Below, piece after piece: positions 1 through 64,000 of a stretch of DNA of 64,000 nucleotides; the first letter of the stretch is position 1; the number at the start of each line of letters is the position of its first letter. Both the position numbers and the translations under genes were made by a program. Location: contig DATBHW010000055.1 in the NCBI GenBank assembly GCA_036557285.1, positions 62,001-126,000 on the forward strand, read 5' to 3'. The notes under the pieces were generated by a model. That model was not told the DNA's origin, did no database searches, and saw only the letters and a program-made list of their open reading frames with translations. The stretch comes from Ktedonobacterales bacterium (lineage in GTDB: Bacteria; Chloroflexota; Ktedonobacteria; Ktedonobacterales; DATBGS01).

Positions 1-391
1 GCCGCCGCAAGATGGCTTTGACCCGCGCCAGCAGTTCATCGAAGCTGAAGGGCTTGGTCAGGTAATCATCGGCGCCTGTGTTCAGCCCGGCCACGCGGTC
101 ACTTACCTCGTCCCTGGCGGTCAGCATCAGCACCGGAATATCGGCGGTCAATTCCTGGGCGCGCAGCCGCCGACAGACCTCCAGGCCATCAATGCCGGGG
201 AGCATGATGTCCAGGATGATGAGATCGGGCCGCAAGCGGCGGGCGGCGTCGAGCGCCGCGAAACCATCCATCGCGGCCTCCACGCGCGCGCCCTCATAGG
301 TCATGCCCAGCTTGATGAAGTCAATGATGCTCTGCTCATCATCAACAACCAGGATGGTTTGCCCGCTGAGGCTTTTCGCTTGCTGCTCCAC
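1..391 (-). CDS. OmpR-type response regulator, receiver domain (3' end outside window)
   Basis: The visible part is a complete CheY-like receiver domain. It starts with QTILVVDDE (acidic pocket), contains RPDLIILDIMLPGIDG with the phosphoacceptor Asp, then VLMLTARDE and the conserved Lys in DDYLTKPFSFDELLARV, and runs off the left edge before any DNA-binding domain. The GTG at 391-389 is chosen as start because GGGGAGG lies 7 nt upstream and a good promoter lies at 457-429. An upstream in-frame ATG at 430 would overlap the -10 box. No histidine kinase is adjacent, so the partner is either to the left of the window or encoded elsewhere. The output domain is unseen, so OmpR/PhoB type is inferred from receiver sequence only. 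Confidence 0.9.
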   Translation of the reverse strand, partial: MEQQAKSLSGQTILVVDDEQSIIDFIKLGMTYEGARVEAAMDGFAALDAARRLRPDLIILDIMLPGIDGLEVCRRLRAQELTADIPVLMLTARDEVSDRVAGLNTGADDYLTKPFSFDELLARVKAILRR

Positions 392-428
392 AGTCTGGCC
401 TCCCCACACCGAGACGATTTCCTCTGGC

Positions 429-457
429 ATTATACGAGCGGCCCACCGGAGAGACAA
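429..457 (-). promoter_or_regulatory. sigma-70-type promoter of the response regulator
   Basis: Read on the minus strand, TTGTCT (457-452) and a perfect TATAAT (434-429) are separated by 17 nt. The predicted transcription start near 422 leaves a leader of about 30 nt to the GTG at 391, which carries a strong Shine-Dalgarno. Confidence 0.6.
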
Positions 458-511
458 GGGACAGCGACAGACGGTACAAGACTCTCAGCAGATTCTAATC
501 TGGAGGCGTTC

Positions 512-1255
512 TCAAGCCCTGGGCCAGTTGCCCTGCGGGGGAGGCGCCGTCCGTTCCTCCGCTTTGCTGCGCATCTGGAAACCCATCCAGAGGTACCAGA
601 GCGGGGCAAGAATGGCCCCCAGGCCCATCATGGGAGTCATGAGTTCTGGCATCTGGGCCGTCGCGCTGATCGGCTTGAGGCAGTACAACACGCCCAGGGC
701 CATGCCCAGATAGGCGAGCGGCTTGGGGAGTTCTTCGCTTTGTGAGGCCGCTGTATTCACGACCAGCATCCAGAGTCCGACGCAGCCGTATTGCATCCAG
801 CCATCCGGGTCAATGGAGCCGTTCCAGGTGGCGGCAAGCGCCGCTTTGGTGGAGGCATCCCCATGCACGTAGGCGCTGGCGACGCCGGGCAGCCGCTGCA
901 TCATCAGCAGATTGCTGACGGCCATCACCCCATAGCTGAACGTGGCTAGCGTGCCGGTCCAGCGCGCCCCGCCTTTTTTGAGAGCTTCGAGCATCTCCGA
1001 CACGGCGGGGGCCAGCCCCATGCCACACACTCCGGCCAGCGCCATTTCGATCATTTCGAGCCGCAGCAGCGTGGGATCCCGATCAAAGGACGGTAAGAGA
1101 TCGGCGGGGTTTGCTCCTATCCGCTGTTCAGGCGGCAGGAGCAGATAATTCAGCGAGAAGAGTGCCCCCAGGATTCCCACAACGATTGCGCAGTTTCCGC
1201 CGACTTTAAGTGTAGGAGATACTTCTTTCTTCGTCACCTGAGCCGGGTACGCCAT
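512..1255 (-). CDS. multi-pass integral membrane protein, unknown function
   Basis: This 247-residue protein has roughly six hydrophobic helices: about residues 18-40, 70-90, 102-120, 155-170, 180-195 and 205-225. The loops are short and the C-terminal tail is basic. AAGGAGG lies 9 nt before the ATG. I recognise no catalytic motif; the arrangement resembles DUF4386-like or DoxX-like small membrane proteins, but the assignment is not secure. It is transcribed divergently from the GH3 gene, and its promoter region contains a 13-bp inverted-end repeat. Confidence 0.75.
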   Translation of the reverse strand: MAYPAQVTKKEVSPTLKVGGNCAIVVGILGALFSLNYLLLPPEQRIGANPADLLPSFDRDPTLLRLEMIEMALAGVCGMGLAPAVSEMLEALKKGGARWTGTLATFSYGVMAVSNLLMMQRLPGVASAYVHGDASTKAALAATWNGSIDPDGWMQYGCVGLWMLVVNTAASQSEELPKPLAYLGMALGVLYCLKPISATAQMPELMTPMMGLGAILAPLWYLWMGFQMRSKAEERTAPPPQGNWPRA

Positions 1256-1274
1256 GAGCGTTCCTCCTTAGAAT

Positions 1275-1365
1275 GCCTCACACAACCGACGGGTGGCCCC
1301 ACCCCTGCCGCCTGGAAGGACGGCGCTACACCCCCGCCCCTGCTCGTGCGGAGGTTGTGTGAGGC
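1275..1365. repeat. 91-bp repeat with perfect 13-bp inverted ends (copy 1)
   Basis: GCCTCACACAACC at 1275-1287 is matched by its exact reverse complement at 1353-1365. Between them is a GC-rich block that includes a degenerate form of the window's GCCGCC/GGCGGC hairpin (GCCGCCTGGAAGGACGGCGC). A closely similar copy lies at 14447-14537. Confidence 0.8.
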
Positions 1366-1567
1366 GCTCTTAGACGGTTATCGTGAGACGGTCATCGTTC
1401 TTCTGAGCGAAAACGGGTCTCCCTGAAGAAAGATTACCTGAGCCTATGCAGGAAGCGCATGCGCAAATTTGCTTATCTTTGAGGTTGCCCTGCCAGAGAG
1501 CAGAAGAGTCGCGCTGATGCGCGTTGGTATGTTATGCTGGCCGCAACAGAGTCGCTGGGAGGTATTG

Positions 1568-2890
1568 ATGCGTGAACCTGACGAGAGGCCGCGCCAGTGG
1601 GCGCGACCATCTGCATCTCATGCTCGCGGGCCTCGCCGTCCAGGCTGGCTCATCGCCGGGGGGCTGCTCCTGGTTGGATTGGTGGGCCTGCTGGTGGTGT
1701 GGGCGCGGAATATTCTGCTTGCTTCGTCTGCTGTGGTGGTGGTCGTGACGGCCACGCCGGTCCTCAGCCCGACGGTTGTTACGCAAGCTCCAACTCCAAC
1801 TCCCACGCCTGTGCCGACCCGGCAGCTCGACGCCTACATCAGCCGCCTGTCGCAGCAGCAGCGCGTCGGGCAACTGCTGATGCTTGCCGTCTATACCGAC
1901 GCCTACTCCTCCGCGCTGGATGGGCCGCTGCGGCAGGCGCAGGTGGGCAGCGTCATCTTCTTTCCCAACCATAACGGGGGGCCGCTGATGCCCACGACGC
2001 TGGCGGGTGTCCAGCGGCTTATCCGCGATCTAAAGGAACACGCGACCAATCCGCTCCTGGTCGCCACTGATGAAGAAGGCGGCGGCGTAGATCGCCTCGC
2101 GCCGTACTTTGGCCCCTCGCCATCGCCTGCCGCCCTGACCGCTACCGGCAATCCGCAAAACGCCTATAACCAGGCGAAGCTGGACGCGCAGCGCCTGCGC
2201 GAAGTGGGTATCAACGTGGATTTTGCCCCGCTGGCCGATGTGGATCAGGGCGGCGCTATTGACTCCAGCCGCATGTTTGGCACGACGCCTGAGCAGGTGG
2301 CCCGCTATGCGGGCGCTTTTCTGGATGGCTTGCAGCAGCATGGGATTGCCGGGACGCTGAAGCACTGGCCGGGCATTGGCGCGGTTTCGGCTAATCCTGA
2401 TTTCGCGCTGCCAACACTCACGCACACCAAAACGCAGCTTAACACCATTGACTTTGCTTCCTTTCTCGCCCTGCTCTCCCATCACCCTGACCTGATTATG
2501 GTGACGCATGTGCTGACGCCTGCTTACGACCCGAACAATCTGGCGTCCTTATCGCCGACGTTGATTGATGGGGTGCTGCGCGGGCAATTGGGCTATCAGG
2601 GCGTGGTGGTTTCTGATGAGATGGAAGCGAGCAGCGTGGCTCAATTCATGCGGCAGCAAGGCTACACCGATCCGGCGCAGGCGGTTGGCGAGGCCAGCGT
2701 CCGGGCGATTCTGGCGGGCGAAGACGTGATCGAGTGTCCCCTGGACCCGCATCTCGCGCAGGGAGTGATCACTGCCGTGACGCGGGCGGTTGCCTCCGGG
2801 CGTATTTCGCAGGCGCGGCTGCTGCAATCGCTGCGGCGCATCATCAGCCTGAAAGTCCGTTTAGGCATCCTGACGCTGCCCCAGTCCTGA
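1568..2890 (+). CDS. membrane-anchored glycoside hydrolase family 3 (NagZ-like)
   Basis: A 440-residue protein with a short basic N-terminus, one transmembrane segment (about residues 26-46), a Thr/Pro-rich linker (APTPTPTPVPT) and then a GH3 TIM barrel. GH3 signatures are visible: VATDEEGGGVDRL, the KHWPGIG substrate-binding motif (KHFPGHG in NagZ) and VVSDEMEASS, whose Asp is the expected nucleophile. GH3 members of this type remove terminal N-acetylhexosamine from muropeptides or chitobiose. The anchor and linker place the catalytic domain outside the membrane, unlike cytoplasmic NagZ of Proteobacteria. The ATG at 1568 is preferred over an upstream in-frame start at 1469 because GGGAGG lies 5 nt before it. 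Confidence 0.88.
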   Translation: MREPDERPRQWARPSASHARGPRRPGWLIAGGLLLVGLVGLLVVWARNILLASSAVVVVVTATPVLSPTVVTQAPTPTPTPVPTRQLDAYISRLSQQQRVGQLLMLAVYTDAYSSALDGPLRQAQVGSVIFFPNHNGGPLMPTTLAGVQRLIRDLKEHATNPLLVATDEEGGGVDRLAPYFGPSPSPAALTATGNPQNAYNQAKLDAQRLREVGINVDFAPLADVDQGGAIDSSRMFGTTPEQVARYAGAFLDGLQQHGIAGTLKHWPGIGAVSANPDFALPTLTHTKTQLNTIDFASFLALLSHHPDLIMVTHVLTPAYDPNNLASLSPTLIDGVLRGQLGYQGVVVSDEMEASSVAQFMRQQGYTDPAQAVGEASVRAILAGEDVIECPLDPHLAQGVITAVTRAVASGRISQARLLQSLRRIISLKVRLGILTLPQS

Positions 2891-2910
2891 TTTGGAGCGG
2901 GGCGTTTTCC

Positions 2911-3045
2911 TTGCAGCGCCGCCGTCCCGGCGGCCAGCCCGTAGCGCCACCGTCCCGGCGGCTCAACGCTGGCCTGCTGGTGCGCTGGCCCGGAGGGCGC
3001 ACGCTCGCCCTGGCGTAGCGGTGGCCGCCGGGACGGTGGCGGTAC
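2911..3045. repeat. GCCGCC/GGCGGC palindromic repeat cluster
   Basis: Three copies of the hairpin core, GCAGCGCCGCCGTCCCGGCGGC, lie at 2913-2934, 2941-2962 and (inverted) 3025-3045. They flank a conserved internal module (GCTCAACGCTGGCCTG... GCTCGCCCTGGCG). The inverted copy ends 9 nt from the stop codon of the convergent hydrolase gene, where it could act as a 3' hairpin. Confidence 0.75.
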
Positions 3046-3053
3046 GAGCGGTA

Positions 3054-4118
3054 TCAGTGGCCCGCGAGAAAGCCGAAGCACTCGCGCCGGAAGTCGTCGG
3101 GCCGCTCGATGTGGGGCGAGTGGCCGGTGTCGGAGAACTCGACCTCACGATACGAGCTGCCGCTGGCGGTATAGGCGTCCAGCACCGCGCGCAATTGCTG
3201 CCACATCGGCTGGGGCGGGAAGACATCTGCGCCGGGCCAGCCGGGGACCGCGCCAAGCTGCCCAAGCGTGCCAAAGTCTAGCAGGGACGTATCCGAGACG
3301 ATCTGGTCGTTGGCCCCGCGAATCCAGAGGACCGGCGGGCCGCCCTGCACCTGCCCAAAGGCGCTCAAGTTGCAGTATTGGGGCGAGATGCCGTTGTTGA
3401 CGCCCCGCGCGCCGGGGGCAACGGTGGGCCAGTTGGCCGAAGGGGTCAGGTCGCCAGGATAGTTGCCCTCCGCGCATTGAGTGGAAAGCAGGCTGCTGAC
3501 AAAGGCTTCTTCGCGCGCTGGCGCTGCGCGGAAGGGCGGCTTGAAGTAAAACTGGTTCATGACATTGCGCGGCGAATTGGGCGAATCGGCGCTGCGATCT
3601 CCGTCCTTCAGGCGCTGCACAAAGTCGGGATTGGCGGTGCCGCCGCCGCTTCCGGCGAAATCGGGCCAGCAGGGCGCGCCGCTGGCGTCTTTTGTACCTC
3701 CAAAGCCGTAGGGCGACATGGGCGAAACCAGCGTGAGCGAGCGCACCTGTGCCGGATGGTCGGTGATATATTGCATGCCCACGCCGCCACCCATAGACCA
3801 GCCGATCAGGTGAAAACGCCCCAGCTTCAGCGTCTCGACCAGGGCGTGCAGGTCATCGGCGAAATCGCGCACGCCGCGCGTGGCATCTACCGGCGCGGTC
3901 TCTGAATCGCCGAAGCCGCGCAGATCGAGGGCGATAGTGCGATACTGTGCGGGGAGCGCCAGCATCGTCTCTTCCCAGAAGACAGCGGAGGAGGCATTGC
4001 CATGCACCAGAACAACTGGCTCGCCATCCTGGGGGCCACTGGTCAGGATATGCGTTGCCAGCCGGGGCGTCTTGACGATCTCGGAGGAGATGCCGGGCAG
4101 GAATGCGGAGTCTGCCAT
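3054..4118 (-). CDS. alpha/beta-hydrolase fold protein
   Basis: A 354-residue alpha/beta hydrolase without signal peptide. It shows VVLVHGNASS (oxyanion loop HG), the nucleophile elbow GWSMGGGVG (Ser), the acid-loop region WIRGANDQIV and the terminal catalytic His in SDTGHSPHIERPDDF. The lid between about residues 150 and 260 is long and rich in Pro, Gly and Cys, so this is larger than typical 270-280-residue members. Substrate is not predictable; epoxide hydrolases, haloperoxidases and esterases share this fold. The gene is monocistronic and ends against the palindromic repeat cluster. Confidence 0.88.
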   Translation of the reverse strand: MADSAFLPGISSEIVKTPRLATHILTSGPQDGEPVVLVHGNASSAVFWEETMLALPAQYRTIALDLRGFGDSETAPVDATRGVRDFADDLHALVETLKLGRFHLIGWSMGGGVGMQYITDHPAQVRSLTLVSPMSPYGFGGTKDASGAPCWPDFAGSGGGTANPDFVQRLKDGDRSADSPNSPRNVMNQFYFKPPFRAAPAREEAFVSSLLSTQCAEGNYPGDLTPSANWPTVAPGARGVNNGISPQYCNLSAFGQVQGGPPVLWIRGANDQIVSDTSLLDFGTLGQLGAVPGWPGADVFPPQPMWQQLRAVLDAYTASGSSYREVEFSDTGHSPHIERPDDFRRECFGFLAGH

Positions 4119-4240
4119 ACGAAAGCCAACCCTTCTCTCGCTCGCAATGAGCGCGCGCTATTGAAAACGAACTCAATAGCTATGTATATGTCATGCAGAG
4201 GGAGCGGCGTCAAGTCGGCTTTCCTGCGCATCAGGGCGAT

Positions 4241-4556
4241 CTAAAAGTTCGCTGGCGGCTGAAGGCCGCGCCTGCGGCGGCGGGCGCTTGCCTCGGCTGG
4301 GCCTCGGCACTCTCGCTCGCTCGCGCGCCCGCGGCTGAAGGCTGCGCCGCAAAGGCCGCCTGCGGCGACGGGTGCTTGCGGGAACCCAGTTCCCGCATTC
4401 TCGCTCCCGGTGGTCGCTCGCGCACCCGTGCCTGCGCGGCCTGAGACGAAGCGGCTGCCAGAGGTGGGGGGAGCCTGCACAGGCAGGCTTGGTGGGCGAT
4501 AGCCCTTCAGGCGCGGCCTTCAGCCGCCAGCCTCCGTACCCCTGACGGACTTTTAG
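4241..4556. repeat. 316-bp element with inverted ends and flanking direct repeats
   Basis: The ends CTAAAAG (4241-4247) and CTTTTAG (4550-4556) are inverted. A perfect 24-bp inverted repeat lies just inside (4251-4274 versus 4508-4531). A 12-bp direct repeat, CTTTCCTGCGCA, flanks the element at 4219-4230 and 4562-4573. The interior contains GCTTGCGGGAAC...GTTCCCGCA, also found at 57482-57504. No ORF is convincing. It fills most of the 750-base gap between the hydrolase and the methyltransferase. Confidence 0.7.
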
Positions 4557-4754
4557 ACAGCCTTTCCTGCGCAGCCTGTAACGGGAGCGCGTACTGGCTA
4601 CTGCGTGGGTATGCTGCTCTGCCGTGTCAAGCCCTCCCTCACCGGCAGCAGGGCAGCACCTCCCCGCGCCTGTCTGTGAGCGCATGCCAGGCAGCGTTTC
4701 TGGCGCGTGGTCTGGTTCTGATGCGGTACTATTAGGTGATAGCTTTCTACGGAC

Positions 4755-4783
4755 TTGCTTGCTCTTGCGCTGGCTGGTAGAAT
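4755..4783 (+). promoter_or_regulatory. extended -10 promoter of the methyltransferase gene
   Basis: TTGCTT (4755-4760), a 17-nt spacer and TAGAAT (4778-4783) preceded by TGG give an extended -10. The expected start near 4790 gives a leader of about 80 nt. Confidence 0.6.
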
Positions 4784-4872
4784 ACGCCTCAGAGCAGGTA
4801 GCCTGGATACGAGGGTCCGGCCTCGCTCACAGTTACCAATTATATACGCATCCGTAGAAAGGAAGCTACCTC

Positions 4873-5808
4873 ATGCGCCTCTTTGGCTGGTTTCGCCGTC
4901 CCCCTCAAAAGGATCAGCCCGCGACGCGGCGCTGGATACGGCTGGGGGGCAGACGTATGTTCAGCAGCGGCTCCTACATCCTGCCCAAAGATCAGACTGA
5001 AGATGATCGGCTTGATCTGCAACATCACTTCTACAGGCTCATTCTGCGTGGGAATTATTGCGCGCCGCTCCGGCAGCCGCGCATGATATTGGATGTGGCC
5101 TGCGGCACCGGCATCTGGGGACGCGAGATGGCAAGAGAGTTTCCCCAGACTCAGGTTATCAACTTCGATATTGATCGCGCGCCAGTGGACGCGGCGTTGC
5201 AGCGCCTTGGGCCGACGGGACAGATCCCCGCCAATTTTCGCTTTCTGGAAGCTGACGCCTTCCAGCCTTTTCCCTTCGAGCCGGGCCTGTTTGATTTTAC
5301 GCACGCGCGCCTGATCGGCTCATTTACTCCGGTGGCGCGCTGGCCTGACGTGGTGGCTGAGATGATTCGCGTCACACGCCCCGGCGGCTATGTGGAACTG
5401 GTGGATTTTGAGATCGGGCAAAGCCCCAGCCAGGCGGTTATGGCTCTTGGCGAGGCTATGGGGCGCTTGATGACGGCTCGCGGCCTTCATCCAGGCTCAG
5501 CGCCGTATCTGGCTGGCTATCTACGCCAGGCAGGCTTGGAGGGGGTTCGTGAACGCCGGGCGATTGTGGGCGGCGGGCCGCGAGGCAGCCGCGAGCAAGG
5601 GCTGCTCATCACTGATATTCTGGCGACGTTTGCAAACCTTCAGCCGCTGGTCGTCAAGGTTGGGGTGCTTTCGGATGCCGATTACACCGCGCTGCTGGAG
5701 CGCGCGCGTGAAGAGGCGCGGGCGCTGGGCGCCTGGCTCCCTATCGTCTGCGCCTTTGGCAGAAAGCCGCTGGAACGCGGCAGAAGAAGCGGATTTATCC
5801 GCTATTAG
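4873..5808 (+). CDS. class I SAM-dependent methyltransferase (paralog of the gene at 21915-22832)
   Basis: A 311-residue protein with motif I ILDVACGTGIWGREMA, an acidic residue after beta2 (VINFDIDRAP), motif II-like FRFLEADAFQPFPF and a post-motif region VTRPGGYVELVDFE. This is the Methyltransf_11/25 architecture that transfers methyl from S-adenosylmethionine. The N-terminus MRLFGWFRRPPQ and the block KDQTEDDRLDLQHHFYRLIL are nearly identical to the paralog, pointing to duplication within the lineage. Substrate is unknown. GAAAGGAAG lies about 8 nt before the ATG. Confidence 0.88.
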   Translation: MRLFGWFRRPPQKDQPATRRWIRLGGRRMFSSGSYILPKDQTEDDRLDLQHHFYRLILRGNYCAPLRQPRMILDVACGTGIWGREMAREFPQTQVINFDIDRAPVDAALQRLGPTGQIPANFRFLEADAFQPFPFEPGLFDFTHARLIGSFTPVARWPDVVAEMIRVTRPGGYVELVDFEIGQSPSQAVMALGEAMGRLMTARGLHPGSAPYLAGYLRQAGLEGVRERRAIVGGGPRGSREQGLLITDILATFANLQPLVVKVGVLSDADYTALLERAREEARALGAWLPIVCAFGRKPLERGRRSGFIRY

Positions 5809-6230
5809 CTCTTCGGGGTTTTCAGCGCCTTGAGTTTGTCCCAGGGGACGCTCGGACGAGGGAGGCTGCGCTTCTTGAGGTATCGCCTGGCTTTGCGCTG
5901 CGCTCCCAGGATGGCGGGCAACAGGCTGCCTAAGCCGGTTCCGGGCAGGAAGTGCGCCGGACGAAGCATCCAGTCGTCGCCCTCCCGTTCGAGTGTCCCG
6001 CGCACAGCAAAGCCTTTGAGGCTCCAGAGGTGTTCGTCGTGGCTGTGACAGAGCAGGGCCGCCGGGCCAGGCTGGATGCCCAGGTCAGCAGGAGCGCGCA
6101 GGCGCACCACCTGTGCGGCTGCGTCAAGCTGGGGCTTGCAGCGCACGCTGAGCGGGTAGCCATCGGCGTCAACGCTGGTTAGCACCGCGCTGGGGAACTG
6201 GGGCAGGTACTTTGCGATCTCATTCCACAT
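5805..6230 (-). CDS. FMN-binding split-barrel (PPOX-like) protein, second of a coupled pair
   Basis: A 141-residue protein beginning MWNEIAKYLPQFPSAVLTSV, followed by DADGYPLSVRC and a later GTGLGSLLPAILGAQRKARRYL tail. The beta-strand pattern matches pyridoxamine-phosphate-oxidase-like split barrels that bind FMN, F420 or heme. The first codons overlap the upstream gene by 11 bp and GAGG lies 6 nt before the ATG, so translation is probably coupled. A longer reading of this frame, upstream to 6665, runs through the neighbouring gene and is not used. It converges with the methyltransferase gene, whose last 4 bases it overlaps. Confidence 0.75.
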   Translation of the reverse strand: MWNEIAKYLPQFPSAVLTSVDADGYPLSVRCKPQLDAAAQVVRLRAPADLGIQPGPAALLCHSHDEHLWSLKGFAVRGTLEREGDDWMLRPAHFLPGTGLGSLLPAILGAQRKARRYLKKRSLPRPSVPWDKLKALKTPKS

Positions 6231-6729
6231 GGCTGACCTCGATTTCCTGCGCCGGGTGATCGCAGTTGCCGTCAGGCCACCATCTGATGCGGCGCGGCGT
6301 GATGTAGATGAGCAATCGCATGTAGTACCACGCCGACACGGCGCGCATGATCGCGCTGCTGCTGTACGCCTGGCTGGAGGGCTGGCGGCGAGCGAGGACC
6401 GCCCAGAAGCGAGCGAGGTCTTCGTTCCAGGTTGTGACTTCGTGGGGGATGTCGGCGTCCCCCTGCACCAGCACGATTGGCGGCTGAGCAAGGCCGCTGC
6501 CGGTTGGGTCAGAGAACAGCAGCGAGACATGCGGGTTGCGGCGGATGTTGAAGGCTTTTTGTGGCGCTCCAATCGAGGTGGTGATGAGGAAGCGTCCTGT
6601 CTCAGGCAGGTAGAGGGGGGCAGTCGGCCAGGCGATGGGCGCGCCATCTTTGCCCAGCGTGGCAAACTCGCAGCTTAAAAACTCGCGGAAGACTTCCTCA
6701 ACCCTGGGCGGCAGGGTATAGTGCGTCAT
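6220..6729 (-). CDS. pyridoxamine 5'-phosphate oxidase / F420 split-barrel family protein
   Basis: A 169-residue protein containing FLSCEFATLGKDGAPIAWPT, an FNIRRNPHVSLLFSDPTGSG strand pair and the C-terminal YITPRRIRWWPDGN, which is characteristic of PPOX-class F420- or FMN-binding proteins. The ATG at 6729 is preferred because AGGAGGAA lies 8 nt upstream and the promoter is at 6829-6801; an in-frame start at 6870 lies upstream of that promoter. Likely reaction: reduction or oxidation of a small organic cofactor or substrate, not predictable further. It heads a two-gene operon with the gene at 5805-6230. Confidence 0.85.
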   Translation of the reverse strand: MTHYTLPPRVEEVFREFLSCEFATLGKDGAPIAWPTAPLYLPETGRFLITTSIGAPQKAFNIRRNPHVSLLFSDPTGSGLAQPPIVLVQGDADIPHEVTTWNEDLARFWAVLARRQPSSQAYSSSAIMRAVSAWYYMRLLIYITPRRIRWWPDGNCDHPAQEIEVSHVE

Positions 6730-6800
6730 CAAAGAGCTTCCTCCTGTGGGCAACGATGCGTCGGCATGCGCTGCGGTTTTCTCAGCGTTCGGTATATGAC

Positions 6801-6829
6801 AGTATAGTATCAGGGCGCTTCCTTGTCCA
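6801..6829 (-). promoter_or_regulatory. promoter of the split-barrel operon
   Basis: On the minus strand TGGACA (6829-6824), a 17-nt spacer and TATACT (6806-6801) each match the consensus in five of six positions. The leader to the ATG at 6729 is about 65 nt. Confidence 0.65.
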
Positions 6830-6845
6830 GAAGGGATGTATCTGG

Positions 6846-7010
6846 GGTTCCACCACCTATGAGGGGCCACTTGTAGCGCCGCCTTCCAGGCGGCTCAAGG
6901 CTGGCCTGTCGAGACGTGGGACTTCAGAGCGCAACGCTCGCCCTGGCGCAGCGGTGGCCGCCAAGATGGCGGCGCTACAGGTGGCGTCCCCCGATAGTTG
7001 GTGGAACTTA
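6846..7010. mobile_element. most complete MITE-like copy of the palindromic repeat family
   Basis: The left end GGTTCCACC, a CTATGAGGGG block and CACTTGTAGCGCCGCC are mirrored on the right by GGCGGCGCTACAGGTG, CCCCCGATAGTT and GGTGGAAC. The inverted ends span about 40 bases with mismatches. TATCTGG occurs immediately outside both ends (6839-6845 and 7011-7017), consistent with a 7-bp target duplication. The interior holds the shared module GCTCGCCCTGGCGCAGCGG. It carries no ORF, so any transposase would act in trans. Confidence 0.65.
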
Positions 7011-7058
7011 TATCTGGCGCCGCCGGGGTGGGATAACAGACTAACCACTGTAACCGGG

Positions 7059-7721
7059 TTAACAGGTTAGGCTCTGACTGTGGCGCTCTGTCAGCCGCTG
7101 CTGGACGGTCTGCCAGATGGTATCTGCCAGGGTCTGCGTTGCGGTGCGCGCGTCGAATGTGACCCAGCGTGTGGGCTGCTGGGCAGCCAGTTTCAGATAG
7201 CCAGCATGCACCCGCTCGTGATAGTCCAGGCTGCGCTGATCGAGCCGGTCTAGCTGGCTCGCTCCGGCCTGGCTGGCCGAGCGGCGGCGCGCCAGCCCTT
7301 CGGCGGCGGGGATGTCCAGCAGCAAGGTAAGGTCGGGGGTCAGGCCGCCGGTGGCAATCTGCAAGAGGGTTTCCATTGTGGCGAAATCGAGGCCGGAGCC
7401 GTAGCCCTGATAGGCGCGGGTGGAATCGGCGTAGCGGTCGCTGATGACGATTTCGCCGCGTTCCAGGGCCGGGCGAATCACCTCGCCGACGTGCTGGGCG
7501 CGTCCCGCGCAGAGCAGGAAGAGATCGGTGATGGGCAGCAGGTCGCTGCGCGCCGGGTCATCCCAGATGGCGCGAATGGCTTCGCCGGCGGGCGTGCCGC
7601 CTGGCTCGCGGGTCAGCGTGACCGCATAGCCAGCCTGGCGCAGCCGCTCGGCCAGGAGCCGCGCCTGCGTGGATTTGCCGCCCCCTTCGGGGCCTTCCAG
7701 TGTGATGAAATAGCCTGTCAT
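7059..7721 (-). CDS. tmk: thymidylate kinase
   Basis: A 220-residue dTMP kinase, converting dTMP and ATP to dTDP. The P-loop GPEGGGKST is at about residues 9-17, the DR(Y/H) motif is in VISDRYADSTRAYQG, and the substrate-binding region TREPGGTPAGEAIR and the LID region RRRSASQAG are present. The length is normal for the family. The ATG at 7721 fits family N-termini (MTGYFITLEG). An in-frame GTG at 7766 would add 15 unlikely residues and has no better ribosome binding site. The upstream membrane-protein gene ends at 7751, so co-transcription is possible. Confidence 0.95.
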   Translation of the reverse strand: MTGYFITLEGPEGGGKSTQARLLAERLRQAGYAVTLTREPGGTPAGEAIRAIWDDPARSDLLPITDLFLLCAGRAQHVGEVIRPALERGEIVISDRYADSTRAYQGYGSGLDFATMETLLQIATGGLTPDLTLLLDIPAAEGLARRRSASQAGASQLDRLDQRSLDYHERVHAGYLKLAAQQPTRWVTFDARTATQTLADTIWQTVQQRLTERHSQSLTC

Positions 7722-7750
7722 GGTTTGGTGAAGAAGAACTGTGCTTCTGA

Positions 7751-8077
7751 CTAATAGAGAAACCACTCAAGTACTGCAAAGCAGGTCTGAAGGCAGCCTT
7801 CTATGGCTATGTCTGGGGCTATCTCCAGATCGTTTGCCTGTGCTTTCCTGTGCATCCATGTGGTGAACGAGATACATAATAAGAGAAGCATTGGGATGCC
7901 GCTCCCCATCCCTAGAGCGACCAATACCCAGAGCAGCCAACCTATTGAGAACCATAAGCTCGAAAACAATGCGCCTAGATAGGCGATCAGCACCATGATG
8001 GCAATGCCGATCTGCCAGGTGGGATGCTTTGCCTGTTTCTGGCGCTCTTCTGCTCCGAAATATCCCCGGCTTCTCAT
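7751..8077 (-). CDS. small two-helix membrane protein
   Basis: A 108-residue protein with a charged N-terminus (MRSRGYFGAEERQKQ), a first hydrophobic segment IGIAIMVLIAYLGALFSSLW and a second WLLWVLVALGMGSGIPMLLL. The ATG at 8077 has GAGGGAC upstream; an in-frame start at 8161 adds residues with no hydrophobic or conserved character. It lies between tmk and the toxin-antitoxin genes on the same strand. No function is recognised. Confidence 0.6.
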   Translation of the reverse strand: MRSRGYFGAEERQKQAKHPTWQIGIAIMVLIAYLGALFSSLWFSIGWLLWVLVALGMGSGIPMLLLLCISFTTWMHRKAQANDLEIAPDIAIEGCLQTCFAVLEWFLY

Positions 8078-8096
8078 GGGGTTGTCCCTCGCTGTG

Positions 8097-8369
8097 CTAG
8101 GGAACGAGCTTGTCATATGCTTGGTGAGTGCCAATCCAAAACCAGATAATCGTATCTCCATCTACTGTGCCTAACGCGCGATAATGCGCGCCAATGCGCA
8201 CGCTGTACCAGGGCGGTTTCTCGCTGGGATCAACGCATTTAAACTGCAAACTGCCGTGTCGGGGATTTTCTTTGAATAGCTCGTAAGCTTCGCGGGCCTG
8301 ACGTTGCGCCTCGGCAGGGAGGGCGGCGAGAAGTGCGTTAAATCGTTTGGTGCGATGCGAACGAAACAC
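8097..8369 (-). CDS. RelE/ParE-superfamily toxin-like protein
   Basis: A 90-residue basic protein with the RelE/YafQ-like pattern: an N-terminal helix pair (FNALLAALPAEAQRQAREAY), LFKENPRHGSLQFK, then WYSVRIGAHYRALGTVDGDTIIWFWIGTHQAYDKL at the C-terminus. Members cut ribosome-bound mRNA or inhibit gyrase. It starts with GTG and its first base is the last base of the antitoxin stop codon (TAGTG), so the pair is translationally coupled. Assignment rests on pattern and gene order. Confidence 0.75.
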   Translation of the reverse strand: MFRSHRTKRFNALLAALPAEAQRQAREAYELFKENPRHGSLQFKCVDPSEKPPWYSVRIGAHYRALGTVDGDTIIWFWIGTHQAYDKLVP

Positions 8370-8599
8370 TAGCCGCCAAATCCTCCCTCTTCAGTCTCGC
8401 CACGTTCGTATTCTGCCAGCGCCTCTTGCGCCATTCGTCGCACAGCCTCTTTGTGGCGTGGGTCGTTCAGCAGCGCCTCCCAGCGCGCATCGGCTATCAC
8501 CGCGTCAAGCACCTGCTGAAACTGTTCTGCTACCACCTGCTGCAACTCAGGAGGTAGCTGCTCTGCCTGCTCTATCACCCGCTTGAGCGTCTGTGTCAT
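8369..8599 (-). CDS. antitoxin-like partner of the RelE-type toxin
   Basis: A 76-residue acidic protein that is largely alpha-helical (MTQTLKRVIEQAEQLPPELQ at the start) with a Gly/Glu tail (GETEEGGFGG). It lies immediately upstream of the toxin-like gene with a 1-nt overlap, the usual antitoxin-first order. GGAAAGGAC precedes the ATG. It resembles the DUF2281/helical-antitoxin type more than ribbon-helix-helix or HTH antitoxins, so autoregulation by DNA binding is uncertain. Confidence 0.65.
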   Translation of the reverse strand: MTQTLKRVIEQAEQLPPELQQVVAEQFQQVLDAVIADARWEALLNDPRHKEAVRRMAQEALAEYERGETEEGGFGG

Positions 8600-8662
8600 C
8601 GCTTTGTCCTTTCCTCACCTCTCCAGGCTCTTGTCTCTGACCCCCTGTTTATCTGGCAACTG

Positions 8663-8691
8663 TTGACCAGAGCCATCTTGCCTGCTACGAT
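8663..8691 (+). promoter_or_regulatory. promoter upstream of the membrane-protein gene at 8734
   Basis: TTGACC (8663-8668), a 17-nt spacer ending in TGC and TACGAT (8686-8691) form a good -35 plus extended -10. The leader is about 35 nt. Confidence 0.6.
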
Positions 8692-8733
8692 AGGAGTATA
8701 TCATCTCGCTGTGAGGGAAAGGATGTTCCTCCA

Positions 8734-9264
8734 ATGCCCTGTCTATCAACTCTTCAGCCGCCTGGGTTCTTTGATGTTACCTTTGCGCATCCATATCTTC
8801 TTATAGGCGGGCTGGCGCTGTCCTTTCTGCTCTTCCTGGGGTTTGAGTGGTTGTGGCGATTCTGGCTTGCCAGAAATCTCCACTATGTTCCACTCCTCAA
8901 GGAGCAGCCCATTCTGTACCTCTTAGCTGATCTGGGTGGAACTTTATGTTTGCTTGGCCTGTTGGTTGTGGCGGTAGGTATCCAATGGGGGAATGCTATC
9001 AATGCCTGGTATGCCGCTGCCGGGCAGGATACTATTGATCGATGTATCAGTGTATTTTTTGCGCACTATAAGGCAGGCACCCCTTCGGACCAGAGCGCCG
9101 TTGATCAATCTATTCAGGCTATTGTGGATAGGTATAATCACATCTACATGGTTCAATATCAACTAATTATTTTGGCGCTTATCGCCAGCATTGGCGGCTC
9201 GCTTCTGGTCTATTACGGTGCAAGGAAAGCAAAGACACTAGCTCGTTCAATCGAAACCCCATAA
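8734..9264 (+). CDS. three-helix membrane protein, unknown function
   Basis: A 176-residue protein with hydrophobic segments at about 20-40 (YLLIGGLALSFLLFLGF), 62-85 (LADLGGTLCLLGLLVVAVGI) and 140-162 (LIILALIASIGGSLLVYYGA). The hydrophilic middle (about residues 86-138) is likely extracytoplasmic. No conserved family motif is recognised. It has its own promoter and a bidirectional terminator just downstream. Confidence 0.65.
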   Translation: MPCLSTLQPPGFFDVTFAHPYLLIGGLALSFLLFLGFEWLWRFWLARNLHYVPLLKEQPILYLLADLGGTLCLLGLLVVAVGIQWGNAINAWYAAAGQDTIDRCISVFFAHYKAGTPSDQSAVDQSIQAIVDRYNHIYMVQYQLIILALIASIGGSLLVYYGARKAKTLARSIETP

Positions 9265-9290
9265 TGAGCTAACCCAATATGATAACAAAA

Positions 9291-9328
9291 ACGAGAGGAC
9301 ACAGTTCGTCGCGTCCCCTCGTTTTTTT
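9291..9328. terminator. bidirectional rho-independent terminator
   Basis: ACGAGAGGAC (9291-9300) pairs with GTCCCCTCGT (9313-9322), followed by seven T on the plus strand and preceded by an A-rich tract (AACAAAA), which gives T's on the minus strand. It serves both the gene ending at 9264 and the convergent gene ending at 9351. Confidence 0.8.
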
Positions 9329-9350
9329 GTCCTGCGGGTACCTGCCCGCC

Positions 9351-11162
<1,812 letters not shown>

Positions 11163-11182
11163 CACCTCTTGTGGCTGCGGTC

Positions 11183-12253
11183 TCAGGAGGATTGCCCTGA
11201 GTCGTCAGCCTGGTAGCGCGTGTGGGCTGTCCCCAGGCCCTTGACGCCATACGCCACTCGTTGTTCCAACGCCGGGACCAGGCGCCGCTGCATCGCGCGC
11301 AGGGTGAGATGGCGCACGAGCAGCGCCCGCGTGGCGACGTGTTCGAAGTTGCTGTCACGCAGGGCAGACACCACTGCTCCCTCATACTCACGGACCTGGC
11401 AGTAAACCGGTCGCGCATCGCCTCCTTCCCCCAGGAGCGAGAGTCCGAAGCGGAGCAGCGGAGTGGCGAGATCGGTATTTTCAGGATGAACCATGAGCGC
11501 GATCTGGTGGGGATGGGGGCCATGTCCCCGGCGTATCTGTACCCATCCACCCAGGCGCACGCCCAGGTCATAGACAAATCCTTCTTCGCGCGTTGGCAGG
11601 AACGGAAGCTGCCAGCGGCGCGGCTGTCCAACCCGCAGGCTGGTGTATTCGTTGCTGCCGACGTTTTCGGCGATTTGCACGACGCGCGGGGCGCAGGCGC
11701 TGTAGAGGCGCAGCAAGCCCCACTGGTCGTGCCGGTGCCAGCGGCGCAAGGGAAGCTGCGGCGGCGCGCTGGCGGGCGCGCCCTGTGGCAGCCAGAACGT
11801 CAGTTCGCGGGCGTATCGCTGGAACGAGCAGCGCAGGAAGAGTTCTAAATCGTCGGTGTCGTCGTCCACCTTGGCAAAGACGCGCTGGACGCCATGCATG
11901 ATGGCGGCGTTGACGACGTATTCCAAGAGTTCCATGAGGATGTCGTCGTCGGGCGTGCCTTCGGCGGAACGATTCGGCAGCGAGGCGAGATAGCTCAAGT
12001 CCCAGGCGCAGCCACCTGCCCGCTGTCGCGCCTGGGCCACGCCGAGGATGCGCCAGTGGTCTTCGCAGAGCCAGGTGCGCGCCGTCGGGTTGATCGGGAA
12101 CAGGCTGGCGAGCAGCGAGGTGAGCGAAGCACGAGCTTCCTCGGCGTCGGGAGTGCAGATGAAGTGAGCGAACTCACTGTTGCGCGCTCTCGCCCGGCGG
12201 TCGATAGCGTAGATGATACCGGGAAGGTCAACGTAGAGTACCGGCCTTATCAT
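11183..12253 (-). CDS. GNAT-like (possibly tandem) acetyltransferase-fold protein
   Basis: A 356-residue protein starting [20 protein letters not shown], a beta1-alpha1 pattern typical of GNAT N-termini. Residues 105-155 ([36 protein letters not shown]) match the 'neighbour and specialised strand' segment seen near the end of GNAT domains. A second half ([20 protein letters not shown], ...[20 protein letters not shown]) looks like another GNAT-like unit. No clear acetyl-CoA loop is visible, so activity is unproven. It sits directly upstream of the R3H/AAA gene and 75 nt downstream of pdxT, suggesting a three-gene transcript. Confidence 0.6.
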
Positions 12254-12328
12254 CCTCTATCCTGTGATCTATCTAGTACGCTCAGCGTTTCATTGGTTCA
12301 TTCACCACCCTCTACGAGTCGAGAGGGT

Positions 12329-12973
12329 TCACACGCGCTCGTCTTGCGCGCGATGGCGCTTGACCAGGCGCAAGAAATAGGCATGAAAGCGGGGGTCGCC
12401 TGTCATTTCTGGATGAAAGGCGGTACCCAGCAGGTTATCCTGGCGAATTGCCACAATTGTGCCATCGTCCAGGGCTGCCAGCGCCTCGACACCATCTTCG
12501 ACCGATTCTACCGATGGCCCGCGAATGAAGACGGCGTGAAACGGTGGGTCGCCAAGGACCGGAACGTTCAGGTCGGCCTCGAAGCTGTCGCCCTGGCTGC
12601 CAAAGGCGTTGCGCTTGACGCGCGCGCGCATGGTTGCCAGGAGCGGCTGCCCGGCCAGCGCGTTGTCGGTTTCGCGCGCCAGCAAAATCAGGCCGGCGCA
12701 GGTACCCCAAACAGGCGTGCCAGCGGCGATCAACTCGCGGAGCGGCTGCTGCAAGTGGTAGGCCATCATCAGCTTGCCAATGGTGGTGCTTTCGCCGCCA
12801 GGGATGATGAGGCCATCCAGCCCCTCAAGGTCTTGGGGGAGCCGCACTTCCCTTGGTTCAGCGCCCGCTTCTTTGAGCATGTTGGCATGCTCGCGGAAGT
12901 CGCCCTGGAGGGCGAGAACCCCGACAATGGGCTGCCGGATACGCCGGGTTGTCTGCGCCTGATGGTTCTTCAT
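12329..12973 (-). CDS. pdxT: pyridoxal 5'-phosphate synthase glutaminase subunit
   Basis: A 214-residue class I glutamine amidotransferase. It opens with VGVLALQGDFREHANML, then GLIIPGGESTTIGKL, the nucleophile Cys in VWGTCAGLILLA and the His/Glu pair in GTAFHPEMTGD. PdxT hydrolyses glutamine and passes ammonia to PdxS for PLP synthesis. The partner pdxS is not adjacent, which is unusual because the two are normally neighbours. The ATG at 12973 fits the family N-terminus; it lacks a strong Shine-Dalgarno, whereas an unused AAAGGAGG lies about 105 nt upstream (see findings). Confidence 0.95.
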   Translation of the reverse strand: MKNHQAQTTRRIRQPIVGVLALQGDFREHANMLKEAGAEPREVRLPQDLEGLDGLIIPGGESTTIGKLMMAYHLQQPLRELIAAGTPVWGTCAGLILLARETDNALAGQPLLATMRARVKRNAFGSQGDSFEADLNVPVLGDPPFHAVFIRGPSVESVEDGVEALAALDDGTIVAIRQDNLLGTAFHPEMTGDPRFHAYFLRLVKRHRAQDERV

Positions 12974-13208
12974 GGTTCTGAATCGGTGTTCTGAGCGATT
13001 GGAGCGGATATGTGTCGGATCACGACTACAGAGGCGAACGGTTGAGTGAAAGCAAGCGGGAATAGCAGTACAAGCGCCTCCTTTCACTCTACATCCTACC
13101 ACAGCCCGGCTCATTTGGCAACTGCCAGAGAGAAGCAGGCGAGGCTATGTACAGGTCGCCCCCGCCCTGCCCTGGCGATTGAAATCGCGGCTAGAGGCGT
13201 CTGCGGAC

Positions 13209-13534
13209 GCCGCCAAGTCCCTCTTCAGGGACTTGGCGGCGCGGCCTTCAGCCGCCAGCGGGCTGGCCCGTTGGTACGGTGGCGTGGAGGGCAAACGCGC
13301 GCTGGCGCAGCGTTGGCCGCCAGGATGGCGGCGCTACAAGTATAAGCGCCGCGCTTCAGAGGCCAACGTTCGCACGGGCGAGCCTTCGCCCTCCGTGCCA
13401 GCGCACCAGCAGGCCAGCGTTGAGCCGCCAGGATGGCGGCGCTACAAGTACCACGCCCTCTCAGCCCCCTGCCGCTGAGACGGCGGCGGTACGACAGGCC
13501 AGCGGTGGGCCGCCGGGACGGCGGCGGTACGAGT
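13209..13534. repeat. palindromic repeat cluster
   Basis: At least four GCCGCC/GGCGGC-type cores are spread over this stretch, several ending in GGCGGCGCTACAAGTA (13325-13341, 13434-13451) and one in GACGGCGGCGGTACGA (13516-13531). They are separated by copies of the shared module with GCTCAACGCTGGCC read on either strand. The 680-base gap between pdxT and the lipoprotein gene otherwise contains only promoter-type sequence. Confidence 0.7.
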
Positions 13535-13657
13535 GACACGCCTCTGCACGAAACAGGCGCTAAGCAACGTTCTCGCCTGTGAGCAAGGAGGATCAGGCGC
13601 CGTAGTTCTAATGGGTACAAGTTGGTCCTAGAATCTTCAAGCAAAGGGAGTGTCTGC

Positions 13658-14416
13658 GTGAAACTTCAGAAGCTAGCCCTGCTCCTCCTTCTGGTCTTGC
13701 TCGCCGCGTGCAGTTCGGGAAGCACTTCTCAGGCTACGCCTACCGCCACACCAACGGCTGGCATCCCCCCAACGGAGCCTATCCCCGCTGTCCCGGCGCT
13801 CCCGGTGCATTTCTTCACCCAGGACCATGTTCAACTTGCCGGGTTGCTTTATGGGAAGGGCAAGACGGCCATTATCTGCTCGCATGAAACGCGCACGAGC
13901 AAGATCATCTGGAGCGCCAGTGGCATGCCGCAGCGCCTTGCCGAGCGCGGCTATATGGTGCTGGCCTACGACTTTCGCGGCTATGGCGATTCGGCCAATG
14001 GGGGCACCCTGAACTTTGATGCTGACCTGCGCGCGGCGATGGCTTTTGTACGCCAGCAGGGAGCTACCAGGATTGTGCTGCTGGGTTCGAGCATGGGCGG
14101 TACGGTTTCGCTCAAAGTGGCAGCGAGTGAGTCAGTCGCTGCTGTGATTACCCTTTCGGCCCCCCAGCATTTTGCCGTTATCCCTGTCAGCGATAGCGAT
14201 GTGCAGGCGATCACTGCGGCAAAACTCTTTGTGAACAGCCAGGATGACACCTATGCCTCTGCCACCATGTCTATGTACGCGCTTGCCAGCGATCCCAAGC
14301 AGATACAGATGTATTCCGGCTCGGCGCATGGTGTCACCATTTTTTATACCGAACATGGCGCGGCTTTAACGCAGCTTATTTTGGATTTTATCGCGCGGTA
14401 CGCGCCAGCCAGCTAG
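13658..14416 (+). CDS. lipoprotein with alpha/beta-hydrolase domain
   Basis: A 252-residue protein with a signal sequence (KLQKLALLLLLVLLAAC) ending in a lipobox LLAAC, a Thr/Pro-rich spacer (ATPTATPTAG) and an alpha/beta-hydrolase domain. The nucleophile elbow GSSMGG, the RGYGDS segment and a terminal His in GSAHGVTIF are visible. It is probably an extracellular membrane-tethered esterase or peptidase. The GTG at 13658 is chosen because AAAGGGAG lies 7 nt upstream and the start places the lipobox at a normal distance. Confidence 0.85.
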   Translation: MKLQKLALLLLLVLLAACSSGSTSQATPTATPTAGIPPTEPIPAVPALPVHFFTQDHVQLAGLLYGKGKTAIICSHETRTSKIIWSASGMPQRLAERGYMVLAYDFRGYGDSANGGTLNFDADLRAAMAFVRQQGATRIVLLGSSMGGTVSLKVAASESVAAVITLSAPQHFAVIPVSDSDVQAITAAKLFVNSQDDTYASATMSMYALASDPKQIQMYSGSAHGVTIFYTEHGAALTQLILDFIARYAPAS

Positions 14417-14446
14417 CCGCTGAGTTGGGGAGTGTGTTCTAAGAAT

Positions 14447-14537
14447 GCTTCACAAACCGACGGTTGGCTCCACCCCTGCCGCCTGGAAGGACGGCGCTGC
14501 AACCCCGCCCCTGCTCGTGCGGAGGTTTTGTCAGGCG
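14447..14537. repeat. 91-bp inverted-end repeat (copy 2)
   Basis: It matches the copy at 1275-1365 over nearly its whole length. Shared blocks include CCACCCCTGCCGCCTGGAAG and CCCCTGCTCGTGCGGAGGTT, with inverted ends GCTTCACAAACC and GGTTTTGTCAGGC now imperfect. It occupies the 360-base gap between the lipoprotein hydrolase and the LCP gene, together with a possible promoter for the latter. Confidence 0.75.
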
Positions 14538-14784
14538 CTCTAAGCGGCCTCTTTCGCCCCTCCCTAGCCCATTTGTCTTATTTGTGAGGGAATTGAGACA
14601 TATATTGGCTGTCTATTACGACCTATGTAATGGAGCAGTAAAAGGCTTTCCGCGTGGGCCGCTGAAAAGCAGTTCGCTGGTGGTTGATTGGAGGGTTGAG
14701 CGTCTGATTTGCTCTCGCACGCATAAGCGGTGTGTGGTCTGTAGCGCCTGATACGAGCGACATGGTATTGGAAGGTGATTGGCA

Positions 14785-16389
14785 ATGAATGCTGGCGACT
14801 ATCCCCGGCGTGAACCGTCTCCCGGCGGCGGCTTATTTAAGCGTCCTTTTCCTTTGTCCCCCGACGAGCCAGCCAAACACCCGCGACAGACGCCGCTGTT
14901 GGAGGCGGATGAACCGGCGTATAGCGATGAACTGGCCGAGGGTGTGGACTTTCGGCCCCCTGGGCGGCCTGGCCGGGTCAGCCGCAAACCGCGACGGCGC
15001 GCGCGGCGCGTCATTCTGAAGACGACGCTGGCGGTCTTTTTGCTGGCAAGCTGCTCGTCCCTGGCGTTTCTTGGGGCCAGGCTCTATCACCTCTATACCA
15101 TTGCCCAGACCGTGACCGGCAAGGCGCTGCCAACCATCGCCGTCCCTACGAATGTGCCGCAGCCGACGGCGCTGGCCGGTGATCTTTCCAATGTGCCCGC
15201 GTTTAATCTGCTTTTGCTGGGCAGCGACAACGATGCCAAGTTTGGCGATGGCGCGGTGCTGACGCAGACGGATATTGTCGTGCGCGTCGATCTGACCCAT
15301 CACAAGATCACGATGGTTTCTATTCCCCGTGATATGTATATCAAGACGGACTATGGCGTGTGCTGTCTGAAGCTGGATGAAATCTCGAACAATGCTGATG
15401 GCATGAGCGACCCATTGAATGCGAAGCTGCATGGCTTTGCCCATACGGCGGCGGCGATTGAAGCTGATTTCGGGATTCCTATTCATGCCTTTGCCTGGGT
15501 CGGGCTGGCTGGCTTTGTGAAGGTGATTGATACGCTGGGCGGCGTGGATGTGGATGTGCTGCATCCGATTCTGGATGACGCCTATCCTAAAGACCTCAAT
15601 CCAAACGGCAACCCACATGCCTATCAGCGCCTGTATATCCCGGCAGGACCGCAGCATCTGAATGGCGTGACAGCACTCCAGTATGTGCGCTCGCGCCATT
15701 CGGATGGCACCGGTGATTTTGGGCGTTCGGCGCGCCAGCAATCGGTGCTGGTCGCGCTGAAGAGGAAGCTCGATAACCCGGCGATCCTGGGGCAGTTGGA
15801 TGAGCTTGCCAGCGATCTGCAAGGCAGTGTGCTGACAAGCCTGACGATTCCGCAAATTATCTGGCTGGCGAACTGGGCGAAAGGCTTGCCGTCGAACGCC
15901 ATTGTGCAGAAGGTGCTGAGCGCCCCCCAGTATGGCCGGTTTTATGACGTTCCAACCGCAGGCGGCTCGACGAAATCGGTGATCATGCCAAACTGGGCGG
16001 CGATTAACCAGACGATTCGGCAAATCTTCCCCGATGCCGTCGCTCATGTGAACCTGAGCAAGCCATCAGGGACGGATGCCCAGACGATCCAGACGGAGGG
16101 CGCGCGCATTCTGATTGAAAACGGAAGCGGCGTAAGCGGAGTCGCCAGCAAGCTCACTGCGATCTTGAAGCGCGACGGCTTTAAGGTGGTGGGCGCGCAG
16201 GATGCTGATCGCGTCTATCTGGCAACCCAGCTTGAGCAGTACAGCACGAAAGCGGCGGGAACCGCCGACATTTTGGAACAGATGCTTGGCGTGCCGATCC
16301 TGGCTCCGAAGATAGCCGGGCCAAAAGGGGCGGATATTGTGATTATCATTGGCAAAGACATTGCCGATGCCATCCAGCGGGCATCGTAA
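14785..16389 (+). CDS. LytR-CpsA-Psr (LCP) family cell-wall polymer ligase
   Basis: A 534-residue protein with a basic, Pro-rich cytoplasmic N-terminus (about 1-78), one transmembrane helix (about 80-105) and an extracytoplasmic LCP domain. The domain includes NLLLLGSDNDAKFGDG, TQTDIVVRVDLTHHKITMVS, IPRDMYIKT and YVRSRHSDGTGDFGRSARQQ, which hold the Asp and Arg residues that bind the polyprenyl pyrophosphate. A C-terminal LytR_C-like domain (ARILIENGSGVSGVASKLTA) follows. LCP enzymes transfer glycopolymers from lipid carrier to peptidoglycan or protein. AAGGTGA lies 7 nt before the ATG. Confidence 0.93.
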   Translation: MNAGDYPRREPSPGGGLFKRPFPLSPDEPAKHPRQTPLLEADEPAYSDELAEGVDFRPPGRPGRVSRKPRRRARRVILKTTLAVFLLASCSSLAFLGARLYHLYTIAQTVTGKALPTIAVPTNVPQPTALAGDLSNVPAFNLLLLGSDNDAKFGDGAVLTQTDIVVRVDLTHHKITMVSIPRDMYIKTDYGVCCLKLDEISNNADGMSDPLNAKLHGFAHTAAAIEADFGIPIHAFAWVGLAGFVKVIDTLGGVDVDVLHPILDDAYPKDLNPNGNPHAYQRLYIPAGPQHLNGVTALQYVRSRHSDGTGDFGRSARQQSVLVALKRKLDNPAILGQLDELASDLQGSVLTSLTIPQIIWLANWAKGLPSNAIVQKVLSAPQYGRFYDVPTAGGSTKSVIMPNWAAINQTIRQIFPDAVAHVNLSKPSGTDAQTIQTEGARILIENGSGVSGVASKLTAILKRDGFKVVGAQDADRVYLATQLEQYSTKAAGTADILEQMLGVPILAPKIAGPKGADIVIIIGKDIADAIQRAS

Positions 16390-16506
16390 GCCAGGAGGGA
16401 AATATGGGAAACTACAAGCTCGTGTGATGCAGCCCTAGCTCCAGGGAGGGTTGCCAATCGTTAGTTGGTCGTCAAAGTCGCCACTAATTGGCCCTGAGCG
16501 GTTGCC

Positions 16507-17658
16507 CTACCAGTCTTGGTCATTCCATCTGCCTGGCTGGATCGCACGAGGTCCGCTATGCCTGCCTGGGCGTGGTGGAGGCGCATCGAAACTTGTTAGA
16601 CCCATTCTTCTGACGCCAGTTTGCCGCATGCGGAGGAAGAGAAAGAGCGTGACAATGGCCCCCAGCGCCAAAGCGGCGCTTAGTACCGAGAGCAGCACAA
16701 TAGGCAGATTGTCCCCAGAGCTATCGGGGGTATTGGGGCCAGGGATAGCGGTTGCCGTTACAACGGGTGTTGCCGTTGGAAGGGGTGTTGGCGTCGCAGT
16801 TGGAGGCGTCGTTGGGGTTGGTGTCGGCTGGTCAACCACTGTGAGTGACAATGATCCATCATTGCCTGCGGTGAGAGCCGGTGTGGCTGTGGGACCTGTC
16901 GGCTGGCTCGCCGCGTATACAAAGATCGTTGCGCCCGCCCCCACATTTCCTGGCAGTGGAACCAAGATATTGAATGTCCCATCATTTTTCGCAGTCACTT
17001 GCTTCTTGCTTGCGTTCTGGCAAGACACACAGGTGCCGACAAAGACGGTAATCTGCTGACTACCTGGCAACCAGTTTTGTCCGGTGACTGGCACACTTCT
17101 ACCTTGAACCACGGTTGGACCATCAACATGCAGCGATGGCGGACTTGCCGAGAGTACTGTAAATGTACTGATACCCAGGGAAGGAGGCGATCCATTTACG
17201 CTGCCACATGCCCAGTAGGAATGTCCCACCTTATTTGCTGACGCAGGCCAACGGAATGTTTGCGTGAACTCTCCAGCCTGCGGGTCAATTCCTGGGGCTT
17301 GCACCTGTTCGGAGCCATTTGTGCAAGCTGAACCCGGCTGGCCTGGCGTATCGTTAGCCTCATCCGCCAGTGTGATGGACACACAACATGTGGAGGGCCA
17401 ATTACCTCCCTGCACGTCCACCAGCGTCCCAACCGGCCCCTCTGCATGGCCGCCCGGTTGTCCAGGATAGATAGGCGAAAGAAACTTGATAAAGGGCGCA
17501 TTTTCTGCTGCGCGCGCCTGCCCTGGAAGAGCCAGGGTCGTTGTTACCAGCATCGTCAACGCTACCAGCACCGCCAGCCCAAGTTTTGCCACCCAGACCG
17601 TCCATCCTGGCTGACAACCATTTACCAGGGTGAGAGGCGAGATCCTGTACAGTTTCAT
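16507..17658 (-). CDS. secreted, C-terminally anchored protein with Ig-like/IPT-like repeats
   Basis: A 383-residue protein with a signal peptide (hydrophobic run AKLGLAVLVALTMLVTTTLA, cleavage likely after GQARA). Two all-beta modules follow (about 45-145 and 150-255; the second has a VDGPTVVQGRSVPVTGQNW pattern and a Cys pair CVSC). A Thr/Pro linker (TPTPTTPPTATPTP) precedes a C-terminal transmembrane helix (LPIVLLSVLSAALALGAIVT) and a basic tail. There is no LPXTG motif, so anchoring is by the helix. GGGAGGG lies 7 nt before the ATG. It is likely a surface or adhesion-type protein; function unknown. Confidence 0.75.
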   Translation of the reverse strand: MKLYRISPLTLVNGCQPGWTVWVAKLGLAVLVALTMLVTTTLALPGQARAAENAPFIKFLSPIYPGQPGGHAEGPVGTLVDVQGGNWPSTCCVSITLADEANDTPGQPGSACTNGSEQVQAPGIDPQAGEFTQTFRWPASANKVGHSYWACGSVNGSPPSLGISTFTVLSASPPSLHVDGPTVVQGRSVPVTGQNWLPGSQQITVFVGTCVSCQNASKKQVTAKNDGTFNILVPLPGNVGAGATIFVYAASQPTGPTATPALTAGNDGSLSLTVVDQPTPTPTTPPTATPTPLPTATPVVTATAIPGPNTPDSSGDNLPIVLLSVLSAALALGAIVTLFLFLRMRQTGVRRMGLTSFDAPPPRPGRHSGPRAIQPGRWNDQDW

Positions 17659-17837
17659 AAGTATGCCCTCCCTGACAAACAATTCTCAAGAGACTGAGGC
17701 AATATCAACCCTTCGGGTTTTGGGTGAGCAATGGGTAGGAGCAAGACCAGCAGCGATGAGTACATAGCCAGTCTGGCTATCTCATCCATTTATAACGAAG
17801 AAAGAAGGCAAACAGCAACACTTTGAGACTGATTGTT

Positions 17838-17905
17838 TAGAATCTCTCACAAAACCTCTCCAGAGGAGAGCGGTGTGTAGCGCCGCCTGGAAGGCGGCGG
17901 TACGG
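17838..17905. repeat. palindromic repeat just after pgk
   Basis: TAGCGCCGCCTGGAAGGCGG lies at 17879-17898, directly downstream of the pgk stop codon on the minus strand. The flank TTAGAATCTCTCACAAAACC (17837-17856) resembles the left end of the 91-bp inverted-end repeats. It could serve as a 3' stabilising hairpin or terminator for the gap-pgk transcript. Confidence 0.65.
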
Positions 17906-17908
17906 GCG

Positions 17909-19104
17909 TTATTGTGTATCCTGGAGCGCGACCACCCCTGGAAGGGCGCGCCCTTCCAGAAATTCGAGCGACGCGCCGCCGCCGGTGGAGACGTGTGACA
18001 TTTTGTCCGCCGCGCCAGCAGCTTCGACGGCTGCGGCTGAATCACCCCCGCCAATAATGGTGGTTGCGCCGCGCTCGGTGGCATCGGCCAGAGCGGCGAT
18101 GAGCGCGTTGGTCCCTCTGGCAAAAGCCGGAAACTCGGCGACACCCATTGTGCCGTTGAAGACCATCGTCTGGGCATCGGAGAGAACGCTGCGGAAGGCT
18201 TCTACCGTCCTGGGGCCAATATCAAGGATGCGCCAGCCCGCAGACACCTGATCGGGTGTGACGGTCTGGCTGGCGGCGTCGGCGGCGAACTTATCGGCGA
18301 TAACTACATCCACCGGCAAGAGGAAGCGTTTGCCGAGCCGCCGGGCATCGGCCATGATGCGCCGCGCTTCGTCCAGCTTGTCGTCTTCCACCAGGGAATC
18401 GCCGACCTGATGGCCCTGGGCCTTCAAGAAGGTATTTGCCATCGCGCCCCCGATGAGCAGGGCATCGGCCAGGCTCAGCAGCCGATCCAGTACGCCGATC
18501 TTGTCCGAAATCTTCGCGCCGCCGATGATAGCGACGAGCGGGCGCTTCGGATTCTCCAGGGCGCTGCCCAGATAGCCAAGTTCTTTCTCCATCAAGAACC
18601 CGGCATAGCCAGGCAGGATATGCGCGATGCCCTCGGTTGAGGCGTGGGCGCGGTGCGCGGCGCCAAAGGCGTCGTTGATATAGACTACGCCCAGGCTGGC
18701 AAGCTGGCGGGCAAAGTCGGGGTTGTTCTTTTCTTCTTCCTTATGAAAGCGCAGGTTTTCGAGCAGCAAGACCTCGCCTGGCTCAAGCGCCCGGGCCATC
18801 TGCTCTGTCTCCGGGCCAATACAGTCGGGGGCGAGCCTGACGGGTCGCCCCAGCAGATGCGCGAGCCGCTCAGCCACCGGCTTGAGGCTCAGCTTTTCGA
18901 GACGCTGCCCATCTGGCCGCCCCAGGTGGGACATGAGGATAACTGCTGCCTGATGGTCCAGCAGGTAGGTGATGGTTGGCAAGGCTGCGCGGATGCGCGT
19001 GTCGTCGGTGATCTGGCGGGCATCGTCCAGCGGCACGTTGAAATCGGCGCGCACCAGGACGCGCTTGCCCTGTACGTCCGCGTCGCGGATGGTGGCTTTC
19101 TGCA

Positions 19105-19105
<1 letters not shown>
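17909..19105 (-). CDS. pgk: phosphoglycerate kinase
   Basis: A 398-residue enzyme of normal length, catalysing 1,3-bisphosphoglycerate + ADP to 3-phosphoglycerate + ATP. Signatures include [45 protein letters not shown], a conserved [20 protein letters not shown] and the nucleotide-binding [13 protein letters not shown] followed by [16 protein letters not shown]. Its ATG overlaps the gap stop codon (TGATG), so translation is coupled. Confidence 0.97.
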
Positions 19106-20130
<1,025 letters not shown>

Positions 20131-20200
20131 TTAGAAGGTAGGTCAGAAGGTCAGTCAGGAAAGTAGGCTGAAACGGTATTTCGCAGCCACAAGCTGTTTC

Positions 20201-20209
20201 ATTCTAGCA
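20201..20209 (-). promoter_or_regulatory. extended -10 of the gap-pgk operon
   Basis: TGCTAGAAT reads on the minus strand at 20209-20201, with no good -35 at 17 nt. The leader would be about 80 nt. Confidence 0.45.
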
Positions 20210-20271
20210 CGAAGACGCAAAAGATGGCCGGTATCGGCATCGCCGGGTTTCACTAACTATCGGAGGTTGCC

Positions 20272-20332
20272 ACTTGTAGCGCCGCCTTCCAGGCGGCTAG
20301 CGACTAGCCGCCTGGAAGGCGGCGCTACAAGT
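20272..20332. repeat. perfect 29-bp inverted repeat made of two hairpin cores
   Basis: Positions 20272-20300 and 20304-20332 are exact reverse complements separated by CGA. Each arm itself contains the small hairpin GCCGCC-TTCCA-GGCGGC, so the locus can fold as one long stem or as two hairpins. The left flank (ACTAACTATCGGAGGTTGCC) resembles the end of the MITE-like copy at 6846. Confidence 0.85.
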
Positions 20333-20447
20333 AACACGCCTCGCCTGCCAACGCCTCATGTGTGGTGGAACTGCATCGCCGCAAGGCTTGTGCCATGTTC
20401 GCAAAGAGCGGTCTGATTATTGCTGAATGAGGGTTGCCAAGTTTTGC

Positions 20448-20551
20448 TAGCCGCCTGGAAGGCGGCGCTACATGCAGCCCCTCAGCCCCGCCGTGAGCCG
20501 CCAGGGACGGCGGCGCTACAGGCGGCTTGCCGCCGGGACGGCGGCGGTACG
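20448..20551. repeat. three further palindromic repeat cores
   Basis: Cores lie at 20448-20471 (CTAGCCGCCTGGAAGGCGGC), 20495-20520 and 20523-20551, all in the same orientation. With the 29-bp inverted repeat they fill the 500-base gap between gap and the gene at 20613. Confidence 0.75.
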
Positions 20552-20612
20552 GGTGGGATGCAGCCGGATGTATTCTGAGTGAGGCCAGACAGCAGGCAGA
20601 AAGCGTTGCCAT

Positions 20613-21848
20613 ATGTCTGATGAAGCCCAGGCGATGGCCGAGATACTGGTACAATCGAGCGAGGAGAAGAGTGCTTTGCAGCAAGCTCTCCTGGTAAGCG
20701 CGAGGCTCTTTACCAGGGACGTGCTGCGCTTTTCGCATGACTGGCAGGTACGCTGGATAGATGTTGCCGTAACACAGGAGTTGGCGGAGATCAGCGAGAC
20801 GCTTCTGGTCGCTCTGGCCGGGCTGGAGAGCGAGTTGATCCGCCCGGAAGGCCCGTCTCAGTTCCAGGTTTCCCAATTGCTGGGCGCGCTGCTGGGTATG
20901 CCAACAAACCCTGGCCCTGTGACCCGCTTGCAGGGACTGATCAAGGATGATCCGGCGACCATGTCGCTGGAAGACCAGCGCCTGCTGAGCGAGGCCGATA
21001 CGCTGTTTATTCAACTCGACGGTTTTCGCGCCCAATGGCAGGATTATCTCTCGCTGGCGACGGCAGTGGATCGGACGGGCGCTCGTAAGCGCACAGAGCC
21101 GCTGCTGCCGCCGCTGCCCCCCAACCGAAGGGGCCGCAGCGGCCTGGGAGCGGGAGCTGCGGAACAGCGCGCGCCCTTTCCGAGCTGGGACGCCGCGACG
21201 AGCGAGGCTTCGACTCCAGGGGCGTTTTCGCCGCCAGCCAGTTCGCCGCCGCCCGCCTGGCAAAACGCGGGTTTGCTCAGTGGGATGGGGGGTGTGCTGA
21301 AGGCGCTGCTGCCGTTCTTGCTGGCGCTGGTCGTGATTGTTTTCCTGTCGTATGTCGTGATCAGCCGCCTGCCGAAGACTGAGGGCCAGACATCGCCTGG
21401 TCGGACGCTTGCGACTGCGCTGTCCACGCCCACCGCCACGCCAGCCAGCCAGCCTTCCCCTCCTGCAAGCGCCACCAGCCAGCCTTCTCCGCAGCCTTCC
21501 CCCACTCCCACGCTTCAGCCGACGGCCACCACACCTGCCGGTCCCGCTCAGTTGAGCGTGAATCCGCCGCTGCTGGCGCTGCCATGCCCAGGGACGGGCG
21601 AGGCTCCGCTGCAACTGGCAAATACCGGCTCAGCGCCGCTCGACTGGCAGGCGACCGCTGCGGGCGCATCGGGGGGAGACGCTGGCATTCTGCTGGATGG
21701 CGCACCCAGCGAACAGGGGCATCTCAACCCCGGCGAGGTGGCCCAGATCAGCGTCACCGCCCAGACGACGACCGCCCAGGGGACGATTACGATTACCTCT
21801 TCGGGAGGCTCTGGCCCGGTGACGGTCAGTTTTCGGGTCAATTGCTGA
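20613..21848 (+). CDS. single-pass membrane protein with C-terminal BACON-like beta domain
   Basis: A 411-residue protein. Residues 1-155 are predicted helical and cytoplasmic (MSDEAQAMAEILVQSSEEKS; a long amphipathic domain). A Pro-rich segment, a transmembrane helix at about 226-252 (LLPFLLALVVIVFLSYVVIS) and a Ser/Pro/Thr linker follow. The final 100 residues (LSVNPPLLALPCPGTGEAPL, LQLANTGSAPLDWQATA) match the pattern of BACON/Ig-like extracellular modules and hold two Cys that could pair. It may link a cytoplasmic helical domain to the surface; function unknown. A minus-strand ORF across the same bases is a shadow. Confidence 0.7.
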   Translation: MSDEAQAMAEILVQSSEEKSALQQALLVSARLFTRDVLRFSHDWQVRWIDVAVTQELAEISETLLVALAGLESELIRPEGPSQFQVSQLLGALLGMPTNPGPVTRLQGLIKDDPATMSLEDQRLLSEADTLFIQLDGFRAQWQDYLSLATAVDRTGARKRTEPLLPPLPPNRRGRSGLGAGAAEQRAPFPSWDAATSEASTPGAFSPPASSPPPAWQNAGLLSGMGGVLKALLPFLLALVVIVFLSYVVISRLPKTEGQTSPGRTLATALSTPTATPASQPSPPASATSQPSPQPSPTPTLQPTATTPAGPAQLSVNPPLLALPCPGTGEAPLQLANTGSAPLDWQATAAGASGGDAGILLDGAPSEQGHLNPGEVAQISVTAQTTTAQGTITITSSGGSGPVTVSFRVNC

Positions 21849-21914
21849 GTGACCGTTTTTCTTAATAAAATGAGCAGGCGCGAATCAGAGAAGAAAATGC
21901 AATATCCGCGATTT

Positions 21915-22832
21915 CTAGAGCCGCTGCCCGAAGGCAAACACGACCGGCTGTGTGATGTTCAGGCGCAGCGTCTCGCTTCGCGCGCGCTCCAGAGTCTGGC
22001 GGTAGCTGGCTTCCGGCATAATCTGCGCCCGCGCCATGATGGGTTGAACGTTGGTCAGGATGGACAAGAGGTCTGTCGCCAGGAGCCGCTGCTGTCGTTG
22101 GGCCTGCCGCCCTGTTCCGGCCAGCGCGCGCCGCTCCTGAACATGCGCCAGGCCCGCCTCGTGTAAGTAGCGCGCGAGATAGGGGGCAGCGCCCGGATGC
22201 AAGCCGCGCGCGGCCATCAGCTGCTGCATTGCCTCCCACAGTGTATTGAACGCCTGGCTCTGGCTGGACGCGCTGCTCATATCGAAGTCCACCAGTTCCA
22301 CGTAGCCGCCTCTTCGGGTGACACGCGCCATCTCAGCGACGACAGCGGGCCAGCGGTCCATAGGCACGAAGGGGGAGATCGCTCGCGCGTGGGTAAAATC
22401 AAACGCTTCATCCTCGAACGGGAAGCGTTGGAAGGCATCGGCTTCCAGAAATGTGAAGTTGGGCGGGAACATGCCGCCAGGACCAAGCCGCGCCAGCGAG
22501 GCTTCCATCGGCGTGCGATCAATGTCGAAGCCGATGACCTGAGCCTGCTTGAACTCCAGGGCCATTTCGCGGCACCAGATGCCGGTGCCGCAGGCGACAT
22601 CGAGGATCTCGCGCGGCTGGCGCAGCCGCGCGAAGTAATTGCGACCAAGCAGCAGTTTGTAGAGATGGTGCTGAAGATCGAGCCGATCTCCCTCTGCTTT
22701 GTCTTTCGGCATGACATAAGGTGTGTTTGTAAGGATACGCCGCCCGCCGAGCCAGCCCTGGCTGTGCGATGCGCTGCCATCCGAGGCTTCCGCTTGCTGT
22801 GGGCTGCGCCGGAACCAACCAAAGAGACGCAT
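21915..22832 (-). CDS. class I SAM-dependent methyltransferase (paralog of 4873-5808)
   Basis: A 305-residue protein with motif I ILDVACGTGIWCREMALEF, VIGFDIDRTPMEASLARL, FTFLEADAFQRFPFEDEAFD and VTRRGGYVELVDFD. It shares its N-terminus MRLFGWFRR and the block PKDKAEGDRLDLQHHLYKLL with the gene 17 kb away. It lies 42 nt downstream of the WD40 gene and is probably co-transcribed with it; its sister gene has no WD40 partner. Confidence 0.88.
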   Translation of the reverse strand: MRLFGWFRRSPQQAEASDGSASHSQGWLGGRRILTNTPYVMPKDKAEGDRLDLQHHLYKLLLGRNYFARLRQPREILDVACGTGIWCREMALEFKQAQVIGFDIDRTPMEASLARLGPGGMFPPNFTFLEADAFQRFPFEDEAFDFTHARAISPFVPMDRWPAVVAEMARVTRRGGYVELVDFDMSSASSQSQAFNTLWEAMQQLMAARGLHPGAAPYLARYLHEAGLAHVQERRALAGTGRQAQRQQRLLATDLLSILTNVQPIMARAQIMPEASYRQTLERARSETLRLNITQPVVFAFGQRL

Positions 22833-22874
22833 GAGATCACCAGTCCTTTCTTCACAGAGAGGTTTTTGCGCTGC

Positions 22875-23969
22875 TCATGGTTCAACGCTGACAGACCAGA
22901 GGCGCACTGTCCCGTCGTGGCTTCCCGTTGCCAGCAGGAGGATGTTCGCGTCGGTGAGTTGTGGGGAGAGGGTTCCCAAGGTTCTGGTCGTTTGCAGCGA
23001 AAACGCTACAGCGGACACCGCCCCTTCGTGGCCTGAAGCGGTTGCGACTGAGCGCCCGGTTTCAACGACCCAGAGCCGCGCTGTGCTGTCTTCATTTCCG
23101 GTTGTCAGCAGGCGGCTGTCGGGGCTAAAGGCCAGGCTGAGGACGCCGCCCCTGGGTCCGGCCAGGCGGCGATACAGTTGCCCGTCCTGCATCCCCCAAA
23201 TCTGGACTTCCCCGGTTTCCAGGCCGCAGGCCAGCCAGCGCCCGTTTGGGCTGAAGGCCACGCTTGTGACCCATTCCTGGGATTGAAACAGGGTTGTCAG
23301 CGGGCGTCCCTCTGGCGATTGCCAGAGACGAACCGTCCCATCTTGCGAGGCGGTGGCGAGTATCTGACCAGCGGGATGGAAGGCGATGCTCTCCACCACG
23401 TCGGTATGGCCTTTGAGGGCGATTGACGGGCTGCCGATGGTAATGCCCCGCAGATAGGCGCTGCCATCGAGAGAACTGGTGGCGAGCATCTGCCCATCTG
23501 GGCTGAAAGCAGCGGCGAGGATAGCAAAACGGTGGCTGTTGGGCCGTTGCAGCGGTTTCCAGGCGCGTGTGTCCCACAGCCAGAGGGTTCCGTTGCCATC
23601 TCCACCCGCCAGCAGCCGCCCATCGGGGCTACAGGCGATGGCCGAAAGGCTGGTGTTATGCAGCTTGACAAGGAGTTGCGCGCTGCCTGTTCCCAGTTCC
23701 CAAAGCTGCACCGCGCCGCTGCCGCTGGTGGTTGCTATTATCGAGAGGGAGGGGTGAAAGGCGGCCCCAAGCACCTGATCTCCAGGGTTGCCAAGTTTGC
23801 GTATCAGGTAAAGGTGAACTTGCTCCGGAGGAGGAACCGGGCGGTTTTGCACGGGTGCGCCTCCTTGCCAATGGCCGCTGAATCGTCGCCTGGAGTTTTT
23901 CCGAGACGGGAAACGGGCGCTCTCTCTTCGGTCTACCGGATGTGTCCAAAACACATCATTTCTCTGCAC
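22875..23969 (-). CDS. WD40-repeat protein, single seven-bladed propeller
   Basis: A 364-residue protein with seven WD units ending in VQLWEL, LWLWDT, AYLRGI, VRLWQS, VQIWGM, ARLWVV and VRLWSV, each preceded by (A/S)FSPDGR-type turns. About 60 N-terminal residues are basic and without signal peptide, so it is cytoplasmic. The GTG start at 23969 is only about 7 nt after a TATACT -10, so the mRNA may be leaderless. WD40 propellers are scaffolds; the neighbour methyltransferase is a candidate partner. No kinase, caspase or nucleotide-binding domain is fused, unlike many bacterial WD40 proteins. Confidence 0.85.
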   Translation of the reverse strand: MQRNDVFWTHPVDRRESARFPSRKNSRRRFSGHWQGGAPVQNRPVPPPEQVHLYLIRKLGNPGDQVLGAAFHPSLSIIATTSGSGAVQLWELGTGSAQLLVKLHNTSLSAIACSPDGRLLAGGDGNGTLWLWDTRAWKPLQRPNSHRFAILAAAFSPDGQMLATSSLDGSAYLRGITIGSPSIALKGHTDVVESIAFHPAGQILATASQDGTVRLWQSPEGRPLTTLFQSQEWVTSVAFSPNGRWLACGLETGEVQIWGMQDGQLYRRLAGPRGGVLSLAFSPDSRLLTTGNEDSTARLWVVETGRSVATASGHEGAVSAVAFSLQTTRTLGTLSPQLTDANILLLATGSHDGTVRLWSVSVEP

Positions 23970-23976
23970 CAGAGAA

Positions 23977-24007
23977 AGTATAACAAGGAGGACCGGGTGG
24001 TTGTCAA
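23977..24007 (-). promoter_or_regulatory. promoter of the WD40-methyltransferase operon
   Basis: On the minus strand TTGACA (24007-24002) and TATACT (23982-23977) are 19 nt apart. Both boxes are strong, but the spacer is 2 nt longer than optimal. Confidence 0.55.
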
Positions 24008-24032
24008 GGCTTTTGCCTGGTTGTGTAACAGA

Positions 24033-25400
24033 TCAGGCGCGCTCTTTTGGGGGTATGAACCGGCGTATCGCCGGAACCAGCGCGGAAAAGAGGCTCGCGC
24101 TGCCTATGACGATTGCGCCGCCGATGACGGCAGCAATGGGCGCGGCGGAGAAGTTTGCCAGCGTGCCTGCCTCGAATTGTCCGAGCATGGGGCCGCCGAT
24201 GGCAAACACGGCGTTGACCGAACTGACCCGCCCGCGAAAATCATCGGGGGTGCCAAGCTGCACAATGGCGCTGCGCAAGACGGTGCTGACCATATCTGCC
24301 GCGCCCGCAGCGGCCAGGAAAAAGATGCCAAATGCAAACGACCAGGATGATAACCCGAAGAGGAGGATGCAAAGCCCATAGGCCGCGATGGCGAGCAAGA
24401 TGCCCAGCCCCTGGCGGCGCCAGCGTCCGATGGGACCAGCGAGGAAGACAGCCAGGACGGCGCCAATGCCTGTGGCGGCGAGCAGCAAGCCCAATCCCTG
24501 CGGCCCGACATGATAGATGTTGGCGGCGTAGATGGGCAGCAGGCTGCGTGTGGAGCCAAAGAACATGGCGCAGAAGTCCAGCAGCATGACGGAGAGAATG
24601 ACCGGATGCCGCCGCAGAAACCGCATTCCCTCTACCAGCGATTGCAGGCCCGGCGCGGCGCGGTCTTTGCCGGGTCGGCCATCGGCGCGCATGAGCAGCA
24701 GGGCAACGATGACGCAGCCATAGGAGGCGACATCAAACCAGTACGTGCCTGCTACACCCAACGTGGCAATGGCGAGGCCGCCCAGCGTTGGCCCGACGAT
24801 GGTTGCCAGATTGAACATAAGCATATTGAGCGAGTAGGCGTTGGTAAGCTGCTCGTTGGGGACGATCTTGGAGATGAGCGTCTGGCGCGTGGGGTAATCG
24901 AACGAACCGGCTGCCGAGGAGATAAAGGCGATGGCGTAGATCATCGGGACGGTAATCAGGTTGAAGATGGTCAAAAGCGCCAGCGTGACGGAGCAGAGCG
25001 CCAGCGTAATCTCTGTGAGCATGAGCAGCTTGCGACGATCAAAGGCATCGGCGACCACGCCGCTCACCAATGAGAAGGCCATCGTGGGGATGGCCTGGAA
25101 TAAGCCCAGCGCGCCCAACTGGAAGGCTGAGCCGCTGAGCAGAAAGACCTGCCAGGCAACGGCCACGACGCGCATCTGTGTCCCTGCCTGGGAGATGAGC
25201 AGACCGGTCCAGAGCAGGCGGAAATCACGGTAGGCCAGCGCCCCCCAGGGGCCAGCAGCGACAAAGCGGGAAAATGCCTGATTGCTCAGCCGCCGCAGCG
25301 CGCCGCGCGGCTGTGTGGCTGGCCTGGCTAAATTAGGGTCGGCTTGAACTTCGGGTTGCGCTTCAGTGGATGAAAGATTCTCGTTTACGTTAGCGGACAT
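24033..25400 (-). CDS. major facilitator superfamily exporter (MFS_3/EntS-like)
   Basis: A 455-residue transporter with about 12 transmembrane helices. A soluble N-terminus with FVAAGPWGALAYRDFRLLWT, then the GLLISQAGTQMRVVAVAWQV helix and SLVSGVVADAFDRRKLLMLT carry the MFS motif-A loop (G-V-x-AD-x-x-DRR). This subfamily includes enterobactin and macrolide exporters. The ATG at 25400 has no Shine-Dalgarno and lies 9 nt from the TATACT box, suggesting a leaderless mRNA; an in-frame GTG at 25415 lies inside that box. A palindromic operator-like sequence covers the promoter. Confidence 0.9.
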   Translation of the reverse strand: MSANVNENLSSTEAQPEVQADPNLARPATQPRGALRRLSNQAFSRFVAAGPWGALAYRDFRLLWTGLLISQAGTQMRVVAVAWQVFLLSGSAFQLGALGLFQAIPTMAFSLVSGVVADAFDRRKLLMLTEITLALCSVTLALLTIFNLITVPMIYAIAFISSAAGSFDYPTRQTLISKIVPNEQLTNAYSLNMLMFNLATIVGPTLGGLAIATLGVAGTYWFDVASYGCVIVALLLMRADGRPGKDRAAPGLQSLVEGMRFLRRHPVILSVMLLDFCAMFFGSTRSLLPIYAANIYHVGPQGLGLLLAATGIGAVLAVFLAGPIGRWRRQGLGILLAIAAYGLCILLFGLSSWSFAFGIFFLAAAGAADMVSTVLRSAIVQLGTPDDFRGRVSSVNAVFAIGGPMLGQFEAGTLANFSAAPIAAVIGGAIVIGSASLFSALVPAIRRFIPPKERA

Positions 25401-25403
25401 ATT

Positions 25404-25419
25404 GATAGTATACACTATC
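25404..25419 (-). promoter_or_regulatory. palindromic operator candidate over the MFS promoter
   Basis: GATAGTATACACTATC has 6-bp inverted arms (GATAGT/ACTATC) around ATAC. Its minus-strand reading contains TATACT, which is placed as the -10 box 9 nt from the ATG. A repressor bound here would block transcription of the exporter. No regulator gene is adjacent. Confidence 0.55.
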
Positions 25420-25452
25420 CAGGCAGCTCCGCTCAGGCCAGGGCTATCTCAA

Positions 25453-25657
25453 GTTCCACCAGATAGGAGGTGTTGGCGGGCGCACGTTCGCGCTGGCGCA
25501 GCGGTAGCCGTCTGGAAGACGGCGCTACAAGTGGCTGGATGCTAGCCTGCTGGTCAGGTGGCCTGGAGGGCGAACACTCGCGCTGGCGCAGCGGTGGCCG
25601 CCAGGATGGCGGCGCTACAAGTGGCTGGCCGCCAGGGACGGCGGCGCTACAAGTGAC
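25453..25657. repeat. palindromic repeat cluster with one MITE-like end
   Basis: GTTCCACCAGATAGGAGG at 25453-25470 resembles the outer end of the copy at 6846. Cores follow at 25507-25531 (GCCGTCTGGAAGACGGCGC), 25598-25621 and 25628-25655, the last two ending GGCGGCGCTACAAGTG. The shared GCGCTGGCGCAGCGG module appears twice. Confidence 0.7.
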
Positions 25658-25708
25658 GCCAGCGCGCTACGGTAAAAATACGTAGAAGAAAGAAGAAAGA
25701 TGCTTCTG

Positions 25709-25815
25709 ATGCAGGTCGTTCGTTTCTATGAATGTGGCGGACCAGATGCGCTGCGATTGGAAACATTGTGTTGCTCTGCCACCAGATGTAGGAGGCGCTG
25801 GTGGTCGGGAGACGA
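25709..25815 (+). pseudogene. remnant of a quinone oxidoreductase (MDR family) N-terminus
   Basis: MQVVRFYECGGPDALRLETL closely resembles the first residues of zinc-independent MDR quinone oxidoreductases (pattern M-x-A-(I/V)-x-F-x-x-x-GG-P-x-x-L-x-x-E). Shifting one frame near 25768 continues VALPPDVGGAGGR, like the V-P-x-P-x-x-G-x-G-E-V stretch that follows in the family. No catalytic or Rossmann region remains. The frame then runs into the next gene, whose own start is clear. Confidence 0.5.
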
Positions 25816-25828
25816 GGAGGGGAAGATT

Positions 25829-27460
25829 ATGGTTCAGACTCTAAAGCGTGTCTATCTCTATACCGCAGCGACGTTTGCGCTGCTCTTTACGGCAGTCATG
25901 ACCATTATCCTGTTGATTGATCTGTTTCATTTTGCTGGCCTGCTGCCTCATGATGAGTTTTTTACCCCGCCATCACCGACCAGTCAGCAGATCGAGCAAA
26001 GCGTGGTCCTCTTTCTGGTCACGGTGGTTTTAGTGGGGGTGCTTTTTGGTGGGGGACATTACTGGCTGATTCGCCGCGACGCGCGCAGCGATCCGGGGGC
26101 CGATGCTGGTCCGACGCGCCATGTGTTCCTTAATGGGCTGATGGCGCTGGCCGCGCTGATTGCCGTACCCGCAGGAGTATCCGTGCTCTCGGAAATAGAT
26201 CAGAGCGACAACTTTGTAGATATAGCGGCTCCGCTCGCCTTTGCGCTTGTTGCTGCGCTGGTCTTTTTGCTGGTATTTCTGGAACGCGGGCGGGTCAATC
26301 CTGCTGGTCGCGCCGCCCCAATCATCCGCCAGATTGGCGAAGATGGGGTGCAGGCCATTTTGCTCATTATTGCCAGCGCCGCTTTCTTCGCCACCATCAG
26401 CGCCGTGATTCGGTGGGCATTGGTGAATGGCAATGTCGTGCCACAGCCCGAATGCTTTCAGTTCTTCGACAGCCCCACCGGCACGTCTGTGGCCTGCCCA
26501 CCGCTGCCGCTTCTTTCGCCAATCCTGACGGCGCTCTTTGCCACAGCGGCCTGGGGTCTGTACGTGTGGCTGGGGGCGTGGAGTCGGGGAGCGGTGTTGC
26601 AGCGCATCGTGTGGTATGGGGCGCTGGGTTATGGGCTGATCTGGCTCCTGTATGGTATCGCGCAAGGCGTCTATACCTCCATCGCGTCCCTGTTTGGCGA
26701 TGGGAACGCCTGGCAAGAGGCGCTCGATAGCTCGCTCGCCTTTGTCGGGACGCTGCTTACTGGCCTGCTGATTACGGTACCATATGCCTTGTGGATACGG
26801 CGCATGGCCGCGCGGATGCCTCAACTTCGGGAAGCTATTCAGCAAGGGCTGCTGGCGATTCCTGCCGCATTGAGCGCGGGCTTTTTCCTGGTTGGAGTCA
26901 TTCTGATCGTGGCTGGTCTGGTCGAGCGCGTGATTCCTGATGGCAATCCGCCGAGCGCAGACGATTGGGCAGGAGCGGTTGGCGTGGTGGTCGCGGGGGT
27001 GCTGTATCCTATCCTCTGGCTGCGGCTGCGGCGCGTGTCCGATCCGGCCCAGGGCGGGCCAACCATCCCGCGCCGCGTCTACGTGCTGACGCTGCTGGCT
27101 GTCACGGCTATTGGCGCGCTGATTGCTGCGGTGTTTCTGATCTATCAGATCGTGGCAAGCGTGCTGGGCCTGCCTGCGGCCAGCCCCCAGTCAGCGCGCC
27201 AGAGCGCGGTTGTTCTGCTGGTGTTGGGCGCGACGGCGTTGTATCACCTGTGGCAGTTGCGCGCCGATCTGCGCGTGAGCCACGCGCGCGCCGCTGCGGC
27301 GCAGCCGGTCCCAGCGCCCGCGCCTGCCACGCTGGTGGAACTGGCGCAGCCGCCAACCGGCGCGCCGGAAACGCTCGAAGCTATTTTGCAGCGCGTGTAT
27401 GCGGGCGCGCTTGATCCGTCCGGCGCGGCGGAGCGCATTCGACGCCTGCCTCACCTGTAG
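25829..27460 (+). CDS. multi-pass membrane protein, DUF5671-like
   Basis: A 543-residue protein with about 12 hydrophobic helices arranged as repeated modules. Each starts with a basic-aromatic motif (KRVYLYTAATFALLFTAVM near residue 6, RRVYVLTLLAVTAIGALIAA near 415) of the type annotated as DUF5671 in Chloroflexota. A short cytoplasmic C-terminal domain (about 500-543) contains TLEAILQRVYAGALDPSGAA. Function unknown. GAGGAGGGG lies 6 nt before the ATG at 25829; a longer in-frame reading from 25700 includes the MDR remnant and is rejected. Confidence 0.75.
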   Translation: MVQTLKRVYLYTAATFALLFTAVMTIILLIDLFHFAGLLPHDEFFTPPSPTSQQIEQSVVLFLVTVVLVGVLFGGGHYWLIRRDARSDPGADAGPTRHVFLNGLMALAALIAVPAGVSVLSEIDQSDNFVDIAAPLAFALVAALVFLLVFLERGRVNPAGRAAPIIRQIGEDGVQAILLIIASAAFFATISAVIRWALVNGNVVPQPECFQFFDSPTGTSVACPPLPLLSPILTALFATAAWGLYVWLGAWSRGAVLQRIVWYGALGYGLIWLLYGIAQGVYTSIASLFGDGNAWQEALDSSLAFVGTLLTGLLITVPYALWIRRMAARMPQLREAIQQGLLAIPAALSAGFFLVGVILIVAGLVERVIPDGNPPSADDWAGAVGVVVAGVLYPILWLRLRRVSDPAQGGPTIPRRVYVLTLLAVTAIGALIAAVFLIYQIVASVLGLPAASPQSARQSAVVLLVLGATALYHLWQLRADLRVSHARAAAAQPVPAPAPATLVELAQPPTGAPETLEAILQRVYAGALDPSGAAERIRRLPHL

Positions 27461-27476
27461 CAACATCTGAACATCA

Positions 27477-27524
27477 GGGGCATCAGACGTGCAAGCCAGG
27501 ATGCAGCAGGTCTGATGCCCCTTT
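27477..27524 (+). terminator. hairpin terminator after the DUF5671-like gene
   Basis: GGGGCATCAGAC (27477-27488) pairs perfectly with GTCTGATGCCCC (27510-27521) followed by TTTC. The stem is long, the loop 21 nt and the U-tract short. Confidence 0.65.
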
Positions 27525-27533
27525 CTGGTGTGT

Positions 27534-27663
27534 GGTTCCACCAATGATCGGGGGTTGCCGTTGTAGCGCCGCCGTCTCGGCGGCTCACCGCTGCGCCAGG
27601 GCGAGCGTTGACCGCCGGGGCGGCGGCGCTACGGGTTGGCCGCCGGGACGGCGGCTGGCGGTA
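27534..27663. repeat. MITE-like copy with intact left end
   Basis: GGTTCCACCAATGATCGGGG (27534-27553) is followed by TTGCCGTTGTAGCGCCGCC, the shared internal module and two inverted cores (GCCGGGGCGGCGGCGCTACG; GCCGCCGGGACGGCGGC). The right outer end is missing. Confidence 0.7.
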
Positions 27664-27703
27664 CAGGCGGCCTGCGTGTGCGCAAACCTTCCGCCAGAGG
27701 GAG

Positions 27704-27709
27704 TATAAT
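27704..27709 (+). promoter_or_regulatory. -10 box upstream of ppk1
   Basis: A perfect TATAAT with no clear -35 at 17 nt. It would give a leader of about 135 nt to the ppk1 ATG. Confidence 0.4.
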
Positions 27710-27850
27710 GAAAGTGTCCATGTTTTGCGTCAGGTCATTGCTGGTGGGCAGGCTTGCCGTGTGAAGCTATCTATCGTTAAAGCGATCTCCTGGCAGCCTC
27801 GTCAAATCCTCGTGTGGTGAGTGGTCGCCTGCTAGCAAGTGGGGAGCGTT

Positions 27851-30109
27851 ATGAGGGCGAAACGTATTGCGCCGTCTGCATCGGATGTGATCCGAGATGA
27901 AGAACAGCTTACCGAGGGGTTGGAGCGCCCCGAACTGTATATTAACCGCGAACTGAGCCAGCTTGAGTTTAGCCGCCGTGTTCTGGAAGAGGCCGAAGAC
28001 CTTCGGCATCCTCTGCTGGAGCGGATCAAGTTCCTCGCCATTTTCGAGTCCACCATTGATGACTTTTTTGTGCTGCGTGTCTCCGGGTTGAAGGAGCAGC
28101 AGACATCCAAGGTGGTCAGCGATATCTCTCCCGATGGCATGACGCCTACCGCTCAGCTTGCCGCCATTCGCCAGCGGTTGATCCCCATGCTGACGGAACA
28201 GCGCCAGGTCTTGAGTGAGGTCTTGCTGCCCGCGCTGGCCGAAGCCGGTATCAAGATTCTGAACTACGAGCAGTTGGATGAAGGGCAGCGCGCCGCCGCC
28301 GCCGCTTATTTTCACCGCGAGGTCTTTCCCATCGTCACGCCGCTGGCGGTAGACCCTGGGCATCCGTTCCCGCACATCTCGAACCTCAGCCTGAATCTGG
28401 CCGTCATCTTGCGCTCTCCCCTGGGCCGCGAACGCTTCGCCCGCCTGAAAATCCCGCCGACGCTGCCGCGCTTCGTGCGTGTGCCGGACGCCGAAACGCA
28501 GCCAGAATCCGACGCCGCCCGCCCTGAAGTGCATGGCGTTTCGCTGGCGGCGCTGCCAACGCCGTTGCCTGATGGCCCGACGCCGCCCATTCCTTCCAGC
28601 CCGCCTCAGCCGGAGCGCGGGGCGTTTGTCTGGCTGGAGCAGGTGGTTGCCGCCCATCTCTCGATGCTGTTTCGCGGGATGGAGATCGTGCAGGCGTATC
28701 CGTTTCGGGTGCTGCGCGATGCCGATATTGAGATTCAGGAAGATGAAGCCTCCGACGATGCAGACTTGCTGGAGGAGGTGCAGCACGGGCTGCGCGAGCG
28801 ACGTTTTGGCGCGCCAGTGCAGCTTTGTGTGGATACCAGCATGCCGCCGCAGGTGCGCGAACTGCTGTTGGAGCATCTGGAACTCAGCGAAGAGGATGTG
28901 CTGGTCGTTGATGGCCCGCTGGGCCTGGCCGATATGATGGAACTGCTGCGCCTGGATCGCCCGGACCTGAAGGACAAGCCGCTTGTTCCGCGCATTGCTC
29001 CTGAATTGGCTGCCGGTCATGATCCCTTCGTGGCGATTGCCCAGGGCGATCTGCTGCTGCATCATCCCTACGATTCGTTTAGCTCTGTGGCGGAGTTTAT
29101 TCAAGCCGCCGCCCGTGACCCCCAGGTGTTGGCGATCAAGCAGACGCTCTATCGTGTCGGCAGCGATTCGCCGGTGGTGAGGGCGCTGCTGGACGCGATT
29201 GAACATGGTAAGCAGGTGGCGGTGCTGGTGGAGTTGAAGGCGCGCTTTGACGAAGAGAACAATATCGAGTGGGCGCGCGCTTTGGAAGAGGCGGGGGTGC
29301 ATGTCACCTATGGGCTGATTGGGCTGAAGACGCATGCCAAGGTGGCGCTGGTTGTGCGCCGCGAGCGCGATGGCTTACGCCGCTACGTGCATCTTGGCAC
29401 CGGCAATTATAACGCGACGACGGCCCGCACGTATGAAGATTTCTGCCTGCTCACCGCTGACCCCGATCTTGGCGCTGACGCCTCCGAACTCTTCAACGCG
29501 CTGACGGGCTATTCGCGCCAGCCGGACTATCGCAAGCTGCTGGTTGCGCCGCTGTCGCTGCGCCGCGAGTTGCTGGCGCGCATCGAGCGGGTGATTCAGC
29601 GTCACCGCGCGGGCGCTCCTGGCCGGTTGATCTTCAAGGTGAACGCGCTGGTGGACCCCGAAATCATTCGCGCGCTCTATGGCGCTTCGCGCGTGGGCGT
29701 GCAGGTGGATTTGATCGTGCGCGGCATCTGCTGCCTGCGGCCAGGCGTGCCAGGGGTCAGCGAGCATATTCGGGTTATCAGCCTGGTGGGGCGCTTTCTG
29801 GAGCATAGCCGTCTCTTCTATTTTGCCAATGGCAACGGCCATCGCCGCGAAGAGGAGTTGTATCTGGGCAGCGCCGATCTGATGCCGCGCAACCTGGACC
29901 GGCGCGTGGAAACGCTGTTTCCCATCGAGCAGCCACAGTTGCGCGCGGCCCTGCGCGATAAGGTGCTGCTGCACCTGCTCAAAGAGACGAGCAACGCGCG
30001 CGAATTGCAATCCGACGGGTCTTATATCCGTCGGCGTCCGGCTGAGGGCCAGCCGCCGCTGGATATGCAGATGTGGTTTGTCGCCAATCCGCTCTTTCGC
30101 GCTGAGTGA
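27851..30109 (+). CDS. ppk1: polyphosphate kinase 1
   Basis: A 752-residue enzyme that reversibly transfers the gamma phosphate of ATP to polyphosphate. The N domain (LYINRELSQLEFSRRVLEEA), the head domain and the C1/C2 phospholipase-D-like domains are present. Autophosphorylated His regions include GLKTHAKVALVVRRE and the ATP-binding HLGTGNYNATTARTYEDF; the C-terminal YLGSADLMPRNLDRRVETLF is diagnostic. Residues 215-255 carry a Pro/Ser-rich insertion (GPTPPIPSSPPQPERG) not usual in enterobacterial PPK1. The ATG at 27851 has GGGGAG 4 nt upstream; GTG 27839 is an alternative. A palindromic repeat follows the stop codon directly. Confidence 0.96.
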   Translation: MRAKRIAPSASDVIRDEEQLTEGLERPELYINRELSQLEFSRRVLEEAEDLRHPLLERIKFLAIFESTIDDFFVLRVSGLKEQQTSKVVSDISPDGMTPTAQLAAIRQRLIPMLTEQRQVLSEVLLPALAEAGIKILNYEQLDEGQRAAAAAYFHREVFPIVTPLAVDPGHPFPHISNLSLNLAVILRSPLGRERFARLKIPPTLPRFVRVPDAETQPESDAARPEVHGVSLAALPTPLPDGPTPPIPSSPPQPERGAFVWLEQVVAAHLSMLFRGMEIVQAYPFRVLRDADIEIQEDEASDDADLLEEVQHGLRERRFGAPVQLCVDTSMPPQVRELLLEHLELSEEDVLVVDGPLGLADMMELLRLDRPDLKDKPLVPRIAPELAAGHDPFVAIAQGDLLLHHPYDSFSSVAEFIQAAARDPQVLAIKQTLYRVGSDSPVVRALLDAIEHGKQVAVLVELKARFDEENNIEWARALEEAGVHVTYGLIGLKTHAKVALVVRRERDGLRRYVHLGTGNYNATTARTYEDFCLLTADPDLGADASELFNALTGYSRQPDYRKLLVAPLSLRRELLARIERVIQRHRAGAPGRLIFKVNALVDPEIIRALYGASRVGVQVDLIVRGICCLRPGVPGVSEHIRVISLVGRFLEHSRLFYFANGNGHRREEELYLGSADLMPRNLDRRVETLFPIEQPQLRAALRDKVLLHLLKETSNARELQSDGSYIRRRPAEGQPPLDMQMWFVANPLFRAE

Positions 30110-30118
30110 ACTGGCCTG

Positions 30119-30144
30119 CCGCCTGGAAGGCGGCGCTACAAGTG
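30119..30144. repeat. palindromic repeat core directly after ppk1
   Basis: CCGCCTGGAAGGCGGCGCTA starts 10 nt after the ppk1 stop codon and lies between two convergent genes. It can fold as GCCGCC/GGCGGC and may act as a terminator or 3' barrier for both. Confidence 0.75.
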
Positions 30145-30146
30145 GC

Positions 30147-31838
30147 CTAGCTGCCGCAGCTTCCGTTCGCGCGCGCCGTGTTGGCGCCGTTAAACTCGTT
30201 GCTACCCGCTGCGCCCTGGGGAGCCTTGGGAGTCAAGGTGTGAGCTGGCGCATTGGTCGCCCAGAGCAGCCCCCAGCGATAGAAGTAATGGGCATGGGTG
30301 GCATCGTCTTTGGTCTCGACGATGAGCAGCCCGTCCTCCGGGTTGAAGGTCGTTTTATTCACCGCGCCCACGCAGGTAAAGGTCAGGGTGTTGGTGGAGT
30401 TTGGCAGAATACTCATGAGCGCGTAATACAGCGCGTAATCGTTTTTGGCGGGGCCGGAAAAGTCTATCTTCACGTTGGCTGGCAGGCTGGCGGTGGGCGT
30501 GCCAAACTGCGGCGCGCCTTTGTCATCGAAGGCCAGGGGCATCTGAAGCGCGAACTGGCTGGTCGCCAACGCCTTGGGCTTATATTGGTACAACTGCGTT
30601 CCGGCGGCGTTCTTAAAGGTGATGACCGGGGTCAGCGTGAGCGCCGCTGGCTCGAAGGGCGCGGTTTTGGTGTCGCCCGATTGCGCGATCAGGCTGGCGA
30701 AGGACGTTGCGGTCAGCCCGCTCAGCGTATAACTGATGCTGATGGTGATCTTGCCGGTGGCTGTGCCGGTGGCGTTGTAGTGGTCCCCGGCGACGCCTGG
30801 GGTGGGTTGGGTTGCTGGCTTGAATTTGGCGGCCAGGGCGGTCAGTTGATCGGCGGTGGGCGCGAGCCAGGCGGTCATCGTCGCGTCGGCGCCGGGCATC
30901 TGAAGCTGGCCGGTGAAGTCGGTGAAGTTATCGGCATGGATCGTCACGTTATGAGCGCCTGGCGCGAGGGCAGGGATGGAGATGCTGGAGAAAGAGGCCG
31001 TCTGACCAGCCTGGGTGGTGTAGTCTTTGTTATCGAGCGTCACTTTGGCGCTGGGCGCGTTTACCTGAAGGGTCAGAGTCCCGCTGCCGCCCCCGATAGT
31101 GGTGGTGGAAGGGTTTTTGGGGCCGGGGAGAAAGCCAAGCAGGCGGGTCTTTGCGCCCGGTACAAAATAGATGCCCGCCCCCAGGGCGATCACCGCTGTC
31201 AGCAGTAAGAGCAAGAGGCGCACGCGCAGGGAACTGCCCGGCGCCCGGTATTTGGGGTCTGTCTCCACCACCCAGTCACCGCGCATAGTGGTGCCTTTGC
31301 GCGGTGGTGTCTGGCCGCGCCCGCCCTGGTTTGTGCGCCCGCCAGCCATTTGTTTGCCCGAAGGCGTCCGCTGCTGGCGCATGCCCCAGTCGTCGTCATC
31401 GTTCCAGCCACGCTGATTCGTGCCCCATTGGCCGCTTTGCCCGCGCCCGCCTGATCCTGGTCGCCCGGTTGGCGGCGTCAGGTTCCGGCTGGGGCGCGAG
31501 TTCCCCTGCCAGGACGATCCCTCGTCCCAGCCTCCGCTTGTGCGCCCGCGCTGATCCTGGCCGCCCAACCCGCCCGATCTGCGCCCGCCGCTGTTGAGGG
31601 GGCTAGAAGGAGGGCGCTGCATGGGACGCGATTCTCGATTATTGTTCAGGGGAGATTGGCCGACGCTCGAATTACCCGGATTGCCCATCGAGCGCCCGTT
31701 CGCCATTGGGCTGGAGGCATTTGGTGGCCGGACGCCGCCAGGGCGCTGGCCTGGCAGCGGACCAGAGTTTCCCCCACCGGGTCGCGGACGCTCGTTGCTT
31801 CCACGTTTCGGAGGGTAGAGCCACTGATCGTTTCCCAT
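30147..31838 (-). CDS. membrane protein with disordered cytoplasmic N-terminus and PEGA-like exterior
   Basis: A 563-residue protein. The first 220 residues are rich in Gly, Asn, Arg, Ser and Pro (GSNERPRPGGGNSGPLPGQR and similar), hence likely disordered. A transmembrane helix at about 228-250 (LLLLLLTAVIALGAGIYFV) leads to an extracellular part with a PEGA/carboxypeptidase-like module (TLQVNAPSAKVTLDNKDYTT). Later beta-rich segments include ATGTATGKITISISYTLSGL. The ATG at 31838 has AGGTGG 9 nt upstream; longer in-frame starts reach 31982 but cross the promoter. Function unknown; similar tripartite proteins occur at 32937 and 59126. Confidence 0.7.
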   Translation of the reverse strand: MGNDQWLYPPKRGSNERPRPGGGNSGPLPGQRPGGVRPPNASSPMANGRSMGNPGNSSVGQSPLNNNRESRPMQRPPSSPLNSGGRRSGGLGGQDQRGRTSGGWDEGSSWQGNSRPSRNLTPPTGRPGSGGRGQSGQWGTNQRGWNDDDDWGMRQQRTPSGKQMAGGRTNQGGRGQTPPRKGTTMRGDWVVETDPKYRAPGSSLRVRLLLLLLTAVIALGAGIYFVPGAKTRLLGFLPGPKNPSTTTIGGGSGTLTLQVNAPSAKVTLDNKDYTTQAGQTASFSSISIPALAPGAHNVTIHADNFTDFTGQLQMPGADATMTAWLAPTADQLTALAAKFKPATQPTPGVAGDHYNATGTATGKITISISYTLSGLTATSFASLIAQSGDTKTAPFEPAALTLTPVITFKNAAGTQLYQYKPKALATSQFALQMPLAFDDKGAPQFGTPTASLPANVKIDFSGPAKNDYALYYALMSILPNSTNTLTFTCVGAVNKTTFNPEDGLLIVETKDDATHAHYFYRWGLLWATNAPAHTLTPKAPQGAAGSNEFNGANTARANGSCGS

Positions 31839-31929
31839 AGTAGCAAGCCACCTTTCTGCCGTTATGCTCATCTTCTCGGCTGCTTGAGCAGCGAGGGGAA
31901 TCTGCTGAATCTGTATGCTGGTCTGGCTC

Positions 31930-31958
31930 AGTATACCTGTTTGTGGAAGTGGTGACAA
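31930..31958 (-). promoter_or_regulatory. promoter of the gene at 30147-31838
   Basis: TTGTCA (31958-31953) and TATACT (31935-31930) on the minus strand are 17 nt apart; each matches consensus in five of six positions. The rest of the 370-base gap (31839-32208) has no gene I can support. Confidence 0.65.
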
Positions 31959-32208
31959 CAAGTCAGGCAGAAAGATACCCAAATGGGCTATAGCTGGTGT
32001 GCGCTGCTGCCAGGAAAGAGGAAGAGAAGCAAGGCGCGCAGCCCCTCTTGTGACCAGGCAAAACGATTAATCGTATCTACCAGAGCGGGAACAGAGACGA
32101 CTGTTCCACCAGGCTTCTTCAGACGCTTTGGGGCTGATGGCGCTTCCCATGCACTAGCAGATGGAGGCGACCCCTGGCGGCGGAACTATGACAAGGAAAC
32201 ACTGAGAG

Positions 32209-32727
32209 ATGCTATCAAGCATTGATCCTCTACGAGAAGTAGATGACCAGGAAGTAGATGGCACGCAGGCGTTCTATCGCTTTTGCTACGAGCGCCTCGA
32301 TGCGTATTCGCGGGGCCACGCGGCAGAGATTATGCGGCTGGCTTCCTTCTTGATTGTCGGTGGGTTGGGGACGCTGGTAAATCTGGCCTGTGTCTGGGTC
32401 TTTTCGCGCTACACGACCCTGCCCTATGATGGGTATATTGTGCTTGCTACCGAGATCGCGCTCCTTTGTAACTTTCTGCTGAATGATCGGTTCACGTTTC
32501 ATGGGCTGGTTGATAATCAGCGCCCCTTCTGGCTGCGCTGCGTGCGTTTTCATGGCCCATCGGCCCTGGGGTTTGTGCTGACGCTGGCGATCTCTTATGT
32601 CGCCCATCACGCGCTGCGCCTGTCGCCGGTTATGGCGCAGGCCGTCGCTATTTTGATTGTGACGTTCGTCAATTTCTCGATGCACCGGCTCTGGACCTAT
32701 CGCGCGTCGGCGCAGGCTGCGCTATAA
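32209..32727 (+). CDS. GtrA-family membrane protein
   Basis: A 172-residue protein with four hydrophobic helices starting with LASFLIVGGLGTLVNLACVW, then LATEIALLCNFLLNDRFTFH, GFVLTLAISYVAHHALRL and VAILIVTFVNFSMHRLWTY. The N-x-x-W-x-F/NFLLNDRFTF and final HRLWTY motifs are typical of GtrA, proposed to help flip or transfer polyprenyl-linked sugars. No glycosyltransferase is adjacent. The first 40 residues are acidic and longer than usual. Only a weak GAGAG precedes the ATG. Confidence 0.85.
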   Translation: MLSSIDPLREVDDQEVDGTQAFYRFCYERLDAYSRGHAAEIMRLASFLIVGGLGTLVNLACVWVFSRYTTLPYDGYIVLATEIALLCNFLLNDRFTFHGLVDNQRPFWLRCVRFHGPSALGFVLTLAISYVAHHALRLSPVMAQAVAILIVTFVNFSMHRLWTYRASAQAAL

Positions 32728-32760
32728 ATCGGCGTTATTACCGGAAGCGCCGCCCCCCAC

Positions 32761-32923
32761 CGTTCGCCGCCAGGGACGGCGGCGGTACAGGCGGAGGCCG
32801 CGTGTACCGCCTGGAAGGCGGCGCTACAGGTAAAACGCTCCGCTTCACCTGGAAGGCGGCGCTACAGGTAAAACGCTCCGCTTCATCTGGAAGGCGGCGC
32901 TACAAGTAAAACGCTCCGCTTCA
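32761..32923. repeat. palindromic repeats with three 38-bp tandem units
   Basis: A core at 32765-32789 (GCCGCCAGGGACGGCGGC) is followed by three tandem units of 38-bp period starting at 32811, 32849 and 32887. Each is CTGGAAGGCGGCGCTACA plus GGTAAAACGCTCCGCTTCA, with two or three substitutions among them. The array ends 14 nt from the stop codon of the minus-strand gene at 32937. Confidence 0.9.
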
Positions 32924-32936
32924 TGCGGATGTGATG

Positions 32937-34457
32937 TTAGTTGAGCGTGCCGGTAAAAGTGCCGGAGTCGGCGTCAACGGTGATCGGGCCGCTGTCTGCC
33001 GTCTCCTGGCAGGTGGTGAGGGTGAAGCTGTCCTCGCTAAACGTGCCGCTGATGGTATTTGCATCCGTGAAGTCGCCGGTCAGCGCCTGCTTTTTATGAG
33101 GGCTGATGGGGCATTTCGGCCCACCGTTGAAGTCAAATTCGTCGGTGACAGTCGTTTCGATGTAGGTAAGGTGGCCGCCGACAAAAGCCCCTGAACACTG
33201 GTTGGTTGAAACCTCCACGTACTCAAACTTGTTCCCGTCGGCAAAGGTGAGCGTACCCGGTTCTCTGAGGGTGGTCTGGCTGTCATCGCGGCTCTGGCAG
33301 ACCGTACCGCCGGTGTCATCTTTGCCGGTGATAATCAGCGTTTCCGTGACAGTCCCCAGCGCGCGGCTTGTAATAGTGATTTTGAGGCTGAAGGAGGCGC
33401 TGTTGGTGGGCGAGCCATGCGGGCCAGGGGTCTTGTTGCAACCCTGGCAGACGACCTGGATCGGGGAACCGGCCTGAGTTACATAGCCCGCCGCGTCTTT
33501 GGCCGTAATGGTATGCGCTCCCAACGGCCATTCTTTGGTGACTTTCAGGTCGGTTGTTACGTTCCCATTGCTATCGCTCTGAACGGCCTGTGTGCCTGGC
33601 GCTTGCTGTCCATCCAGCAGGAAGGTGATGCTGGAACTGCCGGAAAACTTCTGGCCGGTGACGTGGAAGGCGGTGTCGGCAGCGCCAGCCGGGGTGGAGG
33701 AACCGGCATTGTAATTGCTGGTGATGGTGATGACTGGCTTGGGGCGGGTCAGCAGATAAGCTGCTGTGCCGCCGCCGACCAGCACGATCAGGATGACCAG
33801 CGCGATGAGCGCGATCTTCAGCCCATTGCCTTTTTGCTGAGTGGGCTGCATCTGCGGCATGACTGGCGGGGCGGAAATGCCGCCCGGCAAGCCACCCGGC
33901 GGCTGGCTGCCAGGAAGCGTAGGCGGGGGGCCAAACCCACTCTGCGGCTGGCTGCCAGGAAACGTAGGCGGGAGGCTAAACCCACTCTGCGGCTGGCTGC
34001 CGGGGTAGACGGGCGCGGAGCCGAAGCCCCCTTGTGGTTGGCTGCCAGGATAGGTAGGGGGTGGTGGGTAGCCCTGCTGCGGTGGCTGGCTGCCAGGGTA
34101 GGCGGGGGGTGGGGGATAGAGCGGGCTTTGGATGGTGGGCGCACTGTTCATCGTTCCTGAGCCGCCATAGACGGTAGGCTGCTGGCTGCCGTAGTTTCCC
34201 GCTCCGCCAGGGCTGCCGGGGCTTCCATAGGGATCAGCCGAGGGGAGTGTGCTATAGGAGCCGCCGGACGATGGCGAGCCAGGCGGCGGCGGATAAGCGG
34301 GATGAGAGCCAGGAGGTGGTGGATAAGCAGGGTTGGAGCCGGGAGCCGCCCCTTGCGCGCCAGTCAGGGCAAGCCCGCAATTTGCGCACGCCGCTGCGCC
34401 GGGGGGTACAGGGTACTGACAGCGCGGGCAGCGCCGGTCAGATGGATATGCCGACAT
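32937..34457 (-). CDS. zinc-ribbon, proline-rich single-pass membrane protein
   Basis: A 506-residue protein. An N-terminal zinc ribbon (CPRCQYPVPPGAAACANCG) is followed by about 190 residues of Pro/Gly/Tyr/Ser-rich sequence with repeated YPGSQPQ and YPPPPGS units. A transmembrane helix at about 215-237 (LKIALIALVILIVLVGGGTA) leads to an extracellular beta-rich part with a CQGC pair and several further Cys. AAGGAGG lies 5 nt before the ATG at 34457. This zinc-ribbon plus low-complexity plus helix plus exterior layout recurs in Chloroflexota and Actinobacteria without known function. Confidence 0.75.
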   Translation of the reverse strand: MSAYPSDRRCPRCQYPVPPGAAACANCGLALTGAQGAAPGSNPAYPPPPGSHPAYPPPPGSPSSGGSYSTLPSADPYGSPGSPGGAGNYGSQQPTVYGGSGTMNSAPTIQSPLYPPPPAYPGSQPPQQGYPPPPTYPGSQPQGGFGSAPVYPGSQPQSGFSLPPTFPGSQPQSGFGPPPTLPGSQPPGGLPGGISAPPVMPQMQPTQQKGNGLKIALIALVILIVLVGGGTAAYLLTRPKPVITITSNYNAGSSTPAGAADTAFHVTGQKFSGSSSITFLLDGQQAPGTQAVQSDSNGNVTTDLKVTKEWPLGAHTITAKDAAGYVTQAGSPIQVVCQGCNKTPGPHGSPTNSASFSLKITITSRALGTVTETLIITGKDDTGGTVCQSRDDSQTTLREPGTLTFADGNKFEYVEVSTNQCSGAFVGGHLTYIETTVTDEFDFNGGPKCPISPHKKQALTGDFTDANTISGTFSEDSFTLTTCQETADSGPITVDADSGTFTGTLN

Positions 34458-35070
34458 GTATCCTCCTTTGAGGTATATCACGCTCTTTATCCACCCTGGC
34501 CCGGCTGGATATTGGTCCGTGGGCGGAAATAAGCCTGCACGAATGCCCCTCAAGGATAGCATACTGTGGCGAGCCGGGCAAGGGGAAAACGCGCCCGCTG
34601 CCTGGGCGTTTGTAGTACTTTGGTCCTAAGATGCTGGAAGTATCCCCAGGCGTCTGGAGCGCCCGCTTTTGTGGCAGGGTAGGGAGTGGGGCCATGCTCG
34701 CCAGAAACCCGTCACGCGCACGGATGAGCCGCCCCAGGATGAGCGGCGCGCAGGGCGGCGCGTCGTTGTGGATACGCTCCGCGCTTGCAAGCGAGAGGTT
34801 TCCTGGGTCATGGCTGTCGGCGCGGGCCGACAGGCCAGGCGGGCTTGCGCCTGCCTGCCTCTGGCGCTATAATCACTTCTCAGAGGGCCGCTGCGTATGA
34901 AGCGAGCAGCGCCCCTATATGATATTGTTACAACTACTAGGAAGTGAAAGAGAGAAGGCATAGGGGTGTGTGCAGCGTCCAGACTATAAGGTATAACGCC
35001 GCTCACGCGCCCAGGCACACACGATAGACAGTAGCCCCCACACAGATGTGGTGGGAGTGGAGGAACAGAT
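34458..35070. other. 613-base gap with a candidate promoter and long leader
   Basis: No ORF here is convincing on either strand. A promoter-like TTGCGC-17-TATAAT lies at 34845-34873, so the transcript of the gene at 35071 would have a leader of about 190 nt. That leader contains CCCACACAGATGTGGTGGG-like self-complementarity just before the gene. The part from 34600 to 34840 is GC-rich and unassigned. Confidence 0.5.
34845..34873 (+). promoter_or_regulatory. candidate promoter of the gene at 35071
   Basis: TTGCGC, a 17-nt spacer and a perfect TATAAT. The -35 matches only the first three bases. Confidence 0.45.
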
Positions 35071-36057
35071 ATGCCCAGGCGAAGCGCATCAAGAGCAGCG
35101 CAAGCTGCGCCACAAAGCACCGGACGCCGCATACTAGGTTTTTTGCTTGGATTAATCAACCCGCTGCATGATCCAAGCCTGACTGTGGCCCTGATCCTTA
35201 CCTTCATTGAGGAAATTGGCTCCTCTGACCCTCTCTTGCGGGTAGGGTTGATGCTGCTCCTCAACTGGGTGGCGGTCAAGGCGGTGGTCTGGGTGGTGGT
35301 CAACTTTGCCTTTGCCGCCGCGTTTCTGCTGCGCAAAGGCTGGTGGGCCTTGCACAACCCGAAGCTGGCCTGGCGAGTGCTGGACGCGCTGGGGACCGAA
35401 GATATTATTGTCGGGCCGATTCGTGAATTGCTGGGCCAGGAAGGCAGCATGGCCCTGAGCGAGAATGGCGTGATGGGCGCGCTGCCCGCGCTGGGCGGCC
35501 TTACCGGCGGGATACCCAGGCTCGCCCGGCCATCCATGTATGACGATCAACCCCCCAGCTATGACAGCCAATACCAGGATGATCGCTCCGCCGAAGAACT
35601 GAACCATATGCACGAGATACTCGCTACGTATGCGCGGCTGGTGGCTGATTGGTCGGCTGCCGCTGATGAGAAATGGCGCACGATCAGCGATAGCCAGCTT
35701 GGATGGAAGCCGCTGCGGGGCCGCTGGAGCAGTTGGGATGAGATTTACGTGGAGACCTTTGCGACGCATACGTCCGACCCCATTGCGGCGCACGCTGCGC
35801 AGGCGGCGGCTGAGGGTACCAGCCGCCGATTTGAGAACGCGCGTGACCGAGGCTCAGCCGCCTCCGCAGTGGTATGCTTCTTGCGTGACCTCGACACGCT
35901 GCGCCAGAGCCTGCTTATGCTCGATCTTCCTGAAGATGTGCAGCAGGTCAACAACTTTGCGAATAGTGGCATGTTCCCGGCTGCCGGTCGCGGCAATACC
36001 GCTGCTCGCACGCCGCTCATTCGTAAACCAGCGCAGATGTTCGTAGACGCTGAGTAG
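35071..36057 (+). CDS. membrane protein with helical C-terminal domain, unknown function
   Basis: A 328-residue protein. After a basic start (MPRRSASRAAQAAPQSTGRR) come two or three hydrophobic segments (GFLLGLINPLHDPSLTVALI; LNWVAVKAVVWVVVNFAFAA; about 25-95). A soluble, mostly helical region from about residue 170 contains a run around LNHMHEILATYARLVADWSA. GGAGG lies 7 nt before the ATG. No family recognised. A strong terminator follows, so it is monocistronic. Confidence 0.7.
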   Translation: MPRRSASRAAQAAPQSTGRRILGFLLGLINPLHDPSLTVALILTFIEEIGSSDPLLRVGLMLLLNWVAVKAVVWVVVNFAFAAAFLLRKGWWALHNPKLAWRVLDALGTEDIIVGPIRELLGQEGSMALSENGVMGALPALGGLTGGIPRLARPSMYDDQPPSYDSQYQDDRSAEELNHMHEILATYARLVADWSAAADEKWRTISDSQLGWKPLRGRWSSWDEIYVETFATHTSDPIAAHAAQAAAEGTSRRFENARDRGSAASAVVCFLRDLDTLRQSLLMLDLPEDVQQVNNFANSGMFPAAGRGNTAARTPLIRKPAQMFVDAE

Positions 36058-36071
36058 GCTTCGATTTTCTT

Positions 36072-36107
36072 GCAAGGCCGCCTCAGGTCTGAGGCGGCCT
36101 TGCTTGT
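36072..36107 (+). terminator. rho-independent terminator
   Basis: GCAAGGCCGCCTCAG (36072-36086) pairs with CTGAGGCGGCCTTGC (36089-36103), then TTGTT. The stem is perfect over 15 bp, with the innermost pairs likely open. Confidence 0.8.
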
Positions 36108-36180
36108 TGCCCAATGATCTGCTCAATTTCAGCTCATTATGCCAATCAATGATCCCTGCCGATCCGGTTAAGGAGTAACA

Positions 36181-37314
36181 ATGGTTATGCAATCTATGAA
36201 ATGCGCTGCGGTATCTGTGCGCCCGGAGCTGGAGCGTGTCGCGCCCTATGAGCCTGGGGAGTCGCTCGCTGCTTTTAGCGCCCGTGTCGGTATTCCAGTT
36301 GAGCGGCTGATTAAGCTGAATAGTAATGAAAACCCGTATGGCCCTTCGCCGCGCGTGATGGAGGCGTTGGGCGCTTATACCCGCTATAACCTCTATCCTG
36401 ATCCGGCAGCGCCCGCGCTGCGCGCCGCGCTGGAGCAGTATACGCATGTCCCAAATGAATACATTTTTCTGAGCAATGGCAGCAACGAACTGATTCAACT
36501 GCTCTGGCAGGCGTTTCTGAACCCCGGCGATAGCGTTCTGCTGTGTCCGCCTACGTTCAGCCTGTATGCCACCGTGACCTCCATTTGCAGCGGCACGCTG
36601 GCGACTGTGCCGCGCCGCCCCGATTGCAGCGTTGATCCCGAAGCTATTCGCGCGGCGCTGCGCCCGGATACCCGTATCATCATCTTATGCTCGCCAAATA
36701 ATCCCACCGGCAACCTGATGCCGCTGGCAGATATTGAGGCGCTGCTGAATACGGGCCGCATTGTGGTGGTTGATGAGGCGTATATCGAGTTTACCAATGC
36801 GATGGATTGCTTCAGCGCGGCCCAGCTTGTGCCTCGTTACGATAATCTGGTGGCGCTGCGCACGTTTAGCAAATGGGCGGGCCTGGCGGGCTTGCGCCTG
36901 GGCTATGGCCTTTTCCCTCCCTGGATGATTCCCCATCTGCTCAAGCTGCAACTGCCCTTTGAGGTCAATGTGGCCGCGCATATCGCGGCGCTGGAGACGC
37001 TGGCCGATCTGGAGTACGTGCGCGACAACATCACCAGGATCGTCGCCGAACGCGCGCGCGTCTATGATCTGCTGGCGGCGCAGCCTTTCTTGTGCGCGCT
37101 GCCCTCTGAGGCCAACTTTATCCTGGCCTATCTGTCGGATGAGCGGGTGCAGATCAGCGATGTGCGCGCGGCAATGGAATCTGAAGGGATTCTGGTCCGC
37201 TTTTTCCGCGCGCCGGACCTGGCTCGCGCTTTTCGCGTGAGTGTGGGCGCGCCCGCCGATACCGAGGCGCTGGCCCGCGCGCTGGCAAAGATCGAACCGG
37301 CCTGGCGGAGCTAG
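36181..37314 (+). CDS. hisC: histidinol-phosphate aminotransferase (class I/II PLP fold)
   Basis: A 377-residue aminotransferase. LIKLNSNENPYGPSP is the HisC N-terminal signature; FLSNGSNELIQLL, CSPNNPTGNL, VVVDEAYIEF and the PLP-Lys motif ALRTFSKWAGLAGLRLGYG follow. The C-terminal Arg in VRFFRAPDLARAFRVSVGAP binds the substrate phosphate or carboxylate. It transfers an amino group from glutamate to imidazole-acetol phosphate. No other his gene is nearby, so related roles (for example aromatic amino acids) are possible. AAGGAG lies 5 nt before the ATG. Confidence 0.9.
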   Translation: MVMQSMKCAAVSVRPELERVAPYEPGESLAAFSARVGIPVERLIKLNSNENPYGPSPRVMEALGAYTRYNLYPDPAAPALRAALEQYTHVPNEYIFLSNGSNELIQLLWQAFLNPGDSVLLCPPTFSLYATVTSICSGTLATVPRRPDCSVDPEAIRAALRPDTRIIILCSPNNPTGNLMPLADIEALLNTGRIVVVDEAYIEFTNAMDCFSAAQLVPRYDNLVALRTFSKWAGLAGLRLGYGLFPPWMIPHLLKLQLPFEVNVAAHIAALETLADLEYVRDNITRIVAERARVYDLLAAQPFLCALPSEANFILAYLSDERVQISDVRAAMESEGILVRFFRAPDLARAFRVSVGAPADTEALARALAKIEPAWRS

Positions 37315-37328
37315 ACGAAACAAACCAG

Positions 37329-37372
37329 GCCCGGCAGGAGCGGCTGCGTGTCGTCCTGCCGGGCTTCATTTT
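37329..37372 (+). terminator. terminator after hisC
   Basis: GCCCGGCAGGA (37329-37339) pairs with TCCTGCCGGGC (37354-37364), followed by TTCATTTT. Confidence 0.8.
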
Positions 37373-37410
37373 ATGCGCGCTGCGCGCTTTCCCCAGCGGG
37401 AACGTCAGGC

Positions 37411-37502
37411 GCCACACCCTCCCCCGCTCATGACGCCTGGAAGGCGGCGCTACAGGCCACACCCTCCCCCGCCCATGCCGCCTGGAAGGCGGCGCTACAA
37501 GT
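37411..37502. repeat. 45-bp tandem duplication carrying palindromic cores
   Basis: Two units of 45 bp begin at 37411 and 37456 with GCCACACCCTCCCCCGC and end with GCCTGGAAGGCGGCGCTACA. As at 32811, the core plus a unique flank has been duplicated in tandem. Confidence 0.85.
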
Positions 37503-37505
37503 AGC

Positions 37506-38157
37506 ACAGGTGGCAGCCATTTTTGGCTACTCCGATACAAACAGGCCCGCTATCGTAACACGGTTGAGTACTATATAAGTGGAGGGCTGCCAACCTCTCT
37601 TTTTCTGGGACTGTGGACTTCTGGCCGACATGTCCCCCGGTTGGTTCTCTCCTGAGACCCTCTACTGCGGGGCGCGCTCGCCCGATCTTCAGGAAGGGAG
37701 GCTCCACTGCTTGTTTGCTGCTCATGAAGAAAGAAGACAGGCGGACAGTAGGCCAGCAGATTGCTCAGCATTTTGGGGGAATCTCAACCAGATCATCACC
37801 ACTTCGCTACCCGCATTGTTTGCTGTTGTTCTACCCTCTAAACAGAGGGTGTTGCCTGGAGCGCGCCCGACCTGGCCGGGAACCTCCCCTCGCAGAGCAT
37901 CCCCCGGCCCTTTTGGGCAGCCCGCCACCAGGCAGCACTGTTCTGACGCGAAAGGAGGTGCAGTCAGCGGCTTCTGGCGCTTCACCGACACACTTCAGCC
38001 AGAGGCTCTACGGGTACTTATCTCCCTGGTATCAGGAATCAGGCGGATGGTTGATGAGAGATCATCCGGCTTGTTCCAGCCTGTGCTGTGCTGCGCTTGC
38101 TGAGCGCGCAGCGCGATACTTTTGTTGTCTTTAGCGAGCGAGGGAGTTTATACTTCT
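37506..38157 (+). other. 650-base gap upstream of a secreted-protein gene
   Basis: No gene is supported. It includes a short hairpin ACCCTCTAAACAGAGGGT (37833-37850), similar to one at 41755-41770 upstream of the S53 peptidase. An isolated AAAGGAGG (37951-37958) has no following ORF of coding quality. A long structured leader is possible. Confidence 0.4.
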
Positions 38158-40053
38158 ATGCGACATGCAAAACGATCACTGTTGATCGGGTTAAGCGGCC
38201 TCACTCTTATCGCCATGTTCGCTGCCGCCTTTTTCTTCTATGGGCATACTCAGGCGGCGGGATCAGACCGCTTTCTGGCGGGGGGAGGCACGGGGGGCTT
38301 CACGGCGGCCCACGCGGGCAATGCTTCGGCCATGTTTGCGTCGGAATTCTCCCCTAATATTGAAGATCAGGATGATGAGGGAGACAACGACGGAGGGGGA
38401 TCGCAGCAGAACCCGCCGACGGTTGCGCCCAATCCGGCCTCCAATGGGGTGACGACTCATAACCCAGGCTTTTCTGGCTTCGCTGGCCTCAACCATTTTA
38501 ACACGCGAACAGCCAGCGGTGGCAACCAGTTCAGCCTGGAGCCTCCTGACCAGGGGCTGTGTGTTGGCGGCAATTTCGTGGTGGAAACCATCAACGATGT
38601 GACCGCCGTCTATAATCGGTTCAGCCATCAGATCGTTGCTGGCCCAACCGGGTTGAACGAGTTCTTTAGGCTGCCGCTCGCCATTGATCGCGGCGCCAAT
38701 CCACTGGTGTTTGGCCCGTTCCTGAGCGACCCCAAGTGCTACTTTGACACCGCGACCGGCCACTGGTTTATGACGATTCTGGAGTTGGATGTCGATCCCG
38801 CTACTGGCGGGTTCACTGGCCCCAGCCATACCTTCATTGCCGTCAGCCAGACCAGCAATCCCACCAACGCCTGGTCGATCTTCTCGATTGACACGACCGA
38901 CGATAGCACCAATGGCACGCCGAGCCACGCGAACTGCCCCTGCTTCGGCGACCAGCCGCTGATCGGCGCTGATGCGTTTGGCTTCTACATCACCACCAAC
39001 GAGTTCCCCGTCTTTGCGAATGGGTTCAACGGCGCGCAGGTGTACGCGATCTCCAAGTTCCAGCTTATCAACGCAGCCAAACACGCTGGTTCGCTGCCAT
39101 CTTTCCTCCAGTTCGATACCGGCGCGCTTCCAACGCCGGATCAGGGTGGCATCTGGTATTCTATTCAGCCAGCGACCAGCCCGGAGTTGCATGGTGAGCC
39201 GAACCACGGCACTGAGTACTTCCTGAGCGCGCTCGATTTCTTCGGCACGCTCGATAACCGCATTGCGGTATGGGCGCTGACGAACACGAGCGCAATCGGT
39301 GGCCCCCACGCCGATCACGTGGCCCTGAGCCATGTGGTCATCGGCAGCGAAACCTATGGTCAGCCGCCCGATGCGCGCCAGAAAGCTGGCTCGACGCCGC
39401 TCGCTGACTTCATTGCCGCGAACGGCGATCCCGTTCAGGAGTTGAGCAAGCTTGCTGGCAACGATGACCGGATGAATCAGGTGGTCTTTGCTCATGGGCT
39501 GCTCTACGCCGGGGTCAATACCGTTGTGCAGGTACCCAACGGCGAGGAGCGGGTTGGCATTGCCTACTTTATCGTTCAGCCGGGCTTCGCCCATGACCGA
39601 CTCAAGGCCCAGGTTCACAAGCAGGGCTATGTCTCGGTGGCTGGGGAAAGCGTGCTGTTCCCATCCATCGGGGTGAACGATCACGGCGATGCGTTGATCG
39701 CCTTCACGCTCTCCGGCCCGGACTTCTTCCCCAGCGCAGCCTATGCCGAGATCGGCAGTAATGGTCGCGCCGGGCAGGTCCATGTTGCCGGGGCTGGCCT
39801 GGGGCCAGAGGATAGCTTCACGGGCTATGACTCCCCCACCGTGGTCGGGTTCGAGGGCGATGGAACATCGCGCTGGGGCGATTACTCAGCGGCGGTGGCA
39901 GGCCCTGGCGGCTCCATCTGGTTTGCCACTGAGTACATTGGTCAGACGTGTACCCTCGACGAATTCGTCACGGATACAACCTGCGGTGGCACACGGACCG
40001 TTCTGGCGAACTGGGGTACGTTCATCGGCAGCGTGAACCTCAGCCACCATTGA
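38158..40053 (+). CDS. large secreted protein, probable beta-propeller-like fold
   Basis: A 631-residue protein with a signal peptide (KRSLLIGLSGLTLIAMFAAA, cleavage likely after TQAAG) followed by an acidic spacer (EDQDDEGDNDGGGSQQN). The rest is rich in Gly, Asn, Phe and Asp. It includes EPPDQGLCVGGNFVVETIND, RWGDYSAAVAGPGGSIWFAT and Cys residues suggesting extracellular disulfides. The spacing of Gly/Trp turns suggests a propeller, but no family is certain. GGGAG precedes the ATG at 38158 by 11 nt; an in-frame start at 38122 precedes the ribosome site. It is followed by a hairpin and by the first TnpB element. Confidence 0.8.
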   Translation: MRHAKRSLLIGLSGLTLIAMFAAAFFFYGHTQAAGSDRFLAGGGTGGFTAAHAGNASAMFASEFSPNIEDQDDEGDNDGGGSQQNPPTVAPNPASNGVTTHNPGFSGFAGLNHFNTRTASGGNQFSLEPPDQGLCVGGNFVVETINDVTAVYNRFSHQIVAGPTGLNEFFRLPLAIDRGANPLVFGPFLSDPKCYFDTATGHWFMTILELDVDPATGGFTGPSHTFIAVSQTSNPTNAWSIFSIDTTDDSTNGTPSHANCPCFGDQPLIGADAFGFYITTNEFPVFANGFNGAQVYAISKFQLINAAKHAGSLPSFLQFDTGALPTPDQGGIWYSIQPATSPELHGEPNHGTEYFLSALDFFGTLDNRIAVWALTNTSAIGGPHADHVALSHVVIGSETYGQPPDARQKAGSTPLADFIAANGDPVQELSKLAGNDDRMNQVVFAHGLLYAGVNTVVQVPNGEERVGIAYFIVQPGFAHDRLKAQVHKQGYVSVAGESVLFPSIGVNDHGDALIAFTLSGPDFFPSAAYAEIGSNGRAGQVHVAGAGLGPEDSFTGYDSPTVVGFEGDGTSRWGDYSAAVAGPGGSIWFATEYIGQTCTLDEFVTDTTCGGTRTVLANWGTFIGSVNLSHH

Positions 40054-40114
40054 TGCCTGACTGATCTGGCGCGGCGGATGTGACGGACGCCCGCCGCGCC
40101 CACGCGAAAGTCGT

Positions 40115-40150
40115 CCCCTGCTGGAAATGACCAGCAGGGGGCGGCTTTCA
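40115..40150 (+). terminator. hairpin after the secreted-protein gene
   Basis: CCCCTGCTGG (40115-40124) pairs with CCAGCAGGGG (40131-40140) around AAATGA. The U-tract is weak (GCGGCTTTCA). Confidence 0.6.
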
Positions 40151-40223
40151 GAAGAAATCTTTACAGAAAAGGAGCCAGAAAGCCCCCGAATCTTTAGTCG
40201 GGGGATGAATGGCCCAAACGCTG

Positions 40224-40261
40224 CGCTGTTGACAGCGTTCCACCAATGTGATACCATTGGT
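40224..40261 (+). promoter_or_regulatory. RHH-tnpB promoter overlapped by two dyads
   Basis: TTGACA (40229-40234), a 17-nt spacer and TACCAT (40252-40257, preceded by TGA). The -35 lies inside CGCTGTTGACAGCG (40224-40237) and the -10 inside ACCAATG-N6-CATTGGT (40242-40261). The RHH ATG at 40264 is 6 nt after the -10, so the transcript should be leaderless. Confidence 0.7.
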
Positions 40262-40263
40262 AC

Positions 40264-40455
40264 ATGAAACAGCACACCGGCTTTCGCCTTTCTGAAGATG
40301 CTTTGCGACTCTTGGATGCGCTCGCAGCGCGGCATGGATTGAATCGTACCGCCGCGCTAGAGATGCTGATTCGTGAGGCGGCCCGCCAACAGGGGATACA
40401 TGCTGATACTGGAATACAAGCTCAGGGTCAACAAAACACAGCGCGCCGCGATTGA
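40264..40455 (+). CDS. ribbon-helix-helix protein encoded in the TnpB element
   Basis: A 63-residue protein whose first 40 residues follow the RHH pattern. A beta strand TGFRLSEDALRLLDALA is followed by helix HGLNRTAALEMLIREAA with the turn at GLNRT. The tail (about 42-63) is polar and overlaps the start of tnpB. RHH dimers bind operator dyads through their beta strands, and two dyads lie on its own promoter, so autorepression is likely. There is no Shine-Dalgarno; the ATG is predicted to be at the 5' end of the mRNA. It is too short to be a transposase. Confidence 0.7.
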   Translation: MKQHTGFRLSEDALRLLDALAARHGLNRTAALEMLIREAARQQGIHADTGIQAQGQQNTARRD

Positions 40456-41614
40456 TGAAGCCATCCGTACCACGCAGTTTGTGCGCAACAAGGCGCTGCG
40501 GCTCTGGATGGATGGGCAGCATGTTGGCAAGAATGACCTGCAAGCCCTCTGCGCTCAGTTGGCGAAAGACTTCCCCTTTGCGGCGCGTCTCAATGCGATG
40601 GCCCGCCAGGCCGCCGCAGACCGGGCGTGGGCCAGTATCAGCCGTTTCTACGAGAACTGCAAGTGTGGCAAGCCAGGCAAGAAAGGCTATCCACGCTTCC
40701 AGAAGGATAATCGTTCGGTTGAGTACAAAACCTCGGGCTGGAAGTTGGAACCAGCGGGAAAGCGCGTCACCTTCACCGATGGGCACGGCATTGGCGCCGT
40801 TCGCCTCATTGGCACACGCTCCATTGAAACGTTTCCCATTGGGCAGATCAAGCGGGTTCGCATCCTCAAACGCGCCGATGGCTCTTATGTCCAGTTTGCC
40901 GTCCAGGCAGACCGGCACATAGACCACCAGCCCACCGGGAAACAGGTGGGGATTGATGTGGGCTTGAAAGCCTTCTATACCGATTCGGACGGCCAGCAGG
41001 TCGCCAATCCCCGGTATCTGCGCAAGGCAGAAACGAAGCTCTCGCGCTTGCATCGGCGCGTCTCGCGGAAGGTCAAGCGGTCCAAGAATCGCAAGAAAGC
41101 TATCAAGCGACTGGCGAAAGGCTATTTGAGCGTCAGCAGGCAGCGTAAAGACTTCGCGTGCAAAGCCGCGAGGGCGTTGGTCATATCTAGCGATATGATT
41201 GCCTACGAAGACTTGAAAATAGCGAGCCTGGTCAAGAACCATCGCCTTGCCAAGAGTATCAGCGATGCCAGTTGGGGGTTGTTCCTCTCCTGGCTCAGAT
41301 ACTATGGTCAGATGCACAGCATTCCCATTGTGGCGGTGTCGCCTCGTTTCACCACGCAAGATTGTTCTGGCTGTGGCGAACGGGTGAAGAAAACGCTCAG
41401 CATGCGGACGCACATCTGCCCCGCCTGTGGCCTGGTGCTGGATCGCGATCATAACGCGGCCCTCAACATTCTCGCTGCTGCCTTGGAATATCTGGCAGCC
41501 CTCCGTACCGCCGGGCAGGCGGGAACGGGTTCCGTTTCGGCGGAACGCAACGCTTCTGGACAGACAACCGCTGGTGGACGCAGGAAGCTGCGCTCTGCTA
41601 AGTTGGCTGGATGA
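40400..41614 (+). CDS. tnpB: TnpB RNA-guided nuclease (IS605 OrfB family), apparently intact
   Basis: A 404-residue TnpB. The N-terminal helical/WED region starts MLILEYKLRVNKTQRAAIDE. The RuvC-like catalytic triad is complete: Asp186 in GIDVGLKAFYTDS, Glu270 in IAYEDLKIASL and Asp350 in DRDHNAALNIL. A Cys4 zinc finger (CSGCG...CPAC) lies between. TnpB cuts DNA next to a TAM using an omega-RNA from the element's 3' end. The C-terminal 45 residues past the RuvC domain are polar and may overlap the RNA scaffold. It starts inside the RHH gene, giving a two-gene unit. GGGG lies 4-5 nt before the ATG. Confidence 0.92.
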   Translation: MLILEYKLRVNKTQRAAIDEAIRTTQFVRNKALRLWMDGQHVGKNDLQALCAQLAKDFPFAARLNAMARQAAADRAWASISRFYENCKCGKPGKKGYPRFQKDNRSVEYKTSGWKLEPAGKRVTFTDGHGIGAVRLIGTRSIETFPIGQIKRVRILKRADGSYVQFAVQADRHIDHQPTGKQVGIDVGLKAFYTDSDGQQVANPRYLRKAETKLSRLHRRVSRKVKRSKNRKKAIKRLAKGYLSVSRQRKDFACKAARALVISSDMIAYEDLKIASLVKNHRLAKSISDASWGLFLSWLRYYGQMHSIPIVAVSPRFTTQDCSGCGERVKKTLSMRTHICPACGLVLDRDHNAALNILAAALEYLAALRTAGQAGTGSVSAERNASGQTTAGGRRKLRSAKLAG

Positions 41615-41651
41615 AGGAAGAATCTCCCGGTTAAAACCGGGAGAGTGTCAA
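41560..41651 (+). ncRNA. probable omega-RNA (reRNA) scaffold at the TnpB right end
   Basis: By analogy with characterised TnpB systems, the end of tnpB and the right end, including the hairpin CTCCCGG/CCGGGAG at 41629-41644, form the guide-RNA scaffold. The guide would be the flanking sequence from about 41652 (TGGTTAAGCGTAATTTC). The 5' limit is a guess. Confidence 0.5.
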
Positions 41652-41754
41652 TGGTTAAGCGTAATTTCAACCAGTTTGCCATCTTTTCAGCACAGCGTCA
41701 TCGCAAGCACTCTGCTATACATTAGAATGTCTGCTTATCCCCTTCAACATCCCC

Positions 41755-41770
41755 CCTCTCAACAGAGAGG
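41755..41770 (+). other. leader hairpin upstream of the S53 peptidase
   Basis: CCTCTCAACAGAGAGG folds with a 4-nt loop. It resembles ACCCTCTAAACAGAGGGT at 37833-37850, which precedes the other secreted-protein gene. Confidence 0.45.
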
Positions 41771-41886
41771 AAGAAAGGAGGCCCCGGCAACTTTTCCACC
41801 CGCCATTCATACGGTCTTTTTCTGACGAAATCTTAGTACTTGCGAAATGTATGCAAAGCATCGCAAAAAAAGCGAGGGATTTACCA

Positions 41887-43218
41887 ATGCCAGGATTTAC
41901 CCAGTCCATCCGTCGTCTTCTGACCCGCTCGGCAACAGGGCTGTTCCTGCTGCTGAACATGGTCGGCGGAGCCGCGTTTGTTCCGGCGGTGGCTGTTGCG
42001 GCGGCCAGCGGTTCTATGACCCCCGCCATCGGCGCTCATCCTCATTACCGTCTTGCAACGAAGACTCCGCAGGGGACGCAGGATGCGATTTTTAGCTGCC
42101 AGTTGCCCACGACCACCTTCCCCTGCTATGGCCCACAGCAGATTCGGGGAGCCTATAACATCCAGCCGCTGCTGGACGCCGGGATCACGGGCAAGGGCCG
42201 CACCATTGTGATTGTTGACGCTTTCCAAAGCCCAACCATCCAGGATGACCTGGCGCTCTTCGATGCCGTCTTTGGGCTGCCTGATCCGACCCTCAACATT
42301 ATTGCCCCCGACGGCCTCACTCCGTTCGATTTCAACGACGACAACATGGTCGGTTGGTCGGGTGAGATTTCCCTGGATGTCGAGTGGGCGCACGCGGTTG
42401 CCCCAGATGCGACTATCGATCTGGTGCTTGCCAAGAGCAACGACGATGCGGACATTCTGAGCGCGACCAAGTATGCCATCACCCACAACCTGGGCGATAC
42501 CATCTCGCAGAGCTTTGGCGAGGACGAGTCCTGCGTGGACCCCGCTATTCTCAAGCAGCAGCATGCGCTCTTTGCCCTGGCGGCGCTCAAGGGGATGACC
42601 GTCTATGCTTCCTCCGGTGATGATGGCGCGGCCCAACCCACCTGCGACGGCAGCGCCCTCCACGTTGCGGCTTCCAGCCCCGCCAGCGACCCGCTGGTGA
42701 CGAGCGTGGGCGGTACGAATCTGACCGCTGATCTGGACACGGGCGCCTACCAGAGCGAGACAGCCTGGGACGACGGTTTCGGCCAGAGCGGCGGCGGCTT
42801 CAGCGTGAAATACGCGCGGCCCTTCTATCAAATTGGCGCAACCGGCCATAACAAGGGGCGCGGCGTGCCTGATGTTGCCTACAATGGTGGCGTCTTTGGT
42901 GGCGTGGTGACGGCCTGGGGCGTTCCCTTTGGTGTTGGCGCCTTCTTCATCTTTGGCGGCACCAGCGCAGGCTCGCCACAGTGGGCAGGCATTTCGGCCC
43001 TGGCCGATCAGAAGGCGCACCATCGGCTGGGCTTCATCAACCCGGCGCTCTATGTCATTCTCCATACCAGCCTGTATGCGAAGGACTTCCATGACATCAC
43101 CACGGGGAATAACCGTTTTGATGGCGTGCAAGGCTTCGATGCTGGCAAAGGATGGGATGCGGTCACTGGTATAGGCTCACCCAACGTTGCCAACCTGCTC
43201 GCGCTGCTCTGTCATTAA
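41887..43218 (+). CDS. secreted S53 (sedolisin) peptidase lacking the usual propeptide
   Basis: A 443-residue secreted serine-carboxyl peptidase. The signal sequence (SATGLFLLLNMVGGAAFVPA) is followed by only about 50 residues before the catalytic domain. The sedolisin residues are present: Glu160 and Asp164 in GEISLDVEWAH, Asp245 in YASSGDDGA and nucleophile Ser360 in GGTSAGSPQW. The C-terminal calcium-site pattern (FHDITTGNN, GKGWDAVTGIGSPN) is intact. Typical family members carry a propeptide of about 180 residues; here it is absent, and whether a remote chaperone replaces it is unknown. Members usually act in acidic surroundings. GAGGG lies 8 nt before the ATG at 41887. Confidence 0.93.
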   Translation: MPGFTQSIRRLLTRSATGLFLLLNMVGGAAFVPAVAVAAASGSMTPAIGAHPHYRLATKTPQGTQDAIFSCQLPTTTFPCYGPQQIRGAYNIQPLLDAGITGKGRTIVIVDAFQSPTIQDDLALFDAVFGLPDPTLNIIAPDGLTPFDFNDDNMVGWSGEISLDVEWAHAVAPDATIDLVLAKSNDDADILSATKYAITHNLGDTISQSFGEDESCVDPAILKQQHALFALAALKGMTVYASSGDDGAAQPTCDGSALHVAASSPASDPLVTSVGGTNLTADLDTGAYQSETAWDDGFGQSGGGFSVKYARPFYQIGATGHNKGRGVPDVAYNGGVFGGVVTAWGVPFGVGAFFIFGGTSAGSPQWAGISALADQKAHHRLGFINPALYVILHTSLYAKDFHDITTGNNRFDGVQGFDAGKGWDAVTGIGSPNVANLLALLCH

Positions 43219-43303
43219 CAGGGCCGCTGAGAGCGAGGCTCTCCCGTTGGTTTGTTGAACACGCATGGGCAGCCGCGCCTGCCACGCAAGCTGCCCGTTC
43301 TCG

Positions 43304-43333
43304 GAAGCCGCCCCAACCGGGGCGGCTTCTTTT
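43304..43333 (+). terminator. rho-independent terminator after the S53 peptidase
   Basis: GAAGCCGCCCC (43304-43314), loop AACC, GGGGCGGCTTC (43319-43329), then TTTT. Confidence 0.88.
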
Positions 43334-43393
43334 AGGCTGTAGAATGCTCTGGCAGACCCCCGCGTTGGGTGAGCATCCTCTGGTCCTATTGCG

Positions 43394-43422
43394 TTGACAG
43401 CGCCCTTGCGCTCAGGTACACT
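43394..43422 (+). promoter_or_regulatory. promoter of the TPR-FHA gene group
   Basis: A perfect TTGACA (43394-43399), a 17-nt spacer and TACACT (43417-43422). Confidence 0.65.
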
Positions 43423-43551
43423 GCATGCAGTTATCGGCCACTTTGCTGGCTCAGCCTCGCAGCAAGCGCGAAAGGATGCTGGCGTCCTGGCGCTTGCCAG
43501 GCGTGAGCGCATGGCGCGTCACTCTGCGGCTGGTGCTGGAGGATTTCTGTA

Positions 43552-44523
43552 TTGGCAGGATTAGGAAAAGAGTGGCGGCTTCCGCCGGTGGGGAAAATCG
43601 GTGTGGAGGCGCTGCGCCAGGCGCCGATAGATTGGTTGACGGTTCCGGCTCGTGAGCGCCTGTATCGCTGGCTGGGGAACCGCAAAGCGCGCAAGCTGCT
43701 GGCCCAGGCGCTGGATGACGCGCTGGAGACGCTGGCCGAATCGCTGGCAGGCAAACCCGAAGTTCCTTCGTTGGAAGATGTGCTGAACGAGCGATTTTTC
43801 GGTGAGCGCCAGGTGATGGGTACCCTCATCGCCTGCTTTACCAGCGACGAGCCGGTTGATTATGACTTGCTGGCGCGCCATGCCGCTTTTGGCGATGAAC
43901 TCTTCCTGCGGCGCGTGCTGCAAGCCTTTGTGGCTCAATTGCGCGCCCATCTGGCGGCGGCCAGATCGGAGTTTCGGCTTCAGATTCCTGTGCAATCTGC
44001 CGCGCGCATCAAGGCCATTCAGAGCGCCAACCCGGCGCAGCGAGGCGCTCCTGGTCAGCCTCAGCAATCAACTCCCCCAGCAGCCACGACAGGGGCTGCT
44101 TTTATACAGACCACCACGAGAGAGAAACAGGAGAGGGCGATGGATCATGTAGGTATGCAGACAAGTGAAGAGGCCAGTCAGCGTCTGGCGCTGGCCGTTG
44201 AATTGGAGGCTCAGGGGCGAACTCAGGAGGCGATGGCGCTCTATCAAAGCTTGCTGCGCCAGACCCCCAATAACGGCAAAGCGCACTTTAATCTGGCGAT
44301 GCTCCTGACGGAGCAGGGCCGACTGACAGAGGCTGAGGAACACTGTCGGGAGGCAATCAAATCACTCCCCGATTACCCTGACGCCTGGGGGCTGCACGCC
44401 TATCTGCTCTCGTTGCTTCAGCGTGCCCCGGAAAGCCTGGAATCTGCGCGTAGGGCGGTTGCGCTCGGTTTCCCACGCAAACGGTTGCTGGCGCTGCTGA
44501 AGCTGGAATCGGCGGCCTTGTAA
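43552..44523 (+). CDS. TPR-containing cytoplasmic protein
   Basis: A 323-residue protein. The N-terminal half (about 1-150) is helical and basic without a recognised family, followed by a Pro/Gln/Thr linker. The C-terminal 120 residues form two to three tetratricopeptide repeats (LALAVELEAQGRTQEAMALY; AHFNLAMLLTEQGRLTEAEE; AWGLHAYLLSLLQRAPESLE). No signal peptide is present. The proposed TTG start has GGAGG 9 nt upstream; no better start is in frame. It is 44 nt upstream of the first FHA gene, so probably co-transcribed. TPRs and FHA domains both mediate protein contacts, which suggests one signalling or scaffold unit. Confidence 0.7.
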   Translation: MAGLGKEWRLPPVGKIGVEALRQAPIDWLTVPARERLYRWLGNRKARKLLAQALDDALETLAESLAGKPEVPSLEDVLNERFFGERQVMGTLIACFTSDEPVDYDLLARHAAFGDELFLRRVLQAFVAQLRAHLAAARSEFRLQIPVQSAARIKAIQSANPAQRGAPGQPQQSTPPAATTGAAFIQTTTREKQERAMDHVGMQTSEEASQRLALAVELEAQGRTQEAMALYQSLLRQTPNNGKAHFNLAMLLTEQGRLTEAEEHCREAIKSLPDYPDAWGLHAYLLSLLQRAPESLESARRAVALGFPRKRLLALLKLESAAL

Positions 44524-44567
44524 CGTATGTAGAATGTTGATGAGTGGGTTCTTTCGAGAGGCAACCA

Positions 44568-45596
44568 ATGGACCAAATGCGCTATTACCCCGGGACATTT
44601 GACGTAAGCCAGCTTGCCGCGCAGCTTACGACACAGCTTCAGATGCGCGGCTATCAGGCCCAATGGTTTGGCGCGAACACCCAGGTGATGGTGCAGGTGC
44701 GCAAGGGCAGCGAAGCCGCCAAGGTGTTTGGGGCGCAAGCCGCCCTGAGTCTCATATTCACCCAGCACCCCCAGGGCTTGCTGGTGACGCTTGGTCAGCA
44801 AGCCTGGGGGGATAAGTCCATCGCTATGGGTGTTGGCGCGCTGGTTCTCTGGCCGCTGATAATCCCGGCAGCAGTGGGCATGTTCCGGCAATCGAGCCTG
44901 CCAACGGAGGTGCTGACCCTGCTGGATGTGCTGGTCGCGCAGCAGCACGCGGGCGCGGCCCCGGCTCCGGTGCCCGCGTATCTGATGGCGCAGGCGCAGC
45001 AGATGTATCAGCCGCCGCCCGCTGCGCCAGCCACGCCGCAGCAGCGGCTGTGCCCCAACTGCCAGCGGCCCAATAGTAATGACGCGGCCTTTTGCCAGTA
45101 TTGCGCGACGCCTTTGAGCGCCAGCGCCCCGGCGGGGATGGCTCCGCCGCCCCCGCCGCCACCGCCGCCACCGCCACCTCCTCCAGCGGCCAGGATGTCA
45201 GCGTCGGCTGCTGAAGCGACGGAACGGGTCAGCCCACAGGCTGAGCCAACGCTGCGCGTCAGCCCGGCGGCAGGCCCAACAGGTGCGTTCACGTTGCCGA
45301 GCGGTCGGCAGGTTGGTCTGCTCACCGAAGAGGCTATCGTGGGGCGTGGCAATCCTGATGGCTCGCAGACGGTTGAGGTGGACTTGACAGCAGAGCCGGA
45401 AAGGGCGACGGTCTCACGACGGCACGCGCGCATCACGCGCGCGGGCACTGCCTTTGAGGTTGAAGACCTGGGCAGCGCCAATCAAACGAAGCTCAATAGT
45501 CAGCCCCTCGCGCCTGGCCGCCGCTATCCTCTGCGGCATGGGGATGTGGTCGAGTTTGGCAAGGTGCGCTGCACCTTCAGCATTCAGGAGGGCTGA
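44568..45596 (+). CDS. membrane-associated zinc-ribbon/FHA-domain protein (paralog 1)
   Basis: A 342-residue protein. A conserved N-terminal module (MDQMRYYPGTFDVSQLAAQL) is followed by a hydrophobic helix around residues 88-107 (AMGVGALVLWPLIIPAAVGM). Then come a zinc ribbon (CPNCQRPNSNDAAFCQYC), a run of 14 prolines encoded by mixed CCN codons, and a C-terminal FHA domain (LTEEAIVGRGNPDGSQTVEV, SRRHARITRAG, SANQTKLN). FHA domains bind phosphothreonine; the GR, SRRH and N residues for binding are present. The neighbouring gene encodes a close paralog. GAGAGG lies 6 nt before the ATG at 44568. Confidence 0.85.
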   Translation: MDQMRYYPGTFDVSQLAAQLTTQLQMRGYQAQWFGANTQVMVQVRKGSEAAKVFGAQAALSLIFTQHPQGLLVTLGQQAWGDKSIAMGVGALVLWPLIIPAAVGMFRQSSLPTEVLTLLDVLVAQQHAGAAPAPVPAYLMAQAQQMYQPPPAAPATPQQRLCPNCQRPNSNDAAFCQYCATPLSASAPAGMAPPPPPPPPPPPPPPAARMSASAAEATERVSPQAEPTLRVSPAAGPTGAFTLPSGRQVGLLTEEAIVGRGNPDGSQTVEVDLTAEPERATVSRRHARITRAGTAFEVEDLGSANQTKLNSQPLAPGRRYPLRHGDVVEFGKVRCTFSIQEG

Positions 45597-45725
45597 TCGG
45601 CGGGTTCCTCTCTTGCGCGTTCTTTGTCTTTTCTGTGGTCTTTTCTGTACAACTGGGGCCGCGCGTTGTACGTAGAAGTAAGTGGATAGCGGAGTGGATT
45701 GAGCGGGCTGCGCAACGCAACCTCG

Positions 45726-45734
45726 TGCTATAAT
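45726..45734 (+). promoter_or_regulatory. extended -10 of the second FHA gene
   Basis: TGCTATAAT is a perfect extended -10 with no clear -35, giving a leader of about 80 nt. The paralog can therefore be transcribed independently. Confidence 0.6.
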
Positions 45735-45818
45735 TGGGGAAAACGACGGCGCGAAGACTGTGCCTATGAGGAGCCTGGCCCCACGAGACGAATGGGGACG
45801 GAAAGCAAGAGAAAAGCA

Positions 45819-46874
45819 ATGGATCAAGCGCGATATTATCCTGGCATGTTTGACGTAAGCAATCTGGCGATGCAGCTTGCGTCAAATCTTCAGTTGCGCG
45901 CCTATCAGGCGCAGTGGTTTGGCAGTGGCAATCAGATGATGGTACAGGTGCGCAAGGGCAGCGACGCCTCTAAAATCCTGGGGATGCAGGCGGCTCTGAC
46001 GGTGATGCTCACCCAGCATCCAACAGGATTATTGGTGACGATTGGGCAACAGCGTTGGATCGATAAAGCAGCGGTGGCGGGCATTGGTGTCGTTGGCGCC
46101 GCCTTTTTCCTCTGGCCGCTGCTCGTCCCGGCAGCCGTCGGTGCGGTTCGCCAATCGAGTCTGCCAGGGGAGGTGCTGAGCCTGCTGGATACGCTGGTCT
46201 TGCAGCAGAACCCGCTGGCGTTCCCAGCGCCGGTGCCGGTCTTTTTGATGCCCCAGGTGCAGATGGTCTATCAGAATCCTCCGACGCCGACGGTGGCGCC
46301 GCAGCTTCTCTGCCCGGCTTGCCATCAGCCAAACAACACGGGCGCAACCTTTTGCCAGCACTGCGGGACCGCTCTGGACGACGCCACCGGCAGCGCGCCG
46401 ACGATGGCGGCATCTGCGCCTCCCGTTTCGCCGCCACCCGCGCCGCCCACGCCAAAGCCTGCCCCGGTGAAGCAGACGGCTCCGGCGACCACTCGTGTTA
46501 GCCGGACGGCGCTGCCAACCGAGCGCGTCTCGAAAGCGCCGGTTCCGGTGGGGCCAACGGGCGTCTTTTCCCTGCCCAGTGGTCGGCGGGTGCCGATGGT
46601 CACGGAAGAGGCGGTGGTGGGGCGCGGCAATCCTGATGGCACTGATCCGGTGGAAGTGGATATGACCACCGAAGCCGAGAGTACCACCGTTTCGCGGCGG
46701 CACGCGCGCATCACGCGCGCTGGCGGCGGCTTTGAGATTGAAGACCTCGACAGCGCCAACCAGACGATGCTCAACAACGAGCAGTTAGTGCCGGGGAAGC
46801 GTTATCCGCTGCGCAAGGGCGATGTGGTCGAGTTTGGGAAAGTGAAATGCACGTTCAGCGTGCAGGAGAAGTGA
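45819..46874 (+). CDS. membrane-associated zinc-ribbon/FHA-domain protein (paralog 2)
   Basis: A 351-residue paralog of the preceding gene. It has the same start (MDQARYYPGMFDVSNLAMQL), hydrophobic helix (AGIGVVGAAFFLWPLLVPAA), zinc ribbon (CPACHQPNNTGATFCQHC) and FHA domain (VTEEAVVGRGNPDGTDPVEV, SRRHARITRAGGGFEIEDLD). Where paralog 1 has polyproline this one has a Pro/Ala/Thr linker. The ATG at 45819 matches the paralog start; in-frame upstream codons to 45699 cross the promoter. Its stop codon coincides with the end of the second TnpB element, so the last codon may have been affected by insertion. Confidence 0.85.
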   Translation: MDQARYYPGMFDVSNLAMQLASNLQLRAYQAQWFGSGNQMMVQVRKGSDASKILGMQAALTVMLTQHPTGLLVTIGQQRWIDKAAVAGIGVVGAAFFLWPLLVPAAVGAVRQSSLPGEVLSLLDTLVLQQNPLAFPAPVPVFLMPQVQMVYQNPPTPTVAPQLLCPACHQPNNTGATFCQHCGTALDDATGSAPTMAASAPPVSPPPAPPTPKPAPVKQTAPATTRVSRTALPTERVSKAPVPVGPTGVFSLPSGRRVPMVTEEAVVGRGNPDGTDPVEVDMTTEAESTTVSRRHARITRAGGGFEIEDLDSANQTMLNNEQLVPGKRYPLRKGDVVEFGKVKCTFSVQEK

Positions 46875-46935
46875 CAACTCCTCATCCCTAACTAAAGGGA
46901 TGGGGCTTCTCAGTTCATTCGGCCTGGCAATCCAG
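46872..46935 (-). ncRNA. probable omega-RNA scaffold of the second TnpB element
   Basis: The element's right end with its hairpin should form the 3' scaffold; the guide would then read out of the element into the FHA gene end (TTCTCCTGCACGCTGAACG on the minus strand). Extent is inferred from family knowledge. Confidence 0.4.
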
Positions 46936-48054
46936 AACCGTCCCTGAAGGCGGTGTCCCCGCCTGTAAAATATTCTTTGCGGCGTTCACGTCGCGGTCTT
47001 CCACATAGCCACACTGAGGGCAAATATGCGTCCGAACCGACAGGCTCTTAGGAACCAGTTCGCCACACTGGAAGCAATGTTGTGTGGTAAAGCGCGCAGG
47101 CACTCGAATGACTTGATGACCAGCTCTTGCAGCCTTGTCCTCAAGAATGTCGAGAAACGCGCTCCAACTGGCGTCGTGAATACTTTTCGCCAGATGATGA
47201 TTTTGTACCATCCCCATGATGTTCAGGTTCTCTACACAAATACGAGCGTAGTTCTCTGCATATGGTTTGGCTGTCTTGAAGAGGAAATCACGCCGCTGGC
47301 GCTTGATTTTCAGATGCGTCTTGGCACAGTTACGAGCAGCTTTCCTTTTGCGCTTACTGCCTTTCTTTCGGCGGCAAAGGGCGCGTTGTTTTCGTCTGAG
47401 TGCTTTCTGACTCGTGCGATAATAGCGCGGGTTGGCGATGGTGTGGCCTTTAGAATCCGCCAGAAACACCTTCAAGCCCATATCCAAGCCAATATTAGGA
47501 TGGGCGCAAGGCTGGCCGTCCTCGTAAGATGGTTGACCTTCTACTGGCTCGCAGACGAGCAAAGCATACCACTTGCCATCTGCTCTCAGTACCAGGCGGG
47601 CTGTTTTAGGGATGCCCTCCAAGGGCCGATGCAGCTTGATTTTGAGCAAGAGGCCCAGTTTGGCAGGGACATGCAAGTGTTTGCCGTCACTGTCCAGCCA
47701 GACATCGCGGCTCTGCGCATACTGGCGGAGTTGGATGCTATGCCAGCGGTTGGGCGTCTTGAAGCGAGGGAACCCACAAGGTACCCCTTGCTCCTTGAAC
47801 GCGAGGTACCGTCTGAGCGCTTTATCCAGGCGATCAGCCAGTGTCTGGACCGTTGTTGCAGGCACGGTATCAGCACCTCGCCCTTTAAACTGCATGGTCA
47901 GATCATACTTGAACAAGAACTTGCCAGTCTGGGCATAGAACTGCTTCGTGGCCTCCAACATCTCATTATAGAGGCTCCGCGAGTCTTTCAGACAGGCCAG
48001 CAACTGTTGGCGCTGGGTGCGATTAGGGTACAGACGATACTCAAACGTTCTCAT
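46915..48054 (-). CDS. tnpB: TnpB RNA-guided nuclease, distinct subtype, apparently intact
   Basis: A 379-residue TnpB starting MRTFEYRLYPNRTQRQQLLA. The catalytic residues are Asp191 in GLDMGLKVFLADS, Glu275 in ICVENLNIMGM and Asp355 in DRDVNAAKNIL, and the zinc finger is CFQCG...CPQC. It lacks an RHH partner and differs in N-terminus and right-end hairpin from the copy at 40400, so the two derive from different subfamilies rather than recent duplication. The protein ends soon after the RuvC domain (ILQAGTPPSGTVLDCQAE). Confidence 0.92.
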   Translation of the reverse strand: MRTFEYRLYPNRTQRQQLLACLKDSRSLYNEMLEATKQFYAQTGKFLFKYDLTMQFKGRGADTVPATTVQTLADRLDKALRRYLAFKEQGVPCGFPRFKTPNRWHSIQLRQYAQSRDVWLDSDGKHLHVPAKLGLLLKIKLHRPLEGIPKTARLVLRADGKWYALLVCEPVEGQPSYEDGQPCAHPNIGLDMGLKVFLADSKGHTIANPRYYRTSQKALRRKQRALCRRKKGSKRKRKAARNCAKTHLKIKRQRRDFLFKTAKPYAENYARICVENLNIMGMVQNHHLAKSIHDASWSAFLDILEDKAARAGHQVIRVPARFTTQHCFQCGELVPKSLSVRTHICPQCGYVEDRDVNAAKNILQAGTPPSGTVLDCQAE

Positions 48055-48226
48055 GCCCTAATAATAACCCATAGAGCGAGCGGTGTCAACAGAACAGCCG
48101 GGCGTGCTTCATTCTCGTGCCTTCAAGCAGGCTCTCATGTACCCTTTCTTGGTAGAACAGGTGTAGCAATCGAAAGGAGGCGGCGCTGACCCCAGCCCTT
48201 TAGGGTTGACTTCCGCGCTGCAAAAG

Positions 48227-49447
48227 ATGAAGAATCAGGTGCTCGATGATAACCTGTATCATGGGTCTTCCCCTTCGGTTGAGTCGGCGCCAGCGCGCGG
48301 CGAGCGCGTGTGGGTCGAGCGCCCTGATGAACTGGCCGCAGCCGTAGAGAGGCTGGCGTCGGCATCGGTGGTGGCGGTAGACGCGGAGTTTATGCAGACG
48401 CCGCGCGCCGAGCCGGAGGGGCATCGCACCCAACTCGCGCTCCTTCAGATAGCCGCCCAGAGCGGCGCCGGGCTGGTCTGCTATGTTATTGATGTGCTGC
48501 GCCTGGCCGACCTGACCCCCCTGGCCGCCGTGACCGAAGATTCGCTGATTCTCAAGCTCTTTCATGGCGTCGGGGCCGATACCCAGATGCTCGCCCGGCG
48601 CGGCCTGGCGGCGGCCTTTACCTGCGATGTGGAGGCGGCTAGCCGCTCCATTTTTGGGCAGCGCGAGTCGGGCCTGGCGGCCATGCTGGAGCGCGCCTTT
48701 GGCGTTCGCCTGGATAAGAGCTTGCAGCGCGGCGATTGGAGCCATCGCCCGCTTTCCCCAGCCATGTTTGCCTATGCCGCGCGCGATGCGGAGATGACGC
48801 TGGCCCTCTATGACTGGCTCAAGCGCCATTATCCCTGGGCCATCGAACTGCATACCGAAAGCGGCAGCCCGGCTTCCGCAGAGACGACCAGGCTCCCCGT
48901 CTGGCTGGAGCCATTTGTGGATGGCGCGCGCAGCCTGCCCCCGGAAGTCGCGGTGGCTGAGGCCGGGCTGACGGATGATCTGGTCGGCCAGGCCCGCGAT
49001 TGCGCGCTGGCGCTGGCGCTCTTGCGCCACCCTGGGCGGCGCGCCCGGCTGATGCGGCTCATCAGCGATCTGGGCCTGGCGCAGCTTGCCCCGCAGATGC
49101 TGCCTGCCCTGGCCGCGCCCGCCGCCGAAGAACGCGCCGCTGCCGCGCGAACGCTGGGCCGCCTGGCGCGGCTGGGCGCGCCTGATGTGGCGGATGCGCC
49201 AGAGCGTCTGCTGGCGTTGGATGAAGACCCGGTGGCCGAGGTGCGCAAAGCGGCGCGCCTGGCGCTCGATTGGTTGTTGAACGACGCCGTACCCGGCCAG
49301 CGTTATGTCATCCGTCGGCCAGGGGAAGGCCCGGCCTCCTGGACAGTTGGCGCTGAGTCTGTTAATGAATCCGCTGCTGACCCGACAGATGACTGGCGAG
49401 CGGCTCTGCTGGGGCTGATGCCGGACACCAAAGACGACCCGGCGTAG
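48227..49447 (+). CDS. RNase D-like 3'-5' exonuclease (DEDDy)
   Basis: A 406-residue protein. Exo I AVDAEFMQTP supplies Asp and Glu, Exo II LFHGVGADTQML supplies Asp, and Exo III FAYAARDAEMTLALY supplies Tyr and Asp, the DEDDy set of RNase D/WRN-type exonucleases. A C-terminal region from about 230 is Ala/Leu-rich with HEAT-like helices (ARTLGRLARLGAPDVADAPE) instead of a clear HRDC domain. Start is uncertain: ATG 48227 is preferred, TTG 48206 is in frame; neither has a good ribosome site. An isolated AAAGGAGG at 48173-48180 is unused. Confidence 0.85.
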   Translation: MKNQVLDDNLYHGSSPSVESAPARGERVWVERPDELAAAVERLASASVVAVDAEFMQTPRAEPEGHRTQLALLQIAAQSGAGLVCYVIDVLRLADLTPLAAVTEDSLILKLFHGVGADTQMLARRGLAAAFTCDVEAASRSIFGQRESGLAAMLERAFGVRLDKSLQRGDWSHRPLSPAMFAYAARDAEMTLALYDWLKRHYPWAIELHTESGSPASAETTRLPVWLEPFVDGARSLPPEVAVAEAGLTDDLVGQARDCALALALLRHPGRRARLMRLISDLGLAQLAPQMLPALAAPAAEERAAAARTLGRLARLGAPDVADAPERLLALDEDPVAEVRKAARLALDWLLNDAVPGQRYVIRRPGEGPASWTVGAESVNESAADPTDDWRAALLGLMPDTKDDPA

Positions 49448-49487
49448 TTTCAGTGAATGGATGCGCCGAACGCTGTTGGCCCTCTTC

Positions 49488-51002
49488 TTAAACACTGCCC
49501 CCCTTATAGCGATAGACGTTCTGATCGGTAAATCCCAGCAGCACTGGCGAACCGGAAAGAGGCGTAATCAGCAGCATCCTGAGCCGGTAGTTTGTGGTGG
49601 GCGTTGTCAGCCCTTCGGGATAGGGGGCAATGACCTTCCAGGCCGCGTCAGTGAGCAGCGAAACCCCGGCGGTCATGGTCACGCTCTGACGTATCCCAGC
49701 CATATCCAGCACATGGTAGAAGGCGCCGTTCGCTGTGGTCCCAAAGTTCCGCCAGAGATTATCTTCTTCGAGCGGGTCGTCCCAATCAACCTTGAGCGAA
49801 CTCTGCCCGGCGTAGGCGTCCGCGCCGCAGGGTAAGTTTGTTATATTCCCTCCTGTAAAAACGGCTGGTAGGCGCGTCCAGCTTGTCCCCTCATCGGTCG
49901 AGCGCAGTGCTTCTCCAAACCCTTTGGTGGCTTCGGCTGCTGCTTCTTGCTTGTTATACCCGACGGCGTAGAGCGTCGCTGGATGATTCAGCGCCAGGCA
50001 AAACGATGGCTCGTAGGAGTAATTGTTTACCATCACCACCGCGATAAAGCGCCAACTCTGGCCTCCATCGTCCGAGCGGCAGAGTGTCGCCTGGCGAACG
50101 AGGGGGTCTCCTGGCAAGTTCAGCTTGAGTGTTGGGGGTGTCCCTGCGCAGCGAAACTCTTTGAGGTCTACGGCGCTGTAGAGCGTCTGCGGGCGCTGGG
50201 GATTGATTTGCACATAGACATGCTGCTGTTCGCCCGCAACGGGATACCAGCGGATCCAGTGCTTCAGGTCCGCTGTCCAGTAGCCTTCGACATAGAGCCG
50301 TCCAGCCATGATCTGGATCACAGGAACGGCCAGGTTGGTATTCCAGCGGGGCGGGTCTGGCGCCTGCTGCCAATGCTGGCCTCCGTCCCGGCTGACATAG
50401 GAGTGATACGACCCGTCCAGAAGGACCAGGGCATCTGCATTGGTTGGGTCCACTTCGAGACGGCAATTCCCCGTCGCTTCCGGCAAGGGGTAGGCCGTCC
50501 AGTGCAGGCCCTGGTCATTGCTGCGATAAAGATCGTGCAGCACCGCAGGCATATCCTGATAATTGGTTGTATCCCGGCACAGATAGAGTCGTTGCGCGTT
50601 CGCGGGCGACCAGGCGATCTGCGGCATATAGGGGGGATCAGCGCCGTAGGCCGCTGGTGGCGGTGGTGGCAGGGCGGGCAGGGTCCACAGGCGCTGCCAG
50701 GGGCTATTGGGGGCCAGCCCTTCGGTGGGGGTCGGCGCTGTGGTTGAGATTATGGTCGCAGAGCTTGTCGGTGTGCCACCAGCGCCAGTTGGATGCTGCG
50801 TTGGTGGCAGAACGTTACGGAAAATGAGAATATCCGCCACAATCAAGACCAACACTACCGCTGCAATAAGCAGGCGTGTGCTGGGGCGAAGAAAGACACC
50901 CGGCATCCGACGAGGACGAACGGGCAGCGAGGACGGTTCTGTTGACTGGCGCACATCGATCCGGTGCAAGCCGTTCTCTGCTGGCGCTGTATCGTGATTC
51001 AT
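49488..51002 (-). CDS. single-pass membrane protein with extracellular BNR/sialidase-like beta-propeller
   Basis: A 504-residue protein. A 40-residue basic cytoplasmic N-terminus and a transmembrane helix at about 42-62 (LLIAAVVLVLIVADILIFRN) precede a Pro/Thr linker. The large exterior part has repeated Asp-box turns: RSNDQGLHWTAYPL, SRDGGQHWQQAP, RSDDGGQSWRFIAV and RSTDEGTSWTRLP. Such propellers occur in sialidases and in sortilin- or YCF48-like proteins; catalytic Arg triad residues are not evident. It overlaps the sigma-like gene upstream by 4 bp (ATGA), so the two are made together. It could be a sensor or anti-sigma-like partner. Confidence 0.75.
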   Translation of the reverse strand: MNHDTAPAENGLHRIDVRQSTEPSSLPVRPRRMPGVFLRPSTRLLIAAVVLVLIVADILIFRNVLPPTQHPTGAGGTPTSSATIISTTAPTPTEGLAPNSPWQRLWTLPALPPPPPAAYGADPPYMPQIAWSPANAQRLYLCRDTTNYQDMPAVLHDLYRSNDQGLHWTAYPLPEATGNCRLEVDPTNADALVLLDGSYHSYVSRDGGQHWQQAPDPPRWNTNLAVPVIQIMAGRLYVEGYWTADLKHWIRWYPVAGEQQHVYVQINPQRPQTLYSAVDLKEFRCAGTPPTLKLNLPGDPLVRQATLCRSDDGGQSWRFIAVVMVNNYSYEPSFCLALNHPATLYAVGYNKQEAAAEATKGFGEALRSTDEGTSWTRLPAVFTGGNITNLPCGADAYAGQSSLKVDWDDPLEEDNLWRNFGTTANGAFYHVLDMAGIRQSVTMTAGVSLLTDAAWKVIAPYPEGLTTPTTNYRLRMLLITPLSGSPVLLGFTDQNVYRYKGGSV

Positions 51003-51184
51003 GGTGAGACCTCCCTATCTAGCTGCCGATAAACCGCCCGCAGCGTGACTAATCCACGACCAACACGCTTGTGAGCCGCCTCTGTGCTGATGCCCAGCCG
51101 GGCGGCGATCTCCGCGTAACGCTCACCGCCTACAAAACGCAAGAGCAGGCACGCGGCGTCTTCGCGCGAAAGACGGTTCAGCAA
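50999..51184 (-). CDS. region-4-only ECF sigma-like DNA-binding protein
   Basis: A 61-residue protein equal to sigma region 4 of ECF factors: LSREDAACLLLRFVGG, then the HTH RYAEIAARLGISTEAAHKRV and a basic end. The frame is open a further 8 codons upstream (including IATWRYL) before a TAG. Region 2 is missing, and only about 120 bp separate it from der, so no complete sigma gene is possible here. The start TTG has GGAGA 3-4 nt upstream. Translation is coupled to the membrane propeller gene. It may be a decayed sigma factor or a stand-alone region-4 regulator. Confidence 0.65.
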   Translation of the reverse strand: MLNRLSREDAACLLLRFVGGERYAEIAARLGISTEAAHKRVGRGLVTLRAVYRQLDREVSP

Positions 51185-51248
51185 GTATCTCCAGGTAGCT
51201 ATCTTCTATAGCAAGAGAGACGAGTAAAACCGGCCAAAGTTCTCAACG

Positions 51249-51257
51249 TGATACAAT
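51249..51257 (+). promoter_or_regulatory. extended -10 upstream of der
   Basis: TGATACAAT with no clear -35 gives a leader of about 50 nt. Confidence 0.5.
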
Positions 51258-51314
51258 AGCTTTTGCGCGCCTGGCGCATTGATCGCTCTGGAAGCACTGA
51301 GATAGATAAAGACC

Positions 51315-52697
51315 ATGAAACCACTTGTTGCCATTGTTGGGCGGCCCAATGTGGGCAAATCAACTTTTTTTAATCGCATGATCGGCGAGCAGCGCGCCAT
51401 TGTGGAAGACCTGCCTGGCACCACTCGTGATCGCCTCTATGGTGACACCGATTGGAACGGGCGCGACTTCACACTGATTGATACCGGTGGGTTGGAACTG
51501 GGCGTCTCCGATGACATCACCAGCCGCATTCGCGCGCAGGTGCAGCTTGCTATTGAAGAGGCCGATGTCATCGTCTTTCTGGTGGATGCCCGCGCGGGCA
51601 TTACCGAATCCGATACGGAGATTGCCGATATGCTGCGGCGCTCCGGCAAGCCGGTGGTGCTGGGGGCGAACAAGGCCGACAACGCCACGCGCCGCCAGGA
51701 AGCGGTGGAGTTTTACGCGCTGGGGCTGGGCGAGCCGATTACGCTTTCATCCAGCCAGGGAACGGGTACCGGCGATGTGCTGGATGGCATTACTGACGCG
51801 CTGCCTTCGGCGGAAGCAGAGGAAGAGGAAGAGGCAGAGGTTCCGCGCGTGGCTATCGTGGGCCGCCCGAACGTTGGCAAGTCCAGCCTGGTCAATGCTG
51901 TGCTGGGGACAGATCGGGTGATCGTCAGCGATACCCCCGGCACGACGCGCGATGCCATTGATAGCGAAGTGGAACACAACGGACAGCGGCTCATTCTGGT
52001 GGATACGGCGGGCATTCGGCGGCGCGGGCGCGTTGGTCCGGGCGTCGAAAAATACAGTGTGCTGCGCGCCACGCGCGCCATCGAACGCTGCGATGTGGCT
52101 GTGCTGCTGATTGACGCGACGGAAGGCATCACCGCCCAGGATACGCATATCGCGGGCGCGATTCACGAGGCAGGCCGGGGGGTGGTCGTGGTCATCAACA
52201 AGTGGGATATTATCAAGGAGAAACGCGCCCGGCATCGCGCAGGCACAGCGCCGCCGTTGGAAGACGAGCCGCCCGATGCCCAGGCGTTCAAGGAAGCGAT
52301 CAAGCGCGACCTGAAGTTCATCCCCTACGCGCCGATGGTCTTTGCCGCCGCCAAAACGGGCTACCATATTGCCCCGATTCTGGGGGCGGCGCTCAAAATT
52401 GACGAGGAGCGCAAGCGCCGCATTCCCACCGCCAAACTCAATGAGGTGGTCAAAAGCGCCACGCTGCGCCATCCGCCCGCGCATAGCAAGGGGCGCATGC
52501 TGCGCATCTATTACGCGACCCAGGCCGAGGTCAGCCCGCCAACGTTTATCTTCTTTGTGAACGACCCGGAACTACTCCACTGGTCCTATCAGCGTTACCT
52601 GGAAAACCAACTGCGCCTGGCCTTTGGCTTCGAGGGTACGGCTATTCGCCTGCGTTTCCGCCAGCGCGAGCGCAAAGAGCGCGACGAAGCGATGTGA
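51315..52697 (+). CDS. der: ribosome biogenesis GTPase Der (EngA)
   Basis: A 460-residue protein with two tandem GTPase domains. G1 motifs are GRPNVGKSTFFNRM (about residue 8) and GRPNVGKSSLVNAV (about 185). G3 motifs are DTGG and DTAGIRRRGRV, and G4 motifs are NKAD and NKWD. The C-terminal KH-like domain (PTFIFFVNDPELLHWSYQRY) is complete. Der acts in assembly of the 50S subunit. Length and domain order are normal. It converges with the histidine kinase gene with only 14 bp between stop codons. Confidence 0.97.
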   Translation: MKPLVAIVGRPNVGKSTFFNRMIGEQRAIVEDLPGTTRDRLYGDTDWNGRDFTLIDTGGLELGVSDDITSRIRAQVQLAIEEADVIVFLVDARAGITESDTEIADMLRRSGKPVVLGANKADNATRRQEAVEFYALGLGEPITLSSSQGTGTGDVLDGITDALPSAEAEEEEEAEVPRVAIVGRPNVGKSSLVNAVLGTDRVIVSDTPGTTRDAIDSEVEHNGQRLILVDTAGIRRRGRVGPGVEKYSVLRATRAIERCDVAVLLIDATEGITAQDTHIAGAIHEAGRGVVVVINKWDIIKEKRARHRAGTAPPLEDEPPDAQAFKEAIKRDLKFIPYAPMVFAAAKTGYHIAPILGAALKIDEERKRRIPTAKLNEVVKSATLRHPPAHSKGRMLRIYYATQAEVSPPTFIFFVNDPELLHWSYQRYLENQLRLAFGFEGTAIRLRFRQRERKERDEAM

Positions 52698-52711
52698 GCC
52701 GCTTTCGCGCT

Positions 52712-55700
52712 TTACGGCGCGCCCGCTAAAGAGAGCGGCAGCGTGAACCAGAACGTTGCGCCCTGGCCCGGCTCGTTGGTCACGCCGACCTGCCCCTGAT
52801 GTTGTTCGATCAGCATTCTGGTGATATAAAGCCCCAGCCCCAGCCCTCCGGCAGTGTCGCCCTGTTCCCGCATGCCAGGCACGCGCTGAAAACGCTCCCA
52901 GATGCGCTCCTGGTCTGCGGAGGGTATCCCCGGCCCCTGATCGCGCACCCAGACGCGCGCCTGCCCAGGCGACGAATCTACCCCAACCAGCACTGGCGCT
53001 GTCTCTGGTGAGTATTTCAGCGCGTTCGTCAGGTAATTGATGATCGCCTGTTTGATGAGGTCGTCATCAATCTCCACAAACAGCGCCTGGTCAGCCGGAG
53101 TAAGCATACGGATGACGCGCTCAGGCGTCAGTTTGCGCTGCTCAACCAGCACCTCCTGAACGATAGCGTTCAGATCGACGTGTTGCAGCCGCAGGTCCAG
53201 TTTTCCTTCTTTGATGCGCGAGGCATCCAGCAGGTCTTTAACCAGATGCTCCAGCCGAAGAATCTGGCGCTCCACCGGCATAAGCAGTTCCTGAAGAGAG
53301 GGCAGAACGGTCTGGTGCTTGCCCTCAGACCCTGAGATTCCGAAGAATGCGCGTTCTCGTAAGCGGCGCTGGATCAACTGCACCCCCAGTTTCATGCTTG
53401 CCATCGGGTTTCGCAGTTCGTGGCTCACCATACTCAGGAACGTATCCATCTGGCGGTTGGACTCGTCCAGCGCCAGGGCATGAGCGCGTGCGTCTTCGCG
53501 CTCGTGCAGCAGGCGCTCGCGCTCCACCACCAGCCCCACCAACTGCGCGGTTGCGCCAGCGAGCGCAATCTGCTGCTCCGTGAAGGTCTGCGCGAACCTG
53601 CTGGGGTTAAAGATGACCATCCCAATCATGGCCCCACCTAGCTGCATGGGCGCTACGACAGCCTGGCGCGCCTCAAAGAACGCGGCGAAGTCCTCATAGG
53701 GTGGCTGGGTCACATCCAGCACCAGCGTTTCTCCGGCTGCCAGGCGCGCGAGATGGGTCAGATCGGGGGGCCTATGTACCCAACCAGCGATAATGGTGCG
53801 CAGCTGTTCTTCCTGATCCGACATATAGCCTACTGTCCCCAGTACCTGCATTCCCAGCGTCTGGGGGTCCAGGGTGATGATGCTCGCTACCGGGCAGCCC
53901 AAAAGCGAACAGGCCAGCTCGGCCAGGTGTCGCCCCACCAGCAGCGACTGTTCCTCATTTTGCTGAGGATGCTGCACCAGCAGTTCAGCCATGCGCAGCA
54001 GGGCCTTGAGCGCGTCCTGCGTCTGCTGCTCTAACTGCCGCCGCTCGGTGTCATCATGGAGGACGACAACAGCCCCTATCACGCGGCCTGCCGCATCGGT
54101 CATCGGCGCGCCTCTCAAGTTCACATACACATCGCGGCCATCTCGCCTGCGAAAGATCTGCTCCTCCCCCAGCGTCTCCCCCCGCAGCAATCGGAGCGTA
54201 GAAAACTGGTCCAGGGGAATGGGCTGGCCGTGCTCATCTCGGAGATACAGAGCCTGGAGTCGCTCCTGCGGGGACATCGTATACAAAGCCGATCCGGCAG
54301 GCCAACCCGACAGGGCAACATAGGCCGGATTGGCACGCAAAATCGTCCCATCACTCCTGAAGACAGCCAACCCCTCGTTCATCGAAGTGAAAATGGCTTC
54401 TAACTCTCTGGCGTGCGCGGCTGCTTCGCGCTCCAGTCGTCGCTGATCGGTGACATCATGGATGACTTCGACGGTTCCCATCACGCGACCAGCCGCATCA
54501 GTCAGCGGCGCGCCGCGCACGATCACGTCTCTATCTTGCCCATCCCGACGCCGGAAGATTTGCTCCTGAGTCACTGACTCCCCCCGCAGGTTTTGTGACA
54601 GCGGCAACTGCTCCTGCGGGATGGGCTGGCCCTGCCCATCCCGAATCTGTAAGATCTGATACCGCTCCGCTCGAGGCAAGGCGTGAAGGGGCGAATCAGT
54701 GGGCCAGCCTACCAGGGCCGCATAGGCCGGATTGCTGCGCAGAATGGAGCCATCGGCCCGATGGACGATCAGTCCATCGTTCATCGAGGCGAAGATAGCC
54801 TCCAGTTCCAGCACCCGCGTCCGCAGTTCCTCTTCCAGCCGCCGCCGTTCGCTGATGTCGTCGAAGGTAGCAAAGACGCGATACGGCTTCTGCTCGTTTG
54901 GCCGAAATTCGGGGATGGCTGTCACCTTGAACCAGCGATACGCTTGCTCCTTGGAACTGAAGACCCCGACCACATCACTCACGGTCTGGCCGGAATGCAG
55001 GGCGCGCATCGTCGGGATCGCCGCGCCTGGAAACAGCGAGCCATCTTCGCGGATCACCTTTCGACGTGCGTTTTGCGTCGTGTGCCCCTGAGCCTCTTCC
55101 TCCGTCATCTCCAGCATACGCAGCGCCGCCGGGTTCGCCGAAAGAACCTCGCCGTCGGGTGAGTAATAGATCACCCCTTGCGCCATCGTCTCAAAAAGCT
55201 GGCGATATTGCTGCTCAGATTGCTGAAGCGCCGCTTCGGCAGCTTTGCGCTGGCTGATGTCCTTGATAACCGCGATGAGGTATTCGGGCGCGCCCGCCAG
55301 ATCCCGCTTGAGCGAGCATGTCAGCGAAGCCCAGACCAGGCTTCCATCCTTGCGTATATAGCGTTTTTCAAGGGTATAGGTCGAGATTTCTCCGGCCAGC
55401 ACCTGCTGAAGCGAGACCAGATTGGCGTCCAGGTCTGCGGGATAGGTCAGTTCCTGAAAGGAGAGATTCAGAAGTTCCTCACGAGAATGACCGAGAATCT
55501 CACAGCATTTCTGATTGACGCGCAGCAGACGCCCATCAGGCCGGACGTGGGCCATGCCCACCGCCGCCTGATCGAAGGTGGCGCGAAAGTCTTCCTGGCT
55601 GGCCTGCACATCGGCCCGCAGCTCCTCAAGCCGGGTAATGTCTATATCCACCCCAACCCACTCGCGTACCGTCCCGTCAGCGTCCAGGGCCGGATATGCC

Positions 55701-56077
55701 TGCGCCAGCATCTTCCGGTACTGCCCATCAGCGCGGCGCACGCGATGCTCACGGCGGTATGGGCGCCCGCTGGCAACCGCTGCTGCCCAGTCTGCCAGGG
55801 CGCTCTCGCGGTCCTCTGGATGGAGGGCGGCTAGCCAGCCATTGCCGGTGGCCTCCTCAACAGTCTGCCCGGTGAAGGCGCGCCAGGAGGCGAGGTCGAT
55901 CCCTTCCCCTTGCGCGTCAGCTATCCAATAGACTTGCCCCGTTGCCTGGGCCAGCGCGCGGAAGCGCGCTTCGCTCTGCGTGAGCGGGGCGCCATCGGCG
56001 ACAGAGGAACCTGGCGCAAAAGCGTGCCTGCCGTAAGGTGGAAGCATCGGGAGGGCTGCGTCTGGATCGCTCAGCAT
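52712..56077 (-). CDS. sensor histidine kinase with five PAS domains and a GAF domain
   Basis: A 1121-residue soluble kinase without transmembrane helices. PAS domains are at about 32-155, 160-285, 290-415, 425-555 and 560-690; PAC endings are visible as VGVDIDITRLEE, IAVIKDISQRKAA and FATFDDISERRRLE. A GAF-like domain at about 710-865 precedes HisKA with phosphoacceptor His886 (MVSHELRNPMASM). The HATPase has the N box (YLTNALKYSPE), G1 DQGPGIP and G2 GLGLGLYITRM. PAS4 and PAS5 are close copies, with EQIFRRRDG repeated in both. No response regulator is adjacent. Confidence 0.93.
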   Translation of the reverse strand: MLSDPDAALPMLPPYGRHAFAPGSSVADGAPLTQSEARFRALAQATGQVYWIADAQGEGIDLASWRAFTGQTVEEATGNGWLAALHPEDRESALADWAAAVASGRPYRREHRVRRADGQYRKMLAQAYPALDADGTVREWVGVDIDITRLEELRADVQASQEDFRATFDQAAVGMAHVRPDGRLLRVNQKCCEILGHSREELLNLSFQELTYPADLDANLVSLQQVLAGEISTYTLEKRYIRKDGSLVWASLTCSLKRDLAGAPEYLIAVIKDISQRKAAEAALQQSEQQYRQLFETMAQGVIYYSPDGEVLSANPAALRMLEMTEEEAQGHTTQNARRKVIREDGSLFPGAAIPTMRALHSGQTVSDVVGVFSSKEQAYRWFKVTAIPEFRPNEQKPYRVFATFDDISERRRLEEELRTRVLELEAIFASMNDGLIVHRADGSILRSNPAYAALVGWPTDSPLHALPRAERYQILQIRDGQGQPIPQEQLPLSQNLRGESVTQEQIFRRRDGQDRDVIVRGAPLTDAAGRVMGTVEVIHDVTDQRRLEREAAAHARELEAIFTSMNEGLAVFRSDGTILRANPAYVALSGWPAGSALYTMSPQERLQALYLRDEHGQPIPLDQFSTLRLLRGETLGEEQIFRRRDGRDVYVNLRGAPMTDAAGRVIGAVVVLHDDTERRQLEQQTQDALKALLRMAELLVQHPQQNEEQSLLVGRHLAELACSLLGCPVASIITLDPQTLGMQVLGTVGYMSDQEEQLRTIIAGWVHRPPDLTHLARLAAGETLVLDVTQPPYEDFAAFFEARQAVVAPMQLGGAMIGMVIFNPSRFAQTFTEQQIALAGATAQLVGLVVERERLLHEREDARAHALALDESNRQMDTFLSMVSHELRNPMASMKLGVQLIQRRLRERAFFGISGSEGKHQTVLPSLQELLMPVERQILRLEHLVKDLLDASRIKEGKLDLRLQHVDLNAIVQEVLVEQRKLTPERVIRMLTPADQALFVEIDDDLIKQAIINYLTNALKYSPETAPVLVGVDSSPGQARVWVRDQGPGIPSADQERIWERFQRVPGMREQGDTAGGLGLGLYITRMLIEQHQGQVGVTNEPGQGATFWFTLPLSLAGAP

Positions 56078-56395
56078 AGTCTTCTCTCATCTATCTCTGC
56101 CAGCCTGGCAAACACCTACCTACCGACGGTGTGAGGGAGGGTCAGATGGAGCTATAGCAGCAGCGCATCTGCTTTTTCAGCCTCTCCATCGGTAAAATAG
56201 GGGCCGTTTCCAGGGCAGAGTGTATCTGAAACGCGCAAAAGGACGTTTCAGATACGCCTGCCCCACTTATGTACCAGGCTGCGCAGGTTCAGCACAAAAA
56301 TATGCCTTGCATTGTACGTCATCTCCTCCATTCTCGCAAGAGGCTCTACAATCTGGCGAAGATTACCAACCTGGCGGAGATGCTTCCAGCCCTGC
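56078..56395. other. 318-base gap with a perfect inverted repeat and a possible degenerate ORF
   Basis: GTATCTGAAACG (56222-56233) and CGTTTCAGATAC (56244-56255) are exact inverted repeats 10 nt apart. The following 140 bases read in one frame as KRLYNLAKITNLAEMLPALL but without start context or family match. It may be a remnant of a mobile gene; otherwise only the kinase promoter region is here. Confidence 0.4.
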
Positions 56396-57193
56396 TCAGC
56401 GCAGTTGGCGACAGTCGGTTGGCCCGCTCCCGTTGTGTAGTCCGAGCGCAGTGCTGGTGTGCAGCGGCGCGTGTCCTGCCAGCGATGTCGGGCCTCTGGT
56501 TGTCAGCCCGGTCTGCGAGACATAGACATTGTAGGTGTTCCCATCGGCGGGGAGGATAATGGCGTTGCCATAGGACGCCTCGACAAAAGGATGGAGCCAG
56601 CCCCCCTGGTTCTGGATGGTCTGGAAGAAGTTGTCGTCGCCGCCGTTCAACGGAACGACCGTCTTATACCAGGTGCTTTCCTGGGTCGTGTCGCTGTACT
56701 GGCCCTCCAGACGGGTGAGCTTATAGCCGGTATGCAGGCCCAGGATATTCAGCCAGCCGGGGAAGCGCACGATGTCGCCCTGCAAGAGCCAGCGGTCGCC
56801 GCAGACACCGTCGGTTTCGTGAGTGGTGACGTTGCCATGCTGGTCGTAGAGGGTCAGTTCCACGCTCATGTAATTGGGGACGTTCGCCAGCGCGGTAGCG
56901 CGAACACGGGCTACCAGAATCTCGCTGGTCAGCCCTAGATAGCTCTGGAGGATAATAGCCAGATACAGGAGCGAGATCGCCACCAGCAGCAGCAGGGAGC
57001 CGCTGATTGCTCGCCCATAACCGAAGCGCCTCCTGCGCCGTATGCCGTCTTTGTCGCGTTTGCCGCGTGCTATCTCCGTTGCCACCCAGGCCAGCAGCCC
57101 CACGCCGCACAGGCCAATCAACAGGACGAACACTTGCGGAAGACCAAAATCAAATGGGATCGTCACATCGGCAAGCGGCGAATGAATACCCAT
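56396..57193 (-). CDS. membrane protein with two helices and an extracytoplasmic domain
   Basis: A 265-residue protein. Hydrophobic segments at about 18-40 (VFVLLIGLCGVGLLAWVATE) and 62-85 (SGSLLLLVAISLLYLAIILQ) flank a basic cytoplasmic loop (ARGKRDKDGIRRRRR). The rest (about 90-265) is predicted to lie outside and includes VRATALANVPNYMSVELTLY and VCGDRWLLQGDIVRFPGWLN. Similar proteins are annotated only as conserved hypothetical membrane proteins. No clear Shine-Dalgarno distance choice arises; GAAGGAGGGG lies before the ATG. Confidence 0.7.
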   Translation of the reverse strand: MGIHSPLADVTIPFDFGLPQVFVLLIGLCGVGLLAWVATEIARGKRDKDGIRRRRRFGYGRAISGSLLLLVAISLLYLAIILQSYLGLTSEILVARVRATALANVPNYMSVELTLYDQHGNVTTHETDGVCGDRWLLQGDIVRFPGWLNILGLHTGYKLTRLEGQYSDTTQESTWYKTVVPLNGGDDNFFQTIQNQGGWLHPFVEASYGNAIILPADGNTYNVYVSQTGLTTRGPTSLAGHAPLHTSTALGLHNGSGPTDCRQLR

Positions 57194-57418
57194 GAACCCC
57201 TCCTTCTATCAAATGCACTATTACATGCAGATGTTCTCTGCGAGATCGCTCTAGCAAGCCAGGAAGCATTTCCGGGGCCAATTGTGCCAGGAAGCTGCTC
57301 TTGTTGAGCAGCCGGAAAGAAGCTGTGGCCCGTCCATTATACCAGGGAAGTGATGAAATGGAAGCAGGTGTGGCTGGCGCTTCTACCAAATCTGAGGTGT
57401 TGGCAAGCGAGGCATGGT

Positions 57419-57697
57419 ACTTGTAGCGCCGCCCCCCTTCGGGAAGGGCCGCTTGCCTCGGCTGGGCCTGCGGCCTGGACCGCTTGCGGGAACTGGGTTC
57501 CCGCACTCTCCCTCGCTGCGCTCGGTCGCGCGGTCCAGCCTCGGCATGCTCGCTCCCGTTGGTCGCTCGCGCGTCCCTCCTGGCGGCTCAACGCTGGCCT
57601 GCGGGTACGTTGGCCTGGAGGGCAACCGCTCGCCCTGGCGCAGCGGTGGCCGCCTGGAAGGCGGCGCTACAAGTGACCCCCGATAATTGGTGGAACC
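57419..57697. repeat. MITE-like copy with intact right end and internal insertion
   Basis: It begins ACTTGTAGCGCCGCC, contains the GCTTGCGGGAAC/GTTCCCGCA block shared with 4372-4399 and the common internal module. It ends GCCGCCTGGAAGGCGGCGCT, ACAAGTGACCCCCGATAATT, GGTGGAACC, the right end seen at 7000-7008. The 690-base gap between 57193 and 57883 contains this repeat plus the promoter-terminator unit below. Confidence 0.75.
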
Positions 57698-57743
57698 TGG
57701 CTGGCGCTTCGGTTGGATGATGGGCCAAAAAAACGCGCGCCCG

Positions 57744-57809
57744 TGCTAAAATAAGCTGTTGGATCGTTACTTGTGTATGTAGGCGCAAGGGCTGCCCCTT
57801 GTTTTTTTT
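57744..57809 (+). ncRNA. candidate short transcript or attenuator leader
   Basis: TGCTAAAAT (57744-57752) is an extended -10. A terminator CAAGGG-CTGC-CCCTTG followed by eight T (57786-57809) lies 34-57 nt downstream. A transcript of about 50 nt would end there; readthrough would continue to the nuclease gene. Between them is no ORF. Confidence 0.45.
57786..57809 (+). terminator. intrinsic terminator in the leader of the EEP gene
   Basis: A six-base stem, loop CTGC and eight T. It is followed by a second hairpin GGGCATGC-N5-GCATGCCC (57812-57832) and a 10-bp palindrome GGACATGTCC (57835-57844). Confidence 0.7.
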
Positions 57810-57882
57810 GTGGGCATGCTGCGTGCATGCCCAGGGACATGTCCAGGACAATACTCAGAAATAGAATAGAGGCTCTCTCATA

Positions 57883-58797
57883 ATGATCCGCGTTCTCTCT
57901 TATAATATTCTGGCCGGTGGAACCTGCCGCAGCGACTCACTGAAAAAGATGCTGAAAGCGAGCAATGCCGATATTATAGGTCTGGTGGAGGCTACCGACG
58001 ACCGCCTGGTGGAAGAACTGGCGGATTCGCTGGGCATGGAATATCGCCTGAGTGGCCGGGCGAAAGACCCGGAGGGCCAGCAAGGCGCGCTGCTCAGCCA
58101 CTTTCCCATTCTTTCGACGAAGACCTCTATCACCCCGCTGCTAACCAAACAGCCCCTTTTAGAAGTCGGCATTGAAACGGCTGATGGGCGGCCCCTCACC
58201 GTTTTCGTAGCCCATATGACGGCAGCCTTTAGCAAGGCGTGGGCTGCCAGCCTGAAGCGCCGCCGCGAGATGGCGGAAATCCTGCGTATCATGGCGGCTC
58301 ATCGAGGAACCAACCATCTCTTGATGGGTGACTTCAATGCCATTACCCCAGGCGAGCGCGTCAAGGGGAGCTTGTTTTTACGCTATATGACTGACCCCGA
58401 CCTGTATTATCGTCTGGCGTCGGGCGCGGCGCATGGCCTGCCCAACCTCAACTATGTGCTGCCGCGCCCGCTGCGCTTTGCGAAGCCGCTCTTGATCGCT
58501 GCTCCCAAAAGCCGGGCGCTGTGTGCGCTCTTTGATACTATCGATCCGCTTTATGCGCCGCGCGGCGGCTTTGACCTGCTCAGCCAGGCCGGATATGTGG
58601 ATTGTTTTCGCGCGCTGCATCCCCGCGAACCCGGGTTCACCTGGCCTTCGGCGCTGCCCGCGGGCCGCATTGATTATATCTTTGCCAGCCCAACCCTGGC
58701 CGGGCGGCTTTCGGCCTGCGCGGTGGAGACGCGCGGCGATGACATAGACGGCGCAGCGGCAAGCGATCACCTGCCAGTCTCCGCCGCGTTTTGTTAG
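57883..58797 (+). CDS. endonuclease/exonuclease/phosphatase family protein
   Basis: A 304-residue cytoplasmic protein of the EEP fold. Signatures in order: VLSYNILAGGTC (Asn), IIGLVEATDD (metal-binding Glu), VFVAHMTAAFSK (His), LLMGDFNAITPGE (Asp, Asn), GRIDYIFASP (Asp) and SDHLPVSAAF (Asp-His pair). All catalytic residues are present. Members include exonuclease III, sphingomyelinases and inositol phosphatases; the substrate here cannot be told. Its leader carries an intrinsic terminator, so attenuation is possible. Confidence 0.9.
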   Translation: MIRVLSYNILAGGTCRSDSLKKMLKASNADIIGLVEATDDRLVEELADSLGMEYRLSGRAKDPEGQQGALLSHFPILSTKTSITPLLTKQPLLEVGIETADGRPLTVFVAHMTAAFSKAWAASLKRRREMAEILRIMAAHRGTNHLLMGDFNAITPGERVKGSLFLRYMTDPDLYYRLASGAAHGLPNLNYVLPRPLRFAKPLLIAAPKSRALCALFDTIDPLYAPRGGFDLLSQAGYVDCFRALHPREPGFTWPSALPAGRIDYIFASPTLAGRLSACAVETRGDDIDGAAASDHLPVSAAFC

Positions 58798-58812
58798 ACC
58801 CTTGCGCTGATG

Positions 58813-58821
58813 TGGTATACT
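58813..58821 (+). promoter_or_regulatory. extended -10 upstream of the tRNA gene
   Basis: TGGTATACT lies about 53 nt before the tRNA, with TTGTTA at 58791-58796 as a loosely spaced -35. Confidence 0.5.
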
Positions 58822-58874
58822 TTCTTCTGAGGCCAGGGAGTGGCGTTTCCCCTTGGAACACTGACTCCAGGCGC

Positions 58875-58949
58875 GCGGGAGTAACTCAGGGGTAGAGTTC
58901 CTGCCTTCCAAGCAGGCTGTCGCGGGTTCGAATCCCGTCTCCCGCTCCA
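58875..58949 (+). tRNA. tRNA-Gly, anticodon TCC
   Basis: A full cloverleaf. Acceptor GCGGGAG (58875-58881) pairs with CTCCCGC (58939-58945); D arm with CTCAGGGGTAGAG; anticodon arm CCTGC-CTTCCAA-GCAGG with TCC; T arm GCGGG-TTCGAAT-CCCGT. Discriminator T and an encoded CCA at 58947-58949. Confidence 0.97.
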
Positions 58950-58961
58950 CTCCTCTTCACT

Positions 58962-58987
58962 ACCGGCTCCTTTTGGGGAGCCGGTTT
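58962..58987 (+). terminator. terminator after tRNA-Gly
   Basis: ACCGGCTCC (58962-58970) pairs with GGAGCCGGT (58977-58985), followed by TTGC. Confidence 0.7.
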
Positions 58988-59125
58988 GCTATCCCTTCCC
59001 TGAAGCGAACCTTTCCCGTTTTCGCTGCGATGCCCGCTTTCTCGCATACGAAAGACGTTTCCTTGACAATTATCGTAAGCTAAGTGTGGCCCCTTTGGAT
59101 CTCAATTCGTGCAAGGAGGACCGTT

Positions 59126-59995
59126 ATGAACTCCCAACCGCCATCTGAACAACCGCCATCTGAACAACCGCCATCCGGGCAACCATCCGGGGAGCAACCG
59201 ACCCAGCCTGTATCCCAGCCATTTCAGCCCCCCACTCAGGTGTATCCCCAATCATCTCAACCACTGCCTTATCCCCAATCATCTCAGCCCTACCCCTATC
59301 CCCAATCATCTCAACCGCTGCCTTATCCCCCTCCGTCCCAGCCTTACTCCTATCCCCCAGGGCCACCCAACCAGTGGCAGATGCCTTACCAGCCGCTGCC
59401 GCCACAGATGCCCCCAAAGCGTTCTCGTAGTGCGCTTTGGATTATTCTGGCAGTGGTTGCCGTTGTCGTGATTGGCGGCATCGCGGGGATAGCAGCCATA
59501 GCAGGGAACGGCTCGAAGAACAGCCCTACCACATCTGGCTCGACCCCTGGCGCATCCACCGTGCCAACTGCTGGCCTGACGCCTACCGTTCAGCCAGGCG
59601 TTGGAAACCACAAGGTAGGCGAAACGGTGAGCTACGGCGATCAGTGGCAGGTGACGATCAATACCGTTTCTTCCTATTCCGGCGACCCCAGCCAGTTTGA
59701 CCCGACGCCAGCGGCAGGCAATACCTTCCTGGTTATTGATGCGACGCTCAAGAACCTGCAAAACAAGGCCCAGCCGCTTTCGACGCTCCTTGAGTTTGAA
59801 CTTCGTGATACACAGGGCAATGCGTATGATGAGGGCTTTTTGCCCAGTCTTCAGTTGCCAGACGGTACGATTCCTCCCAATGGCCTGGCGCATGGCACGT
59901 GGGGCTATGAGGTGCCAACGAGCGCCCACACCTTCACGCTCATCTTCAGCGCCGACTTTGGCACAACGACGATTATCTGGGACATTTCCTTATAG
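59126..59995 (+). CDS. proline-rich membrane-anchored DUF4352-like protein
   Basis: A 289-residue protein. The cytoplasmic N-terminal 110 residues are repeats of SEQPPSGQP and YPQSSQPLP units. A transmembrane helix follows (SALWIILAVVAVVVIGGIAG), then a Ser/Thr linker and an exterior immunoglobulin-like DUF4352 domain (VGETVSYGDQWQVTINTVSS, NTFLVIDATLKNLQNKAQPL, FELRDTQGNAYDEGFLPSLQ). AAGGAGG lies 6 nt before the ATG at 59126; the in-frame start at 59084 precedes it. The layout resembles that of the proteins at 32937 and 30147. Confidence 0.85.
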   Translation: MNSQPPSEQPPSEQPPSGQPSGEQPTQPVSQPFQPPTQVYPQSSQPLPYPQSSQPYPYPQSSQPLPYPPPSQPYSYPPGPPNQWQMPYQPLPPQMPPKRSRSALWIILAVVAVVVIGGIAGIAAIAGNGSKNSPTTSGSTPGASTVPTAGLTPTVQPGVGNHKVGETVSYGDQWQVTINTVSSYSGDPSQFDPTPAAGNTFLVIDATLKNLQNKAQPLSTLLEFELRDTQGNAYDEGFLPSLQLPDGTIPPNGLAHGTWGYEVPTSAHTFTLIFSADFGTTTIIWDISL

Positions 59996-60035
59996 CCGTA
60001 GCCCAGGATAACCCTGCGATAGCCCCGTGTTCGTC

Positions 60036-60062
60036 GGGTCGGTCTGATTTCCGGCCCTTTTT
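60036..60062 (+). terminator. terminator after the DUF4352-like gene
   Basis: GGGTCGG (60036-60042) pairs with CCGGCCC (60051-60057) including one G-T pair, followed by TTTTT. Confidence 0.65.
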
Positions 60063-60092
60063 GGCTATAAGGCTTCTTCCTTGAGGCGCCTG

Positions 60093-60101
60093 TGCTATAC
60101 T
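60093..60101 (+). promoter_or_regulatory. extended -10 of the sortase gene
   Basis: TGCTATACT with no convincing -35; leader about 50 nt. Confidence 0.5.
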
Positions 60102-60156
60102 GGAAGGGCGCGGCTAAACCCGCGCAGGATGCTGAAAGGAGACGAAGCCGGGAATC

Positions 60157-60849
60157 ATGGAACCGCGTGAACCCATCCAGCCGCCCAGGCGCGTCATCTC
60201 TCGTGGCATGTGGATGAGCGTCTGGGCTGTCATCGGCCTTGCCGCTGTGTTGTCAATTGGCCTGCCGCTGGCGCTCGCGCCCGACGTGGCCCCGCCTGCG
60301 CAGGCTCAGCAGACTCTCAAAGAGACCGCTGTGGCGACGCCTCCTCCTGCGCTGACGCCAACCCCGACGCCAACTTTCTCTCCGCCGGTCTGGCTCTCCT
60401 CCTCCAGAGCGCAGATCGACGCCAAAGTGATCGGCGTGGGCGAGGATGCGCAGGGCGCAATGGCCGCGCCAAAGGGGCCAAATGATGACCCGATCTGGTT
60501 CACCACGTTCTGGTGGAAATATGGCGCAAAGCCAGGGCAGATTGGGAACGCCGTGATCGCCGGGCATCTTGATCGCAAAGATGGGTCGCCTGCGGTTTTC
60601 TGGCGCCTGCACCTGCTCCGTAAAGGCGATTCGGTCTATGTGCGCACGGCTCAGGGCGTTACATGGCATTATGTTGTCACCGATGTTGAAACCTATCTGA
60701 ATCCCGATACCGGTCCCAACGACCCGGTGTTACAGCACATCTTTGGGCCTGCCACCACCGCCAACCTGAACCTGATCACCTGCGCTGGTGATTGGACCGG
60801 CAAAGAATACACGAAGAAGCTGGTTGTGTATACCACCCTGGTCCCATAG
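60157..60849 (+). CDS. class F-type sortase with Lys in place of the catalytic Arg
   Basis: A 230-residue protein with a cytoplasmic start, one transmembrane helix (MWMSVWAVIGLAAVLSIGLP), a Thr/Pro linker and a sortase domain. The catalytic His is in NAVIAGHLDRKDGSPAVFW and the catalytic Cys in LNLITCAGDW. The position that is normally Arg (in R-(L/V)-V-V-Y) reads TKKLVVYTTL here, so Lys replaces Arg. Sortases cleave a C-terminal sorting signal and join the protein to a surface amine. No LPXTG protein is found in the window. It probably forms a transcription unit with the hydrolase and signal peptidase that follow. Confidence 0.88.
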   Translation: MEPREPIQPPRRVISRGMWMSVWAVIGLAAVLSIGLPLALAPDVAPPAQAQQTLKETAVATPPPALTPTPTPTFSPPVWLSSSRAQIDAKVIGVGEDAQGAMAAPKGPNDDPIWFTTFWWKYGAKPGQIGNAVIAGHLDRKDGSPAVFWRLHLLRKGDSVYVRTAQGVTWHYVVTDVETYLNPDTGPNDPVLQHIFGPATTANLNLITCAGDWTGKEYTKKLVVYTTLVP

Positions 60850-60880
60850 GCGCGGGCAGCGTGAGAAACAGGAGAGCCGC

Positions 60881-61693
60881 ATGGCAGACGCGCAGCAACC
60901 AGAAACCGGCTTTGCCACCGTAAACGGCGCAAAGCTCTATTACGAAAGCGCGGGCGCGGGTCGTCCGCTCGTCTTGCTGCATGCCGGGCAGGTGGATTCG
61001 CGCATGTGGGATGACCAATTTGGTGTTTTTGCGCAGCATTACCGGGTGATTCGTTACGATGCGCGCGGCTATGGCAAGTCGGATTGGCCTGCCGGGTCTT
61101 ACTCCAATAGTGAAGACCTGTATGGGTTGCTCCAATTTCTGGGTATCCAGAAAGCTGCGCTGATGGGCCTATCGCTGGGTGGGCGCGTTGCCATTGATTT
61201 CGCGCTGACGCACCCGGAGATGGTTGCTGCGCTTATCCCCGTCGCCCCTGGAGTGAGCGGCTATACGTTTGCGGATAATCCTGTTGATGCCGAATCTGAA
61301 GCGGCCTATAAGCGGGGGGATTTTGCCCAGGCCGCTGAGCTTGTCACCAGGATTTGGGTTGATGGCCCCAATCGCGCGCCAGATCAGGTTGACCCCAGCG
61401 TGCGCGAGCGTGCGAAGGCGATGACGCTGGAAGTCTTCTCGCGCCCTGGGCCGCAGCCAGAGCCAGAAGAAGTGGAGCCAGACCCTCCGGCCATCTCCCG
61501 GCTGCGCGAGATTCAAGCGCCGACGCTTATCATCGTGGGCGATCAAGATGTTCCCGATATTCTGACGATTGCTGATCTGCTGCAAAAGCACATTGCGCAT
61601 GCCGAAACCCTGGTGATTCCGGGCGCGGCCCATATGGTCACGATGGAACAGCCGGAAAAGGTGAATCAGGCGGCGCTTGATTTTCTGAGGTGA
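60881..61693 (+). CDS. alpha/beta-hydrolase
   Basis: A 270-residue cytoplasmic hydrolase of ordinary size. RPLVLLHAGQVDSRMW is the oxyanion region, GLSLGGRVAI the nucleophile elbow (Ser), IIVGDQDVPDI the acid loop and GAAHMVTMEQPEKV the catalytic His. RYDARGYGKSDWP matches the RGxGxS motif of the family. AGGAGA lies 6 nt before the ATG at 60881. It sits between the sortase and signal peptidase I genes with gaps of 31 and 13 nt, which suggests one operon, though a role in export is not evident. Confidence 0.92.
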   Translation: MADAQQPETGFATVNGAKLYYESAGAGRPLVLLHAGQVDSRMWDDQFGVFAQHYRVIRYDARGYGKSDWPAGSYSNSEDLYGLLQFLGIQKAALMGLSLGGRVAIDFALTHPEMVAALIPVAPGVSGYTFADNPVDAESEAAYKRGDFAQAAELVTRIWVDGPNRAPDQVDPSVRERAKAMTLEVFSRPGPQPEPEEVEPDPPAISRLREIQAPTLIIVGDQDVPDILTIADLLQKHIAHAETLVIPGAAHMVTMEQPEKVNQAALDFLR

Positions 61694-61706
61694 GGCAGGC
61701 GCCACG

Positions 61707-62426
61707 ATGAGTCAACAGCACAGAGATCGCCTGGAGTTTGCGGATGAGCCGCCCGGACCCGGGAAGCCGACCCCTCCTTCAGAGCCATCAGCGGCCAGGG
61801 CGCCGTTGCTCGAAAAGCAGCCCTCGCCTCCCCAGCAGCTCCTCAAACACTATGAACCGCGCCGCGATCTGCAAGAAGTGAAGCGCCTGCGCATGCTGCG
61901 CGAGATTCTGGAGACGGTTGCGCTGACTGTTCTGATGTTTCTGGTCTTCCGTCTGGCTTTCCAAAACTATCGTGTGGATGGACACAGCATGCTGCCCACG
62001 CTGCAAGACCAGCAGTTTATTCTGGTGAATCGGGCGGCGTATCTCTTCCATCCGCCTGAGCGCGGCGACATCATTATCTTCGCCTATCCCGTAGACCCCA
62101 GCCAGGATTTCGTCAAGCGCATTGTCGGTATCCCAGGGGATCATGTCCAGGTGAATCAAGATGGCCTGGTCTTTATCAATGATATTCAACTGAGCGAACC
62201 CTACGTCAATGACCAGACCAACCCCTATCAGCCAACCGATACCAGGCTCGGACCCGATCAGTATTTTGTGCTGGGGGATAATCGTGGCGACAGCTCAGAC
62301 TCACGGGTCTGGGGGCCGGTGCCGCGCCAGAATATCATCGGCAAAGCCTGGTTGGTCTATTGGCCGCTCCACGATATTCATTTTGTCCCCGACGCCAACG
62401 ACGTTTTTTCGGCCATCAAACCCTGA
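61707..62426 (+). CDS. lepB: signal peptidase I
   Basis: A 239-residue membrane protease. The cytoplasmic N-terminal 75 residues are Pro-rich and longer than usual; one helix follows (ETVALTVLMFLVFRLAFQNY). The catalytic Ser is in VDGHSMLPTL and the general-base Lys in DFVKRIVGIPGD. Box E GDNRGDSSDSRVWGPVP is intact. It removes signal peptides of exported proteins such as those at 16507, 38158 and 41887. A long hairpin follows the gene. Confidence 0.96.
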   Translation: MSQQHRDRLEFADEPPGPGKPTPPSEPSAARAPLLEKQPSPPQQLLKHYEPRRDLQEVKRLRMLREILETVALTVLMFLVFRLAFQNYRVDGHSMLPTLQDQQFILVNRAAYLFHPPERGDIIIFAYPVDPSQDFVKRIVGIPGDHVQVNQDGLVFINDIQLSEPYVNDQTNPYQPTDTRLGPDQYFVLGDNRGDSSDSRVWGPVPRQNIIGKAWLVYWPLHDIHFVPDANDVFSAIKP

Positions 62427-62434
62427 ATAGACGA

Positions 62435-62470
62435 GGGGAGCAGGCAGTGTATCTGCCTGCTCCCCGCTTT
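62435..62470 (+). terminator. hairpin after lepB
   Basis: GGGGAGCAGGCAG (62435-62447) pairs perfectly with CTGCCTGCTCCCC (62453-62465) around TGTAT; only a short TTT follows. Confidence 0.7.
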
Positions 62471-62475
62471 CGATT

Positions 62476-62511
62476 GCAGCGCCGCCCCAATGGAGAGGGA
62501 CGGCGGTATAC
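62476..62511. repeat. degenerate palindromic repeat core
   Basis: GCAGCGCCGCCCCAATGGAG continues to GGACGGCGGTATAC. It keeps both arms, but the loop is expanded. Confidence 0.5.
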
Positions 62512-62541
62512 ACGGCATTCAGCCGGATGCACTCTCAGGGC

Positions 62542-63012
62542 TTACCAGCGACCCCAGCGGCCCCAGCCGCCGCCCCAGCCCCGCCAGCCATAGTGATGAT
62601 GCAAGATCATTCCCAAAATGGCGAACGGCAGCAAGAAGAGCAGGATGACGAACGCCAGCCCTGCCAGGGCGAAGGTGAACGTCAGCAGCGGCTTGATCAG
62701 CAGCGCCACCAGCACGATCAGCAGCAAAATGCCCCAGAAAGGAAAGCGGCGACGGCGGTAATAGAAGCCTCCGCCTGCCCAGGGCTGCCAGCCTGGCCTG
62801 CCCTGCCAGCCGCCCTGGTGGTGCGCGAAGCCGTCAGGGTCCATATCGGGCTGATAGCCATAGCCAGAACCATAGCCAGAATAGTGCTGGCGCGCCTGCT
62901 CCTGGTCGTTCGCGGGGTCATGGGGCGGGTAGAACTGGGCTTCAGGGTCTCCTGGCTCTGGGCGCTCGCGGGCGCTGCCCTGCCCTGGGTTCGTCGGGTC
63001 AACGGTACTCAT
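62542..63012 (-). CDS. small membrane protein with Gly/Tyr/Trp-rich ends
   Basis: A 156-residue protein. A hydrophilic N-terminus rich in Pro, Gly, Gln and Tyr (HYSGYGSGYGYQPDMDPDGF) is followed by two hydrophobic segments (FWGILLLIVLVALLIKPLLT; FALAGLAFVILLFLLPFAIL). A Trp/Gly/Arg tail (YGWRGWGGGWGRWGRW) ends it. GGAGGGG lies 8 nt before the ATG at 63012; in-frame starts upstream to 63120 lack such a site. Function unknown. Confidence 0.7.
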   Translation of the reverse strand: MSTVDPTNPGQGSARERPEPGDPEAQFYPPHDPANDQEQARQHYSGYGSGYGYQPDMDPDGFAHHQGGWQGRPGWQPWAGGGFYYRRRRFPFWGILLLIVLVALLIKPLLTFTFALAGLAFVILLFLLPFAILGMILHHHYGWRGWGGGWGRWGRW

Positions 63013-63296
63013 ATCTCTTCCCCTCCATTGGATGGGTGAACAGTGACAGCAGCTTTTCGTTGAAAACGTTCTTCGTTGCAACGCTACTCTTTTTACGTGG
63101 GGGCGCGGCAGAAGTTGCAACTGGTAGCTGACGTTGACATCGCAGCGCCACAGGCGGGTTTGGCTTGCCTGGGCTGCTGAGGCTCGAATACATTCGCAGC
63201 TTTCTGGCCCGTAAGTTGCGAAGGAGTATGTGATGCTGCCCGGAAGCAGACCTTCTTGCGGAGGGCCACGCGCCGACGCGTAGAAAGGACCGAAAG

Positions 63297-64000
63297 GTGC
63301 GGGGAACTGGCAAGCGTATCTTATTCGTCGTGGGCCATTGGGGGCTGGGCCACGCGACCCGCGACCTCCCTTTGATTCGCGGCTTATTGGTGGAAGGCTG
63401 CGAAGTCATCGTGGGCTGCGATGGCCCACCACTGGAGGTGCTGCGCCGGGAACTCCAGGGAGTGTGCGAAGTGCTGCGCCTGCCTGGCTCTCCCATTCCG
63501 CTGGCAAGCACTCCGCTGCGTTTTTATACGCGCTACACCCTGCTGCTGCTGCCGATGTGGCGCTCAAAAGCCACGCAGCACGCCGAAGTCGAGCGCCTGA
63601 CGCAGCGCCGACATATTGATCTGGTCGTCTCGGATAACCGCTATGGTTGTTATAGCCGACAGGCGCCATCGTATCTGATCGCGCATGGCATTCGTTTCAT
63701 CCCCCCATTTGGTGGGTGGTGGCTGGGGCCTTCGCTCGAATACTTCAATTATCGCGCCTTTACGCCATTCGCTCGCTTGATTGTCCCCGATTTTGCCGCA
63801 GACTCGCTCAGTGGTGCGCTCAGCCACGATCTCCGCTTTGTCACACCCGCCAGGGTGGCTTACATTGGCCCGCTGTCGAGTGTGCGCCGTCGCCCGCTGG
63901 GTGAAGACCTGGATTACTTTATCACCATCTCCGGGCCAGAGCCGCAGCGCGGCATGCTGGAGCAGCGGCTGCTGGAGCAGGCGCCGCGTCTGGCCGGGCA
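63297..64000 (+). CDS. glycosyltransferase-like protein, N-terminal part (truncated by window end)
   Basis: The first 234 codons of a GT-B-type protein. RILFVVGHWGLGHATRDLPL is the typical first Rossmann strand and Gly-rich loop of MurG/MGT-like or TIGR00661-type glycosyltransferases. IDLVVSDNRYGCYSRQAPSY, PSYLIAHGIRFIPPFGGWWL and ITISGPEPQRGMLEQRLLEQ (start of the C-terminal donor domain) follow. It probably transfers a sugar from a nucleotide donor to a lipid or polymer. The GTG at 63297 has AAAGGA 7 nt upstream. The donor-binding residues lie beyond the edge. Confidence 0.85.
   Translation, partial: MRGTGKRILFVVGHWGLGHATRDLPLIRGLLVEGCEVIVGCDGPPLEVLRRELQGVCEVLRLPGSPIPLASTPLRFYTRYTLLLLPMWRSKATQHAEVERLTQRRHIDLVVSDNRYGCYSRQAPSYLIAHGIRFIPPFGGWWLGPSLEYFNYRAFTPFARLIVPDFAADSLSGALSHDLRFVTPARVAYIGPLSSVRRRPLGEDLDYFITISGPEPQRGMLEQRLLEQAPRLAG

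What the first reader, a model, noticed from the sequence alone, without database searches (positions are those of the whole stretch)
40165..41651. RHH-controlled TnpB module with operator dyads over a leaderless promoter
Seen: an IS605-like element without TnpA carries a 63-residue ribbon-helix-helix ORF overlapping a catalytically complete TnpB. Its promoter (TTGACA-17-TACCAT) is covered by two independent dyads, CGCTGTTGACAGCG on the -35 and ACCAATG-N6-CATTGGT on the -10, and the RHH ATG follows the -10 by 6 nt. Known: RHH proteins bind such dyads and autoregulate; TnpB is an RNA-guided nuclease. Inference: nuclease dosage is held low by a dedicated repressor, similar in logic to a toxin-antitoxin operon, which could make the element self-maintaining without a transposase.
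Basis: partly seen in the sequence, partly recalled or inferred. Interest (0 to 1): 0.75.

Follow-up and report, generated by a model that had tools for sequence, protein, structure and literature searches.

The report
TnpB transposon carrying its own repressor
A small jumping gene that encodes an RNA-guided DNA cutter also carries a tiny DNA-binding protein that very probably turns that cutter down, and relatives of the cutter have picked up such regulators again and again, in place of the usual transposase.

Summary
A 1,487-bp IS200/IS605-type element without TnpA carries a ribbon-helix-helix (RHH) gene, laid out for leaderless transcription, overlapping an intact tnpB. Both dyads exist exactly as stated. 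The genome holds eight diverged copies; all keep the RHH intact under purifying selection with the same -10 / 6 nt / ATG layout. The two dyads are not conserved in sequence in the other copies, although dyads over this promoter are enriched as a group.

Relatives of this TnpB lack this RHH family but often carry another RHH in the same slot: of 146 loci, 74 have an RHH (several families, both orientations), 23 a Y1 TnpA, 49 neither, none both. The labels alternate on the TnpB tree. In four of five Arc-like loci the dyad centre is at -14.5, with a different sequence each time.

Best reading: a private autorepressor limiting TnpB, comparable in design to controller-protein operons of restriction-modification systems. 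The toxin-antitoxin, self-maintaining reading is not supported. I found no description of this pairing in the open-access library. Binding and repression are inferred, not shown.

The parts
40161..40164 (+). TTAC, probable target site / TAM at the left end (IS608-like)
   Evidence: TTAC precedes the element in 5 of 8 copies; role inferred from knowledge of IS608
40183..40204 (+). left-end hairpin CCCCCGA..TCGGGGG
   Evidence: sequence; similar hairpins in the other copies
40224..40237 (.). dyad CGCTGTTGACAGCG on the -35
   Evidence: exact; not shared by the other copies
40229..40234 (+). -35 element TTGACA
   Evidence: TTGACA in 7 of the 8 copies (CTGACT in L007)
40242..40261 (.). putative operator dyad ACCAATG-N6-CATTGGT over the -10
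   Evidence: exact; p about 0.02; only perfect match in the genome
40252..40257 (+). -10 element TACCAT, 6 nt before the RHH ATG
   Evidence: same spacing in all eight copies
40264..40455 (+). RHH (CopG-like) regulator, 63 aa
   Evidence: Pfam RHH_1; CopG match; dN/dS about 0.16
40391..40396 (+). possible Shine-Dalgarno AGGGGA for tnpB, inside the RHH gene
   Evidence: sequence only
40400..41614 (+). TnpB RNA-guided endonuclease, 404 aa, catalytic residues present
   Evidence: NF040570; D186, E270, D350
41624..41643 (+). right-end hairpin, presumed 3' part of the guide-RNA scaffold
   Evidence: sequence; right end aligned over seven copies; guide role from knowledge of TnpB
41648..41651 (+). 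TCAA, right end of the element
   Evidence: GTGTCAA in seven of eight copies, followed by different flanks
41652..41671 (+). flanking DNA that would serve as the guide
   Evidence: differs in each copy; role inferred

Best explanation
The element is a transposase-less IS200/IS605-type (IS608-like) TnpB element with a dedicated autoregulator. RNA polymerase starts at or next to the RHH ATG, so the transcript is leaderless. It encodes the RHH first and then TnpB from an internal start, and presumably ends in the guide-RNA scaffold. RHH dimers bind the dyad over the -10 and shut this one promoter, so TnpB is made when the element enters a new cell or replicon and is then held low. Shown: gene order, overlap, promoter layout, selection on the RHH, intact TnpB catalytic residues, a genome-unique perfect dyad, and repeated pairing of TnpB with RHHs of several families. 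Inferred: transcription start, DNA binding, repression, and the burst-then-low timing.
For: Eight copies in the genome, all with intact RHH and the same promoter spacing; RHH pS 0.72 against pN 0.27, other frames without such bias; RHH in 74 of 146 related TnpB loci, Y1 in 23, never both; at least 38 label changes on the TnpB tree; RHHs also on distant TnpB lineages L092/L094, L138, L185; dyads enriched over 16 co-directional promoters, p<=0.0005, and over the seven distinct own-genome promoters, p=0.0015; dyad centre at -14.5 in four of five Arc-like loci with different sequences; perfect dyad of the window unique in the genome; CopG and Arc, the nearest folds, are known repressors of their own promoters (established knowledge).
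Against: No binding, transcript or expression data. The window's dyads are not conserved in the other copies, and several copies (L002, L004, L005/L008, L007) have no strong dyad. Against dinucleotide shuffles the per-locus dyad test shows no excess for RHH loci over loci without one. The spacer range of the positive test was set after seeing the sequences. Leaderless layout is also used by an RHH-free tnpB of the window. Overall the enrichment shows that dyads are there, not that the RHH binds them.
Confidence: 0.7

Rival explanations
1. Toxin-antitoxin-like addiction: TnpB acts as the toxin and the RHH as its control, so that loss of the element harms the cell and the element maintains itself without a transposase.
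For: RHH folds are common among type II antitoxins, and antitoxins appear among the fold matches; the regulator-then-effector operon resembles one.
Against: 49 of 146 related TnpB loci carry no detected partner, so TnpB without RHH is tolerated; the RHH tail beyond residue 45 is low-confidence and overlaps tnpB, leaving no obvious toxin-binding domain; RHH persists where TnpB is broken (L008, L094), but two cases decide nothing.
Confidence: 0.08
2. Controller-protein timer: the RHH both activates and represses, delaying and then setting nuclease expression, as C proteins do in restriction-modification systems.
For: Leaderless regulator gene overlapping the nuclease gene, as in PvuII (PMC2997769) and a leaderless C transcript in AhdI (PMC5333194).
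Against: The promoter already has good -35 and -10 elements (TTGACA, 17 nt) and the dyads lie on them, which favours plain repression; C proteins are helix-turn-helix, not RHH.
Confidence: 0.12
3. The RHH acts on the transposon ends (an architectural or transposition factor) rather than on transcription.
For: The gene sits between the left end and tnpB in the slot used by TnpA in relatives; NikA-like mobilisation proteins are among the weak Pfam matches.
Against: The window's dyad does not occur at either end of the element or elsewhere in the genome in perfect form.
Confidence: 0.06
4. The RHH is a passenger without a role for TnpB.
For: This RHH family is confined to this genome within the class, apart from weak hits.
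Against: Purifying selection over eight diverged copies and repeated pairing with unrelated RHH families.
Confidence: 0.04

Closest known systems
IS200/IS605 family, IS608-like, and TnpB-only (IS1341) elements
   Same: TTAC at the left end, hairpins at both ends, TCAA at the right end, intact TnpB
   Different: no TnpA; an RHH regulator gene inside the element, whereas IS1341 is described as encoding TnpB only (PMC9956272)
Controller-protein operons of type II restriction-modification systems (PvuII, AhdI)
   Same: small leaderless regulator gene ahead of, and overlapping, the nuclease gene, acting at its own promoter
   Different: regulator is RHH rather than helix-turn-helix, nuclease is RNA-guided, no methyltransferase; resemblance of design only
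CopG and Arc repressors
   Same: fold, and for the window RHH the nearest sequence in the PDB; known to bind operator dyads
   Different: they control plasmid copy number or a phage switch, not an RNA-guided nuclease
Type II toxin-antitoxin operons with RHH antitoxins
   Same: regulator gene first, effector second, overlapping; presumed autoregulation
   Different: no evidence that the RHH neutralises TnpB protein; TnpB without RHH is common
TldR (nuclease-dead TnpB repressors; from memory)
   Same: TnpB family linked to transcriptional control
   Different: this TnpB keeps its catalytic residues and is the regulated, not the regulating, part

Membership tests
IS200/IS605 element (IS608-like), non-autonomous | conserved ends with hairpins, TTAC at the left and TCAA at the right, different flanks in each copy | tested here: met
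   TTAC in 5 of 8 copies, right end in 7 of 8
IS200/IS605 element (IS608-like), non-autonomous | TnpB with intact catalytic residues | tested here: met
IS200/IS605 element, autonomous | Y1 transposase TnpA in the element | tested here: not met
   only RHH and tnpB between the ends; six Y1 matches elsewhere in the genome
IS1341 (TnpB only) | no gene other than tnpB | tested here: not met
   RHH gene under purifying selection
RHH_1 (CopG family) proteins | strand, helix, helix, with RHH_1 profile match above cut-off | tested here: met
   (24.1 against 20.5 bits); two helices in the model, strand not formed in the monomer
Autoregulated RHH operon | operator dyad over its own promoter, bound by the RHH | tested here: inconclusive
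   dyad present and enriched as a group, not conserved among copies; binding not testable
Type II toxin-antitoxin system | antitoxin neutralises the toxin; loss is harmful | not testable with these tools
   unpartnered TnpBs are common
C-protein restriction-modification operon | helix-turn-helix controller and a methyltransferase | tested here: not met
   RHH regulator; no methyltransferase in the element
TldR | loss of RuvC catalytic residues | tested here: not met
   D186, E270, D350 present

The most novel reading that the evidence does not exclude
TnpB transposons have repeatedly filled the transposase slot with a private RHH repressor of changing family, orientation and operator, making autoregulated nuclease dosage a general and undescribed layer of TnpB biology.
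Probability: 0.5. Interest if true: 0.75.

Novelty: new variant of a known kind. Interest (0 to 1): 0.6.

Why it matters
How TnpB nucleases, the ancestors of Cas12, are kept at levels their hosts tolerate is poorly known. Repeated capture of small repressors in the slot otherwise held by the transposase makes this directly testable: does the RHH set TnpB dosage, and does that decide whether a transposase-less element persists? It also offers several natural regulator-operator pairs for compact nucleases.

Tried and rejected
Search for this RHH family in relatives: 3 of 47 genomes of the class including our own, with the others weak. The first upstream scan of 80 related loci found none; this was misleading, because it looked for one RHH family on one strand only; reading the DNA and scanning both strands found the others. 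The per-locus dyad test against dinucleotide shuffles gave no difference between classes. Viral contigs gave two RHH relatives, one upstream of another TnpB (L185) and one with no TnpB detected (L186). Of six plasmid loci inspected, one (found through its RHH) shows an RHH beside TnpB; the five found through TnpB have none annotated. Rfam found only a tRNA in the window. PADLOC matches of TnpB to Cas12f models reflect shared ancestry. Covariation of operator with RHH residues was seen by eye in the divergent loci but not tested: the two are inherited together, so it is not independent evidence. One paper search was malformed.

Full report
What is there. It is preceded by TTAC, and has a left-end hairpin, an RHH gene, tnpB and a right-end hairpin ending in GTGTCAA. 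The RHH gene (40264-40455) and tnpB (40400-41614) overlap by 56 nt in different frames. Pfam, a CopG match in the PDB and a fold search support the RHH call. TnpB has its catalytic residues and zinc-finger cysteines. Promoter and dyads are exact.

Copies in the same genome. A DNA search found eight copies including this one, the others 73-80% identical. All eight have an intact RHH ORF in the same place and the same promoter spacing: -10, six nucleotides, ATG. Pairwise comparison of the RHH gives pS 0.72 against pN 0.27, with a median dN/dS of about 0.16 where it could be computed (13 of 28 pairs were saturated); the other two frames show no such bias. The RHH is a real, selected gene. The dyads are different: neither sequence is conserved. 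L003 has GTATCA-N7-TGATAC and L006 ATGTGG-N8-CCACAT, while the rest have no strong dyad.

Relatives elsewhere. A scan of named genomes and of 47 genomes of the class gave related TnpBs from Ktedonobacterales and cyanobacteria. None has this RHH family. Their upstream DNA showed other things in the same slot: Y1 TnpA; an Arc-like RHH in the same direction; a divergent CopG-like RHH; and in cyanobacteria divergent RHH-like proteins of several kinds, some with only weak Pfam support. A uniform scan of 146 distinct loci gave 74 with an RHH, 23 with Y1, 49 with neither and none with both; no Y1 was found elsewhere in the other loci. This is a sample of close relatives, not a census, and the RHH queries were taken partly from the same loci. 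On a FastTree tree of 139 TnpBs the labels need at least 38 changes, so partners have changed many times; the direction of change is not known. RHHs also sit on distant TnpB lineages: L092/L094, L138 and the viral contig L185, whose RHH resembles the window's type.

Promoter architecture. In the co-directional loci that could be aligned, whatever the RHH family, the RHH ATG follows the -10 by six nucleotides (seven in L092/L094). In the window only this RHH and one other tnpB have that layout among 735 candidate ATGs. Leaderlessness thus looks like a habit of these elements and is not by itself a mark of RHH control.

Operators. Holding the promoter hexamers fixed and shuffling the rest, 16 co-directional promoters together have longer dyads than expected (sum 95 against 65.6, p<=0.0005), and so do the seven distinct own-genome promoters (37 against 28.8, p=0.0015). 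The strongest point is position: in four of five Arc-like loci the centre is at -14.5, with a different sequence each time; L186 is at -13.5, L185 at -13, the window at -12.5. Limits: the spacer range was set after seeing the sequences, related promoters are not fully independent, and the earlier test against dinucleotide shuffles showed no class difference. The divergent Ktedonobacterial loci share arms such as ATACAGCA..TGCTGTAT and ATACATCA..TGATGTAT over the tnpB promoter. The window's perfect dyad occurs once in the genome, so a wide regulon is unlikely.

Interpretation. The simplest account is autorepression of a private promoter that limits TnpB after an initial burst; the timing is inference. 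The closest documented parallel is the controller-nuclease operon of restriction-modification systems, with a leaderless controller gene that overlaps the nuclease gene and acts at its own promoter (PMC2997769; PMC5333194). The parallel is in design, not descent. Toxin-antitoxin addiction lacks support, because unpartnered TnpBs are common.

Novelty. Seven literature searches on TnpB or IS605 in the open-access library found no paper on an RHH gene in TnpB elements; most subscription papers and bioRxiv preprints are not in that library. A survey of TnpB elements describes IS1341 as encoding only TnpB (PMC9956272). In a Calothrix plasmid such an RHH beside TnpB is annotated as a hypothetical protein. 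I rate it a new variant of a known kind.

Noticed in passing
window 46915-48054, minus strand: A second, distantly related tnpB with no RHH whose own ATG follows TTGACA-17-TATTAT by 6 nt, the same leaderless layout.
   Followed up: partly
L015, L022, L024, L026, L027, L028, L032, L036, just upstream of tnpB: Cyanobacterial TnpBs without an RHH in cis share variants of a dyad CTTATGAT-N9-ATCATAAG over the -10 region, perhaps the site of a regulator encoded elsewhere.
   Followed up: no
L008 (G000:C42, about 49070-51173): One own-genome copy has its tnpB split by roughly 800 bp of other DNA, with about 12 bp of the query matched on both sides, as if by an insertion with target duplication; its RHH is intact.
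   Followed up: no
L094: tnpB appears frameshifted near its start while the overlapping RHH is intact.
   Followed up: no
L186 (viral contig), around 2501: An RHH related to the window's has a leaderless promoter with dyad TACGTGT-N14-ACACGTA, but no TnpB was detected beside it.
   Followed up: partly
L091 (G033): RHH with dyad TGTACCA-N7-TGGTACA next to a left-end-like sequence in the opposite direction; the contig ends before any tnpB.
   Followed up: partly
L194 (Anabaena plasmid NC_019772.1): A related tnpB lies next to an annotated IscB and an HNH gene on a conjugative plasmid.
   Followed up: no
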